Shown here: piece by piece, positions 1-64,000 of the stretch
Position numbering within the stretch: the stretch's first letter is position 1
Layout: the number at the start of each line of letters is the position of its first letter
Source: Prevotella sp.
Lineage (GTDB): Bacteria > Bacteroidota > Bacteroidia > Bacteroidales > Bacteroidaceae
Assembly: GCA_017412705.1 (NCBI GenBank)
Contig: JAFPWS010000002.1
Location: 1-64,000, forward strand
DNA: 64,000 nucleotides
Direction of reading: 5' to 3'
The notes under the pieces: model-generated
What the model was told of the DNA's origin: nothing
What the model saw: only the letters and a program-made list of their open reading frames with translations
The model's database searches: none
Translations under genes and position numbers: made by a program

Positions 1-348
1 TTTCCTTTCTACTGGTGGTTCTCCCCTGTCCTTTGGATCCTTGGCTTGCCAGCGACCATATTCTCGCTTATACTCCAGGTGCCATTCTTCGTCACGTTCC
101 AATAAGGGATCTATTAGCCATGCACCGCATTCACTTTTGCCGTATCCACTAATACCAACTTGACACAACCAGAGTGAAAGTGCATTGCGATACCCTTTCG
201 GGTCGATTATTTGATAGCGGTCCCCCTGTGAAGCAGCAGCTGCCGCAAATAACCCTGTTAGGGAATACGAGCTGTCAATTTGAAAAACGTCTGCCAATTT
301 TTGAACTATCTCTTGCAAATAGGCGGGTAAAAAATCAAAATCTAACAT
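1..348 (-). CDS. DUF3987-type protein, N-terminal part (runs off the left edge)
   Basis: Only the first 116 codons are present. The start ATG is at 346-348. The N-terminus has the order typical of DUF3987 (YfjI-like) proteins of mobile elements: a short PAYLQEIV lead, an alanine-rich segment (residues 34-39), SLWLCQVG, the P-loop-like GISGYGKS (65-72), then the charged EWHLEYKREYGRW segment. Members are usually several hundred residues long and are found with primase/helicase modules of phages and integrative elements; their precise activity is not settled. A 14-bp inverted repeat lies immediately upstream. Confidence 0.65.
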   Translation of the reverse strand, partial: MLDFDFLPAYLQEIVQKLADVFQIDSSYSLTGLFAAAAASQGDRYQIIDPKGYRNALSLWLCQVGISGYGKSECGAWLIDPLLERDEEWHLEYKREYGRWQAKDPKDRGEPPVERK

Positions 349-351
349 AAT

Positions 352-424
352 TGCAAATTTAAAAATTTAACTAAAATAATTATCTAATAATTTGGTAGTT
401 TGCAGAAATCTTTTTAAATTTGCA
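352..424. repeat. 14-bp perfect inverted repeat upstream of the DUF3987 gene
   Basis: TGCAAATTTAAAAA at 352-365 and its exact complement at 411-424 enclose 45 AT-rich bases directly before the start codon at 348. It could be an operator or a leader hairpin of the minus-strand gene. Between here and position 535 a short GC-rich stem (465-484) precedes a T run at 489-495; no plus-strand gene ends there, so it is not called as a terminator. Confidence 0.6.
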
Positions 425-535
425 GCGTGAATAGCAAATAAAGAATCCTGCGCAAAGATTTATTCCCCTGGGGCAACCTGGGGGATTGCTTTTTTTATGG
501 TGCTCTTGACTTCATCTTTTTTTCTTTTTACCAGA

Positions 536-1243
536 TTATCGCTTAATACCATTAGAAATACCGTTTTTCACGATTTCATCGAGAGATTCCTCCAGACGCT
601 CCAGCTGTTCGTCATCGAGGACGTTGTCTGCTCCCACGCATTTAAAATGCTGCAGGATCCTACCGGCAAGGACCTCACGGTTGAATTGGCTGCCTGGCTG
701 GCCACCCATGCCGTAGCCGGGTGTCTCGTCGGACAGATCCAAATAACTGTTGAAGCTGTCGCGCAGCCAGGCGATACCCCTGCGGGTACCCTCCTTCGTC
801 GCGTGCTGCGTGGCAAAGCCTGTCAGCTCTGCCCATTTCGCGTTAATCTTCGTGTTATTCATATCAACATGTATGTTATTATAGAGGACTTTCCTTACCA
901 GCAGGCCTTTCGACGTGGCCACATCTATCATGTTCCTGGTTCCACGGCTCCTGCCGTCCCAGAAAGCTATCAGGGCATCGGCCACATCTGCCATCTGTGC
1001 GTTCCTGATGGGGCCTGCAGCCTTTCCGTCGGAATCCCAGTTGGCAGGGTGTCGCTCAATAGTATAGGCCCGTTCATGAGCGTACCTTTCTCCGAGACTG
1101 TCCGCACCTCTGGCCGTGCCGGACACAATGATGATGCTATGTGTCTGGCGCTTGTTTGCAAGAATAGCATCACACTTGGCCTTCAGAAGCTGATAGTCAT
1201 TGAAGTCCCGTCCGCCAGCGATTATCACACGAAAGTTCTGCAT
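536..1243 (-). CDS. SLOG-family (DUF2493, YspA-like) nucleotide-binding protein
   Basis: This 235-residue protein opens with VIIAGGRDFNDY, continues with IIIVSGTARGADSLGERYA and then ALIAFWDGRSRGTRNMIDVA. These are the three conserved pieces of the DUF2493/SLOG Rossmann-like fold, which binds nucleotides or nucleotide-derived ligands. The last 100 residues (including GYGMGGQPGSQFN and an acidic helix) are not recognised and may be an element-specific extension. The start at 1243 follows CATAGTTGTAATA on the plus strand, the same leader seen before the HTH gene at 2707. Members are common on phages and integrative elements; a defence or signalling role is possible but not shown here. Confidence 0.75.
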   Translation of the reverse strand: MQNFRVIIAGGRDFNDYQLLKAKCDAILANKRQTHSIIIVSGTARGADSLGERYAHERAYTIERHPANWDSDGKAAGPIRNAQMADVADALIAFWDGRSRGTRNMIDVATSKGLLVRKVLYNNIHVDMNNTKINAKWAELTGFATQHATKEGTRRGIAWLRDSFNSYLDLSDETPGYGMGGQPGSQFNREVLAGRILQHFKCVGADNVLDDEQLERLEESLDEIVKNGISNGIKR

Positions 1244-1286
1244 AGTTGTAATAAATTTAAATTAATAATAAGTTAACTATACTATT

Positions 1287-2447
1287 TTAGATTTTTCCTT
1301 CAGCATCATTAACTGCCTTGACGATGGTCTTTGGCAGCATTTTGGCGTAAATTTTCTCAGTCATCTTTACGTTTGCGTGCCCTAAGACCTTCGAGACGAT
1401 TTCTATTGGAACACCGGCATTCAGCAGTAGTGTGGCGCCAGTGTGGCGCGCCCAGTGGGTAGTGACTGGCTTATCTATGCCTGCCGCCTTGGCTGCCTCC
1501 TTTATGTATTCATTATATTTCACATTAGATAGTATCGGCAGCTTTCCATTATATTTCGCGAGAATCTCCAAGGCTGTAGAAAGCAGGGGGATGGTGTATT
1601 CTATATTAGTTTTACCCCGATGACCGATATACACCTTCTCTCCGTCTAATTCTTGGATCTTCTTGGCGCTGAAAGCCCGAAGGTCATGGTAGCTCACGCA
1701 AGTATAACATTGAAAAACGAAGAGATCGCGGACGCGTTCCAACCTGTCGTCCGGCATCGCTGCGGCACGAAGCTGCTGAAACTCTTCTGGCGAAAAATAT
1801 TTATCAAGACCGTCGTAGTCCGTTCCTTTTTCGATTTTAACTAAGTCGTACGGGTTTTTCTGAAGAAGGCCTTCTTTTTGTGCATCAAGGATGAAAGAAT
1901 TCAGGAACCGGTGATAGTTATTCCAGCGACTCTTTGCCTTCATATTATTTTGTTTTTTCAGGTAGCGGTCAAGTTCCATCACCCTGGATTCAGTTAGGTC
2001 TCCAAACGAGCGTATCTTGCCATATCTCTCCAGGAATCGCATGAAGCGGTCGTATCGTTCCTGACTGTCTGCTGCCTTGCCGTACTTCCGGATCTCTGCC
2101 TTCCTCGTGCAGAAATCGAGGAAGTCGACGATAGGATTTCGAAGAGCTTCCAGGCGAGCAGGGATTGCAGAAATGTCGATGCAACCTTCCTCATCCATCT
2201 TATAGATGACCTTCCGGACGTCATTGATATACTTATCCAGAAGCTTATTCAATTCAATGGCATCGACACGGTTCTGATATCGCCCGTTCTTTGCGTCCCA
2301 CTCTTTTGGCACGCATGGCACACCGACAGAAATGATCTTCTGCCTTCCCTTATATTGTATGAAGAGATCCGGCGGGACGGGATGTGTTGCCGTCGCCCGA
2401 TGCCGACGGTTATAGACAATTCTGATTGTCGGGAAAATTAATCTCAT
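1287..2447 (-). CDS. Tyrosine recombinase (integrase)
   Basis: A 386-residue site-specific recombinase. The N-terminal half has the arm-type and SAM-like regions of Bacteroidota integrases (FIQYKGRQKIISVGVP, then FLDFCTRKAEI and the YHRFLNSFI helix). The catalytic half shows a beta-hairpin lysine (HRGKTNIEYTIPLL), HWARHTGATLLLNAG (the H-x-x-R box), the LGHAN box and the nucleophile in KIYAKML near the C-terminus. The usual first arginine is absent: the box reads CYTCVSYHDL, with Ser. The CTnDOT integrase is known to be active with Ser there. It overlaps the HTH gene upstream by 4 bp (ATGA), implying co-translation of the excisionase-like and integrase genes. Confidence 0.93.
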   Translation of the reverse strand: MRLIFPTIRIVYNRRHRATATHPVPPDLFIQYKGRQKIISVGVPCVPKEWDAKNGRYQNRVDAIELNKLLDKYINDVRKVIYKMDEEGCIDISAIPARLEALRNPIVDFLDFCTRKAEIRKYGKAADSQERYDRFMRFLERYGKIRSFGDLTESRVMELDRYLKKQNNMKAKSRWNNYHRFLNSFILDAQKEGLLQKNPYDLVKIEKGTDYDGLDKYFSPEEFQQLRAAAMPDDRLERVRDLFVFQCYTCVSYHDLRAFSAKKIQELDGEKVYIGHRGKTNIEYTIPLLSTALEILAKYNGKLPILSNVKYNEYIKEAAKAAGIDKPVTTHWARHTGATLLLNAGVPIEIVSKVLGHANVKMTEKIYAKMLPKTIVKAVNDAEGKI

Positions 2448-2707
2448 TTGGTAACTGAATTTAAACTTTTTCCTTTAACAAGCGCGCTTTTTTGAAATAA
2501 AAGATGTCCCTGTTTCTCGTTTCCGCGCTTGATGTGTGGATAGTTGTGACGAAGGGCCCGCATGTAATTCTCGCTAATTCCAAGAATATGAGCAGCTTCC
2601 GCTGTGGTTACGTACTCGTCTTCTCCTGCCTCTTTTTTGGCAGGAATTCTTGCCATGATGCGATCGGCTATCATGTCGGCAAGTAGTGACATTTCTTTTT
2701 TTTTCAT
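2444..2707 (-). CDS. Excisionase-like helix-turn-helix protein
   Basis: An 87-residue protein from ATG 2707, chosen over an upstream in-frame start because it follows the same AT-rich leader as the gene at 1243. Residues after the acidic linker (EYVTTAEAAHILGISENYMRAL) are a MerR/HTH_17-type winged helix, followed by HLLFQKSALVKG, the usual wing and final helix of excisionase-family proteins. Its stop overlaps the integrase start, so it is probably the directionality factor or regulator of the recombinase. A 12-bp inverted repeat lies about 100 bp upstream. Confidence 0.8.
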   Translation of the reverse strand: MKKKEMSLLADMIADRIMARIPAKKEAGEDEYVTTAEAAHILGISENYMRALRHNYPHIKRGNEKQGHLLFQKSALVKGKSLNSVTK

Positions 2708-2804
2708 AGTTGTAATAAATAATTTTTTATAATAAGTTAAATATGATGCAAAATTATGTATAAACATATGAAACTACCAAATTTAAAATCGAAATTCTTC
2801 CATT

Positions 2805-2843
2805 TTAACCTTTCGAGAACCGAAAACCTCTTCGAAAGGTTAA
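2805..2843. repeat. 12-bp perfect inverted repeat upstream of the xis-int pair
   Basis: TTAACCTTTCGA at 2805-2816 and TCGAAAGGTTAA at 2832-2843, separated by 15 bases, lie between the small HTH gene (ends 2975) and the xis-like start (2707). No U tract follows on either strand, so a DNA site for the recombinase or excisionase is more likely than a terminator. Confidence 0.6.
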
Positions 2844-2974
2844 TATGAAACGAAAACGATAAAAAACGAGCCATAATACACCTAACTAATTGAATTTCTA
2901 TAGTGATGGTATCCGCATCTGCCACATATTTAAGCGCCATATCTCCACCTTATTATATATATGTACGCGAGGAG

Positions 2975-3250
2975 TCATTCAAAGTAGTCCTGCTTACGCT
3001 GCTGGAGAATACGCAGGTCAGAGAGACGAAACTCTATCTTCCCAGGACGCTTGCTGACAGGCTCGACAAGGCCCTTCTCACGCCACCGGCGGATGTTCCC
3101 CTGTCCGAACAACTGGAAAGCCCTGTTCTGGGAAATGATATCACTCGGATTCTCCATCGCCTCCTTTAGCTTGGGCACCAGGACGGTGGCCAGGTCGTTG
3201 ATGAAGGTGCTGTACGTCACACACTTATCGGGAAAAACCATCTGTATCAT
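2975..3250 (-). CDS. Small DNA-binding-like protein (HTH), hypothetical
   Basis: A 91-residue protein starting at ATG 3248-3250, only 4 bp after the stop of the gene at 3255. The second half (SQNRAFQLFGQGNIRRWREKG, then LSDLRILQQRKQ) resembles the short HTH proteins in which a residue named in an open slot selects the recognition helix (NIRRW followed by a KIEFRLSDL wing). It is probably an accessory regulator of the mobile element. No specific family was recognised. Confidence 0.6.
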   Translation of the reverse strand: MIQMVFPDKCVTYSTFINDLATVLVPKLKEAMENPSDIISQNRAFQLFGQGNIRRWREKGLVEPVSKRPGKIEFRLSDLRILQQRKQDYFE

Positions 3251-3254
3251 AGGC

Positions 3255-3578
3255 CTAATCCTCAAAGAAATGTTCGCTGGCAATGCAAATAATAAGAACG
3301 CTCTCTTGACCTTCAGCCCCCCACGTTATACAGTCATTGTCCATCGTCGTCTCGGGCGTAACTCCCAAGCGGGAGAGGAAAGAGAAAAGATTAGAGGTCT
3401 TCAAACAGCCGAAATTATCAACTATACGAACTTCCACACTACCATCAAGAATGTAATTGAGGTCCACCCTGAACTTTAAAGGTATGAGAGACTCTCCCAT
3501 TTGGAGGTCCTCCACTACTGCTTCCTTTACTCTGTTCTCTACACCCTTCATGAACTCTAAATAATCTTCTTTCTTCAT
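3255..3578 (-). CDS. Hypothetical protein of the integrative element
   Basis: A 107-residue acidic protein starting MKKEDYLEFMKGVENRVKEA. Residues 26-60 contain alternating hydrophobic stretches (LIPLKFRVDLNYIL, SVEVRIVDNFG) that look like beta strands. No family recognised. It is the first gene of a two-gene unit with the HTH gene at 2975 (4-bp gap) and begins about 200 bp from tRNA-Ser, so it marks the last gene before the probable element boundary. The interval 3579-3779 holds a 12-bp palindrome TTCATGCATGAA (3642-3653) and the hairpin 3' of the tRNA. Confidence 0.55.
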   Translation of the reverse strand: MKKEDYLEFMKGVENRVKEAVVEDLQMGESLIPLKFRVDLNYILDGSVEVRIVDNFGCLKTSNLFSFLSRLGVTPETTMDNDCITWGAEGQESVLIICIASEHFFED

Positions 3579-3745
3579 AATTGTACAAATTTTACTTGTA
3601 TTGTTTTGGTATTCTCTATTTATTGATTTATTTATACATTATTCATGCATGAAAATCAATGAAATCGCAAATACCGAATAAAGTACATATTACTCTATTT
3701 CAGCAAGTTAGACAAGTAAAATGTTGCGGAACGGGCATAAATAAA

Positions 3746-3764
3746 GGGAACCCGCCGGGCTCCC
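3746..3764 (-). terminator. Hairpin terminator after tRNA-Ser
   Basis: On the minus strand GGGAGCCC-GGC-GGGTTCCC is followed by TTTATTTAT, 15 nt beyond the tRNA 3' end. Confidence 0.7.
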
Positions 3765-3779
3765 AAATATTACTACTTG

Positions 3780-3867
3780 CGGAGAGAACAGGATTCGAAC
3801 CTGCGAACCAGTTTTGCCGGTTACACGCTTTCCAGGCGTGCCTCTTCAACCACTCGAGCACCTCTCC
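3780..3867 (-). tRNA. tRNA-Ser (anticodon GGA)
   Basis: Minus-strand class II tRNA of 88 nt. The acceptor stem GGAGAGG pairs with TCTCTCC (one G-T pair), the anticodon arm is CACGC-CTGGAAA-GCGTG with anticodon GGA, a long variable arm (AACCG...CTGGTT) is present, and the T arm is GCAGG-TTCGAAT-CCTGT. The discriminator is G and CCA is not encoded. Reads serine codons UCC/UCU. Its 3' end abuts the probable integrative element. Confidence 0.97.
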
Positions 3868-3979
3868 TTTTGCAATGCGGCTGCAAAGGTACGAATAAGT
3901 GAGCAAAATACAAAAGAAAATCGGAAATTTCTTTTTATTTTCGAGCAAAAAGTATCTTCGACGAAGTCAAAGGTATGTA

Positions 3980-4765
3980 TTATATTTGTATTCCGAAGAC
4001 TCTTTCCACATTCTCGTTCGTCTTCCGGCAGACTTCCCCTTCGCTGACACCATAGGCCTCTGCCAGACGGGTGATGACGTGGGTGATGTATGCCGACTCG
4101 TTGCGCTGTCCACGCAAGGGTACCGGCGCCATATAGGGGGCATCGGTCTCGAGCACGATTCGCTGCAGGGGTACTACGGCAGGCAGCACTTCGGGCAGGT
4201 GGGACTTCTTGAAGGTGAGCACGCCACCAATGCCCAGCACGAAGCGGGGAAACTCCAGGAGCTGGCGGGCTTCCTGCTCGTTGCCGGTGAAGCAGTGGAA
4301 CACGCCTCCGGGCAGGTCGTCGGCATAGCGCTTGAGGATGGCTACCAGCTCGTTCTGTGCCTTGCGGCAGTGTATCATCAGCGGCAGCTGCAGCTCCACA
4401 GCCCACCGTACCTGTTCCTCAAAGGCCTCTAACTGTTCCTGTTCGAACTCCCTGCTCCAATAGTAGTCGAGGCCTATCTCGCCGATGGCAAAACTCTTAG
4501 TGGTCAGCAGTTCCTTGATTGGTGCCAATTGCTCGCGCCAGTCAGCGCGTACCTCTTCCGGATGCAGGCCGAGCATGGGGTAGCAGTAGTCTGGATAGCG
4601 GATACAGGTGTCGAGCACTGTCTGGCACGACTTGAAGTCTATGGCAGGAATAAAGATTTTCTTGCACCCTGCCTCGCGGGCACGCTGTACGACGTCGTCG
4701 CGGTCGGTGTTGAACTCCTCGCCATCCAGGTGGCAGTGGGTATCGATGTAGTGGAATGTCGGCAT
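3980..4765 (-). CDS. TatD-family metal-dependent hydrolase (YcfH-like)
   Basis: A 261-residue TIM-barrel metallohydrolase. Metal ligands are visible as H10 and H12 in DTHCHLD, the glutamate in AIGEIGLDYYW, histidines in LPLMIHCRKA and GVFHCFTG, and the aspartate in LETDAPYMAP. Family members are 3'-5' DNA exonucleases or act in nucleic-acid or peptide processing; which applies here cannot be told. The ATG at 4763-4765 is used because the A is shared with the TGA stop of the polyprenyl synthase gene (TGATG overlap), giving translational coupling with it. Confidence 0.93.
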   Translation of the reverse strand: MPTFHYIDTHCHLDGEEFNTDRDDVVQRAREAGCKKIFIPAIDFKSCQTVLDTCIRYPDYCYPMLGLHPEEVRADWREQLAPIKELLTTKSFAIGEIGLDYYWSREFEQEQLEAFEEQVRWAVELQLPLMIHCRKAQNELVAILKRYADDLPGGVFHCFTGNEQEARQLLEFPRFVLGIGGVLTFKKSHLPEVLPAVVPLQRIVLETDAPYMAPVPLRGQRNESAYITHVITRLAEAYGVSEGEVCRKTNENVERVFGIQI

Positions 4766-5745
4766 CACTTGTTACGATGTAGCATGTCGTCCATATAGTG
4801 GCGGAGAGCAGCCTTGCACTCTTCCGGTACGCTGACCTGGCTGAGGGTCTGACGAGCCTGGTCGAAGTAGTAGTTGATTTTCTGTTCGCAGAGCTCGCGG
4901 ATGCCTATTTCGTTATAGAGGCGTGTGACCTCGGCAACCTTGACGTCGCGGCTGAAGGTCTTTGCCTCTATCCATCGTACCAGCTCGGCGTGCTGCTTGT
5001 CGTTGGCGCGGTTGACAGCATTGATGAGCATATAGGTCTTCTTGTTGGAGGTGATGTCGCCACCGATGGCCTTGCCGAAGACCTTGGGGTCGCCATAGAC
5101 GTCGAGCAGGTCGTCCTGCAGCTGGAAGGCCAGCCCCAGCTGTTCGCCCACCTGATACATGAGGTCGGCATCCCGTTCGGGAGCGTCAGCCAGGATGGCA
5201 CCCATCTTCAGGGAGCATGCCAGCAGCACAGAGGTCTTGAGGCGTATCATCTCGATGTACTCGTCCTCGGTGACGTCGTTGCGCTGCTCGAAGGTCATGT
5301 CGTACTCCTGTCCCTCGCCAATCTCGAGGGCGGTGACGGTGAAGAGGTCCAGCACCTGACGCAGCTTGTCGGCAGGCACCTGTGCTACGCGCTGGTAGGC
5401 CAGCACCAGCATGGAGTCGCCAGAGAGGATGGCCTTGTTGGCATCCCAGCGGCGGTGTACCGTCTCGTGTCCGCGACGCACGTCGGCATTATCCATCAAG
5501 TCGTCGTGCAGCAGCGTGTAGTTATGGTAGGTCTCCAGTCCGATGGCAGGCATGAGGATGCTTTCGGGCTGCTCTTTCCACAGGTTGTAACCCAGGAGCA
5601 TGAGTACAGGACGTATGCGCTTGCCTCCCAGCGAGAGGACATACTGTACTGGCTCGTAGAGCGATGCGGGCTGACGGTTGTAGGGCAGTTTGGCGAGGAA
5701 ATCGTTGACTTGCTGCAGAATTTCGGATGCCGATAGTTGTTTCAT
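4765..5745 (-). CDS. Polyprenyl (farnesyl/geranylgeranyl-type) diphosphate synthase
   Basis: A 326-residue trans-isoprenyl diphosphate synthase that condenses isopentenyl diphosphate onto allylic diphosphates. The substrate-binding GGKRIRP is at residues 40-46, the first aspartate-rich motif DDLMD at 81-85 (HDDLMDNADVRRG), the second is in FQLQDDLLDVYGD, and GKAIGGDITSNKKT follows. Chain length cannot be settled from sequence alone; the product would feed quinone or undecaprenyl-type lipid synthesis. It is the first gene of a two-gene unit with the TatD-like gene (1-bp overlap). Confidence 0.92.
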   Translation of the reverse strand: MKQLSASEILQQVNDFLAKLPYNRQPASLYEPVQYVLSLGGKRIRPVLMLLGYNLWKEQPESILMPAIGLETYHNYTLLHDDLMDNADVRRGHETVHRRWDANKAILSGDSMLVLAYQRVAQVPADKLRQVLDLFTVTALEIGEGQEYDMTFEQRNDVTEDEYIEMIRLKTSVLLACSLKMGAILADAPERDADLMYQVGEQLGLAFQLQDDLLDVYGDPKVFGKAIGGDITSNKKTYMLINAVNRANDKQHAELVRWIEAKTFSRDVKVAEVTRLYNEIGIRELCEQKINYYFDQARQTLSQVSVPEECKAALRHYMDDMLHRNK

Positions 5746-5809
5746 AGTTCTCTTTGTTATTTCGTTTCTTTGATGTTCTATTCATGCTGGGGTGTCAAGG
5801 GTGCCGGCT

Positions 5810-6526
5810 TTACAGCCTGAACACGATGGGTATGCACACCTTGGTGCGGCAGGGCTGGTCTTGCTGGATGCCAGGCTTCCAGTTTGGCATCATGCGTAGC
5901 ACTCGCAGGGCCTCGCGGTCGCACTCGGGAGACAGCGACTTGGTGACGCTGATGCCTGTAATGGTACCGTCCTTCTCGACGTAGAACACTGCCACCACCT
6001 TGCCCTGCACCTTCTGCTGGCGGGCCTTGTTAGGGTAGCGCAGGTGCTTGGTGAGCCACTTCATGAACTCCACGGCACCACCGGGGAACTGCGGCAGGTC
6101 CTCGGCAATGTGGAAGTTCAGCGGATTGTTGGGGTCGACACCCATGGAGGCCAATGCTTTCTCGTCGTCCAGATTCTCTTCTATCTCCTGGAGCAGCGTC
6201 TCGTCGTCGTTTGCGTCGGTCTCGCCCTCAAGTTGTTCCTCGGGCTGCTGCAGCTCCACATCGTCGTCGACGACACGCAGCTGTTCGGCTTTCTCCACCT
6301 GCTGCTTCTCCTCCAGCCGGGCTATGGTCTCCACATTCGACATGGGCACCAGCTCGCTCTCGTGTACCAGCTCGTCGAGGTCCAATGCATCGACGGGGGT
6401 GTTGTCAACTGACGAGTTCCACTCCAGGGCGACATAGAGCAATGCCAACACCAGCGCCAGCGCCATCAGGAATCCTGTGGTGCGGCGCCGTTCCATATCG
6501 GCACGTGTGGTCTTTTTTTGCTCCAT
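5810..6526 (-). CDS. TonB-family energy transducer
   Basis: A 238-residue protein with a short cytoplasmic N-terminus, one transmembrane segment (about residues 17-35, GFLMALALVLALLYVALEW), a long acidic periplasmic linker rich in Glu and Asp (about 45-130), and a C-terminal TonB domain containing FPGGAVEFMKWLTKHLRYP, the GKVVAVFYVEKDGTI strand and MMPNWKPGIQQ. TonB proteins couple the proton motive force to outer-membrane transporters. The linker is acidic rather than proline-rich, as is common in Bacteroidota. Its -7 box lies only 7 nt before the start codon. Confidence 0.92.
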   Translation of the reverse strand: MEQKKTTRADMERRRTTGFLMALALVLALLYVALEWNSSVDNTPVDALDLDELVHESELVPMSNVETIARLEEKQQVEKAEQLRVVDDDVELQQPEEQLEGETDANDDETLLQEIEENLDDEKALASMGVDPNNPLNFHIAEDLPQFPGGAVEFMKWLTKHLRYPNKARQQKVQGKVVAVFYVEKDGTITGISVTKSLSPECDREALRVLRMMPNWKPGIQQDQPCRTKVCIPIVFRL

Positions 6527-6533
6527 CGGCTTG

Positions 6534-6541
6534 CAAAGGTA
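6534..6541 (-). promoter_or_regulatory. -7 box TACCTTTG, TonB-family gene
   Basis: Ends 7 nt before the ATG at 6526, so the transcript would be nearly leaderless. Confidence 0.6.
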
Positions 6542-6648
6542 CGAATAAATTCAGAATTCATTGCAAGCAAAGTGGGAAAATCTCCATCATACAATACACA
6601 TTTCACAAATATTTTCATCCTTTGCACGATTCTTTGCAATAAAATATG

Positions 6649-6656
6649 TACCTTTG
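6649..6656 (+). promoter_or_regulatory. -7 box TACCTTTG, porQ operon
   Basis: 49 nt before the porQ start; likely drives porQ-cmk-hflX-DUF4954. Confidence 0.6.
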
Positions 6657-6705
6657 CCGTTGATTTATATAAGTATAAAAATTAAAGAAGTAAAAGGGCA
6701 GAAAA

Positions 6706-7686
6706 ATGCAGATTTCAACGGCTGACAAAATGCGGAAACTGGCAAGGGTTCTCTTGCCCATTTACCTTTTTACCCTGTCGGCACTGCAAACCCACGCCCA
6801 GGAGAGTCAGGAGGTGTACAGCTTCCTGAGGCTTCCAGTCAGTGCCCATGTGGCTGCGCTGGGAGGCGACAACATCACGCTAAGCGACGACGACCCCACC
6901 CTCATCTTCCACAATCCGTCACTCATCAACGGCGTGTCGGACAAGAGCCTCAACCTGAACTTCATGACCTACATGGAGGGTGCCAGGACAGCCTCTGCCT
7001 CGTTTATCAAAGCCTACAAGGAGCGTGCCACGTGGGGGGTGGCAGCACAGTACATGGACTACGGGGCGATGAAGGAAACCAGCGTGAGCAACACGGAGAC
7101 AGGTGAGTTCTCGGCTCGCGACATCGCCCTGTCAGGCACCTTCGCCTACATGCTCAGCAACCGCATCAGCGGTGGCATCACGGCCCGCTTCATATCGTCG
7201 CACATAGCCAGCTACTCGTCTGCGGCAGTAGCCATTGACCTGGGTGTCAACTACCTGGACGAGGAACGCGGATGGTCGCTGTCGGCAGTAGCCAAGAACC
7301 TGGGAGGCCAGGTCAAGGCTTACGACGAGGACTTCGAACGCATCCCCATCGACCTGCAGCTGGGTGTCAGCAAGCGCCTCATAGGCTCTCCGCTGCGTCT
7401 GTCGGCAACCCTTTCCCGTCTGAACAACTGGGACCAGGGACTGGTGAAGCACCTGTCTGTCGGTGCCGACCTCCTGCTGGGTGACAACATCTACGTGGCA
7501 GCAGGCTACAACTTCCGCCGCTCCAGCGAGATGAAGGTCAGCGACAACGACGGCGAGAGCAACCACGGAGCAGGCTTCAGCATCGGTGCCGGCCTGCAGC
7601 TGGAACGATTCAAACTACAGGCAGCATACGCCAAATACCATGTGTCTGCCTATTCTTTATTAATAAATGTCAGTTATTCCCTATGA
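6706..7686 (+). CDS. porQ: Type IX secretion system protein PorQ
   Basis: A 326-residue outer-membrane beta-barrel protein with a signal peptide (basic MRKLARV, hydrophobic [13 protein letters not shown], cut after THA). The mature start [22 protein letters not shown] and the following [12 protein letters not shown]...[12 protein letters not shown] are characteristic of PorQ, which with PorU and PorZ belongs to the surface attachment complex of the type IX secretion system. Its presence implies that secreted proteins with T9SS tails are made, consistent with the tails on proteins at 37477 and 38971. It overlaps cmk by 4 bp (ATGA). Confidence 0.9.
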
Positions 7687-8375
7687 AGAAGATTACCATT
7701 GCCATTGACGGTCACTCATCGTGCGGTAAGAGTACGATGGCCAAGGACCTTGCACGCGAGGTAGGCTATGTATACGTCGACACAGGTGCCATGTACCGCA
7801 GCGTCACCCTCTATGCCCTCCGCAACGGGCTGTTCACCGCCGACGGCATCGACGAGGCAGGACTGCGCCAGCAGCTGCCCGACATCCACATATCCTTTCA
7901 GTTTAACGCCAAGACCGGCAGACCAGACACCTACCTCAACGGCGAGCTGGTAGAACAGGACATCCGCACGATGGAGGTCTCCAGCCACGTCAGTCCTATT
8001 GCCACGCTGGGCTTTGTCCGCGAGGCTATGGTGGCACAGCAGCAGGAGATGGGCCGCGGAGGCGGTGTGGTCATGGACGGACGCGACATTGGCACAGTAG
8101 TATTCCCTCATGCCGAGCTGAAGATTTTCGTGACAGCCAGTGCCGAGGTGCGTGCCCAGCGCCGCTACGACGAGCTGAAAGGCAAGGGCATGGAGGCCGA
8201 CTACGACGAGATACTGAAGAATGTGCAGGAGCGCGACTACATTGACTCGCATCGCGAGGTCTCTCCCCTACGCAAGGCTGACGATGCCATAGAGCTGGAC
8301 AACTCGCACCTGACCATTGCAGAGCAGAAGCAGTGGCTGATGGACCGTTTCAACGAGACCCTGGCCCGCCAGTAA
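7683..8375 (+). CDS. cmk: Cytidylate kinase
   Basis: A 230-residue (d)CMP kinase that makes (d)CDP from (d)CMP and ATP. The P-loop is [16 protein letters not shown] near the N-terminus, followed by [12 protein letters not shown] (NMP-binding) and [25 protein letters not shown], the diagnostic Cmk segment. The CMP-binding arginines and the lid ([10 protein letters not shown]) are present. The length fits the family. Confidence 0.96.
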
Positions 8376-8394
8376 CACAAAAACAAGAAGAGGT

Positions 8395-9732
8395 ATGAAG
8401 GAATTTGTCATCTCCGAAGCCAAGGCCGAAACTGCGGTACTGGTGGGACTCATCACCCAGCAGCAGGACGAAGCCAAGACGAAGGAATACCTGGATGAGC
8501 TGGAGTTCCTGGCTGACACCGCCGGGGCCGTCACCGTGAAGCGCTTCACGCAGAAGGTGCAGGGCCCCAGCCAGGTGACGTATGTCGGCAAGGGCAAACT
8601 CGACGAAATCAGGCAATACATCAAGCAGCAGGAAGACGCCTACTACGACTGGCTGGACGACGGTTCGCCCGAACCCGAAGAGGGGAAGCAGGCTCCCCAG
8701 CCCGTGGGTATGGTTATCTTCGACGACGAACTCAGCGCCAAGCAGATTCGTAACATTGAGGGCGAGCTGAAGGTGAAGATACTGGACCGCACGAGCCTTA
8801 TTCTCGACATCTTTGCCATGCGTGCCCAGACGGCAGAAGCCAAGACTCAGGTAGAGCTGGCACAGTACCGTTACATGCTGCCCCGCCTGCAGCGTCTGTG
8901 GACTCACCTGGAGCGCCAGGGCGGCGGCTCCGGATCAGGTGGCGGCAAGGGCTCGGTAGGTTTGCGCGGTCCTGGTGAGACGCAGCTGGAGATGGACCAG
9001 CGCATCATCCGTCAGCGTATCTCACTACTGAAAGAACGCCTGGTGGAGATAGACAAGCAGAAGACTACCCAGCGCAAGAACCGCGGAAGACTGATCCGTG
9101 TGGCTTTGGTGGGCTATACCAATGTGGGCAAGTCCACGATGATGAACCTGTTGGCGAAGAGTGATGTGTTTGCAGAGAACAAGCTCTTTGCCACCTTGGA
9201 TACAACCGTCCGTAAAATGGTCATCGACAATCTGCCCTTCCTGTTGGCAGACACCGTAGGATTCATCCGCAAGCTGCCTACCGACCTGGTAGACTCGTTC
9301 AAGTCGACATTGGACGAGGTACGCGAGGCAGACTTGCTGGTGCATGTGGTAGACATCTCACATCCTGACTTCGAAGAGCAGATCAACGTGGTGGAGAAGA
9401 CGCTGGCAGACCTGGGATGTGCCGAAAAGCCGTCAATGCTGGTATTCAACAAGATTGACGCCTATACGTGGACACCACAGGACGAGGACGACCTGACGGC
9501 TCCCAAGCGGGAGAACATCTCGCTGGACGAGCTGAAGCGTACCTGGATGGCGAGAAGCGAGGAGCTAAGAGTGAAGAGCGGAGGATTTGCTCCCGCCCCC
9601 CTTTTCATTTCTGCCAAGAACAAAGAAAACATTGAAGAGCTGCGCGAGGTGCTTTATCAGAAAGTACGTGAGCTACACGTCCAGAAATATCCCTATAACG
9701 ATTTTTTATACCAGACAGACCAAGACATATGA
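8395..9732 (+). CDS. hflX: GTPase HflX, ribosome-associated
   Basis: A 445-residue HflX GTPase, which binds 50S subunits and splits stalled ribosomes. The N-terminal domain has FTQKVQGPSQVTYVGKGKL and the conserved RTSLILDIFAMRAQTAEAKTQVELAQ; the glycine-rich loop and GPGETQLEMDQR follow, then G1 GYTNVGKS (239-246), G3 DTVGFI and G4 NKID. Close to the C-terminus, between TWMAR and LFISAKNKENI, an unusual segment (SEELRVKSGGFAPAP) is encoded by a purine-rich repeat and a hairpin. Its stop overlaps the DUF4954 start by 4 bp. Confidence 0.95.
   Translation: MKEFVISEAKAETAVLVGLITQQQDEAKTKEYLDELEFLADTAGAVTVKRFTQKVQGPSQVTYVGKGKLDEIRQYIKQQEDAYYDWLDDGSPEPEEGKQAPQPVGMVIFDDELSAKQIRNIEGELKVKILDRTSLILDIFAMRAQTAEAKTQVELAQYRYMLPRLQRLWTHLERQGGGSGSGGGKGSVGLRGPGETQLEMDQRIIRQRISLLKERLVEIDKQKTTQRKNRGRLIRVALVGYTNVGKSTMMNLLAKSDVFAENKLFATLDTTVRKMVIDNLPFLLADTVGFIRKLPTDLVDSFKSTLDEVREADLLVHVVDISHPDFEEQINVVEKTLADLGCAEKPSMLVFNKIDAYTWTPQDEDDLTAPKRENISLDELKRTWMARSEELRVKSGGFAPAPLFISAKNKENIEELREVLYQKVRELHVQKYPYNDFLYQTDQDI
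9557..9600 (+). repeat. In-frame purine-rich repeat and near-palindrome in hflX
   Basis: GAGGAGCTAAGAGTGAAGAG-type sequence, then GCGGAG (9578-9583) pairing with CTCCCGC (9590-9596, one bulge). It encodes SEELRVKSGGFAPAP at a place where HflX proteins normally have only a short loop. Confidence 0.5.
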
Positions 9733-11582
9733 GAGACTACAGACAACTGACACAAGAGGAAATCAATGTGCTCGAGAGCAACAGCTGTTGGGCAGAAGAC
9801 TGGGACCACATTCGGGTGGCAGACGCTTTCACGCCATACGGGTTCCACCGCGTACTCTTCTACGGCGACATCCGTTTAGGCGTCTTCAGCAAACAGGTAG
9901 AGGTGACGAAAGGCTTCACGAAGCACTCCGGCATCACCGACACCACGCTGCGCAACGTCACCATCGGCGACAACTGCCTCATAGAGAAGGTGGGCAACTT
10001 CATCAACAACTACACCATCGGCGACGACTGCTACATCTCGAACATCTGCACCATGGAGACCACGGAAGGCGCCACCTACGGCGAGGGCCACCTGGTAAGC
10101 GTGCTGAACGAGATGGGCGACGGCAACATCATTCTCTTCCGCAACCTGAACTCACAGCTGGCATCCTTCATGGTCAGGCACTTCCGCGACAAGCAGTTGA
10201 AGGACAAGCTGACAAGGCTTATCAACGAGGAGGTGCGCTTCACGCTGCCAGAGCGTGGCACCATCGGCAACGGGGTGAAGATTATCAATACGAAGGAGAT
10301 TACCAATACCGTCATCAAAGATGACTGCGAAATCAGCGGCGCATCGCGTCTGTCTGACTGCACTATCCTGAGTTCGAAAGACGACTCGGTATTCATCGGC
10401 ACAGGTGTCATCTGCGAGAACAGCATCATCTGTAATGGCTGCTCGATTACCAACTCGGTGAAGATGCAGGACTGCTTCGTGGGCGAAGCCTGCCAGATTA
10501 CCAACGGATTCACGGCAGAGGCCAGCATCTTCTTTGCCAACTCGTATATGGCTAACGGCGAAGCCTGCGCCGCCTTCTGCGGACCCTTCTCTGCCTCACA
10601 TCACAAGTCGAGCCTGCTCATTGGCGGCGAGTTCTCGTTCTACAATGCCGGGTCAAATACCAACTTCTCGAATCATGCCTACAAGATGGGACCCATGCAC
10701 CACGGTATCTTGGAACGCGGTTCTAAGACAGCCTCCGGTGCCTATGTGCTGATGCCAGCCAAGATTGGTGCTTTCAGCGTCTGCTTCGGCAAGCTGATGA
10801 ACCATCCCGACATGCGCTGTCTGCCCTTTGCCTACCTGATGGCATACGGAGACACCATGTATATCGTGCCAGGCCGTAACATCACCACCGTAGGTCTGTA
10901 TCGTGACATCAAGAAATGGCCTAAGCGCGACAAACGGGCTGTCAGCAGCAGGAAGTCTATCATCAACTTCGACTGGCTCAGTCCTTTCACCGTAGGCGAG
11001 ATTGTGCAGGGCAAGAAGATTCTGGAGGCGCTGCGGCAGGCTGGCGGCGACAACGTCAGCTCGTACAACTACCACGAGTACATCATCAACGCCACCTCGC
11101 TGCGCAAGGGCATCAAGTACTACGACATAGCCCTGCGCATCTATATGGGAGCCGTACTCAAGCGGGCCGTCAGGGGAGGCTACCTGGGCAAGCCCGCCTC
11201 CGATGTAGGCGTAGGTCCCTGGATAGACCTCTCCGGCATGCTGCTGCCCGCCAGCGAGGAACAGCGCCTCGTCGACGACATCAAGAACGGCACCATAGAG
11301 AGCATCCAAGAGGTATTGGACCAGTTCTACGACATTAATGACCACTATCGCGAATACCAGTGGGCCTGGACTTACAGGATGATTCTGGACTATTACAATC
11401 TGGACGAGTTGACAGATGCTGCCATGCAGCGCATCCGTGAGGACTATGTCAAAGCCCGTCGTGCCTGGATTGCCGAGATTCGCAAGGATGCCCAGAAGGA
11501 GTTCGCCATGGGTGATGTCGAGCAGGACGTCTACGACGACTTCATCTCCAAGCTGGACCACGAGATAGACTATGAGGACTAA
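9729..11582 (+). CDS. DUF4954 family protein with left-handed beta-helix
   Basis: A 617-residue protein. Residues 60-330 contain repeated hexapeptide-like turns (NVTIGDNCLIEKVGNF, YTIGDDCYISN, IKDDCEISGASRLSD, IGTGVICENSI), the signature of a left-handed parallel beta-helix as in sugar-nucleotide acyl- and nucleotidyltransferases. The C-terminal third is helical. This is the Bacteroidota family DUF4954, sometimes named as a pyrophosphorylase-like protein; no catalytic signature allows a firm reaction here. It is the last gene of the porQ-cmk-hflX run. Confidence 0.85.
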   Translation: MRDYRQLTQEEINVLESNSCWAEDWDHIRVADAFTPYGFHRVLFYGDIRLGVFSKQVEVTKGFTKHSGITDTTLRNVTIGDNCLIEKVGNFINNYTIGDDCYISNICTMETTEGATYGEGHLVSVLNEMGDGNIILFRNLNSQLASFMVRHFRDKQLKDKLTRLINEEVRFTLPERGTIGNGVKIINTKEITNTVIKDDCEISGASRLSDCTILSSKDDSVFIGTGVICENSIICNGCSITNSVKMQDCFVGEACQITNGFTAEASIFFANSYMANGEACAAFCGPFSASHHKSSLLIGGEFSFYNAGSNTNFSNHAYKMGPMHHGILERGSKTASGAYVLMPAKIGAFSVCFGKLMNHPDMRCLPFAYLMAYGDTMYIVPGRNITTVGLYRDIKKWPKRDKRAVSSRKSIINFDWLSPFTVGEIVQGKKILEALRQAGGDNVSSYNYHEYIINATSLRKGIKYYDIALRIYMGAVLKRAVRGGYLGKPASDVGVGPWIDLSGMLLPASEEQRLVDDIKNGTIESIQEVLDQFYDINDHYREYQWAWTYRMILDYYNLDELTDAAMQRIREDYVKARRAWIAEIRKDAQKEFAMGDVEQDVYDDFISKLDHEIDYED

Positions 11583-11619
11583 TCAACAATGAAGAATAAG
11601 GTAATATAAAATATTGGAC

Positions 11620-14526
11620 ATGATGAAACTAAATCTTTTAATGACTGCCTGCCTGATGGCACTCGGTATGAGCGCACAGGCCAAGGACTACAAGTATCAG
11701 ACCATTGAGGGCGATATGACCAAGACCCGCATCTACACTTTGGACAACGGGTTGAAGGTGTATCTCTCCGTCAACAGCGAAAAACCTCGTATCCAGACGT
11801 ACATCGCCGTACGTACAGGTAGCAAGAACGACCCCGCAGAGACTACCGGTCTGGCTCACTATCTGGAACACTTGATGTTCAAGGGCACCCAGCAGTTCGG
11901 TAGCAACAACCCGCAGGCAGAGGCTCCGCTGCTCGACGAGATTGAACAGCGCTACGAGTCCTATCGTAAGCTGACTGACCCTGCAGCACGCAAGCAGGCC
12001 TACCACGAGATTGACTCCGTCAGTCAGGTGGCAGCCCAGTATTTCATTCCCAACGAGTACGACAAGCTGATGGCTGCCATCGGTGCCGAGGGTACCAATG
12101 CCTACACGTCAAACGATGTCACCTGCTATACAGAGGATATCCCATCAAACGAGATAGACAACTGGGCCAAGATACAGGCTGACCGCTTCCAGAACATGGT
12201 GATTCGTGGTTTCCATACTGAGCTGGAGGCTGTGTACGAGGAGTATAACATCGGTCTTAGCTCTGACCAGCGCAAGCTCTTTGCCACCATCTCAAAGATG
12301 CTGTGGCCCAATCACCCCTATGGTACGCAGACCACCATCGGTACCCAGGATCATCTGAAGAACCCATCTATCACAAATATCAAGAACTACTTTAACAAGT
12401 GGTACGTGCCTAATAATGTGGCCATCTGTATGGCTGGCGATTTTGATCCTGACAAGACCATCGCCATCATCGACAAGTACTTCTCCAGCTGGAAGCCAGG
12501 TGCTGATGTAAAGCAACCTACGTTTGCCCCGCTGACACCACTGACATCTCCCAGGGACACTACCGTTATCGGACAGGAGGCAGAGACCCTATGGATGGCT
12601 TGGCGCGCCAAGAAGGCCAACGAGCTGCAGGCAGACACCCTCGAACTGATGGAGGACATCCTGAGCAACGGACGTGCAGGACTCTTCGACCTCGACCTCA
12701 ACCAGACTATGAAGGTTCAGAGAGCTTCAGGAGGTTCAGAACTCTTACACGATCACGGAGCATTCTACCTCATGGGTACACCAAAGCAGGGGCAGAGTCT
12801 TGACGAGGTGAAAAATCTGATGCTCGAGGAGATAGGCAAGCTCAAGAAAGGGGAATTCCCTGAGAACCTTTTGCCAAGCATCATCAACAACAAGAAACGT
12901 AGATACTACCAGTTGCTGGAAAGTAACGAAGGACGTGCCGATATGTTTGTAGACGCCTTCATCAACGAGGTAGAGTGGAAGCAGGAGGTAGGCAAGATAG
13001 ACCGTATCTCGAAGATTACTAAACAGGAGATTGTGGACTTCGCCAACAAGTTCTTTACCGATGCTTATGTGGTAGTATATAAGAAACAAGGTGTGGACAC
13101 GCTGCAGAAGAAGATAGACAAGCCTGCCATCACTCCTATCCCCACCAACCGCGACCAGATGAGCCAGTTTGTAAAGGACATCCAGGACACGCAGGTGGAA
13201 CCCATCCAACCGAGATTCGTGGACTTCTCCACCGACCTGACCTTTGCCCAGACCAAAAACAAGCTGCCGTTGCTGTATGTGCAGAATACGGAGAATGGTC
13301 TTTTCCAGTTGAACTTCCGGTTCGAGTTTGGACGCAAGGCTGACAACCGCTACGATATCGCCACAGACTATATGGACTATCTGGGCACAGACAAATACAC
13401 CGCCTCAGAGATTAAACAGAAGTTCTATGAATTGGGATGCGATGTCTATGTAGGCGAGGGCAGTGACGCCATCAACATCCGTCTCTCTGGTCTGAGTGAA
13501 AATATGCAGCCTGCACTGGCACTGGCAGAAGAGATACTCCAGAGCTTCAAGGTTGACAAGGATGCATACAACCAGATGGTGGCTCAGATTCTGAAGCGCC
13601 GCAATGACATGAAGAAGAACCAGCGCTTTTACTTCAATCAGCTTTTCAGCTATGGCGTCTTCGGTCCAAGGAATTTCTATAGCGACGTGCTCAGTGAGCA
13701 GCAGTTGAAGGAGACGGATCCGCAGGTGTTTGTCGACTTGCTGAAGAATCTGACCAGTTATCAGCATAGCGTGGAGTACTATGGACCGTTGAGCGTCAGC
13801 GAGGTGTCTGCCATCATCAGTAAACTGCACAAGACACCCAAGCAACTGAAGCCTGTGCCTGAAAACAAAGAGTACGTGCGCCTGCTGGCCAATCAGAACG
13901 AAGTATGGATAGCTCCCTACGATGCCAAGAACATCTATATGCGCATGCTGCATGACGAGCATCGCGAATGGAATGTTGACGAGACTGCCATTCAGTCGCT
14001 CTTCAATGAGTACTTTGGAGGCGGCATGAACGGCATCGTCTTTCAGGAACTGCGCGAGGCTCGCGGACTGGCCTATAACGCTTCTGCCTGGTATGCCTAT
14101 CCTCGTAAGAAGGGACGGTATGAAAGTTTCTTCACGCATATCATCACCCAAAACGACAAGATGACGGATTGCATCAAGGAGTTCCACAGCATCCTCAACG
14201 ACATGCCCGCCAGCGACAATGCATTTAAGATTGCAAAGGAGGGGTTGACCAAGCAGTTGGCCTCACTACGCGTCACCAAGATGGGCATCATCAACCGCTG
14301 GCACGATATGCAGGACATGGGTCTTGATTATGACCTGAACAAGAAGATATACAGCGACCTGAAGAATGTCACCCTGCAGGACATCATGAAATTCGAGAAG
14401 ACAACGATGGCCAACAAGGCTTATCGCTATATCATCCTGGGCGACGAGAAGGAGCTGCAGATGGAGACCCTCGAGAAGATTGGTCCCATCCGCCGACTCA
14501 CTACGGAAGAAGTGTTTGGATACTAA
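11620..14526 (+). CDS. Secreted M16 family zinc metallopeptidase, two-domain
   Basis: A 968-residue pitrilysin-like peptidase. The start ATG at 11620 gives a clean signal peptide (MMKLNLLMTACLMALGMSAQA); an in-frame TTG two codons earlier is less likely. The inverted zinc motif HYLEH is at residues 80-84, with the downstream glutamates in ELEAVYEEYNIG. The second half repeats the M16 fold without the zinc motif and contains the GLAYNASAWYAY segment typical of the substrate-binding partner half. It probably degrades peptides in the periplasm. Confidence 0.93.
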   Translation: MMKLNLLMTACLMALGMSAQAKDYKYQTIEGDMTKTRIYTLDNGLKVYLSVNSEKPRIQTYIAVRTGSKNDPAETTGLAHYLEHLMFKGTQQFGSNNPQAEAPLLDEIEQRYESYRKLTDPAARKQAYHEIDSVSQVAAQYFIPNEYDKLMAAIGAEGTNAYTSNDVTCYTEDIPSNEIDNWAKIQADRFQNMVIRGFHTELEAVYEEYNIGLSSDQRKLFATISKMLWPNHPYGTQTTIGTQDHLKNPSITNIKNYFNKWYVPNNVAICMAGDFDPDKTIAIIDKYFSSWKPGADVKQPTFAPLTPLTSPRDTTVIGQEAETLWMAWRAKKANELQADTLELMEDILSNGRAGLFDLDLNQTMKVQRASGGSELLHDHGAFYLMGTPKQGQSLDEVKNLMLEEIGKLKKGEFPENLLPSIINNKKRRYYQLLESNEGRADMFVDAFINEVEWKQEVGKIDRISKITKQEIVDFANKFFTDAYVVVYKKQGVDTLQKKIDKPAITPIPTNRDQMSQFVKDIQDTQVEPIQPRFVDFSTDLTFAQTKNKLPLLYVQNTENGLFQLNFRFEFGRKADNRYDIATDYMDYLGTDKYTASEIKQKFYELGCDVYVGEGSDAINIRLSGLSENMQPALALAEEILQSFKVDKDAYNQMVAQILKRRNDMKKNQRFYFNQLFSYGVFGPRNFYSDVLSEQQLKETDPQVFVDLLKNLTSYQHSVEYYGPLSVSEVSAIISKLHKTPKQLKPVPENKEYVRLLANQNEVWIAPYDAKNIYMRMLHDEHREWNVDETAIQSLFNEYFGGGMNGIVFQELREARGLAYNASAWYAYPRKKGRYESFFTHIITQNDKMTDCIKEFHSILNDMPASDNAFKIAKEGLTKQLASLRVTKMGIINRWHDMQDMGLDYDLNKKIYSDLKNVTLQDIMKFEKTTMANKAYRYIILGDEKELQMETLEKIGPIRRLTTEEVFGY

Positions 14527-14536
14527 GCCAGAACTC

Positions 14537-15562
14537 TTATTTAGGTGTATAGTTCATATGGACGCGCTCCCAACTTAGGGAGCCGTCCTTTTTTACATTC
14601 ACACGTACCAGGTAGTCGCCTGCTTCTGGATTGTTACGCTCACTCATCGTGTCCAGCGTCAGGTATGTCACGCCGCCTACCTCCTGTTCATCCCATTGGT
14701 GCACATGTCCACAGAAGACGATGTCAGCATCCCACTCGTCAAACTTATCCAGCAGATAGAAGGTTTCCTCTCGAGTGAAGGTGGAAGCCAGTTCGAAAGA
14801 CGACACACGGAAAATATTGGTATGTCCGAAGACGAAGGTATGGCGAATCGTGTAGTAATCCTTATTGTTTGTGGGGTCGAGGGCACCTTCATCCAGCAGG
14901 TCAATCTGTTTGCGTCCCAAGGTTCCGCTGGCAGTATCGAGGAAAATGAGACGGTCCAAGACTATCCTGTCGTTTTCACTGCCGACATTGATGAATACCG
15001 AATAGAAAGACGACTGGAACAGGTTGGTCCACAGTGCCCATCCGTTGTTGGTAATGTCGTGGTTGCCCACTACCGGATAGAAGGGGAAGTCATGGTCCTC
15101 CAGACGCATAGCCATGCCTGTGAGAGGATCGCGGTAGTAGGTCTGGGGGTCTCCGTCGGCATTTTTATAGATTACCGGTTCGTAGTACTTCTTCACAAAC
15201 TTCTCCTTGGCTTTCCGAACTACGGAGTCAAGATTAATGTAGTACTCTGCCTTGGTGTCTGCAATATCGCCCAGATGGGCCACAAACAGGTCATTATCGT
15301 TGATGGCAATGTCGAACATCTCCTTCATACGCCCTGTATCATCAACCATGTGACTGTCGGCACCTACCAGAAAGGTGTATTCACCTCCCTCGGCTCGTTG
15401 CATGTGGAACGAATTCTTGTGTATCTGGTAATACTCATACGACATCTTCACGCGGTCGTCCACGTCCGAGTTCGCTATAAGCAGTCCTGTGGGACTTACC
15501 TTGTCACACGATGTCAGCAGCAAAGCAGCCAGTGCTGCCATTCCTATATATTTCCTCATCAT
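14537..15562 (-). CDS. Calcineurin-like metallophosphoesterase, lipoprotein
   Basis: A 341-residue protein from the ATG at 15560-15562, 2 nt after the stop of the upstream gene. It has a lipoprotein signal (MAALAALLLTSC, lipobox LTSC). Metal-binding motifs follow the family order: VGADSH, HLGDIAD, VVGNHDI, FVFGHTNIF and FCGHVHQWDE. The first motif is GADSH rather than the usual D-x-H, which may alter metal binding at that site. Substrate unknown. It is coupled to the outer-membrane barrel gene upstream and faces the M16 peptidase gene tail to tail. Confidence 0.85.
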   Translation of the reverse strand: MMRKYIGMAALAALLLTSCDKVSPTGLLIANSDVDDRVKMSYEYYQIHKNSFHMQRAEGGEYTFLVGADSHMVDDTGRMKEMFDIAINDNDLFVAHLGDIADTKAEYYINLDSVVRKAKEKFVKKYYEPVIYKNADGDPQTYYRDPLTGMAMRLEDHDFPFYPVVGNHDITNNGWALWTNLFQSSFYSVFINVGSENDRIVLDRLIFLDTASGTLGRKQIDLLDEGALDPTNNKDYYTIRHTFVFGHTNIFRVSSFELASTFTREETFYLLDKFDEWDADIVFCGHVHQWDEQEVGGVTYLTLDTMSERNNPEAGDYLVRVNVKKDGSLSWERVHMNYTPK

Positions 15563-15564
15563 CT

Positions 15565-16284
15565 TTACCAAACGTGTTTTAGTCCTAATTTCACAGATTC
15601 CTCATACTTCGTAGCCAGCTGACTCATACTGCCAGCAGGGCGTATATTCAGCTCGCCAAACAGCTGTAGGTCCTTTGTCAGGTTAGCATAGAAGTTAAAG
15701 CCCCAGTTGATGTTGTAGCCCTCGTAGTAGAAGTCGTCGTAGTTGCGGACAAAGATGCCGATGTTCCACGAGTTCCAGCGCGGGCGGATGTTCACGCCAG
15801 CACCGATGGTAAGAGTCAGGGGCTCCGTATAGCCAAAGTGCAGCATGTGATAGTGTATGTACGACGCTCCAAAGCGAGCATAGAAGTAAGGCATCTCCCA
15901 CGTCACCGATCCGTTTATCACCATCTCGTTGGTATTCCACTCCTGATAGCGATTATACATCATCTTACCCGTCAGGTAGAAGTCTGACCAGCCCCAAGGC
16001 ATACGACAGCCACCCTGCATATCCAGCGAGTACAGTTTCTTGCCCAGCTGCATCTGTGCATCACCCTGCACAAACCAGCGGTCTGTCAGGTGGCGCTTGT
16101 AGGTTACCTCGAATCCGTAGAAGGCATCCGTAATGACATTGTCGCCCACCATCAGGTAGCCCCATAACTCGTTCTTGTGCGTTCCATCGTACTTGTGTAC
16201 GCCATTGATCACCTGAGCCCGAAGCCCCGTGCTGAACAGCAACGCCACACATGCTGCGATGATACTGAAAAGGGAATTTTTCAT
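15565..16284 (-). CDS. Outer-membrane beta-barrel protein, hypothetical
   Basis: A 239-residue protein with a signal peptide (MKNSLFSIIAACVALLFSTGLRA) and repeated aromatic, alternating strands (WFVQGDAQMQLG, FYLTGKMMYNRYQEW, FYARFGASYIHYHML, GFNFYANLTKDLQLFGELNI) ending in LGLKHVW with a C-terminal aromatic. This is the pattern of a small outer-membrane barrel. No named family was recognised. It forms a two-gene unit with the phosphoesterase lipoprotein, 2 bp apart. Confidence 0.7.
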   Translation of the reverse strand: MKNSLFSIIAACVALLFSTGLRAQVINGVHKYDGTHKNELWGYLMVGDNVITDAFYGFEVTYKRHLTDRWFVQGDAQMQLGKKLYSLDMQGGCRMPWGWSDFYLTGKMMYNRYQEWNTNEMVINGSVTWEMPYFYARFGASYIHYHMLHFGYTEPLTLTIGAGVNIRPRWNSWNIGIFVRNYDDFYYEGYNINWGFNFYANLTKDLQLFGELNIRPAGSMSQLATKYEESVKLGLKHVW

Positions 16285-16319
16285 AAAGACAGTTTACTAT
16301 TCGTAGATTGCTCCGCATG

Positions 16320-16327
16320 CAAAAGTA
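16320..16327 (-). promoter_or_regulatory. -7 box TACTTTTG, barrel-phosphoesterase unit
   Basis: 35 nt before the ATG at 16284. Confidence 0.45.
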
Positions 16328-16380
16328 ACAATTATTTCTCAATTACGCAACAAAAATTTTGTGTTTTAGTCAATAATCCG

Positions 16381-16388
16381 TATCTTTG
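16381..16388 (+). promoter_or_regulatory. -7 box TATCTTTG, coaW
   Basis: 21 nt before the ATG at 16410. It argues against the upstream in-frame start at 16386, which would lie inside the box. Confidence 0.65.
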
Positions 16389-16409
16389 CAGCGCAAACAA
16401 CGAAAAAAT

Positions 16410-17231
16410 ATGGGAATCGTTATTGGAATAGACGTGGGCATATCTACCACAAAGATTGTAGGACTGCGTGATGGTCGCGTAGTATCACCTATCCGTATTA
16501 CTGCTGCCGACCAGGTGACATCACTCTATGGTGCCTTCGGCAAGTATCTGCACGATAACAAAATCAGCCTGCAGGACGTTGAGCAGGTGATGCTGACAGG
16601 TGTGGGAGCAGCCTATATCAACGAACCCGTGTATGGCATCCCCACAAAGAAGGTCGACGAGTTCGTTGCCGACGGACTGGGTGCACGCTTTGAGAGCGGA
16701 CTTGACAAGGCCATCGTCGTCTCCATGGGTACAGGCACCAGCTTTGTGCAGTGCGATGGCGACAACATCCGTCATATCGGCGGTCTGGGCATTGGCGGCG
16801 GTACCCTGCAGGGACTGGCCCGCGTGATGCTGAACACCAGAGACTGGAAACAGATTCAGAGCCTGGCTATGAAAGGCGACATCAGCAACATCAACCTGCG
16901 CATTGGCGACATCTCTACCCATCCGCTGCCAGGTCTGCCTATGGAAGCGACAGCCTCGCTGTTCTCCAAGGCACAATACAATGCCAAACAGGAGGACATC
17001 GCCCTGGGCATCATCGTCATGGTGCTGCAGACCATTGGCTCAGCAGCCATCCTCGCCGCCCTCAATTCAGGCATCAAGGACTTTGTACTGATAGGCAACT
17101 TGACACTTGTTCCACAATGTAAAGAGATTTATCCCATGTTGGAGAAGCTATATGGCGTACACTTCCACATCCCCAAGTACTCCGAATTCTGCACAGCCAT
17201 CGGCGCAGCACTCAGCGCCAACGCTATATAG
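16410..17231 (+). CDS. coaW: Type II pantothenate kinase
   Basis: A 273-residue ASKHA-fold kinase for the first step of coenzyme A synthesis (pantothenate to 4'-phosphopantothenate). It opens GIVIGIDVGISTTKIVGL (phosphate 1), has VMLTGVGAAYI, the phosphate 2 segment IVVSMGTGTSFV, GGLGIGGGTLQGL, and the C-terminal FVLIGNLTLVP and FCTAIGAALSA. This is the type II (eukaryote- and Staphylococcus-like) enzyme, less feedback-sensitive to CoA than type I. A 13-bp terminator hairpin follows. Confidence 0.92.
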   Translation: MGIVIGIDVGISTTKIVGLRDGRVVSPIRITAADQVTSLYGAFGKYLHDNKISLQDVEQVMLTGVGAAYINEPVYGIPTKKVDEFVADGLGARFESGLDKAIVVSMGTGTSFVQCDGDNIRHIGGLGIGGGTLQGLARVMLNTRDWKQIQSLAMKGDISNINLRIGDISTHPLPGLPMEATASLFSKAQYNAKQEDIALGIIVMVLQTIGSAAILAALNSGIKDFVLIGNLTLVPQCKEIYPMLEKLYGVHFHIPKYSEFCTAIGAALSANAI

Positions 17232-17237
17232 ACCATA

Positions 17238-17270
17238 AAGAAAGGTGAGGTGTTATTCCTCACCTTTCTT
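17238..17270. terminator. Bidirectional terminator between coaW and the mgtC-like gene
   Basis: Perfect 13-bp stem (AAGAAAGGTGAGG, 7-nt loop, complement) with T-rich 3' ends on both strands. It overlaps the last codons of the mgtC-like gene. Confidence 0.85.
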
Positions 17271-17714
17271 ATGTTTCGCATGCTTGTCAAACTTGTGCAG
17301 GAAGTAGTTAAAGGCTTCCAATCCCACGAGCACCAGTATGGAACTGGCTATAGCCAGCTTATACATGCCACCGCCACAGGCCAGACCTATGGCAGCTACC
17401 ACCCATACACCTGCTGCTGTGGTGAGTCCGCTGACTATGTTCTCTGTCTTGCGGAAGATGATGGTACCAGCACCTATGAAACCGATACCACTTACCACCT
17501 GGGCTGCAATACGACTGACATCCCAGCGATGGGCTTCCGACATGGACACGTCCTGAAAACCGTAAGCCGAGACTATCATAAACAATGCTGAGCCCATTGC
17601 CACAAGGAAATGGGTACGGAAGCCGGCTTCCTTCGATCTGTATTCACGTTCCAAACCTATCAGTCCACCAAGGATGGCAGCGACAAATATTCGCAAGATA
17701 AATTCGTTCTCCAT
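17253..17714 (-). CDS. MgtC/SapB family membrane protein
   Basis: A 153-residue integral membrane protein starting MENEFILRIFVAAILGGLIGLEREYRSKEAGFRTH, the classic MgtC opening with GLEREYR and GFRTH. At least four hydrophobic segments follow (FLVAMGSALFMIVSAYG, SGIGFIGAGTIIF, GLTTAAGVWVVAAIGLACG, KLAIASSILVLVGLEAF). The start at 17714 is preferred because the -7 box lies 24 nt upstream of it. MgtC proteins are linked to magnesium limitation and modulation of ATP synthase; the role in non-pathogens is unclear. Confidence 0.9.
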   Translation of the reverse strand: MENEFILRIFVAAILGGLIGLEREYRSKEAGFRTHFLVAMGSALFMIVSAYGFQDVSMSEAHRWDVSRIAAQVVSGIGFIGAGTIIFRKTENIVSGLTTAAGVWVVAAIGLACGGGMYKLAIASSILVLVGLEAFNYFLHKFDKHAKHKKGEE

Positions 17715-17738
17715 AGTTAAATGATGTTTATTTGGTTG

Positions 17739-17746
17739 CAAAGATA
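17739..17746 (-). promoter_or_regulatory. -7 box TATCTTTG, mgtC-like gene
   Basis: 24 nt before the ATG at 17714. Confidence 0.6.
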
Positions 17747-17790
17747 ATAAAAAGTTTAGAGTTTAGTACTTAGAGTAAGGAGAAATTTTG

Positions 17791-17798
17791 TATCTTTG
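17791..17798 (+). promoter_or_regulatory. -7 box TATCTTTG, tat operon
   Basis: 31 nt before tatA; appears to serve tatA through the aldo/keto reductase gene. Confidence 0.65.
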
Positions 17799-17829
17799 CA
17801 CAAATTAAACTAAAAACAAAGCAGAAAAG

Positions 17830-18015
17830 ATGTTTGGATTAGGAATGCAGGAGATTATCGTCATAGCACTCATCGTGCTGTTGCTGTTCGGTGGGAAAAA
17901 GATTCCTGAGCTGATGAAAGGCCTTGGTAAAGGCGTCAAAAGCTTTAAGGACGGCATGAAGGAAGAAGATGAAACCAAAGATGCCAACAGCCACGAGCCC
18001 CAAGCCAACAGCTGA
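17830..18015 (+). CDS. tatA: Twin-arginine translocase subunit TatA
   Basis: A 61-residue protein with one N-terminal membrane helix ([22 protein letters not shown]), the FGGKKIPEL hinge, the amphipathic helix [15 protein letters not shown] and an acidic hydrophilic tail. It forms the pore component of the Tat pathway for folded proteins. No separate tatB is present, as in other minimal TatAC systems. Confidence 0.95.
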
Positions 18016-18016
18016 G

Positions 18017-18769
18017 ATGACTTTCTGGGATCATCTGGATGTCCTGCGTTCGTCGCTCATCCGCATGGCCCTGGCTGTGACAGTGTTTGCTGTCGTGGCA
18101 TTTCTGCTAAAGGACGAGCTGTTCAGCATTGTGCTGGCTCCCCGTTCGAGCGACTTTATCACCTACAGGCTTCTGGGCGTAGAAGCTTTTCAGATTCACT
18201 TAATGAACACCGGGCTGACGGAGCAGTTTATGATTCACATGCGGACGGCGATGTATGCCGGACTGCTGGTGGCTTCACCTTATATATTATATGAGCTGTT
18301 CAGATTCGTCAGTCCAGGACTCTACCAGAACGAGCGCCGCTATGCGGTATGGATAGTAGGAGCTGCCTATCTGATGTTTATGGTGGGCACGCTGACCAAC
18401 TACTTCATGGTATTCCCGCTGACGGTGAAGTTTCTGGGCACGTATCAGGTGTCGCCCGATGTGGCGAACATGCTGACGTTGCAGTCGTACATCGACACGC
18501 TGCTGGGCATGAGTCTGGTGATGGGCGTGGTGTTTGAGCTGCCTGTAGTCTGCGGACTCTTAGGACGCATGGGACTGATAACCGAAAGGCTGATGTGCCA
18601 ATACAGGAGACACGCCGTGGTGGCGATTCTCATCGTGGCAGCTATCATTACGCCAACGACGGATGTGTTTACGCTCTTTGTTGTGGCCCTGCCCATCTAT
18701 CTGCTGTATGAAGTAAGCATCTGGATTGTGAAAATGACTAAACAAATACGATATGCTAAGAAAGATTAG
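18017..18769 (+). CDS. tatC: Twin-arginine translocase subunit TatC
   Basis: A 250-residue receptor subunit with six membrane segments. MTFWDHLDVLRSSLIRM is the conserved N-terminus that binds twin-arginine signals; YILYELFRFVSPGLYQNERR is the conserved first-loop region, and MGVVFELPVV and AAIITPTTDVFTLFVVALPIYLLYE follow. ATG 18017 starts 1 nt after the tatA stop; an in-frame ATG at 17969 would add 16 residues inside tatA and cannot be excluded. The 3' end overlaps the next gene by 17 bp. Confidence 0.94.
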   Translation: MTFWDHLDVLRSSLIRMALAVTVFAVVAFLLKDELFSIVLAPRSSDFITYRLLGVEAFQIHLMNTGLTEQFMIHMRTAMYAGLLVASPYILYELFRFVSPGLYQNERRYAVWIVGAAYLMFMVGTLTNYFMVFPLTVKFLGTYQVSPDVANMLTLQSYIDTLLGMSLVMGVVFELPVVCGLLGRMGLITERLMCQYRRHAVVAILIVAAIITPTTDVFTLFVVALPIYLLYEVSIWIVKMTKQIRYAKKD

Positions 18770-20243
18770 AATAACGCTGGCCACATTGTTTATGCTCGGC
18801 CTGACATGGCTCTTCGTCGACTTTACAGGAACGGCCCACCGCCTGGTGGGAGGACTGGCGAAGTTGCAGTTCTTGGAGGCCGTACTGGCGCTGAACTTCA
18901 TCGTCATAGCCTTCCTTCTGGTACTGACAGTAGCTTGCGGACGCATCTACTGTAGCATCATCTGCCCGCTGGGTATCATGCAGGACATCTTCGGATGGCT
19001 GGGCAAGAAGGCGAAGAAGAATCGCTACACCTATTCGAAAGCCATCTCATGGCTCCGCTATGGCATGCTGGCGATTTTCATCCTGACGATAGTGGCTGGT
19101 GTAGGTACTATCGTTCAACTGCTGGCTCCCTACTCTACCTTTGGCATCATTGCCACCAATCTGCTGCAGCCTGTCTACCAGGCAGGCAATAATGTGCTGG
19201 CTGCCATCGCTGAGCAATACGACAGCTATGCCTTCTACCACTCAGAGATTTGGCTGCGCTCAGCCGTCTCGCTGGTTATTGCCATCATCATGCTGTTGTT
19301 GCTGGCAGTACTGGCATGGCGCAATGGGCGAACTTACTGCAACACCATCTGCCCTGTTGGTACGCTGTTAGGAATGCTTTCGCGATGGTCGTTCCTGAAG
19401 GTCCACTTCGATGTGGAGAAGTGCAAGAACTGCTCGCTCTGCACCAAGAACTGCAAGGCGGCGTGCATCGATTATAAGACGCATACCGTCGATGCCTCGC
19501 GCTGTGTGGTGTGCGGCGACTGTATCAGCGTCTGCAAGCATGGGGCGCTGAAGTACGACCATAACTCAGGGGGACAGTCCCCCCGTGCCGAACGCACTGA
19601 AGGGACAGTCCCCGAAGGTAGGCGTCGCTCGTTCCTGATTAGTTCCGCCCTGCTGGCTACCGCTGCCCTGGCCCAACAGAAGGACAAAATCATGGACGGC
19701 GGACTGGCAGAGATACAAGACAAGGTAGCTCCTGAGCGCCAGACTCCGCTGACACCTCCTGGGTCGCTGTCGGCACAGAACATGGCACTGCGCTGTACGG
19801 GCTGCCAGCTATGCATCTCGGAGTGTCCCAACCAGGTGTTGCGCCCATCTGACGACCTGCTGCACCTGATGCAACCCACGATGGGCTACGAGCGCGGCTA
19901 CTGTCGTCCGGAGTGTAACCGCTGTTCGGAGGTCTGTCCAACAGGAGCCATCAAGCCCATAAGGCACGAGGACAAGGCGTCGACGCAGATAGGACATGCC
20001 GTCTGGATCAAGAAGAACTGCATACCGCTGACGGATGGTGTTGAGTGTGGCAACTGTGCCCGTCACTGTCCTGTGGGAGCTATCGAGATGGTGCCCTCCG
20101 ATCCTGACAATGAGGAGTCGCCCTATGTGCCTGCCGTCAACGAGTCCCGTTGCATAGGCTGTGGAGCATGCGAGTACCTATGCCCTGCACGCCCATTCTC
20201 TGCTATTTATGTGGAAGGTCACGAAGTTCATAAAGAAGTATAA
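18753..20243 (+). CDS. Membrane polyferredoxin with internal Tat-like signal (NapH/NapG-like fusion)
   Basis: A 496-residue protein. The first 230 residues are a NapH-like membrane module with about four helices and the cysteine motifs CGRIYCSIICPLG and CNTICPVG. Two 4Fe-4S motifs follow (CKNCSLCTKNCKAAC, CVVCGDCISVC). At about residue 290 there is RRRSFLISSALLATAALA, which reads like a twin-arginine signal in mid-protein, then a NapG-like ferredoxin region with four more cysteine clusters (CTGCQLCISECP, CRPECNRCSEVCP, CGNCARHCP, CIGCGACEYLCP). It probably passes electrons from the membrane to the exported reductase encoded 2 bp downstream. An in-frame palindromic insertion lies just before the RRR motif. 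Confidence 0.82.
   Translation: MLRKIRITLATLFMLGLTWLFVDFTGTAHRLVGGLAKLQFLEAVLALNFIVIAFLLVLTVACGRIYCSIICPLGIMQDIFGWLGKKAKKNRYTYSKAISWLRYGMLAIFILTIVAGVGTIVQLLAPYSTFGIIATNLLQPVYQAGNNVLAAIAEQYDSYAFYHSEIWLRSAVSLVIAIIMLLLLAVLAWRNGRTYCNTICPVGTLLGMLSRWSFLKVHFDVEKCKNCSLCTKNCKAACIDYKTHTVDASRCVVCGDCISVCKHGALKYDHNSGGQSPRAERTEGTVPEGRRRSFLISSALLATAALAQQKDKIMDGGLAEIQDKVAPERQTPLTPPGSLSAQNMALRCTGCQLCISECPNQVLRPSDDLLHLMQPTMGYERGYCRPECNRCSEVCPTGAIKPIRHEDKASTQIGHAVWIKKNCIPLTDGVECGNCARHCPVGAIEMVPSDPDNEESPYVPAVNESRCIGCGACEYLCPARPFSAIYVEGHEVHKEV
19569..19613 (+). repeat. In-frame double palindrome GGGACAGTCCC
   Basis: Two copies of the palindrome, GGGGGACAGTCCCCC at 19569-19583 and GGGACAGTCCC at 19602-19612, lie inside the polyferredoxin gene and encode GQSPRAERTEGTVPE, the linker just before the Tat-like segment. 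Confidence 0.75.
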
Positions 20244-20245
20244 CG

Positions 20246-21640
20246 ATGGATAGAAGAAATTTCCTTAAGATATTGGGTGGCGGTGCGCTGGGTACTGCTG
20301 CTGTGCTGACAGGCTGCAAGTCGAAAACGGAGACGAAGGCCGTAGAAGAGTACAAAAAGCAGGTTGAGCCTCCCGTAGGCAAGATGACCTATCGTACCAG
20401 TCCTACCACTGGCGACAAGGTGTCGCTGCTGGGCTACGGCATGATGCGCCTGCCCTCAAAGACAGAAAACAAGGACGACTACGACCAGGAGATGATAAAC
20501 CGTCAGGTGGACTATGCCATCGAGCATGGCGTGAACTACTTCGACACAAGCCCCGTCTACTGCCAGGGCAAGTCGGAGGCCTGCACAGGCATTGCCCTCA
20601 GCCGTCATAAGCGCTCGGAGTATTTCGTGGCCACCAAGCTGTCGAACTTCCACCCCAGCACGCATAGTCGTGAGGCTTCGATAGAGATGTACAAGAACTC
20701 GATGAAGCAGCTACAGGTGGACTATATCGACTACTACCTGCTACACTCTGTCGGTGGAGGCATGGATGAATTCGAGCGCCGCTATGTCGACAACGGCATG
20801 ATGGACTTTCTGCTGAAGGAGCGCGAAGCAGGGCGCATACGCAACCTCGGATTCTCGTTCCACGGCAAGCAGTCGGTGTTCGACGAGGTGTTGGCGATGA
20901 ACGACAAGTATCACTGGGACTTCGTGCAGATAGAGCTGAACTACCTGGACTGGAGCTTCGCCGACGAAATCAACAACCGCAACGTGGATGCAAGCTACCT
21001 CTATGCCGAACTCGAAAAGCGCAACATCCCTGCCGTCATCATGGAGCCCCTGTTAGGCGGCCGTCTGGCCAACCTGCCCCAGTATCTGGCTACCGAACTC
21101 AAGCAGCGCGACCCAGAGCGCAGCATCGCCTCGTGGGCCTTCAGATACGCTGGTACGCCCAAAGGGGTGCTGACCGTACTTTCCGGTATGACCTATATGG
21201 AGCACCTGAAGGACAACCTGCTGACCTACTGTCCCTTGAAGCCCATGACTGTCAGGGAACAGCGCTATCTTGACGAACAGGTGGCCGAGCGCATCGCAGG
21301 GCTCGAAAACATACCCTGCAACGACTGCAAATACTGCATGCCCTGTCCCTACGGCATCGACATACCCGCCATCTTCGTACATTACAACAAGTGCAAGAAC
21401 GACGGCACGCTGCCTCGGCTTAAGATGGATGACGAGTACTTCAAGCTGCGCCGCAACTACCTGATAGGTTTGGACCGTGCCGTGCCACGTCTGCGACAGG
21501 CAGACCACTGCATCGGCTGCGGCCAGTGCGAACCCCACTGCCCGCAAAGCATCCGCATCCCTCGCGAGTTACACAAGATCAGCCAGTTTGTGGAAGACCT
21601 GAAGCAGAATTCCATCCTCAAAGACAGGCAGAAAGGCTAA
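20246..21640 (+). CDS. Tat-exported aldo/keto reductase with 4Fe-4S dicluster domain
   Basis: A 464-residue protein. The N-terminus MDRRNFLKILGGGALGTAAVLTGC carries a twin-arginine motif (R3, R4) and a lipobox-like LTGC with Cys24, so it is probably a Tat-exported lipoprotein. The AKR barrel follows (LLGYGMMRLPS, YFDTSPVYCQGKSE, VDYIDYYLLHS, GFSFHGK). The C-terminal 100 residues hold two ferredoxin-like motifs, CNDCKYCMPCPYGIDI and CIGCGQCEPHCPQSI. This is the oxidoreductase family often labelled 4Fe-4S aldo/keto reductase; the substrate is unknown. It ends convergent with the next gene, overlapping by 4 bp. Confidence 0.9.
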   Translation: MDRRNFLKILGGGALGTAAVLTGCKSKTETKAVEEYKKQVEPPVGKMTYRTSPTTGDKVSLLGYGMMRLPSKTENKDDYDQEMINRQVDYAIEHGVNYFDTSPVYCQGKSEACTGIALSRHKRSEYFVATKLSNFHPSTHSREASIEMYKNSMKQLQVDYIDYYLLHSVGGGMDEFERRYVDNGMMDFLLKEREAGRIRNLGFSFHGKQSVFDEVLAMNDKYHWDFVQIELNYLDWSFADEINNRNVDASYLYAELEKRNIPAVIMEPLLGGRLANLPQYLATELKQRDPERSIASWAFRYAGTPKGVLTVLSGMTYMEHLKDNLLTYCPLKPMTVREQRYLDEQVAERIAGLENIPCNDCKYCMPCPYGIDIPAIFVHYNKCKNDGTLPRLKMDDEYFKLRRNYLIGLDRAVPRLRQADHCIGCGQCEPHCPQSIRIPRELHKISQFVEDLKQNSILKDRQKG

Positions 21641-22827
21641 TGCCTGCTGGCCTCGCCCATGATGCTTTGAGCTACGGTATAGGCTGTGGTCCAGGCTGCC
21701 TGGAAGTTGAAGCCTCCCGTCACGCCGTCGATGTCGAGCACCTCGCCCGCAAAGTAGAGTCGAGGCACACAGCGACTCTCCAAGGTTGAGGGGTTGACGG
21801 CTTTCAGCGACACGCCGCCACACGTGACAAACTCGTCCTTGAAAGGTGCACGACCAGCCACCTGATAGGTATCATTGATGAGGACGTTGACCAATCGGTT
21901 GACGTCCTTCTTGTTCAGCTCGGCCCAGCGTACCTGACTACGGGCATCCAGCGACTTGTCCAACAGATAAGTCCACAGGCGCTGTGGCAGACCGAAGGGA
22001 TTGTAGGTGGGCAATTGCTTCTGAGGCTGACGGACGACCATGTCATAGAGCGCATTCTGAGCCTCCCGGTCGTTGTAGTGCGTCCAGTGGATGCTCAGCG
22101 CCACCTGGTAGGCGCTGTCTGCCAGCAGACGGGCGGCATAGCTGGAGAGTCGCAGGATGGCAGGTCCGCTGACACCCCAATGGGTGATGAGCAGAGGCCC
22201 GGAGGCACGCAGCTTGGTGCCCGGGATATGAGCAACCACATCGCCCACCACCAAGCCCTGAAGCGCATTGAGCGCCCTGTCGGCAATGCGCAGGGAATAG
22301 AGCGAAGGCACAGGAGGTACTGTCTCATGCCCCATATCAGCCAGCCAGTCAAGGCCCTGACCTGAGGGAGAGCCGCCTGTCGTCACCACTATGAAGTCGT
22401 AGTCACGCAATTCGCCTAACGACTGCACCTTCCTGCCTTTTAGAATCTGGATATGATGCTGGCGTGCCAACGTCAGGAAGCAGTCGATAATGGCATGCGA
22501 GTCCTGGGCCTGAGGGAACACGCACTCGTCGTCCTGTATGACCAGCGGCACACCATGACGCTCGAACCACTGGTAGGCGTCGCGATAGTCGAAGACATTG
22601 AAAAGCCGCTTCATCAACCGATGACCACGCGGATAGACAGCAGAGAGGTCGCGTACCTGCCGGAACGTATTGGTGCAGTTGCAGCGTCCTCCGCCACTCA
22701 ACTCCACCTTCGCCAGCACCCGATGACTGCGCTCAAAGATGGTAACATCCATCTCTGGCATCATCTCCTTCAAACTGACAGCAAGAAAGAATCCTGCCGC
22801 CCCACCGCCTATGATTGCTGTTTTCAT
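21637..22827 (-). CDS. FAD-dependent oxidoreductase, HI0933/YhiN family
   Basis: A 396-residue flavoprotein. MKTAIIGGGAAGFFLAVSLKE is the dinucleotide-binding start; KVELSGGGRCNCTN is the family hallmark, VVTTGGSPSGQGLDWLADMGHE follows, and the C-terminus has FVTCGGVSLKAVNPSTLESR and LYFAGEVLDIDGVTGGFNFQAAWTTAY. The start at 22827 is preferred to one nine codons upstream because the -7 box lies only 5 nt before it. The reaction catalysed by this family is poorly defined. Confidence 0.93.
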   Translation of the reverse strand: MKTAIIGGGAAGFFLAVSLKEMMPEMDVTIFERSHRVLAKVELSGGGRCNCTNTFRQVRDLSAVYPRGHRLMKRLFNVFDYRDAYQWFERHGVPLVIQDDECVFPQAQDSHAIIDCFLTLARQHHIQILKGRKVQSLGELRDYDFIVVTTGGSPSGQGLDWLADMGHETVPPVPSLYSLRIADRALNALQGLVVGDVVAHIPGTKLRASGPLLITHWGVSGPAILRLSSYAARLLADSAYQVALSIHWTHYNDREAQNALYDMVVRQPQKQLPTYNPFGLPQRLWTYLLDKSLDARSQVRWAELNKKDVNRLVNVLINDTYQVAGRAPFKDEFVTCGGVSLKAVNPSTLESRCVPRLYFAGEVLDIDGVTGGFNFQAAWTTAYTVAQSIMGEASRH

Positions 22828-22832
22828 GCCGC

Positions 22833-22840
22833 CAAAGGTA
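22833..22840 (-). promoter_or_regulatory. -7 box TACCTTTG, YhiN-like gene
   Basis: 5 nt before the ATG at 22827, consistent with a leaderless transcript. Confidence 0.6.
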
Positions 22841-22903
22841 CTAACAATCCACAAAATAAAGAAAATAATTCCTAATTTATTTTGTATTTCCCGTAATTTG
22901 TAC

Positions 22904-22911
22904 TAATTTTG
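22904..22911 (+). promoter_or_regulatory. -7 box TAATTTTG, nhaD
   Basis: 106 nt before the nhaD start. The leader of roughly 100 nt matches no riboswitch that could be recognised by eye. Confidence 0.4.
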
Positions 22912-23017
22912 TAATCTGAACTACAAGAAGACAACCTACGACGGACGGACACCCGCCATGAGTGGACTCAACACAGCAGTAAAACTCATTATACAATAAA
23001 ACAAATTTAAAATTATC

Positions 23018-24373
23018 ATGTCTACATTAACAATTTGCATCGTCATCCTCTTCTGCATCGGCTACTTCTGCATAGCCATTGAGAGCGTGACAAAAATCAA
23101 CAAAGCAGCCATTGCGCTGCTCATGTTTGTAGGTTGCTGGACCCTCTTCATGATTGACCCGTCCAGCTACGTCGCCGCTGCCGTAGGCGACATGAAAGCA
23201 GCCGCCGTCAGCGAGGTCATCGAGCACCACCTGGGCTCCACCGCCACCACGCTGTTCTTCCTCATGGGTGCCATGACCATCGTCGAGCTCGTCGACCAGA
23301 ACGGAGGCTTCAACTTCGTCCGCGACACTCTGCAGACCAAGTCCAAGCGCTCCCTGCTGTGGCGCATCGCCTTCATGACCTTCATCCTGTCGGCCATCCT
23401 CGACAACCTCACCACCTCCATCGTCATGATCATGATTCTGCGTAAGCTTGTCAGCGACAAGAAAGACCGCATCATCTACGCAGCCCTCGTCATCATTGCC
23501 GCCAACTCCGGAGGAGCCTTCTCGCCCATCGGCGACGTCACCACCATCATGCTGTGGAACAAGGGCGTCATCACCGCTGCCGGCGTCATCACGGAAATAT
23601 TCATCCCCTCACTCATCTCCATGGTCATACCGGCCTACATCCTGTCGCTGTCGCTCAAGGGCACCCTTGAACCAGCCCAGGAGACGGTAGTCATAGAAGA
23701 GGCTGACGCCCTGTCGCCAGCCCAGCGCAAGACCATCTTCTTCCTCGGCGTGGGCGGACTCATCTTCGTGCCCATCTTCAAGACCATCACCCACCTGCCA
23801 CCCTTCGTAGGCATCCTGCTCGTCCTGGGCGTGCTGTGGACCGCCACCGAGATTTTCTACACCGGCATCCATCAGGAGAGCGAGGACACAGCCGACAACC
23901 GCAACACCCAGAAGCGCGTGTCGAAGATGCTGTCGCGCATTGACATGGACACCATCCTCTTCTTCCTGGGCATCCTCATGGCTGTTGGCTGTCTGGAGAC
24001 CATCGGCGTACTCACCATGCTGGGCAAAGGCCTCGACGTCACCTTTGCGGGCAACCACTACCTCGTCACCGGCATCATCGGCGTGCTGTCCAGCATCGTC
24101 GACAACGTGCCCCTCGTGGCAGGCTGCATGGGCATGTATCCTGTCCAGGCTGCCGGCGACCTGGCCATCGACGGCATCTTCTGGCAGCTGCTGGCCTACT
24201 GTGCCGGTGTCGGCGGCTCCATGCTTATCATCGGCTCTGCGGCAGGCGTTGTCGTCATGGGCCTGGAGAAGATTACCTTCGGCTGGTATATGAAGAAGAT
24301 TACCTGGATAGCCTTCGTCGGCTACCTGGCAGGTATCTTCTGCTACTGGCTCGAGAAGACCTTCCTTTTCTGA
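23018..24373 (+). CDS. nhaD: Na+/H+ antiporter, NhaD type
   Basis: A 451-residue polytopic membrane protein of the ion transporter superfamily. It begins with a hydrophobic helix (ICIVILFCIGYFCIAIES), then INKAAIALLMFVGCW, FLMGAMTIVELVDQNGGF, LSAILDNLTTSIVMIMIL and NSGGAFSPIGDVTTIMLW, which are the conserved NhaD blocks, and VGCLETIGVLTMLGKG and SSIVDNVPLVAG near the end. It exchanges sodium for protons in the cytoplasmic membrane. Transcription ends at a strong hairpin 18 bp downstream. Confidence 0.92.
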   Translation: MSTLTICIVILFCIGYFCIAIESVTKINKAAIALLMFVGCWTLFMIDPSSYVAAAVGDMKAAAVSEVIEHHLGSTATTLFFLMGAMTIVELVDQNGGFNFVRDTLQTKSKRSLLWRIAFMTFILSAILDNLTTSIVMIMILRKLVSDKKDRIIYAALVIIAANSGGAFSPIGDVTTIMLWNKGVITAAGVITEIFIPSLISMVIPAYILSLSLKGTLEPAQETVVIEEADALSPAQRKTIFFLGVGGLIFVPIFKTITHLPPFVGILLVLGVLWTATEIFYTGIHQESEDTADNRNTQKRVSKMLSRIDMDTILFFLGILMAVGCLETIGVLTMLGKGLDVTFAGNHYLVTGIIGVLSSIVDNVPLVAGCMGMYPVQAAGDLAIDGIFWQLLAYCAGVGGSMLIIGSAAGVVVMGLEKITFGWYMKKITWIAFVGYLAGIFCYWLEKTFLF

Positions 24374-24391
24374 TTACTCACGACACACCAC

Positions 24392-24436
24392 AGCGGCACA
24401 GGCTCCACCCACAGGACTTGTGCCGCTTGGTTTTTT
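24392..24436 (+). terminator. nhaD terminator
   Basis: AGCGGCACA (24392-24400) pairs with TGTGCCGCT (24419-24427), followed by TGGTTTTTT. Confidence 0.85.
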
Positions 24437-24446
24437 CCGCGCTTGC

Positions 24447-24534
24447 TTTTGCCTGTAGGCTCACATACTTTTGCCTATAGGCGTAAGATGTTTTGCCTAT
24501 AGGTGAAAGATGTTTTGGCTATAGGCAAAAGGGG
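24447..24534. repeat. Four tandem 22-bp units with GCCTATAGGC cores
   Basis: Units start at 24447, 24469, 24491 and 24513. Each has TTTT, then a 10-bp near-palindrome (GCCTGTAGGC, GCCTATAGGC, GCCTATAGGT, GGCTATAGGC), then 8 bp; units 2 and 3 end in AAGATG. The units abut without spacers. Confidence 0.85.
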
Positions 24535-24705
24535 GTTAGCACGGCTCTAAATCCCTGTTTGCTTAGGGGTTTAACCCCGTTTGCTACGTCCTCATGCCTT
24601 TTCAGGTTCCGTTTGAACGATGCGGAGAAGCCATTAGAGACGGCGAACTTACTCCTGTCCGGCAAAAAAAGAAACAAGTTTCTTTGTTATGCGCTTAACT
24701 TTTCG

Positions 24706-24713
24706 TAACTTTG
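24706..24713 (+). promoter_or_regulatory. -7 box TAACTTTG, DUF4923 gene
   Basis: 22 nt before the ATG at 24736. Confidence 0.6.
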
Positions 24714-24735
24714 CAAGCAAATAAGAAGAAAGCAG

Positions 24736-25368
24736 ATGAAAAGAGTCGTATTGTTACTTGTTGCTGCGGTGTCGCTGATAACGGCAGATGCGCAGAATAT
24801 AAAAGAGGTGATGGACAGTGTGAAGTCCGGCAAGAAAGCGGGCAATGTAAAGGGCATGGTTTCCTCGGTGAAAGGCGCCCTCTCAAGCAAAGCTGTTGAG
24901 GCGGAAAAAATTGTCGGCACCTGGCAATATGTCAAGCCTGTAGTGCTCTCCACCTCCGGCAAGATATTGTCTAAGCTGGCCGCAAACAGCATTGACGACA
25001 AGCTGGAGGACCAACTGAACAAATATTGCGAAAGGGCCCATGTGTCTGCAAATAACACTTATTTCGAAATACGTGAAAACGGCACTTACACCTATTCTTT
25101 TGTGGACAAGAAGACATCGGGCACCTGGATGGCCGACGGCGACAAGATGCGTTTTGCCATCAAGAATGTCCAGGCGGTAGAGATGACCTCCCGCATGGAG
25201 CACAACGACACGCTGGCGCTTGTCATGGACACCTCGCTGCTCATCAAGGAGATTCAGGAGCAAGGAGGTATTTCCGACAGCAAGACCAACAACGGCCTGA
25301 TAAAATTATCCAAGAAGGTCAAGATGCTGAAATCCGGATTCCTGCTTGTCCGCAAGCGCCGTAAATAA
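24736..25368 (+). CDS. DUF4923 family secreted protein
   Basis: A 210-residue protein with a signal peptide (MKRVVLLLVAAVSLITADA). The central part IVGTWQYVKPVVLSTSG, NTYFEIRENGTYTYSFVDKKTSGTW and KMRFAIKN reads as a lipocalin-like strand series with a GTW opening, typical of DUF4923. The C-terminus is basic (VRKRRK). Function unknown. It is followed after 64 bp by another secreted protein gene and may be co-transcribed with it. Confidence 0.8.
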   Translation: MKRVVLLLVAAVSLITADAQNIKEVMDSVKSGKKAGNVKGMVSSVKGALSSKAVEAEKIVGTWQYVKPVVLSTSGKILSKLAANSIDDKLEDQLNKYCERAHVSANNTYFEIRENGTYTYSFVDKKTSGTWMADGDKMRFAIKNVQAVEMTSRMEHNDTLALVMDTSLLIKEIQEQGGISDSKTNNGLIKLSKKVKMLKSGFLLVRKRRK

Positions 25369-25432
25369 GCAACAAGAACAGAAGCCCCTGTGCCGCCTCC
25401 GGCGAATAAGACACAAGGGAAAAACAAAAACA

Positions 25433-26287
25433 ATGACGATGATGAGAAAAACAGTGTTGTTCCTTTTGTCGCTGACAATGGTTTCAAGCATGATGGCACA
25501 GGGTGAGAACACCATGCAGAACGTAAGTGTGATGGACCTGACCTATACGGTAAAGGAGGGTACCAAGTCGGGGGTGGCAACGGTGGTGGGTGCCGTACTC
25601 GACGTCCTTTCCGACCAGACTACCACCGAGGAGCCAGGCTATGCAGATGCCGTGCGGGCCAGTGTCATCACGGCCCTGGGTAACGTGCGGCGCTTCACCG
25701 TCACCGACGGACTGCAGGTGAGGCCTAACGACGAGACGAACATCATTGCCGACGGCACCATCAACTACATCTCGGTCACAAAGGAGCTGAAAACGTCATC
25801 AGAAAACAAGACCCCACAGTTCTACGCCCAGATCAATCTCACCCTCAACATGAAGGACGCTGTAAGCGGCAAGGTGTTGAACAGTCAGGCGTTTGAGGTG
25901 ACCAGGTCGAGTTGGCTGTGGTACAAAAGCAGCGATACAGCCATCAAGAACGCATTGGAGACTCTGCGCACAAAGATTGAAAAACATTACAACACGGCTT
26001 ATCCTTACACGGCCCGGATTCTGGAGCGCGGCATGGAGAAGAACGACAAGCAGAAGGAGCTTTACATTGACCTCGGTGCAGCACACGGTCTCCAGGAGGG
26101 AACGCACTTCAACGTCTACGCCATTGGCAGCATAGGCGGCAAGGAGACACGCAAGCAAATCGGCCGTCTGAAGGTGAAGTCCGTTGAGGGCGACGAGGTG
26201 AGCCTCTGCAAGGTCAGTTCCGGCGGCAGGGATATCAAGGCTGCCATTGACGCAGGACAACAGCTGCTCATCATTTCTACAGATTAA
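25433..26287 (+). CDS. Secreted CsgG-like protein with FlgT-C-like end, hypothetical
   Basis: A 284-residue protein from ATG 25433 with a signal peptide (MMRKTVLFLLSLTMVSSMMA). Residues 25-170 (NVSVMDLTYTVKEG, YADAVRASVITALGNVRRFTVTDG, ADGTINYISVTKEL, AQINLTLNMKDAVSGKVL) follow the order of CsgG-like periplasmic proteins. The last 70 residues (LYIDLGAAHGLQEGTHFNVYAIG, GRLKVKSVEGDEVSLCKV) resemble the FlgT C-terminal barrel that recognises trans-envelope machinery. The homology is judged by pattern only. ATG codons at 25439 and 25442 are alternative starts. Confidence 0.55.
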   Translation: MTMMRKTVLFLLSLTMVSSMMAQGENTMQNVSVMDLTYTVKEGTKSGVATVVGAVLDVLSDQTTTEEPGYADAVRASVITALGNVRRFTVTDGLQVRPNDETNIIADGTINYISVTKELKTSSENKTPQFYAQINLTLNMKDAVSGKVLNSQAFEVTRSSWLWYKSSDTAIKNALETLRTKIEKHYNTAYPYTARILERGMEKNDKQKELYIDLGAAHGLQEGTHFNVYAIGSIGGKETRKQIGRLKVKSVEGDEVSLCKVSSGGRDIKAAIDAGQQLLIISTD

Positions 26288-26288
26288 C

Positions 26289-28340
26289 TCAATTCTCCTG
26301 GTATTCCTGAATGTCGGCGGGTATCCAGAACCAGAAGGTGGAGCCTTTGCCGACCTCGCTGTCGACGCCTATCTGGCCGTCGCACTTCTCGATGATAGCC
26401 TTACAGATGGAGAGGCCCAGACCGGTGCCCTGGATATAGTCGTTGAGCTTGACAAAACGCTCGAAGATGCGGTCTTTCTGCTCTTGCGGAATGCCGGAAC
26501 CGGTGTCTTCGCAGTAGGCATAGAGACCTTGGCGTCCCTGACGCTCCTCAATGCGATAGCCGACGCGGATATGGCCCTGGTGGGTGTACTTGACGGCATT
26601 GGTGACGAAGTTGGTGACGACCTGGTCGAGGCGGGCACTGTCGAGGCTGGTGAGAAGCTTGCTGTATGGGTTGTCTTTCTGGAACTCTACGGTAGGTTCC
26701 TCAACGCGCTGTGCAAGTGACTGGCAGAGGTCGTCGAAGTTGCGGGCAATGTCGACCTGCTTGGGGATAATCTGCATGGCATTGGCATCGACGTTGGAGA
26801 GCACGAGGATGTCGTTGATGAGACGAAGCAGCATGTCGCAGTTGTTGTGGATGATGCGTATCATCTCTTTCTTTTCTTCGGGACCCTCGATGGCCTGCAG
26901 GAGGTCGGAGAAGCCGACAATGGCATTGAGCGGGGTGCGTATCTCGTGGGTCATATTGGCCAGGAAGACGGACTTGAGGCGTCCGGAGTCGTTGGCACGC
27001 TCGGTCTCTTGCTTGAGCTGCTCTTGCTTGCGCATGAGGCTGGATATGTTACGGATAAGTCCGAAGCCTCCTATAAGGTTGCCCTCCTTGTCGTACAGGG
27101 GGATGCTGTTAATCTGGTTCCACTGCACTTCGTCGCCGGCGTGGAAGATGGGGCGGGTGCGGCCCATATAGCTCATGGAGGTGGTATAGAAATCCTGAGG
27201 GTGTGCGAAGTGCTCGATGATGGTTTCCCTGTTGTCGATGAAGTATTCGCCGAGCTGCTTGAAAGTAACCTCGAGTTCTACGGTGCTCAGGCCCTTGTAG
27301 AACTGGATGGTGCCATCGGCAAACGACGAGCGCCAGGCGCGCATCTCGCAGGCTTCCATCATAAAGGTAAGCTCCTCCTCGTAGGCCCTGATGCGCTCGT
27401 TGGCTTTCTGTATCTCGATGTCGTTGAGCTTGGCCTGCTGGTACATCTGGCGCTCCTCGGTGACGTTGCGGGTGGCGATGGCGAGATATGCTATCTGGCC
27501 CTTCTCGTCGTAGATGGGGTGCAGGCGGGTCTCGAGGTAATCGTAGATGTCGCGCTCAGGCACTATGCTCAGATGGCAGAACCACAGTTCCTCGATGTTG
27601 TCCTTGTCGACAACCTCGCGGAAGGGAGACAGGTCGAAGAGGTTTGTCTTGGAGAAGAACTCGTCGTACTCGTCAGAGTCGAAGTGGCATATCTCGCGCA
27701 TCATCTGGTTGGAGTCGAGAAGCCAACCGTCGGGAGTATAGAACGACAGTCCGATGATGGAGTGCTCGAAGATGAGCTTGTAGCGGCTGGCAAGGCGGTT
27801 GGCTTCCTGCTCGTCCTGGCGCAGCTTGCTCTCGTCCTTGATGGTGCTGATGACGTTGCTGACATAGCGGGTGCCCGGCTGGTACTCGGGCACGCTGACG
27901 TTGTGGAGGTAGCCCCAGTGTGGATTCTGGCCGGTGAAGTCGAAGTTCCAGCGGTAGTAGAACTCGGCACGTTTCAGTCCGCAGTAGATGATCTGGCGGA
28001 ACCACTCTAACGTCTCTTCCAGGTCGTCTGGGTGAACATGTCTTTTCCAAAGCTCCAAATCGAGTCCCTTTTCGGGGAACATGGTGCCGTAGAGCCTGTA
28101 GATATACTTTTCGCGCAGGTCGTAGCGCACCACGTCGTTGGAGGTAATGGCCACGGCCTGGTCCATCATCTGGGTGATGGTCCTGGCCTTTTCCATACGC
28201 CGGCGTACGCGAAGCAGTATCATGCGGTTGGAGATGAGTACGATGACGAAGATGGTCACAATGCCGACGATGAGGATGAGGGGCAACAGCTGGGGCATCT
28301 TAAACGCCAATACATTATATATAATACGTAGGACTGTCAT
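26289..28340 (-). CDS. PAS-domain sensor histidine kinase (canonical)
   Basis: A 683-residue membrane kinase. One helix near the N-terminus (LLPLILIVGIVTIFVIVLI) is followed by about three PAS-like regions, the HisKA dimerisation domain with H465 in FLANMTHEIRTPLNAIVGFSDLL, the N-box QVVTNFVTNAVKYT, G1 DTGSGIPQEQ and G2 GTGLGLSICKAI. All catalytic motifs are intact. It lacks a receiver domain, and no response regulator gene is adjacent. It follows the degenerate kinase gene by 22 bp in the same direction. Confidence 0.92.
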   Translation of the reverse strand: MTVLRIIYNVLAFKMPQLLPLILIVGIVTIFVIVLISNRMILLRVRRRMEKARTITQMMDQAVAITSNDVVRYDLREKYIYRLYGTMFPEKGLDLELWKRHVHPDDLEETLEWFRQIIYCGLKRAEFYYRWNFDFTGQNPHWGYLHNVSVPEYQPGTRYVSNVISTIKDESKLRQDEQEANRLASRYKLIFEHSIIGLSFYTPDGWLLDSNQMMREICHFDSDEYDEFFSKTNLFDLSPFREVVDKDNIEELWFCHLSIVPERDIYDYLETRLHPIYDEKGQIAYLAIATRNVTEERQMYQQAKLNDIEIQKANERIRAYEEELTFMMEACEMRAWRSSFADGTIQFYKGLSTVELEVTFKQLGEYFIDNRETIIEHFAHPQDFYTTSMSYMGRTRPIFHAGDEVQWNQINSIPLYDKEGNLIGGFGLIRNISSLMRKQEQLKQETERANDSGRLKSVFLANMTHEIRTPLNAIVGFSDLLQAIEGPEEKKEMIRIIHNNCDMLLRLINDILVLSNVDANAMQIIPKQVDIARNFDDLCQSLAQRVEEPTVEFQKDNPYSKLLTSLDSARLDQVVTNFVTNAVKYTHQGHIRVGYRIEERQGRQGLYAYCEDTGSGIPQEQKDRIFERFVKLNDYIQGTGLGLSICKAIIEKCDGQIGVDSEVGKGSTFWFWIPADIQEYQEN

Positions 28341-28362
28341 AGGGCTATGCGGGGTTTAATGT

Positions 28363-30453
28363 TTAGATGATGACTTCACGCTTTTTCTCGATGGTCTTTG
28401 CCTTGCAGGGAATGGTGACCCATACGGTAGTGCCCTTGTCGATCTCGGACTGTATCTCGATGGTGCCGCCCATCTGGCTGACAAGCTCCTTGACAATTGG
28501 CAGGTCGAGGCCGGTACCGCAGAGCTCCTCGTTCTTGTTGCGTACAAAGCGGTCGAAGACGCGGGGCAGGGTCTGCTCGTCGATGCCGCGGCCAGAGTCC
28601 TCAATGCTGAAGATAAGCTCGCCGTGGCGGTATTCGTACTTGGCGCGGATGAAGCCTTTTTCAGTATGGCTGACGGACTGGACGCAGAGTTTTTCGATAA
28701 TCTTGCCGAGGTATTCCTGGTCTACATGCACCACGAGGTGATTGTAGGGGTTCTCGATGACGGTCTTGACCTTGGGGTTGACGCTGCTCCAGCCCATCTG
28801 GCAGTGACTGTCGAAAATCAGGGCGAAATCGACGTCGGCCTTATTGTACTCTATCATGTTGGCATCGATGCGCGAGAGGAAGAGGATGTCGTTGACGAGT
28901 GCAAGCAGGGTGTTGGAGTTGCGCTTGATTTCCTCGACAAAGACGGTCTCGTCAGCCTCGTCGTGCTCCGACTCGAAGAGCTCGGCAAAACCTACCACGG
29001 TGTTCAGCGGGGTACGGATCTCATAGCTCATGTTGGTGAGGAACGACTGCTTGAGCAGCTCGGTCTCCTGGGCTTTCTTGGTCTCGACGGCAAGGCGGCG
29101 CTCGGTCTCTACCATGTCGGTCATGTTACGGCAGAGCCCGAAGTAGCGCACTACGTGTCCATCGGCGTCCTTCATGGGCACCATGTTGAACATCAGCCAT
29201 ATCTGACGGCCTTTCTTGTCGCGTATCTCGGTCTCGATGGTCTCGACGATGGGGCGTGACGTCAGGTGGTCCATACGGTTGAGCACGCTGGAGACGACAC
29301 GGCGGAAGCGCGGTGTGGCCAGTCGGATACAGCGCAGCTGCGAGAACTTGAGCTGCGTCTCGCTGATGTTGCCTGAGACCTCGAAGGTATAGGACTTCGG
29401 ATGGTAGTTCACCAGACGCACATCGCTGACGCGCAGGGCGTAGTTGATGTTGGCGATATAGTTCTGAATGTCGTCGTTGACCTTGCGCAGCATATTGATA
29501 CTCTCCTTCTGGCGGTGGTACGACTCTACCATCTCGGTGATGTCGCGGCCTGCCATGTAGAAGCCTTCAAGTTCACCCTCCTCGTTGCGGATGGGGTTGA
29601 TGGTGGACTCGTAGTACATCTTGCCTGCCAGTCCTAACTCTTTGGTACGATAGATTTCGTCCTGGTAATCTTTGAAGTCGATGATTGACGAGGTGCGTGT
29701 GTTCTCCAGGGTAGCCACTTCGAGGTTATTGAGGAAGGGGTTGTTTTCGAGCAGGAACTGCTGCTCCTGGAGCACCATCGCACGGCTTGGGATGTTGAAC
29801 GACCTGCAGGCCTTGTCGTTGATGTCGGTCAGCACACCGTTACTGTCGTAGTAGAACATGTCGACAAGAGAGGTGTTGAACACGGTATGGTAGCGGATGA
29901 GCAACTGGTTCACATTGCGCTGCCTCATACGCTCCTCGGTGACATCCTGCTGGATGCCCAGCAGGCGGGCTGCCTTTCCTTGCTGGTCGTGGCTGACGAC
30001 GGAGAGTTTGACTTCGTAGTAGCGTATGTCGTCTTTATCCTTGGCATTGCTCTTGAGCTCGGCGGTGGAGGCGGTGAGGCGACCCTCACAGATGTCGAAG
30101 ATATCCTTGCGCATCAACTCGAAATCGTCGCGGTCGTATAACTCGGAGAAGGTGACGGGGTTGTACTCTTGGTCGTACTTACCGATTGCGGTGAGGGTGA
30201 TGTAATGTCGGCTGGCGACGTCGTAGAGCCACAGCCGCAGGTTACCGGTCTGCAGCACCAGCGCCATACGTTCGTTAAGTCTTTGGTTCTGCGCCTTGAC
30301 ATCCTGCTCACGGAGAATATAGAGTCTGTTATAGAACAAAAGGACGAAAACGCTAATAAGAAAAGCAGCCATCACATACACTACGATATGCTCTGCGTTG
30401 AAGGCCTCCATCACCATATCCGGCTGGGCAGCTAAGATTATATGTTGATTCAT
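28363..30453 (-). CDS. Degenerate sensor kinase lacking the phospho-acceptor histidine
   Basis: A 696-residue protein of the same architecture as the kinase at 26289: one helix (YVMAAFLISVFVLLFYNRLYIL), PAS regions, HisKA and ATPase domains. Three motifs are altered. The H-box reads NMSYEIRTPLN with Tyr477 in place of His (codon TAT at 29023-29025), the N-box reads KLCVQSVSHT with Gln in place of the metal-binding Asn, and G2 reads GTGLDLPI. G1 DSGRGIDEQ is kept. It cannot autophosphorylate in the usual way and may act as a partner or sensor for the kinase encoded 22 bp downstream. It is the first gene of the pair. Confidence 0.9.
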   Translation of the reverse strand: MNQHIILAAQPDMVMEAFNAEHIVVYVMAAFLISVFVLLFYNRLYILREQDVKAQNQRLNERMALVLQTGNLRLWLYDVASRHYITLTAIGKYDQEYNPVTFSELYDRDDFELMRKDIFDICEGRLTASTAELKSNAKDKDDIRYYEVKLSVVSHDQQGKAARLLGIQQDVTEERMRQRNVNQLLIRYHTVFNTSLVDMFYYDSNGVLTDINDKACRSFNIPSRAMVLQEQQFLLENNPFLNNLEVATLENTRTSSIIDFKDYQDEIYRTKELGLAGKMYYESTINPIRNEEGELEGFYMAGRDITEMVESYHRQKESINMLRKVNDDIQNYIANINYALRVSDVRLVNYHPKSYTFEVSGNISETQLKFSQLRCIRLATPRFRRVVSSVLNRMDHLTSRPIVETIETEIRDKKGRQIWLMFNMVPMKDADGHVVRYFGLCRNMTDMVETERRLAVETKKAQETELLKQSFLTNMSYEIRTPLNTVVGFAELFESEHDEADETVFVEEIKRNSNTLLALVNDILFLSRIDANMIEYNKADVDFALIFDSHCQMGWSSVNPKVKTVIENPYNHLVVHVDQEYLGKIIEKLCVQSVSHTEKGFIRAKYEYRHGELIFSIEDSGRGIDEQTLPRVFDRFVRNKNEELCGTGLDLPIVKELVSQMGGTIEIQSEIDKGTTVWVTIPCKAKTIEKKREVII

Positions 30454-30496
30454 AGAATAAGGTTTCTTTTTATTGGATAACAGCCATTATTGCCCA

Positions 30497-30504
30497 CAAA
30501 GATA
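30497..30504 (-). promoter_or_regulatory. -7 box TATCTTTG, sensor kinase pair
   Basis: 43 nt before the ATG at 30453; divergent from the frr promoter. Confidence 0.6.
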
Positions 30505-30567
30505 GGCAAAATTTGCACATTCACCAAATTTTTTTGGATTTTATTTTGTATTTTGCCCACTTATTCG

Positions 30568-30575
30568 TAACTTTG
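30568..30575 (+). promoter_or_regulatory. -7 box TAACTTTG, frr-rsgA
   Basis: 29 nt before the frr start. Confidence 0.6.
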
Positions 30576-30604
30576 TCGATAGAAAACCCAAAATATCAAG
30601 AATT

Positions 30605-31165
30605 ATGATAGACGTAAAAGAAACTTTAGCCGCAGCTGATGAGCGCATGGAGATGGCAGCAATGTTCCTGGAGGAAGAGCTGAACCGTGTGCGTGCAGGA
30701 CGTGCCAACGTAGCAATCCTGAGCGGAGTGAGAGTAGAGTCGTACGGTCAGAAAGTACCCCTGAACCAAGTTGCTAACGTGTCGACACCCGACGCCAGAA
30801 CCATAGCCATCAAGCCTTGGGACCGCAAGCAGATCAAGGACATCGAGAAGGCCATCATGGACTCCGACGTGGGCATCACGCCAGAGAACAACGGCGAGAT
30901 TATCCGCCTGGGTATCCCCCAGCCTACTGAGGAGCGCCGCCGCGACCTGGTAAAGCAGTGCAACAAGATTGCCGAGAAGGCCAAGGTGGAAGTGCGCAAC
31001 GTACGCGGCGACATCAAGGACAAGCTGAAGAAAGCCATCAAGGACGGCCTGAGCGAGGACAACGAGAAGGATGCCGAGTTGGAGCTGCAGAAGCTGCACG
31101 ACAAGTACATCAAGAAGCTGGACGAGCTGATGGAGGCCAAGAACAAGGAGATTATGACGGTTTAA
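30605..31165 (+). CDS. frr: Ribosome recycling factor
   Basis: A 186-residue factor that, with EF-G, releases ribosomes from mRNA after termination. It has the family landmarks EELNRVRAGRANVAIL, the VESYGQKVPLNQVANVSTPDARTI core, PWDRKQIKDIEKAI and the long C-terminal helix with RRRDLVKQCNKIAEKAKVEVRNVR. Its TAA stop is immediately followed by the rsgA ATG. Confidence 0.97.
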   Translation: MIDVKETLAAADERMEMAAMFLEEELNRVRAGRANVAILSGVRVESYGQKVPLNQVANVSTPDARTIAIKPWDRKQIKDIEKAIMDSDVGITPENNGEIIRLGIPQPTEERRRDLVKQCNKIAEKAKVEVRNVRGDIKDKLKKAIKDGLSEDNEKDAELELQKLHDKYIKKLDELMEAKNKEIMTV

Positions 31166-32125
31166 ATGCACGGCCTCGTCATTAAGAATACTGGCAGTTG
31201 GTACACCGTCCTGACGGACGATGGGTCAACTGTCGATTGTAAGATAAAAGGTAATTTCCGTCTGCGTGGCATACGGAGCACCAATCCCGTGGCTGTCGGC
31301 GACAGGGTGGAGATAGAGGTGAGCGGCGAGGGCGCAGAGACGAGAGGCTGGATTACCGACATCGAGGAGCGCCGCAACTACATCATCCGCAAGAGCATCA
31401 ACCTGTCGAAGCAGAGCCACATCATTGCCGCCAACGTAGACCAGGCCCTACTGGTGGTGACGGTGGTGAAGCCTGAGACGTCGACAACCTTCATAGACCG
31501 CTTCCTGGCCTCGGCAGAGGCCTACCGGGTGCCTGTCATCCTGGTATTCAACAAGAGCGACCTGCTGGGGGAGGACGAGCTGCGCTACCAGCAGATGATG
31601 ATGACCCTCTACGAGACGGTGGGCTACGAGTGTCATGCCATCTCGGCTACTACAGGCGACGGTGTGGAGGCGCTGCTGCCCTTGCTGAAAGGGAAGATTA
31701 CCCTGCTGAGCGGCAACTCGGGAGTGGGCAAGTCGACGCTCATCAACCGCATACTGCCGCATGCCAACCTGAAGACCGCCGACATCAGTGACGCCCATCA
31801 GACAGGCATGCATACCACTACCTTCTCAGAGATGATCAGCCTATCGCCATCGGGGGACGACAGAGAGGCTTCATGGCTCATCGACACCCCGGGCATCAAG
31901 GGCTTCGGCACCTTCGACATGGAGCGCGAAGAGCTGACCAGCTACTTCAAGGAGATTTTTGAATTCTCCAAGCAGTGCCGCTTCAGCGACTGCACGCATA
32001 CCCACGAGCCAGGCTGTGCCGTACTCAAAGCCGTAGAAGAACACTACATAGCGCAAAGCCGCTACCAGTCGTACCTCTCCATGCTGGACGACAAGGACGA
32101 GAACAAATACCGCGAAGCCTATTAA
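31166..32125 (+). CDS. rsgA: Ribosome small subunit-dependent GTPase A
   Basis: A 319-residue circularly permuted GTPase for late 30S maturation. The N-terminal OB fold (VGDRVEIEV) is followed by the permuted GTPase order: NKSD (G4), then GNSGVGKST (G1) and [11 protein letters not shown] (G3). The C-terminal zinc-binding segment has the spaced residues [14 protein letters not shown]. It follows frr with no gap, so the two are probably one transcript. Confidence 0.96.
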
Positions 32126-32143
32126 GCTTCGCGGTTATTCTTT
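32110..32143 (+). terminator. rsgA terminator
   Basis: CCGCGAAGC (32110-32118), 7-nt loop, GCTTCGCGG (32126-32134), then TTATTCTTT. The stem begins inside the last codons of rsgA. Confidence 0.8.
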
Positions 32144-32999
32144 AAGCACCAATTGTTATCGTATATTTCGACATGAACGAGGCACCTGGCAACAGGTGGT
32201 TCATGAGGGGCTTGTCCTTGAACTCCCCCTTGAAACCGCGTGGGTCGCCAATGCCGTACCAAGGCTCTATGCAGACGAAGGGGGCATGCTTGTCGAAGGG
32301 ACTCCAGAAGGCACAGACGGGTGTCTTGTAGTCGACGGTGACGGCAGGCTCGCCATTGGTGTCCATCAGCATGGCGCGACGGGTCTGGTTCTTGTGAATC
32401 TTGACGCTGTCGTTGCGGAAGAAGTTGTTGTTAATCTCCAGGATACCCATATCGGACTCCAAGGGCACATCCACCATGTCGTGAGAGCCATCGGCATAGC
32501 TCTTCAGGGCATCCATAGGTTCCTCGTTGTCGAGCTTGATGATGCCTTCCAACTTGCCGCCTGGGACATTGAAGGCCGGGTGGCCTCCTATCTGGAAGTG
32601 AATCTCACGGGTGTCGGTGTTCTCGACATGCCAGATGACATGCACCTTGTTGCCCTCCAGGCGATAGGTAATGGCCAGGTTGAAGCGATAGGGGTAGACC
32701 TGCAGGGTCTCGTCACTCTCGTGCAGGGCAAAGGTCAGCTTGTCGGAAGTCTGGCTGACGAGAGTAAACTCCTTGTCGCGTGCAAAGCCATGGCGAGGCA
32801 GGTGATACTCCTTGCCGTCGACACGATAGGTGTTGTCGTTGACGCTACATACCAGGGGGAAGAGGATGGGCGAATGGCGCGTCCACTCAGGACCTGCCTG
32901 CCACATGTACTCACGTCCCTCACTGTCTTTCACACTCTGGAGCTCGGCTCCCACTTCAGCGACACGGATGGTCAGCTGTTCATTCTTCAATTCTACCAT
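32142..32999 (-). CDS. Aldose 1-epimerase family protein
   Basis: A 285-residue protein of the galactose mutarotase-like fold. Conserved pieces are ELQSVKDSEGREYMWQAGPEWTRHSPILFPLV near the start, YHLPRHGFARDKEF, the FQIGGHPAFNVPG segment with the catalytic-region histidine, and CIEPWYGIGDPRG with the conserved glutamate near the end. This is the LacX/YeaD-type subgroup; it would interconvert sugar or sugar-phosphate anomers. It is encoded tail to tail with rsgA. Confidence 0.88.
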   Translation of the reverse strand: MVELKNEQLTIRVAEVGAELQSVKDSEGREYMWQAGPEWTRHSPILFPLVCSVNDNTYRVDGKEYHLPRHGFARDKEFTLVSQTSDKLTFALHESDETLQVYPYRFNLAITYRLEGNKVHVIWHVENTDTREIHFQIGGHPAFNVPGGKLEGIIKLDNEEPMDALKSYADGSHDMVDVPLESDMGILEINNNFFRNDSVKIHKNQTRRAMLMDTNGEPAVTVDYKTPVCAFWSPFDKHAPFVCIEPWYGIGDPRGFKGEFKDKPLMNHLLPGASFMSKYTITIGA

Positions 33000-33017
33000 A
33001 AGACATAAATTTTACGG

Positions 33018-33025
33018 CAAATTTA
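33018..33025 (-). promoter_or_regulatory. -7 box TAAATTTG, epimerase gene
   Basis: 18 nt before the ATG at 32999. Confidence 0.45.
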
Positions 33026-33047
33026 CAAAATAATGGCCAAATATTCG

Positions 33048-33055
33048 TAACTTTG
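33048..33055 (+). promoter_or_regulatory. -7 box TAACTTTG, mnmA
   Basis: 4 nt before the ATG at 33060; transcription would start at or next to the start codon. Confidence 0.6.
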
Positions 33056-33059
33056 CAGC

Positions 33060-34199
33060 ATGATTTTAGAAGAATTAGCAAATAAACGTATTGCAGTATT
33101 GCTGTCAGGTGGCGTCGACTCCAGTGTGGTGCTCTACGAACTGGTGCGCCAGGGACTGAAGCCCGACTGCTTCTACATCAAGATTCTCTCACCTAAAGGT
33201 AGGAGTGTGGCAGGCAATGGCCCTGAGGAACAGGATGAGTGGGACTGCTCGTCGGAGGAGGATTTGGAGATGGCGACAGCCGTCTGCCACAAGTATGGCT
33301 GCCAGTTAGAGGTCATTGACTGCCATAAGGAATATTGGGAGCAGGTGACCACCTACACGATGGAAAAGGTACGCCAGGGACTTACGCCCAATCCTGACGT
33401 CATGTGCAACCGCCTGATTAAGTTTGGCGCCTTCGACGAGAAGCGGGGACACGAATACGACCTCATAGCCACAGGCCACTATGCAACGACGGAGATAGAG
33501 GAGCAAGGGGCAAGGGGCAAGGGGCAAGAGGCCCCTAAAAAATGGCTCTGCACCAGCCCTGACCCTGTAAAGGACCAGACGGACTTTCTGGCTCAGATAT
33601 ACGACTGGCAATTGAAGAAGGCATTATTTCCTATTGGCCACATGATGAAGGAAGAGGTGCGCGAGATAGCAGAGCGCGAGCATCTGGCACCAGCCCATCG
33701 GCGCGACTCGCAAGGCATCTGCTTCCTTGGGAAAATCAACTACAACGACTACATCCGCCGCTACTTGGGCGAGCAGCCTGGCGATGTCATAGAGTTGGAG
33801 ACCGGCAAACGTATCGGACAGCACAAAGGGCACTGGTTTCATACCATCGGCCAGCGCAAGGGAATGGGCTTTGGCGGCGGTCCCTGGTTTGTCGTGAAGA
33901 AAGACATTGAGCAAAACATCATCTATGTCTCCCACGGCTACGACCCACAGACAGCTTACAAGCAAGACTTCCCTATCCATGGTTTCCACAGCATCAACGG
34001 GCAGATGCCCCCAGATCAAGTAACGCTGAAGATTCGTCATACCCCCGAGTTCCTTCCCGCCCGTCTGGAGTCACAAGGCGAAGGCAGATATATAGTGCAT
34101 GCAGACACCCCCATCCATGGAGTGGCACCAGGCCAGTTCTGCGTCATCTACGACCGACAGCACCATCGTTGCTATGGCTCCGGCGAAATCACGATTTAG
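33060..34199 (+). CDS. mnmA: tRNA-specific 2-thiouridylase MnmA
   Basis: A 379-residue enzyme that thiolates U34 of tRNA-Lys, -Glu and -Gln. The PP-loop is LLSGGVDSSVVLYELV near the N-terminus; the catalytic cysteines are in NPDVMCNRLIKFGAF and RDSQGICFLGKINY; TGHYA and GQRKGMGFGGGPWFVV are also present. Between TGHYATTE and WLCTSPDPVKDQTDF an unusual EEQGARGKGQEAPKK stretch is encoded by GGGGCAA repeats. The predicted transcript is leaderless. Confidence 0.95.
   Translation: MILEELANKRIAVLLSGGVDSSVVLYELVRQGLKPDCFYIKILSPKGRSVAGNGPEEQDEWDCSSEEDLEMATAVCHKYGCQLEVIDCHKEYWEQVTTYTMEKVRQGLTPNPDVMCNRLIKFGAFDEKRGHEYDLIATGHYATTEIEEQGARGKGQEAPKKWLCTSPDPVKDQTDFLAQIYDWQLKKALFPIGHMMKEEVREIAEREHLAPAHRRDSQGICFLGKINYNDYIRRYLGEQPGDVIELETGKRIGQHKGHWFHTIGQRKGMGFGGGPWFVVKKDIEQNIIYVSHGYDPQTAYKQDFPIHGFHSINGQMPPDQVTLKIRHTPEFLPARLESQGEGRYIVHADTPIHGVAPGQFCVIYDRQHHRCYGSGEITI
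33500..33536 (+). repeat. In-frame GGGGCAA tandem repeat in mnmA
   Basis: Three GGGGCAA units start at 33507, 33514 and 33521, preceded by GAGCAA and followed by GAGGCCCCT, whose GCCCCT can pair back to AGGGGC. The tract adds EEQGARGKGQEAP to MnmA. Confidence 0.7.
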
Positions 34200-34349
34200 A
34201 ACTTTCGCAAGCTCCGCTTGCTAGTGGTTAGTGGTTAGAGGTTAGAGAAATGATGGATAAACGCAGAAAAGGGATGAAATATGGTGGAAAAGGGATGGGA
34301 ATGAACTATTCTCTAACCTCTAACCACTCACCTCTAACCTCTGAAAGTT
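34200..34349. repeat. Element A: inverted GGTTAG-type repeat element downstream of mnmA
   Basis: Forward tract of GTGGTTAG/AGGTTAGAG units at 34224-34249, a 59-nt core with no ORF, and the reverse-complement tract at 34309-34342 (TTCTCTAACCTCTAACC...). An outer 7-bp pair AACTTTC (34200-34206) and GAAAGTT (34343-34349) encloses it. Small hairpins flank both sides. The inner ends read GGTTAGAGAA, shared with elements B and C. Confidence 0.7.
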
Positions 34350-34374
34350 AAGCTTGCTTAACTTGAAAAAATGA

Positions 34375-35841
34375 TTATTCCCCCATCAGGCCGTTGAGGT
34401 AGACTTCCAAGGCTGTATAGCCCTCCTTCGAAACCACCCGCTTGCCATCCTCCGGGTCAGCGGGGTTCAGCCCATGGCTACTTTCCCAATCGTCAGCCAT
34501 GCCGTCGTGGTCATTGTCCACAACAGGAGTTGCAGGGGCATAGGCAGGCCATCCCTCTGCATCGGCAGGAGAGTCGATGATGCCTTGTCGGTGGGCACTC
34601 TGTCCGCTATAGCGAGGTTGACCACTCTTGACATCCTCTATGATGCGACGCTCCACAGCATCGCGCCGCACAGTACCAGCCTTCTGCAGCACATGTTTAT
34701 AGGCCTTCTTGGCCGACTCAGCAGGGGTGAGGTAGGACTCGTACTCGGGCTTGGCGATAGGCTTGTCCTGCTTCATCTGCTCAACAGCGAAACCAGACCT
34801 GTTGCCGACCAGCGCCCAGCTATCCTTCGTCTTCCGGCCTTCCATGATGTTGTCGGCAAAGTACCACAGGGAAGGGCCTGTCAGCGTCTTTCCCTTACGG
34901 GCCTGCGAGATTTCTATCAAGACGTTATCGTCAGGATGGGCAGGACCGGGCTTATAGTAGTTGCCCACGAAGTTACACTCATGCGAACTGCCCTCGCCTG
35001 CCTCGTTCTCGCCACCATAGCACGAGTTACGCCGTCCCCAGTTGAAGTTGACATTGTTCTGGTATTCCAGGAATACGTTCTTGTCGACTTTCGGGTTGGT
35101 GGCGCCATTGATGCGGGCACTACGACTGTCGTTGCAGAAGAGCAGGTTATGGTGGAATGTGGCAGGCGAGCCTCCCCATTGGCACCCATAGCCTCGCACA
35201 CCTTTCTTGTGGCCTGCGTCGTAAAGCCCCTCGTGCACAATACACCACTGAACCGTCGTAAAGTGGTTGTCGTAGATGGTCATGTTCTCCTCGCCACTCC
35301 AGCCAAAGCAGCAGTGGTCCACTATGATGTTCCGGGCATTCTCAATGCCTATGGCACCACCCTCTATGAAGCACCGCTTTTTGTAGGCGGCATCCGTCTC
35401 GCCGTCCTCGCGTACCAGTTCCTTGACTCCCAGACGGGCGCGGATGTTGCGGATGATGACATTGTCGGAGCCTCCCAGGTTCAGCTTGCCGCCTCGTATC
35501 AGGATACCCTCGCCGGGGGCTGTCTGCCCCGCAATGGTGACATTCTTTAGCTTGGCGCGGATGGAGTTCTCACCCTTACGCTGCGGGTTAGGGCCTATCG
35601 TGATGATGCCACTGACGCGGAACACAATGGTGGCATTCTCGCGTCCTGCCTCCGTCAGTGCCCAGCGCAACGAGCCCTCGCCACTATCGTTCAGGTTCGT
35701 CACCTCCACTACCTTGCCGCCACGTCCTCCCGAGGCATACTTGCCAAAGCCCTCTGCTGTCGGGAATGCCAGCGTCTGCCCTTGTGCAAACCCTGCTGCC
35801 ACCACTATTGTGGCCAATGCTGTCAATAGCTGTTTCTTCAT
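34375..35841 (-). CDS. Secreted pectate lyase (PL1-like)
   Basis: A 488-residue beta-helix protein. The start at 35841 gives a standard signal peptide (MKKQLLTALATIVVAAGFAQG); an in-frame ATG ten codons upstream is possible. The mature protein opens FPTAEGFGKYASGGRGGKVVEVTNLNDSGEGSLRWAL, then VTIAGQTAPGEGILIRGG, NVIIRNIRARLG, NIIVDHCCFGWSGEENMTIYD and VQWCIVHEGLYDAGHKKGVRGYGCQWGG. These match PL1-type pectate lyases of Bacteroidota and are closely echoed in the middle of the protein at 38971. A DHDGMADDWE calcium-binding-like motif lies near the C-terminus. Confidence 0.88.
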   Translation of the reverse strand: MKKQLLTALATIVVAAGFAQGQTLAFPTAEGFGKYASGGRGGKVVEVTNLNDSGEGSLRWALTEAGRENATIVFRVSGIITIGPNPQRKGENSIRAKLKNVTIAGQTAPGEGILIRGGKLNLGGSDNVIIRNIRARLGVKELVREDGETDAAYKKRCFIEGGAIGIENARNIIVDHCCFGWSGEENMTIYDNHFTTVQWCIVHEGLYDAGHKKGVRGYGCQWGGSPATFHHNLLFCNDSRSARINGATNPKVDKNVFLEYQNNVNFNWGRRNSCYGGENEAGEGSSHECNFVGNYYKPGPAHPDDNVLIEISQARKGKTLTGPSLWYFADNIMEGRKTKDSWALVGNRSGFAVEQMKQDKPIAKPEYESYLTPAESAKKAYKHVLQKAGTVRRDAVERRIIEDVKSGQPRYSGQSAHRQGIIDSPADAEGWPAYAPATPVVDNDHDGMADDWESSHGLNPADPEDGKRVVSKEGYTALEVYLNGLMGE

Positions 35842-35973
35842 ATCGAGTTGAGAGTTGAGATTTAAGTCCATACCTTATTATAATAATAAGACGCGCAAGC
35901 ACGCGGATTGTACTCTTTCTTCGCCTAAAGAACAAAAACGCGCAAAAAGTTTGGCAATTTGGAGGAAAAGACG

Positions 35974-35981
35974 TATATTTG
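35974..35981 (+). promoter_or_regulatory. -7 box TATATTTG, AAA ATPase gene
   Basis: 94 nt before the ATG at 36076. Confidence 0.5.
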
Positions 35982-36007
35982 CAGCCAGAAGGAGTAAAAC
36001 GGAGTTA

Positions 36008-36047
36008 ACACTTTGTAACCAAAAGTGTAAAGCCGGCTTAACACTTT
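36008..36047. promoter_or_regulatory. ACACTTT inverted and direct repeats in the ATPase leader
   Basis: ACACTTT (36008-36014) with its complement AAAGTGT (36022-36028), and a second direct copy at 36041-36047, downstream of the -7 box. A GTAAAAC(G/A)GAGTT pair also brackets this leader. Possible operator. Confidence 0.4.
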
Positions 36048-36075
36048 TATGGAAAAAATGTAAAACAGAGTTTCT

Positions 36076-37281
36076 ATGGATAAGCTATTCGAACGTCATG
36101 ATGCCTATTTGTCGAATGTCCCAATGGATTATATTCGCGGTCTTTCGAACAATATCGACTGGGAGTCGCGCCTGATTGCCATCAAAGGCCCCAAGGGTGT
36201 GGGCAAGTCGACCTTGATGCAGCAGTATATCAAGAGTCATTTTGACACAGACGACAGGCACGTGCTGTACTGTTCGGCAGACACCAATTACTTCACAACC
36301 CATACACTCACCGATGTAGCCGACCAGTTCTGCAAAATAGGAGGGAAGCATCTTTTTATTGACGAAATACACAAGTACAAGGGGTGGAGCAGTGAAGTCA
36401 AGGAGATTTACGACCTGTACAGAGATTTGCACATCGTGCTCAGCGGCTCGTCGCTCATTCAGATAAACGACGGACAGGCAGACCTTTCGCGTCGCATCTT
36501 GGAGTACAACATGCCCGGGCTCTCCCTGCGTGAGTTTCTCAGGCTGGAACTGGGTATCGACATCCAACCCACGTCTCTGCCGGAACTGTTGGCGTCGCCC
36601 AATCAGTATTGCCAGTATGTACGTAGCCAATGTCACCCCTTGGAACACTTCCGCCGCTACTTGCAGTCAGGCTACTACCCCATCTACTTTGAAGACAAAG
36701 TGAAATACTATAACCGCTTGGAGAATGTCATCAACTACATTGTAGATGTGGAGCTGACTAAGCATCGAGGCTTAGAGGTTAGCAATACGCGAAGTATCAA
36801 GGCCCTGCTACAGGTTGTCGCGCAAATGACACCCTATGAGGTGGACATCGCCAAACTGTCGAAGGCCACTGCCATCTCGCGGCCCACCACGCTCAAATAC
36901 CTGAAGCATCTTGAAGAAGCAAACCTGGTGCGCAGGCTGTTTGCCAACCTGAGCACCGTCACCGACCTGCAGAAACCAGACAAGATGTATCTCGACAACT
37001 CCAATCTGCTTTACGCGCTTAGCCAGAACACTCCAGAGATGGGAACTGTCAGAGAAACCTTCATGGCCAACCAGTTAGCATCAGCCGGACATCATGTGGA
37101 ATATGCAGGATACAAAAAAGGTGACCTGCGAATAGACCACGATACCGTGATTGAAATCGGAGGTGCCGACAAGGGGTTCGGCCAACTGGCAGGTCAGGAG
37201 CACGCTTTTGTCGCAGCTGACGACATCGAGTCGGCCATGCTGAACAAAATCCCACTATGGGCGTTCGGGTTCCTGTACTGA
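36076..37281 (+). CDS. AAA_14/DUF4143-type ATPase
   Basis: A 401-residue ATPase. Walker A is GPKGVGKST at residues 38-46 and Walker B is LFIDEIHKYKGW (about 96-107), followed by the sensor-like LSGSSLIQI. The middle has the LREFLRLELG segment, and residues 230-290 form a winged-helix-like part (IAKLSKATAISRPTTLKYLKHLEEANLVRRL) typical of DUF4143. The C-terminal nuclease-like end has VIEIGGADKG rather than a clear D-ExK core. Such proteins are common, often single, genes of uncertain role in Bacteroidota. Confidence 0.88.
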   Translation: MDKLFERHDAYLSNVPMDYIRGLSNNIDWESRLIAIKGPKGVGKSTLMQQYIKSHFDTDDRHVLYCSADTNYFTTHTLTDVADQFCKIGGKHLFIDEIHKYKGWSSEVKEIYDLYRDLHIVLSGSSLIQINDGQADLSRRILEYNMPGLSLREFLRLELGIDIQPTSLPELLASPNQYCQYVRSQCHPLEHFRRYLQSGYYPIYFEDKVKYYNRLENVINYIVDVELTKHRGLEVSNTRSIKALLQVVAQMTPYEVDIAKLSKATAISRPTTLKYLKHLEEANLVRRLFANLSTVTDLQKPDKMYLDNSNLLYALSQNTPEMGTVRETFMANQLASAGHHVEYAGYKKGDLRIDHDTVIEIGGADKGFGQLAGQEHAFVAADDIESAMLNKIPLWAFGFLY

Positions 37282-37429
37282 CCCGGTCTTCGCATGTTTC
37301 ACATTCATCCCACTGTGACTTTCCCATATTCAAATCTGGAAATCACCGACTTCTGATGACAAAAAGGCAGCAGAAACGTCTTTATGACAACAAAAAGGCA
37401 AAAAATTTGGAGAATTGGAATAAAATCCA

Positions 37430-37437
37430 TAAATTTG
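37430..37437 (+). promoter_or_regulatory. -7 box TAAATTTG, gene at 37477
   Basis: 39 nt before the start codon. Confidence 0.5.
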
Positions 37438-37476
37438 CACGCAGAAAACTTTTAGTACTAATTAAATTATAACGTT

Positions 37477-38535
37477 ATGAAGAAAATTTTTACTCTAATT
37501 TGCATGGCCTTTGTAGCCATGAGTGTTAATGCCCAGACAGAAGAGATTTGGAAGGTCTCGCAGCTGACTTTTGTTGCTGGTGATGACGGTAGTGTACTGT
37601 CGGATATGACGTCAGCCACCAATACCACCGCTACCTTGAAGAAGGTAGAGACTCAGTATGCCTTAGAAGAGGGTGCACAGCCCACAGAGGAACAGGTAAG
37701 GGCCGACGCCACAGCCGCCCTTGAACTGCTTGACTACACTTTCACTGGTACTACTACCAACGTTACGCTCAGCGGTATCTCCACCCCTAACAGCGGGACT
37801 GCCGCCAAGGATATCTGGAAACTGGGTGGAGCAGACAATGCAAAGCTGAACAGCACCAATCTGGGCGAGGAGTGTCTGGTGGACTTCGACAACCAGTACA
37901 TCGTAGCTGGCAACGGCAACCCCGGCTTGGAGTCCTACGAGTACTTTTTCACCAACAGGGACGGCGACCGTGTAGGCCCACGCTACTATGAAACCTTCTG
38001 GACCATCGGCTGTGGTTCGCTCCCCTTGAAGGGCTGCTACTTCAAGGTCAACAGCAAGACGGCAGGAACCATCATCTTAGGCTTCTTCCTGAACAAGAAC
38101 CTTGCCTCAAATAGCCTGATTATCCTTGATGGCAGCACCAAGGCTCCTCTGGCAGCAGACAAAGTCAGCATCAGCGCATTCAGACAAAACTGCAACTATG
38201 AGGTAGAGAAGGGCAGTGCCACCAAGCTGGGTGTCTATACCCTGAATGAGAACTACTTGGTACAGAACGAAGTTATGGGTAGTGACACTAACCGTCCTTT
38301 ATATGGCTATCTATCTTTTGACATGGCTGCTAACACCGACTACTACATGTTCTCACCCAAGAGCCAGATGGGCGTTTATGGTTTCTACTTCGCTCCTGGT
38401 GGCGGCACAGGTATCTCCAACGTAAAGGCTGAGCTCGATACTGATGCTCCCGTTTACAACCTCGCCGGTCAGAAGGTTTCCAAAGACTACAAGGGTGTTG
38501 TTATCCAGAATGGTCACAAGATGATCAACAAGTAA
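37477..38535 (+). CDS. Secreted hypothetical protein with T9SS-like tail
   Basis: A 352-residue protein with a signal peptide (MKKIFTLICMAFVAMSVNA). The body is rich in small and aromatic residues with no family recognised (LLDYTFTGTTTNVTLSG, GCYFKVNSKTAGTIILGFFL). The last 28 residues, APVYNLAGQKVSKDYKGVVIQNG, are the short C-terminal sorting-type sequence (YNLAGQ-V) common on secreted Prevotella proteins. It sits between two pectin-active enzymes and may be a cell-surface protein of the same module. Confidence 0.65.
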   Translation: MKKIFTLICMAFVAMSVNAQTEEIWKVSQLTFVAGDDGSVLSDMTSATNTTATLKKVETQYALEEGAQPTEEQVRADATAALELLDYTFTGTTTNVTLSGISTPNSGTAAKDIWKLGGADNAKLNSTNLGEECLVDFDNQYIVAGNGNPGLESYEYFFTNRDGDRVGPRYYETFWTIGCGSLPLKGCYFKVNSKTAGTIILGFFLNKNLASNSLIILDGSTKAPLAADKVSISAFRQNCNYEVEKGSATKLGVYTLNENYLVQNEVMGSDTNRPLYGYLSFDMAANTDYYMFSPKSQMGVYGFYFAPGGGTGISNVKAELDTDAPVYNLAGQKVSKDYKGVVIQNGHKMINK

Positions 38536-38684
38536 GTCGGACTATTACACGCATATAAGTTTAGCGGCTTTGCACCATGCAGGGCCGCTAATTTTTCTAT
38601 TGCTATACCTTAATTCTTATTTGGCCAGATGTTATAGATGCTAACTTTTTGCCGAAAAAGTTTGGATTTTAGCTGAATTTTTGG

Positions 38685-38692
38685 TATCTTTG
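38685..38692 (+). promoter_or_regulatory. -7 box TATCTTTG, pectinase fusion gene
   Basis: 278 nt before the ATG at 38971, implying a long leader. Confidence 0.55.
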
Positions 38693-38753
38693 CTGCGTCG
38701 CAGGGTGTCATCTCTATGGAGATTCTCGGTTGAGAATGCCACGAAAGACGACC

Positions 38754-38840
38754 TTTTCCCTCCCGCCGCAAAAATTTCCCCCTACCGCTGCAAGACTTTT
38801 CCCCTCCCGCTGCAAGATATTTTCCCGCCCGCTGCAAAGC
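38754..38840. repeat. Four tandem 22-bp units with GCTGCAA
   Basis: GC(C/T)GCAA occurs at 38765, 38787, 38809 and 38831, exactly 22 bp apart, each following TTTTCCC-type pyrimidine runs. Units 3 and 4 begin AAGACTTTT and AAGATATTTT, like the AAGATGTTTT of the array at 24447. Confidence 0.85.
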
Positions 38841-38970
38841 GGTTAGGAAGGCGCTTCGCCCTCCTTTGTCTATGGTTTCGTCCTCTTTTGCCTACGGCTT
38901 CGTCGCTCGAAGGTGACATATAGAAGGGTCGTTCGTCTCTTTATAAAATAATGTATAAAAAGCAAAGAAT

Positions 38971-41900
38971 ATGAAGAAGCAAATCATGACATTGATGGTG
39001 GTGCTATTGACATGTAGCACTGCCATAGCATTGGCAACATTGCCAGGCATTCATGCACTTGTATATTACAAGGCTACAATCGTCATAGCCCCTGAAGGCG
39101 CAGGAACTGTTAATCCTATGGAATATGCTAAAGTTTTATCAGGCCAAACGCGTAGTTTTACTGCAACTGCCAATGCCGGCTATTCGTTGGAGGGTTGGTA
39201 TATTGATGGGCAACTCGTAGCGACGGACAATCCTTATTCGCATAAATTTACTGCCGACGTCACCATTACTGCCAAGTTTAAGGAGGAGCCCGCCAATACT
39301 GTTTTAGGCTTCATCAAGGCTGGTTGCGAGGGTATGGGTACAGTCTCTATCAGTCCGGAAGGAACTGCAGTTGAGGGAGGCTATAAGTATAATCATGGTA
39401 CCAATGTGACGCTGAAAGCATCACCTGCCAAGGGGCATGAGTTCGTTCGCTGGGAGGATGCCAATGGGAATAGTCTGTCTACTAATGCGACTTATAGCTT
39501 TACCATCAATGAGGATTGTGCCGTGTATGCAGTGTTCAAGGTAATGGAGAACTACAAGGCCGACCTCATCAGCTTCCCTGGTTGTGAGGGCTACGGACGC
39601 TTCACAACGGGTGGCCGCATGGTGGACAGCCGTGGTGCGAAGGTCTACTACGTCACCCGTTTAGACGATACCGGCGAGGAGGGTACCTTCCGTTGGGCAG
39701 CAACGAATGGAGATGACACACCCCGCACCATTCTCTTTAAGGTAGCAGGAACCATCTACCTGACCAAGAATGTAGACGTCAAGTCGAACACCACCATTGC
39801 GGGCCAGACGGCACCCGGTGGAGGCATCTGCTTTGCCGGCTATCGCGTAAAGCTGGGGTCGAACATCATCATCCGCCATATCCGTTTCCGTGCAGGCGAC
39901 CTGCCCAGCGCCAGTATGTCGCCGCTGGGAGTGGAAAACGTACAGAACGTCGTGCTCGACCACTGCTCCTTCTCATGGTCTATGGAAGAGAATATCACAC
40001 TCTACGACAACAAGTACACCACCGCCCAGTGGTGCATCTTTGCCGAGGGGCTCTATTGTTCAAAGAATGTGAAAGGCGTGCGCTCATATGGAGCACAATG
40101 GGGAGGTGAGCGCAGTACGATGCACCACTGCCTCTTTGCACACAACATGAGCCGCTCACCGCGATTTAATGGCGTGCGAACAGAAAACAACGACCGTCAG
40201 ATGGTCAGCGAGTTCGTCAACAACGTGATATTCAACTGGGGCAGTGTGAACGCCCTCTATGGAGGCGAGAATTACATTACCAACACAGGTGAGGATCCGG
40301 AGGGTGCAGCACCACACTACGACCGCGTCTACATGATTAACAACTACTACCGTCCAGGTCCTGCAACAAAGGCTGCAACAATCAGTAGGCGTTACTGGGT
40401 GTCAGCTTCGGGAAACAATATGAATATGGTGGGACAATGGTATCTGAGCGGTAACAAGTTTGAACTGTCAAGTAAGTTTGCACCGTCTACAAATATATGG
40501 AGCGATGCTGAGCTGCAGAAGGTTAATGAGGACAACTACTACGGATTCGTCGCTAATAATGCATCACGAGCCATGAACTTCTGGTCGCTGACGCCATCAC
40601 AGGAGCTGGCAGACAAGGCCTTGCTCACCACGATAGTAGACGAACTGCCATATAAGACCTACGAATCGGCAGACGCTGCTTATCAGAAAGTGACAACTAA
40701 GGCAGGTGCTTCGCTGCCCCGCTACGATGAGACAGATGCCCGTATCCTGGCCGAAGCTGCAGGGACAAGAGACCCGCAGTTCAAAGGCGCAGTGACTCCT
40801 TATGTTGATAAAAATGGCGACCAACAGACGGCACGCCCTCCCATGGGAATCATCAATTCACCTTACGATATCGTCCTAGCTGACCACGATGAGTTTGTTG
40901 CACTCGACGAGGCCACAAACACCGAGATTGACGTCACCTGCTATCCTCGTCTGCAGATGGACAGCTACGATTGTGGCGTGCTGGATACAGACGGTGATGG
41001 ACTGCCTGATGCCTACGAGACGGAGGTGGGTCTGAATCCCAATGACCCCAGCGATGGACCTAAGCTCAGCGCCAGCGGATACTCCAACCTTGAACTCTTC
41101 CTCAATGGCGTAGCTGACGGACAGATTGACGCCAAGCAGTATACCCAGCGCCAGCCTGTTGCCAAGATGAATGGCTTCAATGCCGTTGTAGGCGAGGGTG
41201 AGGCCTATCAGACCATCCAGGCCGCTATTGATGCCGCCCCCAACGATGCTACACCTTATTACATATTCGTAAAGAAAGGCACTTACGAAGGACATGTGCA
41301 GATTAATCGTCAGAATGTCCACTTGATGGGTCAGTCGCGTGACAATACCATTATTTCATGGAATAAGATTGCTGCTGAGGGTAACGTCGATAATACCTCT
41401 ACCATCAATGTCACCGCCAATGATGTTTCGTTCGACAATCTGACTATCCGTAACACTCGTACCGACGAAGGTCAGGCACTGGCACTCTATACCAAGGCAG
41501 ACCGCATCATCATTACCAACTGCAATCTCGAGGGATGGCAGGATACCTATCGTACTGGCAAGGACGGACACCGCCATCTGGTGCGCAATAGCAAGGTCAG
41601 CGGCACAACCGACTTTATCTATGGCGCTGGCGAGGCCTTCTTCGACGATGTGACCCTGCATGTTCTGCGTACCTCGAACGTCATTGTAGCCCCTGACCAC
41701 ATCTCGCCTAAGTATGGTTATGTGTTCCGCAATGCCACTATTACAGCAGCTCAGTCTGGCTCTACTACTGCATTGGGACGTCCTTGGGGCAATACGCCTA
41801 AGGTGGCTTTCATCAATACCCAGCTGACAAGTGGCGTCAGCATTACTGCTCAGGGCTGGAACGATATGGATGGACTGCCCTCGCAGATGGCCGAATATAA

Positions 41901-42444
41901 CACGATGGATGCCAATGGTAATGCTGTCGACCTGAGCCAGCGCAAGACATCGTTCACGAATGATGCAGGAACCACCAAGACCAGCAAGGCGGTACTTACC
42001 CCCAAGGAGGCTGACAGCCATAAACTTGACTATATGTTGCGAGGCTCTGACAATTGGGACGCTGACTGGCAGGGCTTTATCCTACCTGCGCCCACACTCA
42101 GTGTCAGCGGTCATACTGTATCGTGGAGTGATGCAACAGGCTATGCCCAGTCGTATCTGGTCATTGTCGACGGAGTAGCCTCTATCACCACTGATACCAG
42201 CGTCAACTCTGGCGGCAAGCTTGTCACAGTACAATGTGTCAGTGCCTATGGCGTTGCTGGTGAGGCTGCTTCATCTGCCAATCCGACTGCCATCAGTCAT
42301 ACCCTGTCTGATGTACAGGTGGTCAGTCGTCAGTACTTTACCCCCGACGGTCGTCAGGTACAGCGTCTGCAACACGGCCTGAACATCATTCGCGAGACGC
42401 TTGCCGACGGAACAATACGCACAACAAAAATCATGGCAAAATAA
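38971..42444 (+). CDS. Secreted pectate lyase / pectin methylesterase fusion
   Basis: A 1157-residue modular protein. After a signal peptide come two InlB/Flg_new-like repeat domains (about 30-110 and 112-190; GYSLEGWYIDGQ and GHEFVRWEDANG). Residues 199-640 are a PL1-type pectate lyase (FPGCEGYGRFTTGGR, TIAGQTAPGGGI, VVLDHCSFSWSMEENITLYD) ending in a DTDGDGLPDAYE calcium-binding motif. Residues 734-1013 are a CE8 pectin methylesterase (AYQTIQAAIDAAP, GTYEGHV, GQALALYTKAD, GWQDTYRTG, GTTDFIYGAGEAFF, LGRPWGN) with the catalytic Gln and Asp motifs. A T9SS-type tail ends the protein (FTPDGRQVQRLQHGLNII). One chain would remove methyl esters and cleave the demethylated pectin. Confidence 0.92.
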   Translation: MKKQIMTLMVVLLTCSTAIALATLPGIHALVYYKATIVIAPEGAGTVNPMEYAKVLSGQTRSFTATANAGYSLEGWYIDGQLVATDNPYSHKFTADVTITAKFKEEPANTVLGFIKAGCEGMGTVSISPEGTAVEGGYKYNHGTNVTLKASPAKGHEFVRWEDANGNSLSTNATYSFTINEDCAVYAVFKVMENYKADLISFPGCEGYGRFTTGGRMVDSRGAKVYYVTRLDDTGEEGTFRWAATNGDDTPRTILFKVAGTIYLTKNVDVKSNTTIAGQTAPGGGICFAGYRVKLGSNIIIRHIRFRAGDLPSASMSPLGVENVQNVVLDHCSFSWSMEENITLYDNKYTTAQWCIFAEGLYCSKNVKGVRSYGAQWGGERSTMHHCLFAHNMSRSPRFNGVRTENNDRQMVSEFVNNVIFNWGSVNALYGGENYITNTGEDPEGAAPHYDRVYMINNYYRPGPATKAATISRRYWVSASGNNMNMVGQWYLSGNKFELSSKFAPSTNIWSDAELQKVNEDNYYGFVANNASRAMNFWSLTPSQELADKALLTTIVDELPYKTYESADAAYQKVTTKAGASLPRYDETDARILAEAAGTRDPQFKGAVTPYVDKNGDQQTARPPMGIINSPYDIVLADHDEFVALDEATNTEIDVTCYPRLQMDSYDCGVLDTDGDGLPDAYETEVGLNPNDPSDGPKLSASGYSNLELFLNGVADGQIDAKQYTQRQPVAKMNGFNAVVGEGEAYQTIQAAIDAAPNDATPYYIFVKKGTYEGHVQINRQNVHLMGQSRDNTIISWNKIAAEGNVDNTSTINVTANDVSFDNLTIRNTRTDEGQALALYTKADRIIITNCNLEGWQDTYRTGKDGHRHLVRNSKVSGTTDFIYGAGEAFFDDVTLHVLRTSNVIVAPDHISPKYGYVFRNATITAAQSGSTTALGRPWGNTPKVAFINTQLTSGVSITAQGWNDMDGLPSQMAEYNTMDANGNAVDLSQRKTSFTNDAGTTKTSKAVLTPKEADSHKLDYMLRGSDNWDADWQGFILPAPTLSVSGHTVSWSDATGYAQSYLVIVDGVASITTDTSVNSGGKLVTVQCVSAYGVAGEAASSANPTAISHTLSDVQVVSRQYFTPDGRQVQRLQHGLNIIRETLADGTIRTTKIMAK

Positions 42445-42580
42445 GGATTAGCCACATCAGCAGGAGCAAGCTCAACAGGCTTGCTTCTGTTGTTTCTTGC
42501 ATAAATATCCGGGTTTGCTTAATTTTCGAAAGAAAATGTTAAAAAAAAGGCAAAAGTGTTGGAGGTATAAAATATAATGC

Positions 42581-42588
42581 CTATATTT
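42581..42588 (+). promoter_or_regulatory. -7 box TATATTTG, 34-residue peptide gene
   Basis: 56 nt before the ATG at 42645. Confidence 0.55.
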
Positions 42589-42644
42589 GCAATGTGATTC
42601 AAACTGATTTACTAACAAACTAACTAATTTGGAGGACAACAACT

Positions 42645-42749
42645 ATGAGAACTCAAAAGATGCACAACGAAGAGGAGTTTGAACTGGACAACCAGTACAA
42701 CGAGGAGGACCGTTACATGCGCAATGATTCCAGCATTTGGTACAACTAA
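42645..42749 (+). CDS. Small acidic peptide, 34 residues
   Basis: A short gene supported by its own -7 box and by GGAGG 9 nt before the ATG, a strong Shine-Dalgarno sequence that is rare in this window. The product is highly acidic and aromatic-ended (MRTQKMHNEEEFELDNQYNE at the N-terminus, ending SSIWYN) with no signal peptide or membrane segment. No family recognised. It lies alone between the pectinase fusion and the gene at 42819, whose own promoter follows. Confidence 0.6.
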   Translation: MRTQKMHNEEEFELDNQYNEEDRYMRNDSSIWYN

Positions 42750-42806
42750 AATGGTAAATTAAACGAATTAGACAAACTTTTATTTGGTAATTCGCTTTCT
42801 TATTCG

Positions 42807-42814
42807 TAACTTTG
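42807..42814 (+). promoter_or_regulatory. -7 box TAACTTTG, gene at 42819
   Basis: 4 nt before the ATG; same arrangement as mnmA (TAACTTTGCnGCATG). Confidence 0.6.
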
Positions 42815-42818
42815 CTGC

Positions 42819-43397
42819 ATGAAAGAGCAACAATGGAGCGAGAATGTAATCCTTGTCGACGCTGACTACGTCGACAAGGTTGCTTTTGACCTTATCGTAA
42901 ACTTTGAGCGCATGATAGGACGTCCCATTCCAAAGGCCGATATGGCCCGCTGGCTGGAGTGCGTGGCGCTGGATGGAGGACTGCGTGAAGGCAAAAACGA
43001 CATCCAGGTGGTATTGCTACATCAAGGAAAGCAGATGGAGAACTTTCAGCCGGGAGCCTTCGAGCAACTCGACGGCAAGGCCTTCATGGGCCCGTTGGGC
43101 GAGTTTCTCATCAGCTGTGTCGTGGTGGAGGATATGGTGACGATGGAAGATCTTTTCATTGACTCCATGCAGGTCATCAGCAATGCAGCAGAGGTCAGAC
43201 GTCTGATAGTCGTTCCTGATGCGGAACATATATACAATAAGGTACGCGAAGGTCTTCGGCATGCTGATGACGAGAAGCGCATCACGGTGTTGGCCATGCA
43301 GCCCATGCAGGGTGGAAACTTCCGGCAGGAGATTCTGGGCTACTCGCTGATGGCGGCACTGGGCATCAAAGGCGAAGAAATCAACAAGATGTCGTAA
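42819..43397 (+). CDS. DUF6621-like cytoplasmic protein
   Basis: A 192-residue soluble protein, NVILVDADYVDKVAFDLIVNFERMIGRPIPKADMARWLECVALDGG at the start, QVVLLHQGKQ in the middle and a C-terminal helix ending KGEEINKMS. It resembles the Bacteroidota family DUF6621 of unknown function. It lies 40 bp upstream of the dehydrogenase gene and is probably co-transcribed with it. Its predicted mRNA is leaderless. Confidence 0.6.
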   Translation: MKEQQWSENVILVDADYVDKVAFDLIVNFERMIGRPIPKADMARWLECVALDGGLREGKNDIQVVLLHQGKQMENFQPGAFEQLDGKAFMGPLGEFLISCVVVEDMVTMEDLFIDSMQVISNAAEVRRLIVVPDAEHIYNKVREGLRHADDEKRITVLAMQPMQGGNFRQEILGYSLMAALGIKGEEINKMS

Positions 43398-43437
43398 TAT
43401 TGAAATATCGTAATAACGAAAAAACAAGAATAAGACT

Positions 43438-44757
43438 ATGTCAAGAGTATTAATGATTGGCGCAGGAGGCGTCGCAACGGTAGCAGCATTCAAGATAGCT
43501 CAGAACGCTGACGTGTTTACGGAGTTCATGATTGCAAGTCGCAGGAAGGCAAAGTGCGACAAGATTGTAGAAGACATCCACAAGGCAGGCTACAAGCTGG
43601 ACATCAAGACAGCCCAGGTCGATGCCGACGACGTGGAACAACTGAAGGCACTCTTCTCGGACTATAAGCCCGAGCTGGTGATTAACCTCGCCCTGCCCTA
43701 TCAGGACCTGACCATCATGGAGGCTTGTCTGGCTTGTGGGTGCTCATACCTCGACACCGCCAACTACGAGCCCAAGGACGAGGCACACTTCGAGTACTCC
43801 TGGCAGTGGGCATATCGCGAACGCTTCAAGGAAGCAGGTCTGACTGCCATCCTCGGCTGTGGCTTCGACCCAGGCGTCACCAGCATCTATACCGCCTACG
43901 CTGCCAAGCACCACTTCAAGGAAATACAGTATCTGGACATTGTCGACTGCAATGCCGGCGACCATCACAAGGCCTTTGCCACCAACTTCAATCCAGAGAT
44001 TAACATCCGCGAGATTACCCAGAAGGGACTCTACTGGGAAGACGGCAAGTGGGTGGAGACTGAACCGTTAGAGATTCATAAGGACCTCACCTACCCCAAC
44101 ATCGGTCCACGCGACAGCTACCTGCTACACCACGAGGAGATAGAGTCGCTGGTCATCAACTATCCCACTATCCGGCGTGCTCGTTTCTGGATGACCTTCG
44201 GACAGCAGTACCTGAAGCACCTGGAGGTGATTCAGAACATTGGCATGAGCCGCATCGACGAAGTCATCTACGAGGCGGAACTCGTAGAAGAGGGGTTAGA
44301 GGTTAGAGGTAAGGGGTTAGAGAATACTTCAGGCTCAGACATATCTCTAACCTCTAACCACTCACCACTAACCCCAAAAAAAGTCAAGGTAAAAATCATC
44401 CCCCTGCAGTTCCTGAAGGCCGTACTGCCAAACCCACAAGACTTGGGAGAGAACTACGAGGGCGAGACCTCTATCGGCTGTCGCATTCGTGGCATAGGCA
44501 ACGATGGCAAGGAACACACTTATTACGTCTATAACAACTGTTCGCATCGTGCCGCCTACGAGGAGACGGGTATGCAGGGAGTCAGCTACACCACAGGCGT
44601 ACCTGCCATGATTGGTGCCATGATGTTCTGCAAGGGCCTGTGGAAGAAGGCTGGTGTCTTCAACGTCGAGGAGTTCGACCCCGACCCCTTCATGGAACAA
44701 CTTAACAAGCAAGGCCTGCCCTGGGAGGAACAATTCGATGTAGACATCGAATTGTAG
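43438..44757 (+). CDS. Saccharopine dehydrogenase-like protein (carboxynorspermidine dehydrogenase type)
   Basis: A 439-residue NAD(P)-dependent reductase opening MSRVLMIGAGGVATVAAFKIA (Rossmann fold). Conserved pieces are VINLALPYQDLTIMEACL, YLDTANYEPKDEA, ILGCGFDPGVTSIYTAYAAKHHF and DCNAGDHHKAFATNFNPEINIRE. This subgroup in Bacteroidota makes carboxynorspermidine or carboxyspermidine in the alternative spermidine pathway; the assignment is by family. Residues 286-313 are an in-frame 28-codon insertion made of inverted GGTTAG repeats (element B); without it the protein would be about 411 residues. The reading frame stays open on both sides. Confidence 0.88.
   Translation: MSRVLMIGAGGVATVAAFKIAQNADVFTEFMIASRRKAKCDKIVEDIHKAGYKLDIKTAQVDADDVEQLKALFSDYKPELVINLALPYQDLTIMEACLACGCSYLDTANYEPKDEAHFEYSWQWAYRERFKEAGLTAILGCGFDPGVTSIYTAYAAKHHFKEIQYLDIVDCNAGDHHKAFATNFNPEINIREITQKGLYWEDGKWVETEPLEIHKDLTYPNIGPRDSYLLHHEEIESLVINYPTIRRARFWMTFGQQYLKHLEVIQNIGMSRIDEVIYEAELVEEGLEVRGKGLENTSGSDISLTSNHSPLTPKKVKVKIIPLQFLKAVLPNPQDLGENYEGETSIGCRIRGIGNDGKEHTYYVYNNCSHRAAYEETGMQGVSYTTGVPAMIGAMMFCKGLWKKAGVFNVEEFDPDPFMEQLNKQGLPWEEQFDVDIEL
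44292..44375 (+). repeat. Element B: in-frame inverted GGTTAG repeat inside the dehydrogenase gene
   Basis: 84 nt, exactly 28 codons. Left arm GGGGTTAGAGGTTAGAGG... ending GGTTAGAGAATA; right arm begins TCAGACATATCTCTAACC and ends CACTAACCCC. The outermost 8 bp, GGGGTTAG (44292-44299) and CTAACCCC (44368-44375), are exact complements. It is translated as a low-complexity loop (GLEVRGKGLENTSG, then SDISLTSNHSPLTP). Confidence 0.8.
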
Positions 44758-45151
44758 AGAGGTTAGAGGTTAGTGGTTAGAGGTTAGAGAATAGCGAGAT
44801 AAACTCAGATAACAATGGAAGATTTCTATTATAGGAAATTAAACGTGTACAATGAGGCAATGGCATTGCTTGGGGAGGTTTATGCACTCACCAAGAAGTT
44901 TCCGACTCATGAACTTCACAGCCTTACTAACCGATGGAGTTAATGTGCCAATTAGAGATAGCACTTCTATTGGGTTATATTCATGAAAGTGAATTGAAAT
45001 TGATAGAAAGAAGAGTTGCAGATATTGCAAAAATGATTATTGGTCTAAGACGTAATTTAGAAAACAAAAATAATGTATAACTTAAGGGCGGTGATTAGTC
45101 GTTTCTGCGTTCAGACATATCTCTAACCTCTAACCTCTAACCACTAACCAC
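44758..45151. mobile_element. Element C: four-helix-bundle gene remnant flanked by inverted GGTTAG repeats
   Basis: The left tract at 44758-44793 (units AGGTTAG and TGGTTAG, ending GGTTAGAGAATAG) directly follows the dehydrogenase stop codon. The right tract at 45111-45151 (TCAGACATATCTCTAACC... CACTAACCAC) ends 14 bp before the recA ATG. Between them is a decayed four-helix-bundle gene. The right end shares 18 bp with element B beyond the simple repeat and the left inner end matches elements A and B, so the three are related. Confidence 0.65.
44815..45080 (+). pseudogene. Four-helix-bundle (S23/bAvd-like) protein, internally deleted and frameshifted
   Basis: The first part (44815-44943) encodes MEDFYYRKLNVYNEAMALLG and continues VYALTKKFPTHELHSLTN before a stop; this is the standard N-terminus of the four-helix-bundle family (MEDFRYRKL-V...KKFP.EE...L..Q). 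The last part (from 44946, another frame) encodes CQLEIALLLGYIHESELKLI and ends RRVADIAKMIIGLRRNLENK, the standard C-terminal two helices. About 30-35 middle codons, including the usual RRA...NIAEG...GS segment, are missing. Intact members are about 115-120 residues. Related proteins are encoded by 23S rRNA intervening sequences and by diversity-generating retroelements (Avd). Confidence 0.8.
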
Positions 45152-45165
45152 AAAAACAAACAACT

Positions 45166-46197
45166 ATGGCAAAGAAAGAAGAGAAAAAAGAGGAGCAGTT
45201 GACTCCGCAAGAACAGAAGTTGAAAGCCCTGCAGGCTGCATTGTCGAAGATTGAGAAAGACTTCGGCAAGGGCAGCATCATGAAGCTGGGCGAAGAGAAG
45301 ATAGAGAACGTAGAGGTCATCCCCACAGGCTCCATTGGCTTGAACGCAGCTCTTGGCGTTGGAGGCTATCCCCGAGGACGAATCATCGAGATCTATGGTC
45401 CTGAGTCGTCAGGTAAGACCACACTGGCCATTCATGCTATCGCCGAGGCGCAGAAAGCCGGCGGCGTAGCAGCCTTCATCGATGCAGAGCACGCCTTCGA
45501 CCGTTTCTATGCTGAAAAGCTGGGTGTCGACGTAGACAACCTCTACATCTCGCAACCCGACAATGGTGAGCAGGCTTTAGAGATTGCCGACCAGCTGATT
45601 CGTTCCAGCGCTATTGACATCCTGGTGATAGACTCTGTTGCCGCCCTGACGCCCAAGAAGGAGATTGAGGGCGACATGGGCGACTCTGCCGTTGGTCTGC
45701 ATGCCCGCCTGATGTCACAGGCGCTACGTAAGCTGACAGGCACCATTGCCAAGACCAATACCACGTGCATCTTCATCAACCAGCTGCGCGAGAAGATTGG
45801 TGTCATGTTTGGCAATCCTGAGACTACTACGGGTGGTAATGCCCTGAAGTTCTATGCCAGTGTACGCATCGACGTCCGTAAGAGCGCGGTCATCAAAGAT
45901 GGCGACAACATTCTGGGTAACACGACCAAGGTCAAGGTGGTGAAGAACAAAGTGGCTCCTCCCTTCCGCAAGGCCGAGTTCGAGATTATCTTCGGCGAAG
46001 GCATCTCCAAGGTTGGCGAAATAGTAGACCTGGCTACAGAGTACGACATCATCAAGAAGAGTGGTTCCTGGTTCTCTTACGAAGATGCTAAGCTGGGACA
46101 GGGTCGTGATGCCGTGAAGCAGATGCTGGCAGACAACCCAGAGCTTTGCGAAGAGCTGGAGGCTAAGATTACTGCCGTCATTGCAGAAAAGGGTTAA
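45166..46197 (+). CDS. recA: Recombinase RecA
   Basis: A 343-residue RecA with [11 protein letters not shown], Walker [12 protein letters not shown], the FIDAEHAFD segment, Walker [19 protein letters not shown], loop L2 [31 protein letters not shown] and the C-terminal domain. Loop L1 reads [22 protein letters not shown] as expected. Starts 14 bp after the right end of element C, which now forms its upstream region; no -7 box was found between element and start, so it may depend on a promoter inside the element or on read-through. Confidence 0.98.
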
Positions 46198-46225
46198 CAC
46201 CAGAACAGGCTAACACTACAATTGA

Positions 46226-46257
46226 AAAGCCGCTCGAACACTATCGGGCGGCTTTCT
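46226..46257. terminator. recA terminator (bidirectional)
   Basis: AAAGCCGC (46226-46233) pairs with GCGGCTTT (46248-46255); T-rich on the plus side, and also placed at the end of the gene at 46280. Confidence 0.65.
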
Positions 46258-46279
46258 TGATATCATCAACGATTCTTCT

Positions 46280-47680
46280 TTATTGCGCACCAATTCCTGA
46301 TCCCGTCAGACGACGGCTACTGTTTTTCTGGTCGGCAGCACGTCTTGCTGACACTGACGAAGCACCTAAAGCGCGTGCACCAGCCTTTATCACAATACCA
46401 TCCCTGTTGAACTGTACAACGAGGACGCTGTTGGAACGCGGATACATCCACTCCGTAATACCATCGCTGGTTGTTACCTTTGTAGCCGACTGGCCTACAG
46501 CCATCTCAACCTCTTCCATGGTCATGCCAGGAATTACACGGCCCTCACGAATAGCGGTACGAGTCTCCAAGGTCGTATTATGGGCAACACCCTCACCCAT
46601 ACCAAAAAGATAACCGAAGTAATCCTCCTTACTTGCGTTAGGTATATCCTCTGTGAAAACGATATCCTTATAATAGATACGGCGCGTCTCTGCCTCACGC
46701 AGGGTCAGCGTGTAGAAGCCGGGATTGTTTCTGTCGCCGACAATTTCATCAATGATAAAGCCGGTAAAGCGGGGCACCCTGACGTCACGGGTCTTGCCGG
46801 AGCCCTTCGTACTCATGTCTGAAGCATATTTGGTGTGAACCGTCTTGCTGATATAGCTCTTGATGTCGGTAGAGACAACCATGTCAGCACCCGTAAACTC
46901 AAACGAGCCCTCGAAGAGATACTTGGCATTGTCAACGTCGAACTCATCGTCACGCAAGCCACTATTGGTCTTCGACATAGCCACGTTCTGGTAGAACTGC
47001 TCACCATTCTCGTCCTCGACAATAATCTTGACAGGGAAAGAACGTGTGCCTACACCAATAGCCTTAACCGTAACCACCTTGTTCTTTGGCATCTTGACCT
47101 CCTGATAGCCGTCACCGTCATACTCCGTGTCAATACGGAAGAACTGGGTACGGGTAATCAGGGGCTGGCCCATCAGCAACTCACGAGCCTTGTCCACATC
47201 GCCCAGATAAGCCAATGTAGGCACGCCCATCTTGCCAAAGCAGTAGTCGTCAAACGTACCGTTGGGCAGTTCGTAATAGTAGTTCTTGTTGTCAGTCTCA
47301 CAGAAGAACTTGACATGGACACGACCATTTGTAATATCCTCATGTCCCTTATACACCATAATATGATGACGCAGACGGGCACTGCTGACCTCCTTATTCG
47401 TGTTTGCGTCGCGGAAAGTGTTTACCAGCAGGTCGTACTTCTCGGGCATCACCATAAAGCGCATTCCGTCCTGCCAGTCACACATGCTGTAGTAACGGAA
47501 ATTCTTGCCCATGAAATCTTTGGGCTCAGCATCCCGGGAAGCGATTTCCTCTGCCGTAATAGCAGCCTTAGTCGCTGTCCTCTTCACATTCTTCGTCTTG
47601 ACAATGTAAGGATTGTCTTGAGCATTGGCCGCCAGCATAGCAAGGGCCAATCCCGCCAGTAAAATCGTTCTTTTCATCAT
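46280..47680 (-). CDS. Secreted hypothetical protein with BamE/SmpA-like C-terminal region
   Basis: A 466-residue protein with a signal peptide (MMKRTILLAGLALAMLAANA). The middle is a beta-rich region with no family recognised (RYYSMCDWQDGMRFMVMPEKYDLLVNTF, HHIMVYKGHED). Residues 385-445, IREGRVIPGMTMEEVEMAVGQ then TEWMYPRSNSVLVVQFNRDG, have the G-M-T-x-x-E-V pattern of SmpA/OmlA (BamE-like) folds. The C-terminus is basic and low-complexity. Role unknown. Confidence 0.6.
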   Translation of the reverse strand: MMKRTILLAGLALAMLAANAQDNPYIVKTKNVKRTATKAAITAEEIASRDAEPKDFMGKNFRYYSMCDWQDGMRFMVMPEKYDLLVNTFRDANTNKEVSSARLRHHIMVYKGHEDITNGRVHVKFFCETDNKNYYYELPNGTFDDYCFGKMGVPTLAYLGDVDKARELLMGQPLITRTQFFRIDTEYDGDGYQEVKMPKNKVVTVKAIGVGTRSFPVKIIVEDENGEQFYQNVAMSKTNSGLRDDEFDVDNAKYLFEGSFEFTGADMVVSTDIKSYISKTVHTKYASDMSTKGSGKTRDVRVPRFTGFIIDEIVGDRNNPGFYTLTLREAETRRIYYKDIVFTEDIPNASKEDYFGYLFGMGEGVAHNTTLETRTAIREGRVIPGMTMEEVEMAVGQSATKVTTSDGITEWMYPRSNSVLVVQFNRDGIVIKAGARALGASSVSARRAADQKNSSRRLTGSGIGAQ

Positions 47681-47713
47681 GATGATATTCTACTATTGAT
47701 CAATTTGATGGTG

Positions 47714-47721
47714 CAAAGATA
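47714..47721 (-). promoter_or_regulatory. -7 box TATCTTTG, gene at 46280
   Basis: 33 nt before the ATG at 47680. Confidence 0.55.
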
Positions 47722-47809
47722 CAAATTAGCAATCAAAAATGCAAATTATTTTGCAATTTTTCTGGTGAAAGCATTATCAACATGCTTAATAACCTACATT
47801 TTTCATGTA

Positions 47810-47867
47810 CATGTGCCAAAATGGCATAACAGGACGGTGTTAAATTACTTTTGGCACATGCTTTGCT
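47810..47867 (+). promoter_or_regulatory. dnaK upstream region: 12-bp inverted repeat overlapping a sigma-54-like motif
   Basis: CATGTGCCAAAA (47810-47821) and TTTTGGCACATG (47849-47860) are exact complements 27 nt apart. Overlapping the right arm is TGGCAC-N5-TTGCT (47852-47867), which has the -24/-12 spacing of sigma-54 promoters. No standard -7 box was found before dnaK. The site is not the CIRCE element. Confidence 0.45.
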
Positions 47868-47916
47868 ATTTTGTCAGTGTCAAATTACGCATATTAACAA
47901 TTAAAAAGATACAATT

Positions 47917-49836
47917 ATGGGAAAGATTATTGGAATCGACTTAGGAACAACCAACAGCTGTGTTGCCGTTTTCGAGGGTAACGAGCCTGTGGTTATCGCT
48001 AACAGCGAAGGTAAGCGTACTACACCTTCTGTAGTAGGTTTCGTTGAGAACGGTGAGCGTAAGATTGGTGACCCTGCCAAGCGTCAGGCTATCACTAACC
48101 CGAAGAAGACCGTTTACTCTATCAAGCGTTTTATGGGTGAGAACTGGCAACAGACCGAGAAGGAAATCTCTCGCGTACCTTATACAGTAGTCAACGAGGG
48201 TGGCTATCCACGTGTTGACATCGACGGACGTAAGTACACGCCACAGGAGATTTCAGCTATGGTGCTGCAGAAGATGAAGAAGACTGCCGAGGACTATCTC
48301 GGTCAGGAAGTAACTGATGCCGTTATCACCGTACCTGCCTACTTCTCTGACTCTCAGCGTCAGGCTACCAAGGAGGCTGGACAGATTGCCGGTCTGAATG
48401 TTCGCCGTATCGTCAACGAGCCTACAGCAGCCGCATTGGCTTACGGTGTCGACAAAGCAAACAAGGACATGAAGATTGCCGTCTTCGACCTCGGTGGTGG
48501 TACTTTCGATATCTCTATCCTCGAGTTCGGCGGTGGTGTCTTCGAGGTACTCTCTACCAACGGTGACACACACCTGGGTGGTGACGACTTCGACCAGGTA
48601 ATCATCGACTGGCTGGTACAGGAGTTCAAGAACGACGAGGGTGCCGACCTGAAGGCCGACCCAATGGCTATGCAGCGTCTGAAGGAGGCTGCCGAGAAGG
48701 CTAAGATTGAGCTGTCAAGCTCTACTTCTACGGAGATCAACCTTCCTTACATCATGCCTGTAGGCGGTGTACCTAAGCACTTGGTAAAGACACTGACTCG
48801 CGCTAAGTTCGAGCAGTTGGCACACGGACTCATTCAGGCTTGTCTGGCTCCATGTCAGAAGGCTATCGCTGATGCCAAACTGAATACTGCCGATATCGAT
48901 GAGGTCATCCTCGTAGGTGGTTCAAGCCGTATTCCTGCCGTTCAGGAACTCGTAAAGAACTACTTCGGCAAGGAGCCTTCAAAGGGTGTGAACCCTGACG
49001 AGGTGGTAGCCGTAGGAGCTTCTATCCAAGGTGCTATCCTGAACAAGGAAGGTGGCGTAGGCGACATCGTTCTGCTTGACGTAACGCCGCTGACACTGGG
49101 TATCGAGACCATGGGTGGCGTGATGACCAAGCTCATCGAGGCCAACACAACCATTCCTTGCAAGAAGAGTGAGACCTTCTCCACCGCTGCTGACAACCAG
49201 ACAGAGGTTACCATCCACGTACTGCAGGGCGAGCGTCCCATGGCAGCTCAGAACAAGAGCATCGGCCAGTTCAACCTGACAGGTATCGCACCTGCACGTC
49301 GTGGCATTCCTCAGATTGAGGTAACCTTCGATATTGATGCCAATGGTATTCTGAAGGTAAGTGCCAAGGATAAGGCTACAGGCAAGGAGCAGGCTATCCG
49401 TATCGAGGCTTCGTCAGGTCTGTCTCAGGACGAGATCAACCGCATGAAGGCCGAGGCAGAGCAGAATGCCGAGAATGACAAGAAGGAGCGCGAGCGTGTA
49501 GATAAGATGAACCAGGCTGACTCGATGATTTTCCAGACCGAAAACCAACTGAAGGAAATCGGCGACAAGATTCCCGCTCAGCACAAGCCCGCCATTGAGC
49601 AGGCCCTGCAGCAGCTGAAGGACGCCCACAAGGCTGGCGACATAGCAGCTATCGACACGGCTATGAATGCCCTTAACACCGCATGGCAGACCGCTTCACA
49701 GCAGATGTATCAGGGCGCTCAGGGTGGTGCCCAGGCAGGTCAGGAGAACCCCTTCAACGGTCAGCAGGCCGGTCCTCAGCAAGAGGCTCCAAAGGATGAG
49801 AACATCCAGGACGCCGACTTCGAGGAGGTGAAGTAA
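47917..49836 (+). CDS. dnaK: Molecular chaperone DnaK (Hsp70)
   Basis: A 639-residue Hsp70 with the three signatures [32 protein letters not shown] and [17 protein letters not shown], a substrate-binding domain ([20 protein letters not shown]) and a C-terminal lid ending with a glycine/glutamine tail and DADFEEVK. No dnaJ or grpE gene is adjacent. The last 15 bp of the gene recur at 55466-55480, marking an apparent insertion downstream. Confidence 0.98.
49822..49836 (+). repeat. 15-bp direct repeat, copy 1 (dnaK 3' end)
   Basis: GAGGAGGTGAAGTAA, the last five codons of dnaK (EEVK and stop with its preceding base context); identical to 55466-55480. Confidence 0.7.
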
Positions 49837-49852
49837 TAAATGTGATATTAAA

Positions 49853-49889
49853 AGAGTGCAGGCAAGACATTGTCTGCACTCTTTTTTTA
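49853..49889 (+). terminator. Terminator downstream of dnaK
   Basis: AGAGTGCAG (49853-49861) pairs with CTGCACTCT (49874-49882), followed by TTTTTT. Confidence 0.9.
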
Positions 49890-49901
49890 AAATCAATCAT
49901 C

Positions 49902-50210
49902 ATGGAGAAGTCAAGAGTCGAGCAAGCACTCAGTCTTATATTCAAAGAAGGCAGCATACTTCGCGACGGCAAAAATTTTGTAGGGTTCCTTGAGCACAAC
50001 TATGTATTCGGCTACTGTTATGAGAACTTTCTTGTTGTAAGGTCTATCGACAACGAAAGGGAGTGGATGCTGGCATACGTAAAGTCCTGCTTTGCCAGCA
50101 TTGACGCTGACGAGAGGCCCGACATCAGAGAGGTGTGGCATGAATTCTACGGATCGGGGGTTCAGGTTACATACGGCGAATTGCCGTGGGGTTGGGCACC
50201 ACAGTCGTGA
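49902..50210 (+). CDS. Hypothetical protein, 102 residues
   Basis: From ATG 49902 the product begins MEKSRVEQALSLIFKEGSIL and contains an even mix of charged and aromatic residues (NYVFGYCYENFLVVRS, WMLAYVKSCFASIDADE) with no signal peptide or membrane segment. No family recognised. It lies just after the dnaK terminator and before a hairpin (CCCACCTG at 50233-50240 with CAGGTGGG at 50257-50264). It is the first gene of the block between the two dnaK 3'-end copies. Confidence 0.55.
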   Translation: MEKSRVEQALSLIFKEGSILRDGKNFVGFLEHNYVFGYCYENFLVVRSIDNEREWMLAYVKSCFASIDADERPDIREVWHEFYGSGVQVTYGELPWGWAPQS

Positions 50211-50232
50211 GGAAACAACTCCTTTTACTACA

Positions 50233-50264
50233 CCCACCTGGGTTACGCTAATAACTCAGGTGGG
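50233..50264. terminator. Hairpin between the 102-residue gene and the gene at 50318
   Basis: 8-bp perfect stem (CCCACCTG/CAGGTGGG) extended by GGTTA/TAACT; the following T run is short, so its strength as a terminator is uncertain. Confidence 0.5.
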
Positions 50265-50317
50265 ATTTGCAGATGACCTAAACAGTTATAAGGTCGAAGA
50301 AGAATCCAACAAATTGC

Positions 50318-50884
50318 TTATTCCACAGTAAACGTGGTAACTTTCATACCATTCTTCGTGTTCGCATTATCTGGGTCGCCAATAATGATGCCATATTCTC
50401 CTGGTTCTAAATCCTCAAGCTGAATGAGGTAGGAGGATTCGCCATACTTCTTCGCCTTAAAATCGACACTTGCTAAATTGCTGGTTTTGCTGGCGGATAA
50501 AGTTCCAACTTCTGCCAACTGGTATCGACGTTCCTTATTCTTATAAATGTCAAACTTGAAGATGTTGATAAACGAATTGGGATCCGTTGTGTTATCCTTT
50601 GCTCTAAGAATCAGACGTGCAGTACGGCCAGCCTTAATGCTACTTAGCGACTTATTGCCGTCTATTGTCAAACGTGACTTGACCTTGCCGATACCAGTCA
50701 AATAGAGGCTAGCACCAGCTTTTGTCTTAACATACCCATTCTCTCTCTTCAGGATAACACCTTCAGAGTCTGACGTTAGCAGCATCGTCTCTTCCGAGAA
50801 CTCCGGCTCAGGAGCAGTTACCTGCGCCATTGCTGACATCGTTGCACACAAGCTCAAAACAAGAGCCATCATCATTTTTTTCAT
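50318..50884 (-). CDS. Secreted hypothetical protein, 188 residues
   Basis: It has a signal peptide (MMMALVLSLCATMSAMA, cut before QVTAPEPEF). The mature part is strand-rich: EGVILKRENGYVKTKAGASLYLTGIG, SRLTIDGNKS, TARLILRAKDNT, then LIQLEDLEPGEYGIIIGDP, which resembles a carbohydrate-binding or Ig-like strand layout ending in PGEYGI. No family recognised. It lies between the restriction-modification-like gene and dnaK and is not obviously linked to either. Confidence 0.6.
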   Translation of the reverse strand: MKKMMMALVLSLCATMSAMAQVTAPEPEFSEETMLLTSDSEGVILKRENGYVKTKAGASLYLTGIGKVKSRLTIDGNKSLSSIKAGRTARLILRAKDNTTDPNSFINIFKFDIYKNKERRYQLAEVGTLSASKTSNLASVDFKAKKYGESSYLIQLEDLEPGEYGIIIGDPDNANTKNGMKVTTFTVE

Positions 50885-50942
50885 AATTTTTTCGCTTAAC
50901 CGTGATGCGTAGGGCTTAGTTTGTAATATAGGTAAATAAAAT

Positions 50943-53270
50943 CTATTTTAAAAACTTATATTTGAACAGCGTTGGCACTATTTCTTTCAGATAATACTGC
51001 CTAACCATGGCTGCCAATGTTTGGATGTTGCCATTTAGGCTAGGATACTTATAAATAGTATTGCCCTTCTTCTCGTCCTTATACGACTCGTTGAGCTCTA
51101 GTTTTATCTGGTACAGCCCATAGGTCGTTTCTGGATTGTATTTTGCCGTCTGTTTTGCATCTGCCATCACCTTCCCCCATTGTCCTATCAATGCTTGTTC
51201 TTCTTCGTTGCATGCCAAGTCCTTGATATCATTTGATGCCAAGGTTTCGTGGGATGATGTGTCAAATGTCAACTCGTTGATGTACTTGCGCCCGTCAGAA
51301 CCCGTAAACGACAGCATGTGATTCTGAGGTTCCAACACGGTAAAAAGCAGGCATTTCAAGAGAAACTGATTAAGCTTTCCATTCTTCACATCACGGAAGA
51401 AAGCCTTTGAGCCGTCAGCAGACTTCATAATTCTTCCTCGTTCCGTCCATGAGCGGTTATAGGTGACGTAGCGGCTGGCGGCAAACATGGGCAGTTTCTC
51501 CAAGTAGTTGTCACTGCGCAGATAAAAACCGTTGCCGTCATATCGTGCCGCACGTATCAGCGTTGACATGTTGTCAGGATTGTCAAAACCACTGCTATAT
51601 ACAGCCATATAGCCGATGATGTTGTCGTTGACAATGGGCTTTACACGGATGCTGTTAGTCGTTGTCTTTTCATAGCCATTCTTTTCACAGACGATGCCCT
51701 CTTGCTTATCACCCTCGTATTTCTTCTTATCGAAATAAACTTCACTATACATCTTGTGAACCTTTTCAATATGGAGGTTTTTCACAAACTTCACTTGATT
51801 GTCTGCTCCTATCTCGTAACCCTGGATGTCAAATTTCTCCAGTTGTTCAACATCTTCATTACTCCAAAGGGCACACATGATGCAGGCATTCTGATTGCGA
51901 TGAAAATGGCGGCGGTTAAATCCGTATCCCTCGATAAACTTCTTGCCAATCAGATGCTGAACCTTCCAATACTTTACAGGCGAATATACCACATAACTGT
52001 CAGTTGGCTGACGCAGGAAGTACTCAAATGCCGACCATATAAAGGCGTTGCCTAGTTCATTTGTGGCAGTCCCCTTTATGTGCTTTTTCATCTGCTGCAC
52101 CACATAACTCTTTTTCCACACCGACGACTTCTTGCCGGCATTCTTTTTCTGGTGCTCGATGGATGTGGTGTCCGAAAACGGAGGATTCTCAAAAAGGATG
52201 ATGGTGCATTTCTCGCTTTCCACATAGTGACGAATGATGTCATTGTTTACGAATTCTTCGCTAAGTGCATCTGCACCTCTGACAAGTCCCATGTTGAAAG
52301 TATCCTCTCTCTCGGTGGGTGGTATGATATGACGAACCTTATCGCCCAACTTCTCCATCAGCACCTTGTATTCATAGTACTCCAGCGTAGAGACAATGAC
52401 ATGCCCCAACTCCTCTTCAGTCAATGCTTCTTCCAGATTGCCTGTACCTGCACAACGATCAATTATCACGTAGTCATAGCCTTTTGGTACACGGGCAATA
52501 GCTTTGCGTAGCAGGTCGTGCGATTTCTTAGCATAAGTGCTGTGAGTATAGAAGGCACCAAGGTTCTTCTTCTGAAGGAAATCATTCAGCTTATCCATCA
52601 GATACTCGAACTTTAGGTTCGTATCGCCTTGGTATGGCAGAATGTATTTCTTCAATACTTCGGGACGGCGTATCTCGCCTATTATAGCCACTTTGCCGCT
52701 TTTGTCACCAATAAAATCGGCCTTCCTTGCCCCTGGCTGCAACCTGTAGAAAGTCTGGGCCCAGCCAACGATACAGTTCTCATCTATGTTGATAGGAGTG
52801 TATTCCTCTGTCTTCAACGCGGCAATCATCTGAGACTCTTGCCAGTCGTTGCTGTAGTCATACTGTTCAATGGCTGCCTCACACTTAAAACCTTCGATTC
52901 CCTTGGAGGATGCGCCTACATATATCTTCTCAATGTCACTCCGATAGTCAACCGAGTGGTAAAGATATGCCTTGTGGTCGTTGAGTGACACCAACAGAAT
53001 GTTGGCGGGAATGGGTTTGCCTTTCACTCGCATGGCTGAGAGATATCTGACAACCTGCGAGAGCACCTTGTTCAGACTTGATATCGAGAGCTTAAACTCG
53101 ATGATATTACCGTTGACCACACCATCAGAATAGTCCTGACGCACGGTCTCTTCCGAATACACCCTGTTGATTCTTGGCAAGTAAGTCTTGTAGAACTCCT
53201 TGCTGCCTTCGGCTTCGTCATCGTAGTGAGACAACAGCCCACTGATTCCATTATAATCCATGTCTGCCAT
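50943..53270 (-). CDS. Single-chain restriction-modification-like enzyme (Type IIG-like)
   Basis: A 775-residue protein. Residues 40-110 look like a PD-(D/E)xK nuclease core: acidic residues in RQDYSDGVVNG, then GNIIEFKLS (E-x-K near residue 56) and NILLVSLND. Residues 240-370 are an N6-adenine methyltransferase: GAFYTHSTYAKKSHDLLRKAI, motif I VIIDRCAGTGNLEE (about 271-284) and motif IV ILFENPPFSD (about 358-367, NPPF). The C-terminal 350 residues would be the DNA-recognition part. No separate specificity gene is nearby. Its long leader (promoter at 53613) contains a series of hairpins. Confidence 0.75.
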   Translation of the reverse strand: MADMDYNGISGLLSHYDDEAEGSKEFYKTYLPRINRVYSEETVRQDYSDGVVNGNIIEFKLSISSLNKVLSQVVRYLSAMRVKGKPIPANILLVSLNDHKAYLYHSVDYRSDIEKIYVGASSKGIEGFKCEAAIEQYDYSNDWQESQMIAALKTEEYTPINIDENCIVGWAQTFYRLQPGARKADFIGDKSGKVAIIGEIRRPEVLKKYILPYQGDTNLKFEYLMDKLNDFLQKKNLGAFYTHSTYAKKSHDLLRKAIARVPKGYDYVIIDRCAGTGNLEEALTEEELGHVIVSTLEYYEYKVLMEKLGDKVRHIIPPTEREDTFNMGLVRGADALSEEFVNNDIIRHYVESEKCTIILFENPPFSDTTSIEHQKKNAGKKSSVWKKSYVVQQMKKHIKGTATNELGNAFIWSAFEYFLRQPTDSYVVYSPVKYWKVQHLIGKKFIEGYGFNRRHFHRNQNACIMCALWSNEDVEQLEKFDIQGYEIGADNQVKFVKNLHIEKVHKMYSEVYFDKKKYEGDKQEGIVCEKNGYEKTTTNSIRVKPIVNDNIIGYMAVYSSGFDNPDNMSTLIRAARYDGNGFYLRSDNYLEKLPMFAASRYVTYNRSWTERGRIMKSADGSKAFFRDVKNGKLNQFLLKCLLFTVLEPQNHMLSFTGSDGRKYINELTFDTSSHETLASNDIKDLACNEEEQALIGQWGKVMADAKQTAKYNPETTYGLYQIKLELNESYKDEKKGNTIYKYPSLNGNIQTLAAMVRQYYLKEIVPTLFKYKFLK

Positions 53271-53274
53271 AATT

Positions 53275-53474
53275 GCGATTGATACCCATGTTAATCTGCA
53301 TCGACTATCAATCGCTGAAACGCGAACATAAAAGAAGCGTGATGCCCCTTATCGCGTTTAGCACGGGGCGGCGTCGGATGGAGCCCCGGAGTCTCTATAA
53401 GTATGCATCACGCCTTATCAGCGCAAATGCATTGCTATGATAGAAACTACGAAGGCATGCTGCATACGAATGCC
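53275..53474 (-). ncRNA. Candidate structured RNA or leader of the RM-like gene
   Basis: Four successive stems: 53275-53284 with 53306-53315 (10 bp perfect), 53337-53345 with 53405-53413 (9 bp perfect), 53417-53443 (TATCA/TGATA with inner GCAA/TTGC), and 53454-53458 with 53470-53474. Inside the second stem GGGG (53365-53368) can pair with CCCC at 53345-53348 or at 53384-53387, two exclusive choices. The strand is assumed from the gene downstream of it; no known RNA family was recognised. Confidence 0.4.
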
Positions 53475-53612
53475 ACCGTCACTACTATGATTCCGTGCTT
53501 GTTATTCCAAATGAGTTTCCGACGCTCTTGGCTAAACGCGAAATAATAGCGAATGCTTTTTTACCCACAATGTCTTGCTATAGTCTGCCCGCATGGAGCC
53601 GCTATGCGAGTG

Positions 53613-53620
53613 CAAAAATA
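53613..53620 (-). promoter_or_regulatory. -7 box TATTTTTG, RM-like gene
   Basis: 342 nt before the ATG at 53270; would place the whole structured block in the 5' leader. Confidence 0.4.
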
Positions 53621-53700
53621 CTAAATCTTTCCCAAAAAGAAAACTTTTGGCGTAAAAAAAATGAAAAACAGTGTATTTATTTGGAAAAAGGATTTAAAAG

Positions 53701-53741
53701 ACACAAAATGGACGACACAAAAGTGGCGGTTCCTTTTGTGT
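53701..53741. promoter_or_regulatory. ACACAAAA repeats before the AlbA-like gene
   Basis: ACACAAAA at 53701-53708 and 53715-53722, and its complement TTTTGTGT at 53734-53741, just upstream of the -7 box; a candidate operator. Confidence 0.45.
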
Positions 53742-53757
53742 TATTCAATAATTTGAC

Positions 53758-53765
53758 TAACTTTG
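53758..53765 (+). promoter_or_regulatory. -7 box TAACTTTG, AlbA-like gene
   Basis: 15 nt before the ATG at 53781. Confidence 0.6.
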
Positions 53766-53780
53766 CAAACGAATTAGATT

Positions 53781-55373
53781 ATGGCACTGGCAATAAACAT
53801 AGAAGACCTGCTGAATAAGCAGAAGATTGAGTCCAATAGGATTGAATTCAAGAAAGGATGGAATCCTGCAAGCATATACCATAGTGTATGTGCTTTCGCC
53901 AATGATTTCGATGACCTTGGTGGTGGATATATTGTGGTAGGTGTTGACACTGATGACAATACAGGTATGGCTATCCGCCCCGTGGAAGGTGTACCCGTTG
54001 AAAAGATCGACGGCATCCTTCAGGAAATGGTAGGCTATAACAACAAAATGTCGCCCTACTACATGCCCAGAACGAGCGTTGAAGAAGTGGATGGAAAGCA
54101 GGTTTTAGTGATCTGGTGCCCTGCGGGCATCAACAGGCCGTATTCTGTGCCTGAGAATGTAACAGCGAAGAATGGAAGCAAGGAATATTTCTATATTCGC
54201 AGTGGGTCGAGCAGTATCATTGCCAAGGGTGAGGTGCTAGACGAACTGCGTGAGTTGGCCAGTCGTGTACCGTTTGATGAAAGAGGGAATCCAGACATCA
54301 AACTGGAGGACATATCCACACTGCTGCTTCGTGAGTATTTGGTGAAAGTTGGCAGTAAACTGGCCAACGAGCTTTATGAGCGACCGCTGAGCGAGATTCT
54401 GGAGCAGATGGACTTGTATGTCGGATCATCAGAGAATCGTATGCTGAGGAATGTGGCTGCTATGATGTTCTGCGAGAATCCAAGCAAATTCTTCAAGCGC
54501 ACACAGGTGGAAGTTGTTTTCTTCCCTGAAGGTCGGCTGGTGAATCCCAATAATCTATACGAAGCCCCAATTATCACAGGCTCCGTCACCCAGATTATCG
54601 AGCGGACGCTGGAGTATCTGAATCGCATGGTGGTGATGCAGACCATCATCAAACCCAAGAATGATAATCACAGCATCAAGTTCTATACCTATCCTTACCA
54701 AGCATTGGAGGAAAGTATAACGAACTCGCTTTATCATCGCGATTATCGGGAATGGGAGCCTGTTGTGATAACGGTGGAACCAAAGGGTATTACTATCCAG
54801 AACGTAGGCGGACCAGATCGTAGCATCCCTACTGCTGATATCAGTCGTGGTGAGCTACTTATCTCCAAGCGTTACCGCAACCGTCGTTTGGGTGAATACT
54901 TGAAGGAACTGGAAATGACCGAAGGACGCAGCACCGGTATTCCTACCATCCAGAATGTGCTGAAGTCCAATGGATCGCCTCGTGCTGCCGTTGTTACAGA
55001 TGAAGAGCGCACCTTCTTCCGTATCACAATCCCCTGTCATGAAGGTGCAGGCAATATCATTGCAGACATCGCGACAAGAGAAAAGTCACAGGAAAGTTCA
55101 CAGGAAATAGGCCAAAACATCCCTGATGTCCTGAAGGATGTCCTAAAGAATGTCCAAAAGGATGTCCTAAAGAAACTGACTGAAAGACAAATAGATATAT
55201 TGGAATTGATAGTACTTAACCCAACCATCACATTGAATGAAATGTCCAAAAGGATTGATGTATCTGTAAAAACAATCCAACGAGACTTTACGGCTGTGAG
55301 AGAACTTGGTATTCAAATCAACAGAAAAGACGGAAAAACCTATGGTGAATGGGAGGTTCTCTCTAAAGAGTGA
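53781..55373 (+). CDS. AlbA_2/Schlafen-type ATP-binding protein with C-terminal winged helix
   Basis: A 530-residue protein. Residues 18-130 are the AlbA_2 (Schlafen core) domain: ESNRIEFKKGWNP, VCAFANDFDDLGGGYIVVGVD, and KEYFYIRSGSSS. Residues 300-410 are the HATPase_c_4 type (YPYQALEESITNSLYHRDY, ISRGELLISKRYRNRRLGEYLKELEMTEGRSTGIPTI). A linker with VLKDVLKNVQKDVLKKL heptads leads to a winged helix (ILNEMSK-like TLNEMSKRIDVSVKTIQRDFTAVRELG). This layout is typical of Schlafen-like regulators or defence-associated proteins; the exact role is unknown. It diverges from the restriction-modification-like gene. Confidence 0.85.
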   Translation: MALAINIEDLLNKQKIESNRIEFKKGWNPASIYHSVCAFANDFDDLGGGYIVVGVDTDDNTGMAIRPVEGVPVEKIDGILQEMVGYNNKMSPYYMPRTSVEEVDGKQVLVIWCPAGINRPYSVPENVTAKNGSKEYFYIRSGSSSIIAKGEVLDELRELASRVPFDERGNPDIKLEDISTLLLREYLVKVGSKLANELYERPLSEILEQMDLYVGSSENRMLRNVAAMMFCENPSKFFKRTQVEVVFFPEGRLVNPNNLYEAPIITGSVTQIIERTLEYLNRMVVMQTIIKPKNDNHSIKFYTYPYQALEESITNSLYHRDYREWEPVVITVEPKGITIQNVGGPDRSIPTADISRGELLISKRYRNRRLGEYLKELEMTEGRSTGIPTIQNVLKSNGSPRAAVVTDEERTFFRITIPCHEGAGNIIADIATREKSQESSQEIGQNIPDVLKDVLKNVQKDVLKKLTERQIDILELIVLNPTITLNEMSKRIDVSVKTIQRDFTAVRELGIQINRKDGKTYGEWEVLSKE

Positions 55374-55465
55374 AGGATATATGGGTCATAGAAAGACGAA
55401 GAATAATAGTACCTTATTTGTACCACCAATTCGTAACTTACTGATTTACAACAGCGGTGAATTTT

Positions 55466-55480
55466 GAGGAGGTGAAGTAA
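55466..55480 (+). repeat. 15-bp direct repeat, copy 2 (displaced dnaK 3' end)
   Basis: Same 15 bp as 49822-49836, here preceded by AATTTT and outside any gene; a terminator hairpin follows 23 bp later, as would be expected behind dnaK. Confidence 0.6.
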
Positions 55481-55502
55481 ATCTCAAAAAACATTTATAT
55501 AG

Positions 55503-55528
55503 AAAAGGCTCCCGTTAAGGAGCCTTTT
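55503..55528. terminator. Bidirectional terminator
   Basis: AAAAGGCTCC (55503-55512), 6-nt loop, GGAGCCTTTT (55519-55528). Serves the BT4734-type gene on the minus strand; possibly the original dnaK terminator on the plus strand. Confidence 0.85.
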
Positions 55529-57643
55529 TCATTTTTCTGTCAGCCAGTACTCCATGTGTTTTCTGGTGCGCTTGCTCTTGAAGTTGAACTGGATGTCGTT
55601 GAGGGCGGAGCCGAGCTTATGGAACGGGGTCTCAGGGTCGAAGTTGGGATAGCGCTGGGTGAGCAGAGCGCTGATGTCACCCAGGCTCCACCAACGGGCC
55701 GTCTCTGTTTCCTTAGGCCGGCGGAAGGTCTCGCCAATCATCTCCACCAAGTCGTTCAGCTTCTGGAACGGCTCGTTCTCCTGAATCAGCGTGTCGATTT
55801 CATCGTTGTTCAGCCAGAAGCGCTCACCACTATTAAACAGGTGGAGAGCCTGGGCGAAGAGCTGTTCATGATAGATATTATCCTCGAAATTGATGTTACC
55901 AGTGACGCCCACACACACGAAGCGACGCGAGCCCGTAGGATCGACGAGGGGCTTCATCTGGTTCGTCGTTCCAATAAATGAGGTGTAACGGCGATACTGC
56001 TTGATGGTCTTGCCGTAGGGCGGACGGAACTTCACGTCGCTCGACGACAGTAGATATTTCAGCACAATCTGCTGCGACGAGGTGGTCTTGTCGAACTCGT
56101 CGATGTTGATGAGTGCAAACGAGGTCAGCGCGATGTTCAGGTCGAACTCGTTCTTGAAGTTGATCTTGTCGTTGTAGTAGTCGCGCAACTCAGGGGGCAG
56201 GAGTATCTTGCAGAAGCGCGTTTTTCCGCAACCCTGACGGCCTATCAGCAGCGGTGTTAAAGCATTGCCTGTCAACTGTTTATCGCTCTCGCGCCACTGA
56301 GCCACCATTCCCACGAGCCAGAATCGGAGGTATTTCTCCCAATGGGGCTGGTTCGTCGGCACACGCCTGGCGAGGTCGGCTATATAATCATGGCCATCCC
56401 ACTTGGGCAGCTGGTCGAGCCAGGTGTTCACGGGGTCATACTGTTCGATACGCGTCGAGTCGATGAAACGGTTCACGTTCCTATCCCATGCCTTCAAACC
56501 TAACTCAGTGGCCCTCAGCGTCATATCGTTGCGCACCTCGTCTGTCAGCGGCTTGAAACGCTGGTCGTCGCTGAACTTCTCGCGATACTCAGCCACACCC
56601 GTCAACAGGTTCTTGCGCATATCGAAGTTCGAATTGAGGAAAATCTCCGTCTTCATCGCCTGGATGGTATCCTCGGGGACACTTTTCAGCGGATGGAGCT
56701 TGTGTTTCTCACGATAGTCCTCCTGCTCTGCCACGCTATAGACCGTCTGGAAAATCTTCTCCACCAGCAACCTGTCGCGATTCAGCACGGGGTGGAGCAT
56801 CGTCAGCCCCTGGGCATGCGCCTTGGGAATGCCCTGATCCAGACACATCGAGGCAATCTGCATCAGCAGCGTCGCCTCCTTGTTCTCGTCGGGCAGGTCG
56901 AAATAGTGCCCCATCACCGTCTCAACGATAAAGGTCCAGTTCAGATGATAGGTACGGGTGACGGTGCGGCCAGGCATCAAGCCATCCTCCTCGCGACTGA
57001 TCATAACGGGCTGAGGCAGTTCGTGACTTTCCGTATCAGCATAGAAGGGGCGTGCATCCGCATGATAGCCCATCTCTGGGTCGGCACTCATATACACCGT
57101 ACGGTCGAGTCGCGGCTCCAGAAACTCGATATCGAAGCCGAACTGGTTCTGATAGGCCCTTCGCGCCGTATTATATATATTAAGGTGGAACTGGCGGATA
57201 TCCTTTTTCTCCGATGGCAACCCGCCGCCAAACAACACCCCTCTGCATATAATCTTCACGCTCCTACCCGATCCGCCCAGAAAACACAGCATGGTCTCAG
57301 GCAGCTTCTTGGCCAACTCCCTGATTTCCACCGCTTTCTCGTAAGTAGGCAGATCGTTGACCTCCAAGACCACGAGACCATTATACGCCATCATCTTCCA
57401 CTGGCCCTTCCGTTTTATGTAGTCGGCAGCGAAACAAATCCTGGGCAGCTTGACCCCACCCTCCCATTGAACAGAGACCTGTCCGTCTGGCAATCGACGC
57501 GGATTCATCAGATGATACACCTCGCGGGTGTGCCTGACAGTCTTCTCTGTCATCCCCGCCTTGATGGCATTCGCCATTGCAGCCACCTCCACACGATTAA
57601 TGACTTCCTTCTTGCCGTCTTTTTTCAGTAATGTTACATTCAT
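55529..57643 (-). CDS. BT4734/BF3469-type VirE/VapE protein (primase-helicase-like)
   Basis: A 704-residue protein of the Bacteroidota family with an N-terminal VirE/BT4734 domain (ARRLPDGQVSVQWEGG-type strand region, then FLGGSGRSVKIICRG), a central region, and a VapE-like P-loop ATPase: Walker A LLIGRQGCGKTRFC (near residue 467), Walker B FALINIDEFDKT, then FRPPYGKTIKQYRRYTSFIGTTN and PTGSRRFVCVGV with the arginine finger region. A DUF3874-like C-terminus ends the protein. Related proteins act as replicative primase/helicases of mobile elements; chromosomal copies are usually paired with an HU-like gene, as here. Its -7 box is 29 nt upstream. Confidence 0.85.
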   Translation of the reverse strand: MNVTLLKKDGKKEVINRVEVAAMANAIKAGMTEKTVRHTREVYHLMNPRRLPDGQVSVQWEGGVKLPRICFAADYIKRKGQWKMMAYNGLVVLEVNDLPTYEKAVEIRELAKKLPETMLCFLGGSGRSVKIICRGVLFGGGLPSEKKDIRQFHLNIYNTARRAYQNQFGFDIEFLEPRLDRTVYMSADPEMGYHADARPFYADTESHELPQPVMISREEDGLMPGRTVTRTYHLNWTFIVETVMGHYFDLPDENKEATLLMQIASMCLDQGIPKAHAQGLTMLHPVLNRDRLLVEKIFQTVYSVAEQEDYREKHKLHPLKSVPEDTIQAMKTEIFLNSNFDMRKNLLTGVAEYREKFSDDQRFKPLTDEVRNDMTLRATELGLKAWDRNVNRFIDSTRIEQYDPVNTWLDQLPKWDGHDYIADLARRVPTNQPHWEKYLRFWLVGMVAQWRESDKQLTGNALTPLLIGRQGCGKTRFCKILLPPELRDYYNDKINFKNEFDLNIALTSFALINIDEFDKTTSSQQIVLKYLLSSSDVKFRPPYGKTIKQYRRYTSFIGTTNQMKPLVDPTGSRRFVCVGVTGNINFEDNIYHEQLFAQALHLFNSGERFWLNNDEIDTLIQENEPFQKLNDLVEMIGETFRRPKETETARWWSLGDISALLTQRYPNFDPETPFHKLGSALNDIQFNFKSKRTRKHMEYWLTEK

Positions 57644-57672
57644 GATTGTTCAGTAATTATAAATTATGCCGA

Positions 57673-57680
57673 CAAAGATA
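57673..57680 (-). promoter_or_regulatory. -7 box TATCTTTG, BT4734-type gene
   Basis: 29 nt before the ATG at 57643. Confidence 0.6.
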
Positions 57681-57925
57681 CAAAAAAAAGCGGGAAAAAC
57701 AAAGTTTTTCAGAGAAAGTAACACTGAAATGCCTACACGCATACACCAAAAAAGTTCAAAATGTGTTTAAATAAATGGTTTTAGCCGAAATTTTACCTAC
57801 ACGTAACCTACACTATTTATACACAAATCCTACACACAGCAAACATGCCACTAACATACATTTAGCCCCCTACCTGGCAATATCAAGGCAGGCACTCCGC
57901 ACCTTTTATCCGTAATGGGAACAAC

Positions 57926-57943
57926 AAATTCTCGAGAGAATTT
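57926..57943. promoter_or_regulatory. Inverted repeat AAATTCTC-GA-GAGAATTT (site 1)
   Basis: Perfect 8-bp arms with a 2-bp spacer inside the core of the iteron-like array. Confidence 0.6.
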
Positions 57944-57990
57944 GCGACTTACCTCCCTATCCAGTAATTGTTAGTACGCGTCTAAACCGA

Positions 57991-58008
57991 AAATTCTCTC
58001 GATAATTT
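57991..58008. promoter_or_regulatory. Inverted repeat AAATTCTC-TC-GATAATTT (site 2)
   Basis: One mismatch relative to site 1 arms, same 2-bp spacing. Confidence 0.55.
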
Positions 58009-58311
58009 CCTTACTACCATTAACTACAGAACCTGCGAAGCCGTATCTTTCATCATGTTAGCTCCCTATGGAAATGCCAAGAAACGGGTATTTTGATATA
58101 TTTTGGTCAGATTTGTGTAGGTATAGTGTATGCAATGTGCAGGTTACGTGTAGGCAAAAATCAAACCTATCTTAATAATATACATTGGTTTACAGAAATA
58201 TCGTGTAGGCATGTAGGCTATCTTAAGTATTCTGACATTTCTATTAAAGGCTAAGAATGCTGAAATCGACCAAAAATCAACAATCTATCTGATTTTCGGG
58301 AAAAATTAAAG

Positions 58312-58329
58312 AAATTCTCTCAATAATTC
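58312..58329. promoter_or_regulatory. AAATTCTC-TC-AATAATTC (site 3)
   Basis: Weaker copy ending 21 bp before the HU-like gene -7 box. Confidence 0.4.
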
Positions 58330-58350
58330 GGCTTTTCGCCCGCTTATTCG

Positions 58351-58358
58351 TATCTTTG
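58351..58358 (+). promoter_or_regulatory. -7 box TATCTTTG, HU-like gene
   Basis: 31 nt before the ATG at 58390. Confidence 0.6.
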
Positions 58359-58389
58359 CGACGTAAACGAATCAATTAGTACAAAACTT

Positions 58390-58788
58390 ATGAAATACAG
58401 AGTCAAGAAAGAGACCAAGCCTACACTCAAGACCTTCGGCAAGTACAAGGCTGTAGCCGTTCACAACCAGACCATTGAGAGCCGTCAGCTGTTCGAAGAG
58501 GCCGCCAGTCACATGACCATTAGCGGAGGCGTGCTCGAAAGCATGATGATGGGGGTGGCTGAGACCGTCCGTCGCCATCTTCAGATGGGTGACAAGGTGC
58601 GTCTGAAGGACTTCGGCTTGATGAAGCTCGAAATCGAGAGCGACAAGGTCGACGACCCCAAGACCTTCCGTGCCAAAAAGCACATCCGTGGTGTCCGCCT
58701 CCACTTCATCCCAGAGAGCTACGATGGCTCGCAACCCCTCTACGAAGGCATCACCTACGAGAAGGACAAGAACTACACAACTGAATAG
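58390..58788 (+). CDS. HU/IHF-like DNA-binding protein (HU-related, Bacteroidota type)
   Basis: A 132-residue histone-like protein. It opens MKYRVKKETKPTLKTFGKYKA and contains the HU-fold pieces TIESRQLFEEAASHMTISGGVLESMMMGVAETVRRHLQMGDKVRLKDFGLMKLEIES, then an arm region (KHIRGVRLHFIPES). This is the TIGR01201-type HU-related family, longer than canonical HU by about 40 residues. It diverges from the BT4734-type gene across the iteron-like region, which it may bind. Confidence 0.9.
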   Translation: MKYRVKKETKPTLKTFGKYKAVAVHNQTIESRQLFEEAASHMTISGGVLESMMMGVAETVRRHLQMGDKVRLKDFGLMKLEIESDKVDDPKTFRAKKHIRGVRLHFIPESYDGSQPLYEGITYEKDKNYTTE

Positions 58789-58804
58789 GTTGGCAAGAGG
58801 CCGC

Positions 58805-61171
58805 CTACAGATTTACCGACTTCGAAGTGCCGTCATAATCAACGGTTGTCGTTGTGCCGTCAGGCAGCATGACGGTAAACCGGCGGGTCGTGAGCATGCC
58901 GGGATATTCGCCCTTACGGTCGCCGATGGTGAGCGTGCGGGACTTGTTGTTCCAATGGAATGTGATGGTGCTGTACACGCCCTTCTCGTAGTTATAGCCG
59001 TCGCCCTCGTCCTCATAGAGGGTGAACGACCCGTCGGCACCGGGATAGACGCGCAGTTCGAGGTTGTCCCACGCTTTCTCGCCCACATACTGCATCTCAG
59101 GACCCAGGGGCAGGATAGAGCCGGCACGAACGAACATCGGCACACGGTCGAAAGAGGTCTCGAGGGTTACGCTCTGTCCGCCATTATATTTCTTGTTGGT
59201 CCAGAAGTCATACCACAGCGCACCCTTGGGCAGATACTTCACAGCGGTCTTGCTGGTGGTGAAGTCCGCATTAACGGCCGATTCTCCCACAGCCGACTTG
59301 CGATCCCAGCCCGTCATCGCATCCTCCTTGATGACTTTCTCCTTGGTATACTGGGGGTCAACGATAGGTGCTGCAAGGATGCTGCGGCCGAACATAAACT
59401 CATCTGTGGTGTTCCACACCTTCTTGTCGCTGGCGAAGTCGCTGAAGAGAGGACGCAGGTAACTGCCGTTGGCTGAAGTGACCTGCCAGGCAGTACTATA
59501 CAGATAAGGTATCAGACGGTAGCGCAGGCGTATCATCTTCTCTATGGCATCATAGACAGGCTCGCCCTTCTTGCCGAACTGCCATATCTCACGGGGAGCA
59601 TCGGCACCATGACTGCGGAACACAGGACAGAATAGCCCGTACTGCATCCAGCGCACATATAGCTCCTGGAACTGCGGATTCTGGGGAGCAGAGCCTTTGC
59701 CCCGCGTGTTATACGAGCCACAGAAGAAGCCGCCGATGTCGGTATTGAAGTTTGGATTGCCCGTGAGTGAGAAACTCAGCCCCGCAGGCACCTGCTTGCG
59801 AAGCATGTCCCACGAAGAAGCCACATCGCCGCTCCACATGTTGGAGCCATAGTGCTGCTGACCGGCAAAGCTGCTACGGGTCATGATAAAGACGCGCTTC
59901 GGCGAGTTGGCATAATCCCTGCGCTGCGACTGATAGATGCCGCGAACGGTCTCCAAGGGGAAGGCGTTACGCTGTGAGCGCCACGTGCCGCCGAAGACCT
60001 TATGATCGTAGTCGCTCTCACGAGGATTGAAGAAGTCGGGGTCGGTAGAGTCCATCCACCAGGCATCAACACCATAGTCGTAGAGCTTACGAAGATACTT
60101 CCAGTAGATGTCACGTGCCACAGGACTGAAGGCGTCATAAACCTTCACGCCTGAGGGATACTCCATGACAGGAGGCCACACATGCGAGATGCCGCTCTGC
60201 GGCCAGGTATCGATAGGCAACAGCAGACCTTTTTCATTCAGCTCGCGGAACTGCTGCGTCATCGGGCCGAAGCTCGCCCAGATGGAAATCATGAAATGCG
60301 CGTGCTTCTTGTGTACATTCTTTATCATCTGAGGGCCTGTGGCAAAGTCCTCTGCCAGGAAATCCATCGCGTTCCAGAGGTAGTTGGAGCCCCAGTACTG
60401 CCAGTCCTGGATGATGCCGTCGAGGGGCACCTGCAGCTCACGATACTTATCGACGACGCCCTCCGTCTCGGCAGCGGTCTTATATCGCTCCTTGGATTGC
60501 CAGAAGCCGTAGGTCCAGAGCGGGAACATCGGCACGTCGCCAGAGAGACGGCGCATCTGGGCTATCACACCGTCGGCACTACCGCCATACATGAAGTAAT
60601 AGTCGATGCCCTCGCCTGCCTCAGAGGTGAAGGTCATGCCCTGGGCGTTGTCCTCGAAGAGAGTCGGTGAATAGTTCTCCCAATAGATGCCCCAGCCCTT
60701 GATGCTCTGAAGCACGTTCTGGAAGTCCTCGAGATTTGACTGCTCCATACGTTTCGTCTCGCCACGACGATTCATCTTCCCGTTCTGGACGGTGCCAAGA
60801 CCATAGATAGCCTCATCCTTGTCGAGCGTAAAGGTCTGGCTCACCTTCTGTATATCGCAGCTTTTCTCCCTGAGCAGGACCTTTCCCTTAGAGGTAAGGA
60901 AGGTGAGGTTGCCCTTGGCATCCTGTCTGACAATCAGTTCGCTGCTCGTCCAGGTGTTGCCTTTCTTCGCGACAGCCACCTTCTCCGGCAGGGCTGTGAC
61001 CACAAGAGTCTTAGTGGGCTCGCCCTTTACGACATGTACGATACTCGGGGTGAAGAACTCCACCTTCACCTCCTGTGCAGAACCGGAAATCACCATGCTC
61101 TTCTGAGCCGCGACAACATGGCTGACCACCATCAGCGCCACCATGCTCAAGACAGTTTTCTTTATCATCAT
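58805..61171 (-). CDS. Glycoside hydrolase family 31 (alpha-xylosidase/alpha-glucosidase type), secreted
   Basis: A 788-residue enzyme with a signal peptide (KKTVLSMVALMVVSHVVAA). The N-terminal beta-sandwich has FTLDKDEAIYGLGTVQ; the barrel contains PLWTYGFWQSKERY, DGIIQDWQYWG, the nucleophile D374 in DAWWMDSTDPDF, RSSFAGQQHYGSNMWSGDVASSWD with the acid/base region, and LYVRWMQYGLFCPVFRSHG. The DGIIQDWQYWG and xylosidase-like signatures favour alpha-xylosidase, which would act on xyloglucan fragments, but specificity is not certain. Unlike its AT-rich right-hand neighbours it has ordinary composition. Confidence 0.9.
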   Translation of the reverse strand: MMIKKTVLSMVALMVVSHVVAAQKSMVISGSAQEVKVEFFTPSIVHVVKGEPTKTLVVTALPEKVAVAKKGNTWTSSELIVRQDAKGNLTFLTSKGKVLLREKSCDIQKVSQTFTLDKDEAIYGLGTVQNGKMNRRGETKRMEQSNLEDFQNVLQSIKGWGIYWENYSPTLFEDNAQGMTFTSEAGEGIDYYFMYGGSADGVIAQMRRLSGDVPMFPLWTYGFWQSKERYKTAAETEGVVDKYRELQVPLDGIIQDWQYWGSNYLWNAMDFLAEDFATGPQMIKNVHKKHAHFMISIWASFGPMTQQFRELNEKGLLLPIDTWPQSGISHVWPPVMEYPSGVKVYDAFSPVARDIYWKYLRKLYDYGVDAWWMDSTDPDFFNPRESDYDHKVFGGTWRSQRNAFPLETVRGIYQSQRRDYANSPKRVFIMTRSSFAGQQHYGSNMWSGDVASSWDMLRKQVPAGLSFSLTGNPNFNTDIGGFFCGSYNTRGKGSAPQNPQFQELYVRWMQYGLFCPVFRSHGADAPREIWQFGKKGEPVYDAIEKMIRLRYRLIPYLYSTAWQVTSANGSYLRPLFSDFASDKKVWNTTDEFMFGRSILAAPIVDPQYTKEKVIKEDAMTGWDRKSAVGESAVNADFTTSKTAVKYLPKGALWYDFWTNKKYNGGQSVTLETSFDRVPMFVRAGSILPLGPEMQYVGEKAWDNLELRVYPGADGSFTLYEDEGDGYNYEKGVYSTITFHWNNKSRTLTIGDRKGEYPGMLTTRRFTVMLPDGTTTTVDYDGTSKSVNL

Positions 61172-61527
61172 AACTGGGTCTTCGACAATTTATTGGCAAA
61201 GATACAACAAAATGTAGAAAAACGCAAAGAAAAATGCACAAAATGACACCCTTTGTTTAGTGCAGGCAAAATCCTGAGTAACCCACGTTACCAAGCCAAA
61301 TTCTCTGTTTATCGGAGTTTCAAACAAGTCACACCCTGGAAATGTTAAAACCGCCATAATCAGGAAATACCACCTCTTTCACTTCTACCGGCTTAATAAA
61401 CCCTAAAAATTCTTGTGAACAGCTGCTTGATTGAAAACTTTTCACTAACTTTACACCCAAACTATAAATAAATGAAGAATTATGAATTGAAAGAAAGAGT
61501 CATAAGTCCCCAATTTTTAAAAAGAGT
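61172..61527. other. 356-bp AT-rich intergenic region
   Basis: Holds the GH31 promoter near 61197 and, just before the gene at 61528, a weak -7-like TAACTTTA (61446-61453) and a 19-codon leader ORF (61472-61531). Nothing else recognised. Confidence 0.55.
61197..61204 (-). promoter_or_regulatory. -7 box TATCTTTG, GH31 gene
   Basis: 25 nt before the ATG at 61171. Confidence 0.6.
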
Positions 61528-61531
61528 ATGA
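61472..61531 (+). CDS. 19-residue leader ORF overlapping the nuclease-like gene
   Basis: MKNYELKERVISPQFLKRV; its TGA overlaps the ATG at 61528 (ATGA), so it could couple translation to the following gene or be a remnant of a longer gene. Not supported by any family. Confidence 0.35.
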   Translation: MKNYELKERVISPQFLKRV

Positions 61532-63537
61532 GAAGAGTAAACTTTGCAGATAAATTCAAGGAAAGTTGTTTGTACAAGGAATTGTATCTGAATCATCGGG
61601 ACGAACTATTCCTTGGCATAAGAAATGGCTACCTAAACATCTACTACAATAACATCAGCATTGCCAAGGTGTCGTATAGCGCAAAAGGACAGGTAAGATG
61701 TGAGATAAATGAGTATTATTTCACAGGTATCAGCAATTCTCCTATCCTAACCCTGAGTTCCGAACAGGAAATAGCCGATTGGATTATTGCTCGATATGAA
61801 ACCATAAAGAGAAACAGCGACAAGAAAACTAACGAAGAGAAGAAGTCACAGTCACATTTGTTTATCAAGAACAACAGAAACAAAGAATCTGAATGGTATT
61901 GCACCGATGTTGAATGGCGCAGACCACAGGATAATGAACATCCAGACTTCAATGCAAGGTTTGATATTGTTGCCATTTCCAAGAAAGCACCGCATCGTAT
62001 TGCGATTATTGAATTGAAATACGGGCGCGATTCTGTGGACGGCAGTAGTGGCTTGATGAAACATATTACGGACTTCTACAAATTTAGCTTGTATGGGTAT
62101 TTTGATGATTTCAAAATGGAAACATGGTCCATTCTGAAAAATCTTCGGGAACTGGATCCTGACTATCCACAGGAATTAGACCAAATACAATTAGGCCAAA
62201 TTGATTGTCACCCAGAATTTTATGTCATCACTCTCGATAATAACGCCTATGGACATCAATGTACTCCAAGACAGACTATCGGAGGCTATCTTTTCAACGA
62301 TTCTTCCCGCTGGAATAGTCCCAGAGTTTCAAGCAACACCATTGAATCGAAATTTGGAGACGTAACTAATCCCGGTAATGACAAGGTGTTTGTAAAATTT
62401 CTCTTCTCGTCTTCGACTATGAATGATCTCAGAGAAATGAACGTCATTGACATCATTGAGGATTCCATATACAAAGAGCCAAGCAAACAAATCGAGAATA
62501 ATAGTTCAAATCAAGTTAGTTCTCCGGTTGAAAGAAGACGCGTTGCAAATTATAGAGAAAAGGAAAAATGCCGTCAATTGGCATTATTGAGGCAAGACTC
62601 CGATGTCTTCTATGGTGCTCATGGTGGTGGCACGTTCAACAATCGCAATTGGGAGTTCTGCATTAAAAATGACGAGTCCTATAAGAATTTGTATAAGCGT
62701 ATAGTTAACGAGTGCATAGACTATTTCCATAGCGAAAACATTGTATTCTGGGGAAGTGAAGGTATCCCCAATCACATCTTGTCATCACAAGTGGCTTGTC
62801 TTAATCATCTATTTGCCATTAGGCAGGACAAAGAGATAGTACTCAAATTGGCCAAGATGTTGATAGGAGAAGATGCCATTGATGTAGAACCCATGAAATG
62901 TGACAGGGCTCTCACATATATCTCGTTTGAAGTAACAAGCAGCAGAGATTACTTGAATGAGAAAATAGTAAAAAGAGGAGCGAATTGTACTTCTGTGGAT
63001 GCTGCAATCTTGGCAATAATGGAAAATGGCACGAAAATGCTCATCCCTATTGAATGGAAATATACAGAAGGGAATGAATATAATATAGACAAGTCTGGTA
63101 AGGAGGGAAGCGGGAAGGAACGATTACGCAGATATTCCCATTTAATTGATAATTCCTGTCAATTACTCTCAATTCCCAATGGATACCTTCACACGATCTA
63201 TTTTGTTGAGCCATTTTATCAACTGATGCGCCAAACACTATGGGCGGAACAAGTGATAGCACATAAAGAAATAGAGTATATTAAAGCAGATGACTTCATC
63301 CATGTTCATGTTATTCCAAAGGGGAATGCACAACTTCTGCATCGGAAATATAGATATTCTGACAAAGGATTAGAGAATACATGGCGTTCGCAAATTATTG
63401 ACCAGAAAAAGTATAGATGGGTAACTCCTGAAGAGATTGCTCGTGTTATTAGTCTATCGGGTAAGTATACAGAACTTGTAAAATACCTGAGTGTTAGATA
63501 TGGATACAACATCGACACACAAAAATCACAGGATTAG
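61528..63537 (+). CDS. Protein with two PD-(D/E)xK-like nuclease domains (PGN_0703-like)
   Basis: A 669-residue protein. Region one (about 130-165) has FDIVAISKKAPHRIAIIELKYGRDS, a D...E-x-K core with ELK near residue 160. Region two (about 480-515) has SVDAAILAIMENGTKMLIPIEWKYTEG, again D...E-x-K with EWK near residue 507, and matches the pattern of the PGN_0703-type restriction endonuclease-like family. Between them are charged, poorly conserved stretches. The gene is clearly richer in A and T than the core genes, as if acquired recently. A restriction or anti-phage role is possible but not shown. Confidence 0.65.
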   Translation: MRRVNFADKFKESCLYKELYLNHRDELFLGIRNGYLNIYYNNISIAKVSYSAKGQVRCEINEYYFTGISNSPILTLSSEQEIADWIIARYETIKRNSDKKTNEEKKSQSHLFIKNNRNKESEWYCTDVEWRRPQDNEHPDFNARFDIVAISKKAPHRIAIIELKYGRDSVDGSSGLMKHITDFYKFSLYGYFDDFKMETWSILKNLRELDPDYPQELDQIQLGQIDCHPEFYVITLDNNAYGHQCTPRQTIGGYLFNDSSRWNSPRVSSNTIESKFGDVTNPGNDKVFVKFLFSSSTMNDLREMNVIDIIEDSIYKEPSKQIENNSSNQVSSPVERRRVANYREKEKCRQLALLRQDSDVFYGAHGGGTFNNRNWEFCIKNDESYKNLYKRIVNECIDYFHSENIVFWGSEGIPNHILSSQVACLNHLFAIRQDKEIVLKLAKMLIGEDAIDVEPMKCDRALTYISFEVTSSRDYLNEKIVKRGANCTSVDAAILAIMENGTKMLIPIEWKYTEGNEYNIDKSGKEGSGKERLRRYSHLIDNSCQLLSIPNGYLHTIYFVEPFYQLMRQTLWAEQVIAHKEIEYIKADDFIHVHVIPKGNAQLLHRKYRYSDKGLENTWRSQIIDQKKYRWVTPEEIARVISLSGKYTELVKYLSVRYGYNIDTQKSQD

Positions 63538-63632
63538 TTTCCCTATCATTTTTGAAGTAGGCAATAGAACAAGAAACAAAAACGTTGAAACATATATGGA
63601 AGATAAAGGACAAATTGGATCACTTTCTATAA

Positions 63633-64000
63633 GTGACAAAAGGCGGAAAAAGCAGTAATAACGAAAGTATATCGAATAAAAACATTAATTTTGCAAACGA
63701 TATGCCTGGTTCTGGAAAGAAAGGCTATCTGCTAATCGGCGTATATGACGATGGTAAGATTAGCGGAATGAAGGTTGACGATGCACTGATGAAACGTATC
63801 AGTGGCATTCGTTCTGATGGAAACATTCTACCTCTCCCCGTCATGACTACAGAAAAAGTGCAGGCGGATGAAGGTGATGTCTTGGTTGTGGAGGTTACTC
63901 CATCTTTTGACACGCCTGTACGCTATCGAGGCAGAACGTTTATCCGTATTGGCCCACGTCGTGACATTGCCAGTGCAGAAGAAGAGAGAATCCTCGCAGA
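63633..64000 (+). CDS. AlbA_2-type protein, partial, with an in-frame stop before the usual EFK motif
   Basis: From GTG 63633 the frame reads VTKGGKSSNNESIS, NFANDMPGSGKKGYLLIGVYDDGKISG, ISGIRSDGNILPLPVM and RYRGRTFIRIGPRRDIASAEEER, the conserved body of AlbA_2 (Schlafen-core) ATP-binding proteins of the FANDMPG type. It runs off the right edge. The residues before VTKGG should be about EFK, but codon 63630-63632 is TAA, and upstream in-frame residues do not match. Either the N-terminus has been lost or translation starts at the GTG or at ATG 63702. Confidence 0.6.
   Translation, partial: MTKGGKSSNNESISNKNINFANDMPGSGKKGYLLIGVYDDGKISGMKVDDALMKRISGIRSDGNILPLPVMTTEKVQADEGDVLVVEVTPSFDTPVRYRGRTFIRIGPRRDIASAEEERILA

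Follow-up and report, generated by a model that had tools for sequence, protein, structure and literature searches.

What does a mirror-symmetric array of short repeats do between two divergent genes on a Prevotella chromosome? In the window, by which we mean the whole stretch of 64,000 nucleotides analysed, twelve CCTACAC-type words, six per strand, form two mirror halves at 57732-58217. An earlier note on this DNA had described these words with their positions and spacings, had named the adjoining genes as BT4734/VapE-type and HU-like, and had proposed a replication origin or a looped nucleoprotein complex. The module consists of the following features:

55529..57643, minus strand: gene of 704 aa with a BT4734-like N-terminal domain (AEP primase family), a VapE-type helicase domain and a DUF3874-like C-terminus; putative initiator
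57732..57746, plus strand: left outer iteron pair, CCTACAC and CATACAC, 8 bp apart
57747..57795, no strand: left AT-rich gap, 56 bp from start to start
57796..57835, plus strand: left inner array, four words at 11-bp spacing
57836..58114, no strand: core, 279 bp
57927..57942, no strand: palindrome AATTCTCGAGAGAATT, which departs at 1 position from AATTCTCTAGAGAATT, the most frequent form in the family
57992..58007, no strand: second palindrome AATTCTCTCGATAATT, with 2 mismatches to that form and at a distance of 65 bp
58115..58154, minus strand: right inner array, four words at 11-bp spacing
58155..58202, no strand: right AT-rich gap, 55 bp from start to start
58203..58217, minus strand: right outer iteron pair, 8 bp apart
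58312..58328, no strand: third palindrome, degenerate with 3 mismatches, at the HU promoter, 61 bp upstream of the start of that gene
58390..58788, plus strand: HU-HIG family DNA-binding protein, divergent to vapE, 132 aa (PF18291, 3e-16)

The words start at 57732, 57740, 57796, 57807, 57818 and 57829 on the plus strand and at 58115, 58126, 58137, 58148, 58203 and 58211 on the minus strand, giving spacings of 8, 56 and 3 x 11 bp on the left and 3 x 11, 55 and 8 bp on the right. Seven of the twelve are exact CCTACAC and eleven lie within one mismatch, TATACAC at 57818 being the sole word with two. To quantify the symmetry, we used a mirror score S based on exact 7-mers. The spacer 57644-58389 scores 6.5, a value reached in 0/2000 dinucleotide shuffles (maximum 4.5), and the twelve-word array described in the earlier note is thereby borne out. 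Words with at most one mismatch number 11 in the spacer, against a shuffle mean of 1.24 and a maximum of 6. The exact heptamer occurs 13 times in the 64 kb against 6.1 expected, and 1/100 shuffles equalled that count. What is exceptional is the order, strand and spacing of the words; CCTACAC itself is not rare. Chance alignment of a common heptamer was rejected on these shuffles together with the control windows given below, and an RNA element was rejected for lack of any Rfam match at gathering score in 55300-59000.

Pfam domain matches confirm the identity of both adjoining genes. The 704-aa protein matches PF08800 (6e-39) and PF05272 (5e-35), and PF12990 at 3e-6 with 27.8 bits against a cut-off of 28.3. 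It carries the motifs GRQGCGK, INIDEFD and GSRRF, which we take to be Walker A/B and arginine-finger-like motifs, and its domains and motifs place it in the BT4734-like AEP / VapE family. The sole solved-structure match of its profile is PDB 7pds, 'Similar to D. nodosus vapE', to which the helicase part aligns (E 2e-12) and which is presumably a SaPI-type Rep. PADLOC labels the primase domain PrimPol, adds a weak RT-associated hit and leaves the HU protein unlabelled; PHROGs holds no family for the latter. A REase-ARP / PD-(D/E)XK type gene of 669 aa lies near the module at 61528-63537.

If the array belongs to the module, it should be visible in relatives. Public genomes were scanned with an alignment of 14 VapE proteins, and the best 80 of 351 relatives were taken; judging by their titles, most are metagenome assemblies of Prevotella and Xylanibacter, often of ruminant origin, and a few are isolates. 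Among the 76 loci with at least 600 bp upstream (4/80 fell below this length and were dropped), 74 reach S>=4 and 64 reach S>=5, compared with 40/582 and 2/582 control windows of the same contigs. The search for phased arrays at other BT4734/HU loci that the earlier note had suggested thus finds the array at most close relatives, and the mirror layout is a trait of this clade. A larger set of 94 regions, eight of which (L047-L054) are double entries, contains 87 with S>=4 and 78 scoring above all of 20 shuffles; with the duplicates removed, 79 of 86 regions have S>=4 and 67 have S>=5.

Seven loci with S<4 (L012, L014, L016, L017, L055, L112 and L129) were left out before word fitting. In the 79 fitted loci, successive words on the same strand are most often 11 bp apart (438 times), followed by 8 bp (71), 55 bp (48), 10 and 7 bp (35 each), 22 bp (33) and 66 bp (28). 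Exclusion of loci with unreadable runs leaves 70 for the analysis of compartments and 75 for that of covariation. In the 70 loci, inner arrays hold about four words each and the core has a median length of 268 bp (range 31-482). The AT fraction is 0.77 and 0.75 in the 50 bp beside the two inner arrays and 0.62 in the core. Plus/minus word pairs stand in mirror order in only 3204 of 3773 cases, mainly because TGACAT-type words are near-identical to their own reverse complement.

An extension of the trait to the BT4734 family as a whole is not supported. Seven loci at greater distance (three records of Bacteroides/Parabacteroides, three contigs from the human gut and one IMG/VR contig; L198 unscored) have no clear mirror (S 2.0-3.5), with L194 (1/200 shuffles as high) and L197 (5/200) borderline. 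L197 (MT836775, a human gut contig) displays a repeated palindrome, ATAGGTAGTACTACCTAT, between inverted AAACTAA-type words before its BT4734/VapE gene. Four paralogues in the window's own genome (C61, C44, C42 and C27) score 2.5 each, and their exact 7-mers do not beat shuffles; they show repeats by eye and, like a fifth paralogue with S 4.0 (C76), are not counted as support. A one-contig genome (G024) contains four several-kb segments, ~88-96% identical (L060-L063), each with a more distant BT4734/VapE gene directly preceded by repeats; this is a different element, apparently amplified recently.

Features absent from the earlier note are the two palindromes of the core and the degenerate third. 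Across the family, the commonest form is the one given above, and 110 of 111 palindromes in 848 kb fall within 1.2 kb upstream of vapE. The cores of the 70 loci hold two palindromes in 43 cases, one in 12 and none in 15. Their spacing is close to invariant, with successive distances in 80 loci of 65 bp (43 times), 66 bp (4) and 348 bp (1), so that 47 of 48 are 65-66 bp. The palindrome is also linked to the HU gene, being present at 40 of 41 loci with a nearby HU match versus 20 of 33 without one (Fisher p 5e-5, relatedness uncorrected). Allowing up to 4 mismatches, 29 of 40 HU loci carry a copy in the 140 bp that precede the HU start, compared with 2% in shuffles. The simplest reading is that HU-HIG would bind the palindrome both at its own promoter and in the core. 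A second core type carries CATGCCGA / TCGGCATG-like repeats ~22 bp apart instead of twin palindromes; it is found in the C76 and C42 vapE spacers of the own genome (L015, L016), in L136 and in the L199 family.

One alternative is an operator, in which VapE and/or HU would repress both divergent promoters through a DNA loop and the layout would be purely regulatory. At most loci, ~60-140 bp separate the right outer pair from vapE, and the left pair is close to HU where that gene is present; these positions suit an operator, as do the palindrome copies in the HU promoter. Yet the HU match nearby is missing at 33 of 74 loci and the mirror is kept all the same: S>=5 is reached in 29 of 37 regions without HU (for example the strong mirrors L070, L098, L111 and L138) and in 36 of 40 with it, the window included. 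A dozen or more sites also exceed what an operator needs. We consider a purely regulatory role unlikely, and the gene-less copies described below weigh further against it.

The words themselves differ from locus to locus and include CCTACAC, CCTACAT, AACTACAT, CTGACAT, CCGACAT, AACCACCA, CCTCTAC, CCTTCACT, AAAGATACA, AACCCTAC and CTCCACTAA; each array's word is private to its copy. Word distance tracks VapE protein distance, with a Mantel rho of 0.607 over 75 loci against a maximum of 0.191 in 500 permutations; the loci are related, and this value, like the Fisher values given here, is uncorrected for phylogeny. A sliding-window partial correlation, controlled for the rest of the protein, can offer more detail on where this signal resides. 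Over 74 loci (L141, whose N-terminus is missing, was left out), it peaks at aa 641-700 (0.33), 1-60 (0.27) and 41-100 (0.25); no other window exceeds its permutation maximum, and those from aa 81 to 660 are unremarkable. The best 30 single columns comprise 12 in aa 625-704 (71 variable columns), 4 in 1-64 (60), 7 in the primase domain at 65-191 (97), 3 in 192-408 (169) and 4 in 409-624 (96). The covariation lies chiefly with the VapE termini, and the evidence that these parts (the first ~100 and last ~60 residues) read the word is strong but not conclusive, since the termini are among the most variable parts of the protein (mean distance 0.46-0.51) and this variability could inflate the correlation.

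The array also occurs on its own. We searched the own genome with the word pair, allowing three mismatches. Overall there is no excess (284 counts versus 297 in the reversed control). The matches include repeated CCTTCAC arrays of ~500 bp, in eight copies of which one is truncated by a contig end. These eight are 82-95% identical to L199, and the complete ones hold outer pairs, gaps, inner arrays and core; a ninth locus examined, L200, has no array. In 59 other genomes of the genus, the repeat finds matches of at most 58 bp in four and none in the rest. The relative found for the CCTTCAC arrays is a vapE locus of another genome, L136, where such an array precedes vapE with 79.9% identity over 353 bp; the other 92 vapE upstream regions gave no match to it. 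None of 21 tested loci, among them the array-only loci and the array-less L200, has a VapE match at E<=1e-3, and a vapE copy with the CCTTCAC word was not found in the own genome, a MAG that is 86% complete.

Despite the lack of a gene, these arrays are constrained. Alignment of six copies, leaving out the one cut by the contig end and the one at 82%, places variable sites at 8/123 positions of the arrays, 9/108 of the core and 38/107 of the gaps, so that the gaps are more variable than either the arrays or the core (Fisher 4e-8 and 1e-6). For an operator, copies that lack vapE and still have words and core less variable than the gaps are hard to accommodate. With the array found both without HU and without vapE, a simple divergent-promoter switch is insufficient alone.

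The palindromes lead to gene-less copies in other genomes. Of 60 genomes of the genus, 9 contain the palindrome pattern and none matches the reversed control; the pattern guided us to mirror copies without vapE in G025, G007, G031 and G018. Ten of the 20 palindrome sites examined (L256-L261, L264, L265, L267 and L268; S 4.5-8.5) were counted as array copies; three of the ten have an S of no more than 4.5-5.0, which is also seen in some controls, and were counted with additional regard to their twin palindromes and their 75-83% similarity to one another and to the vapE locus L055. We did not count L262, L269 and L273 (S 4.5-5.0), whose words are low-complexity or derived from the palindrome, while L263, L266, L270-L272, L274 and L275 score 2.5-4.0. 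One counted copy, L260, retains the HU gene and another, L259, an HU remnant. In G025 (CCGACAT) and G007 (ACTGACAT), the word of gene-less copies recurs at a vapE locus within the respective genome; in G018, a vapE with the word of its gene-less copies was not found. G038 holds 29 dispersed single ATTCTCTAGAGAAT palindromes, L271-L275 being five of them, and one distant vapE match. As candidate mirror arrays these sites were rejected: they represent a different repeat, and the five examined (S 2.5-4.5) contain no convincing mirror.

Dispersed copies of this kind bring to mind transposon ends. The outer pairs would then be the terminal inverted repeats, and the inner words the subterminal repeats, of a transposon mobilised by another, unlinked enzyme, with vapE and HU as passengers. 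The array-only copies are indeed MITE-like, being several, dispersed, gene-less and, at ~500 bp, within the 50-1000 bp of such elements, and their outer pairs are inverted; the words shared with same-genome vapE loci in G025 and G007 agree with this as well. The copied unit, however, reaches ~146 bp beyond the left outer pair, and the outer pairs of full copies do not enclose vapE and HU. Target-site duplications, a further mark of MITEs, are absent at the six copies inspected, where the longest word shared by left and right flanks is 3-4 bp, against a mean of 3.97 bp and a maximum of 6 in a cross-pair control. Passenger genes, moreover, would not explain the covariation of the words with VapE. 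We regard transposon ends as quite improbable.

A comparison of the region upstream of purD, in which the exact empty site was sought and not found, covered 20 relatives, one of them too short. None of the other 19 has at least two exact CCTTCAC words on both strands; L287 carries three on one strand, L290 two and L281 one per strand. The junction is unreadable here, as the next gene is not the same in any of the 19.

In many of the 70 most similar locus pairs, similarity ends at or within tens of bases of the vapE stop; beyond it the sequence differs between loci, the 3' regions being unrelated. In other pairs the shared sequence continues further into the flanks, and both loci seem to occupy one and the same site. 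Neighbours that can be named from their translations are ordinary chromosomal genes (dnaK, recA-like, folD, ffh), and no integrase was recognised among the 40 most shared neighbour families of 81 loci, each family being judged from the beginning of a single translation. There are eight Pfam Phage_integrase matches in the own genome, the nearest ~54 kb from the window module; one lies ~5 kb from the distant paralogue on C42 and one ~12 kb from that on C27. Records of plasmids (97) and phages (525) with a match are all below 60% identity (25.7-37.4% among the 15 matches listed for each), and five IMG/VR loci are at 33-36%. An ordinary prophage or plasmid origin was rejected on these grounds; the records inspected look to us like chromosome fragments or unverified contigs. 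Two pairs of own-genome contigs, C47/C65 and C61/C95, overlap by ~16 kb and 9 kb at 99.98-100% identity, probably reflecting redundant MAG assembly rather than true duplications.

Of 81 loci, 8 have a dnaK-like family as a neighbour; across the genus, the 3' end of dnaK has the appearance of a hotspot for insertions. In the window, the dnaK 3'-end sequence (NFEEVK-stop) occurs at 55460-55480 and at 49816-49836, the vapE-side copy lying 5.6 kb from the real end. The segment between the two contains a Schlafen/AlbA_2 gene plus a gene of 775 aa that no Pfam family matches, and it has the look of an island that was inserted at the 3' end of dnaK. At 5 of 20 loci (L236, L242, L244, L246 and L251), a zinc-finger-like gene and a gene of 333-425 aa directly follow dnaK; by eye, we take the latter for a tyrosine recombinase, and the dnaK 3' end seems to be a common integration site.

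Ordinary surroundings could also signify domestication, with the arrays serving as chromosome-organising or restart sites, VapE landing places that benefit the host and are kept by selection rather than selfishly. Constraint on words and core in gene-less copies is compatible with such a role, and the recurrent dnaK-like neighbour would suggest long residence. Sites that benefit the host sit poorly, however, with a CCTTCAC repeat present in the own genome and matched in four of 59 others, over at most 58 bp, with words that diverge fast, and with vapE matches that range from 0 to 14 per genome in the genus. We consider domestication very unlikely.

The closest parallels are found among satellite replicons. 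According to the passages available from PMC7581432 and PMC6092414, the C-terminus of SaPI Rep helicases recognises iterons next to the helicase's own gene, with binding apparently by two hexamers, and PICI origins consist of an AT-rich region between two iteron sets. Compared with these replicons, the Prevotella module is alike in pairing a self-loading type of helicase and a primase with a short-iteron origin-like site, as in pri-rep-ori, in that each array half holds two iteron sets around an AT-rich gap (~0.75-0.77 AT), and in a specificity that would reside in the helicase C-terminus, as we infer for VapE. It differs in that the array is doubled as a mirror around a core often holding twin palindromes, that a divergent HU gene is present in about half of the loci, and that gene-less derivatives exist. 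PICI origins lie 3' of rep, whereas the analysed arrays are 5' of vapE, and the 40 most shared neighbour families of the 81 loci include no PICI gene set that we could see. By analogy, the module would work like a PICI replicon, yet it is not classed as a PICI, given the position of the array and the fact that no PICI gene set was seen among these families.

Phage P4 alpha is a fused primase-helicase driving autonomous replication from its own sites, and P4 is a packaged phage satellite that is not known to have HU-linked palindromes. The VapE module is proposed to share with P4 the fused primase-helicase with its own sites. The parts available of PMC6092414 and PMC7145576 mention the alpha protein with origin sites. 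BT4734-like domains are described in the available part of PMC5862659 as an AEP primase family tied to no AEP clade; the N-terminal domain of the window protein belongs there (PF08800), and that part makes no mention of a cis array. As a gene-less repeat, BrickBuilt of Porphyromonas gingivalis, in the section available of PMC4596501 a 23-nt tandem minisatellite with IS-like ends, resembles the array-only copies, as MITEs do, in being intergenic, dispersed and gene-less with inverted ends; the latter differ in their mirrored 11-bp arrays related to a primase-helicase locus and in the lack of a target duplication.

We know of no assigned role for BT4734/VapE genes. None is named in the open-access text available, among the matches listed; a Prevotella intermedia paper, in the portion available (PMC4349605), lists VapE genes only. 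Mirror iteron arrays at BT4734/VapE genes are likewise undescribed there. A primase-helicase with an iteron origin is an already known kind. New, in that they are undescribed among the listed matches in the text available, are the duplication of the array as a mirror, the words private to each copy, the twin palindromes 65 bp apart and the derivatives without genes.

The observations can be best explained, in our estimation, by an array that is the origin-like cis site of the adjoining primase-helicase, the two together making up a minimal chromosomal mobile element, a proposal that we see as evenly balanced between right and wrong. The likeness to SaPI/PICI origins, the AEP primase domain and the 7pds match lead us to take the array as a VapE origin site. 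The origin or looped complex of the earlier note remains the best reading, on account of the covariation of protein and word, the AT-rich gaps and the helicase-core homology to a solved VapE protein; what changes is that the array is tied to neither HU nor vapE. Against the origin-like element are the lack of a dispersal enzyme, given the distance of the integrases, the lack of target duplication and of an exact empty site, and the position of the array 5' of the gene, unlike in PICIs. Also against it count the CCTTCAC arrays of the own genome, for which no vapE with that word was found there, the variability of the VapE termini together with the seven best columns in the primase domain, and the lack of a clear mirror at the seven more distant loci and at the own paralogues C61, C44, C42 and C27.

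We hypothesize that VapE binds its own word through the C-terminal DUF3874-like segment, possibly also through the N-terminus, and that the 11-bp spacing of the words puts successive VapE units on the same side of the double helix. With its pair, AT-rich gap and array, each half resembles a satellite-island origin, in which two iteron sets surround a melting site. As the halves face each other, a head-to-head loading of two helicase rings would be possible, from which the fused primase could prime synthesis in both directions. The twin palindromes may be occupied by HU-HIG dimers that bend the core and bring the halves together, and HU-HIG on the third palindrome may regulate its own gene. Local copying of the segment, followed by some form of recombination, would spread the copies, gene-less arrays included. 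The latter would depend on a VapE with the same word, and distinct words would keep co-resident copies from cross-reacting.

The arrays provide BT4734/VapE genes, of which a genome in the genus carries up to 14 copies, with a concrete cis partner. The 75 natural word/protein pairs constitute a testable protein-DNA recognition code, HU-HIG on the 16-bp palindrome is a possible second DNA-binding partner, and the dispersed gene-less arrays form an additional set to study. Scattered over some genomes, these gene-less arrays point to an undescribed kind of selfish element. It is possible, and we put it forward tentatively, that the modules represent a class of selfish elements that disperse by a primase-helicase and a mirror array alone, without transposase or integrase, each with its own address to which its VapE is restricted, and that the gene-less arrays of matching address parasitise the parasite. 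Should the arrays fire as origins, the chromosomes of common rumen bacteria would contain several additional origins, each self-addressed; should they move, the dispersal of elements would have a new agent in primase-helicases.
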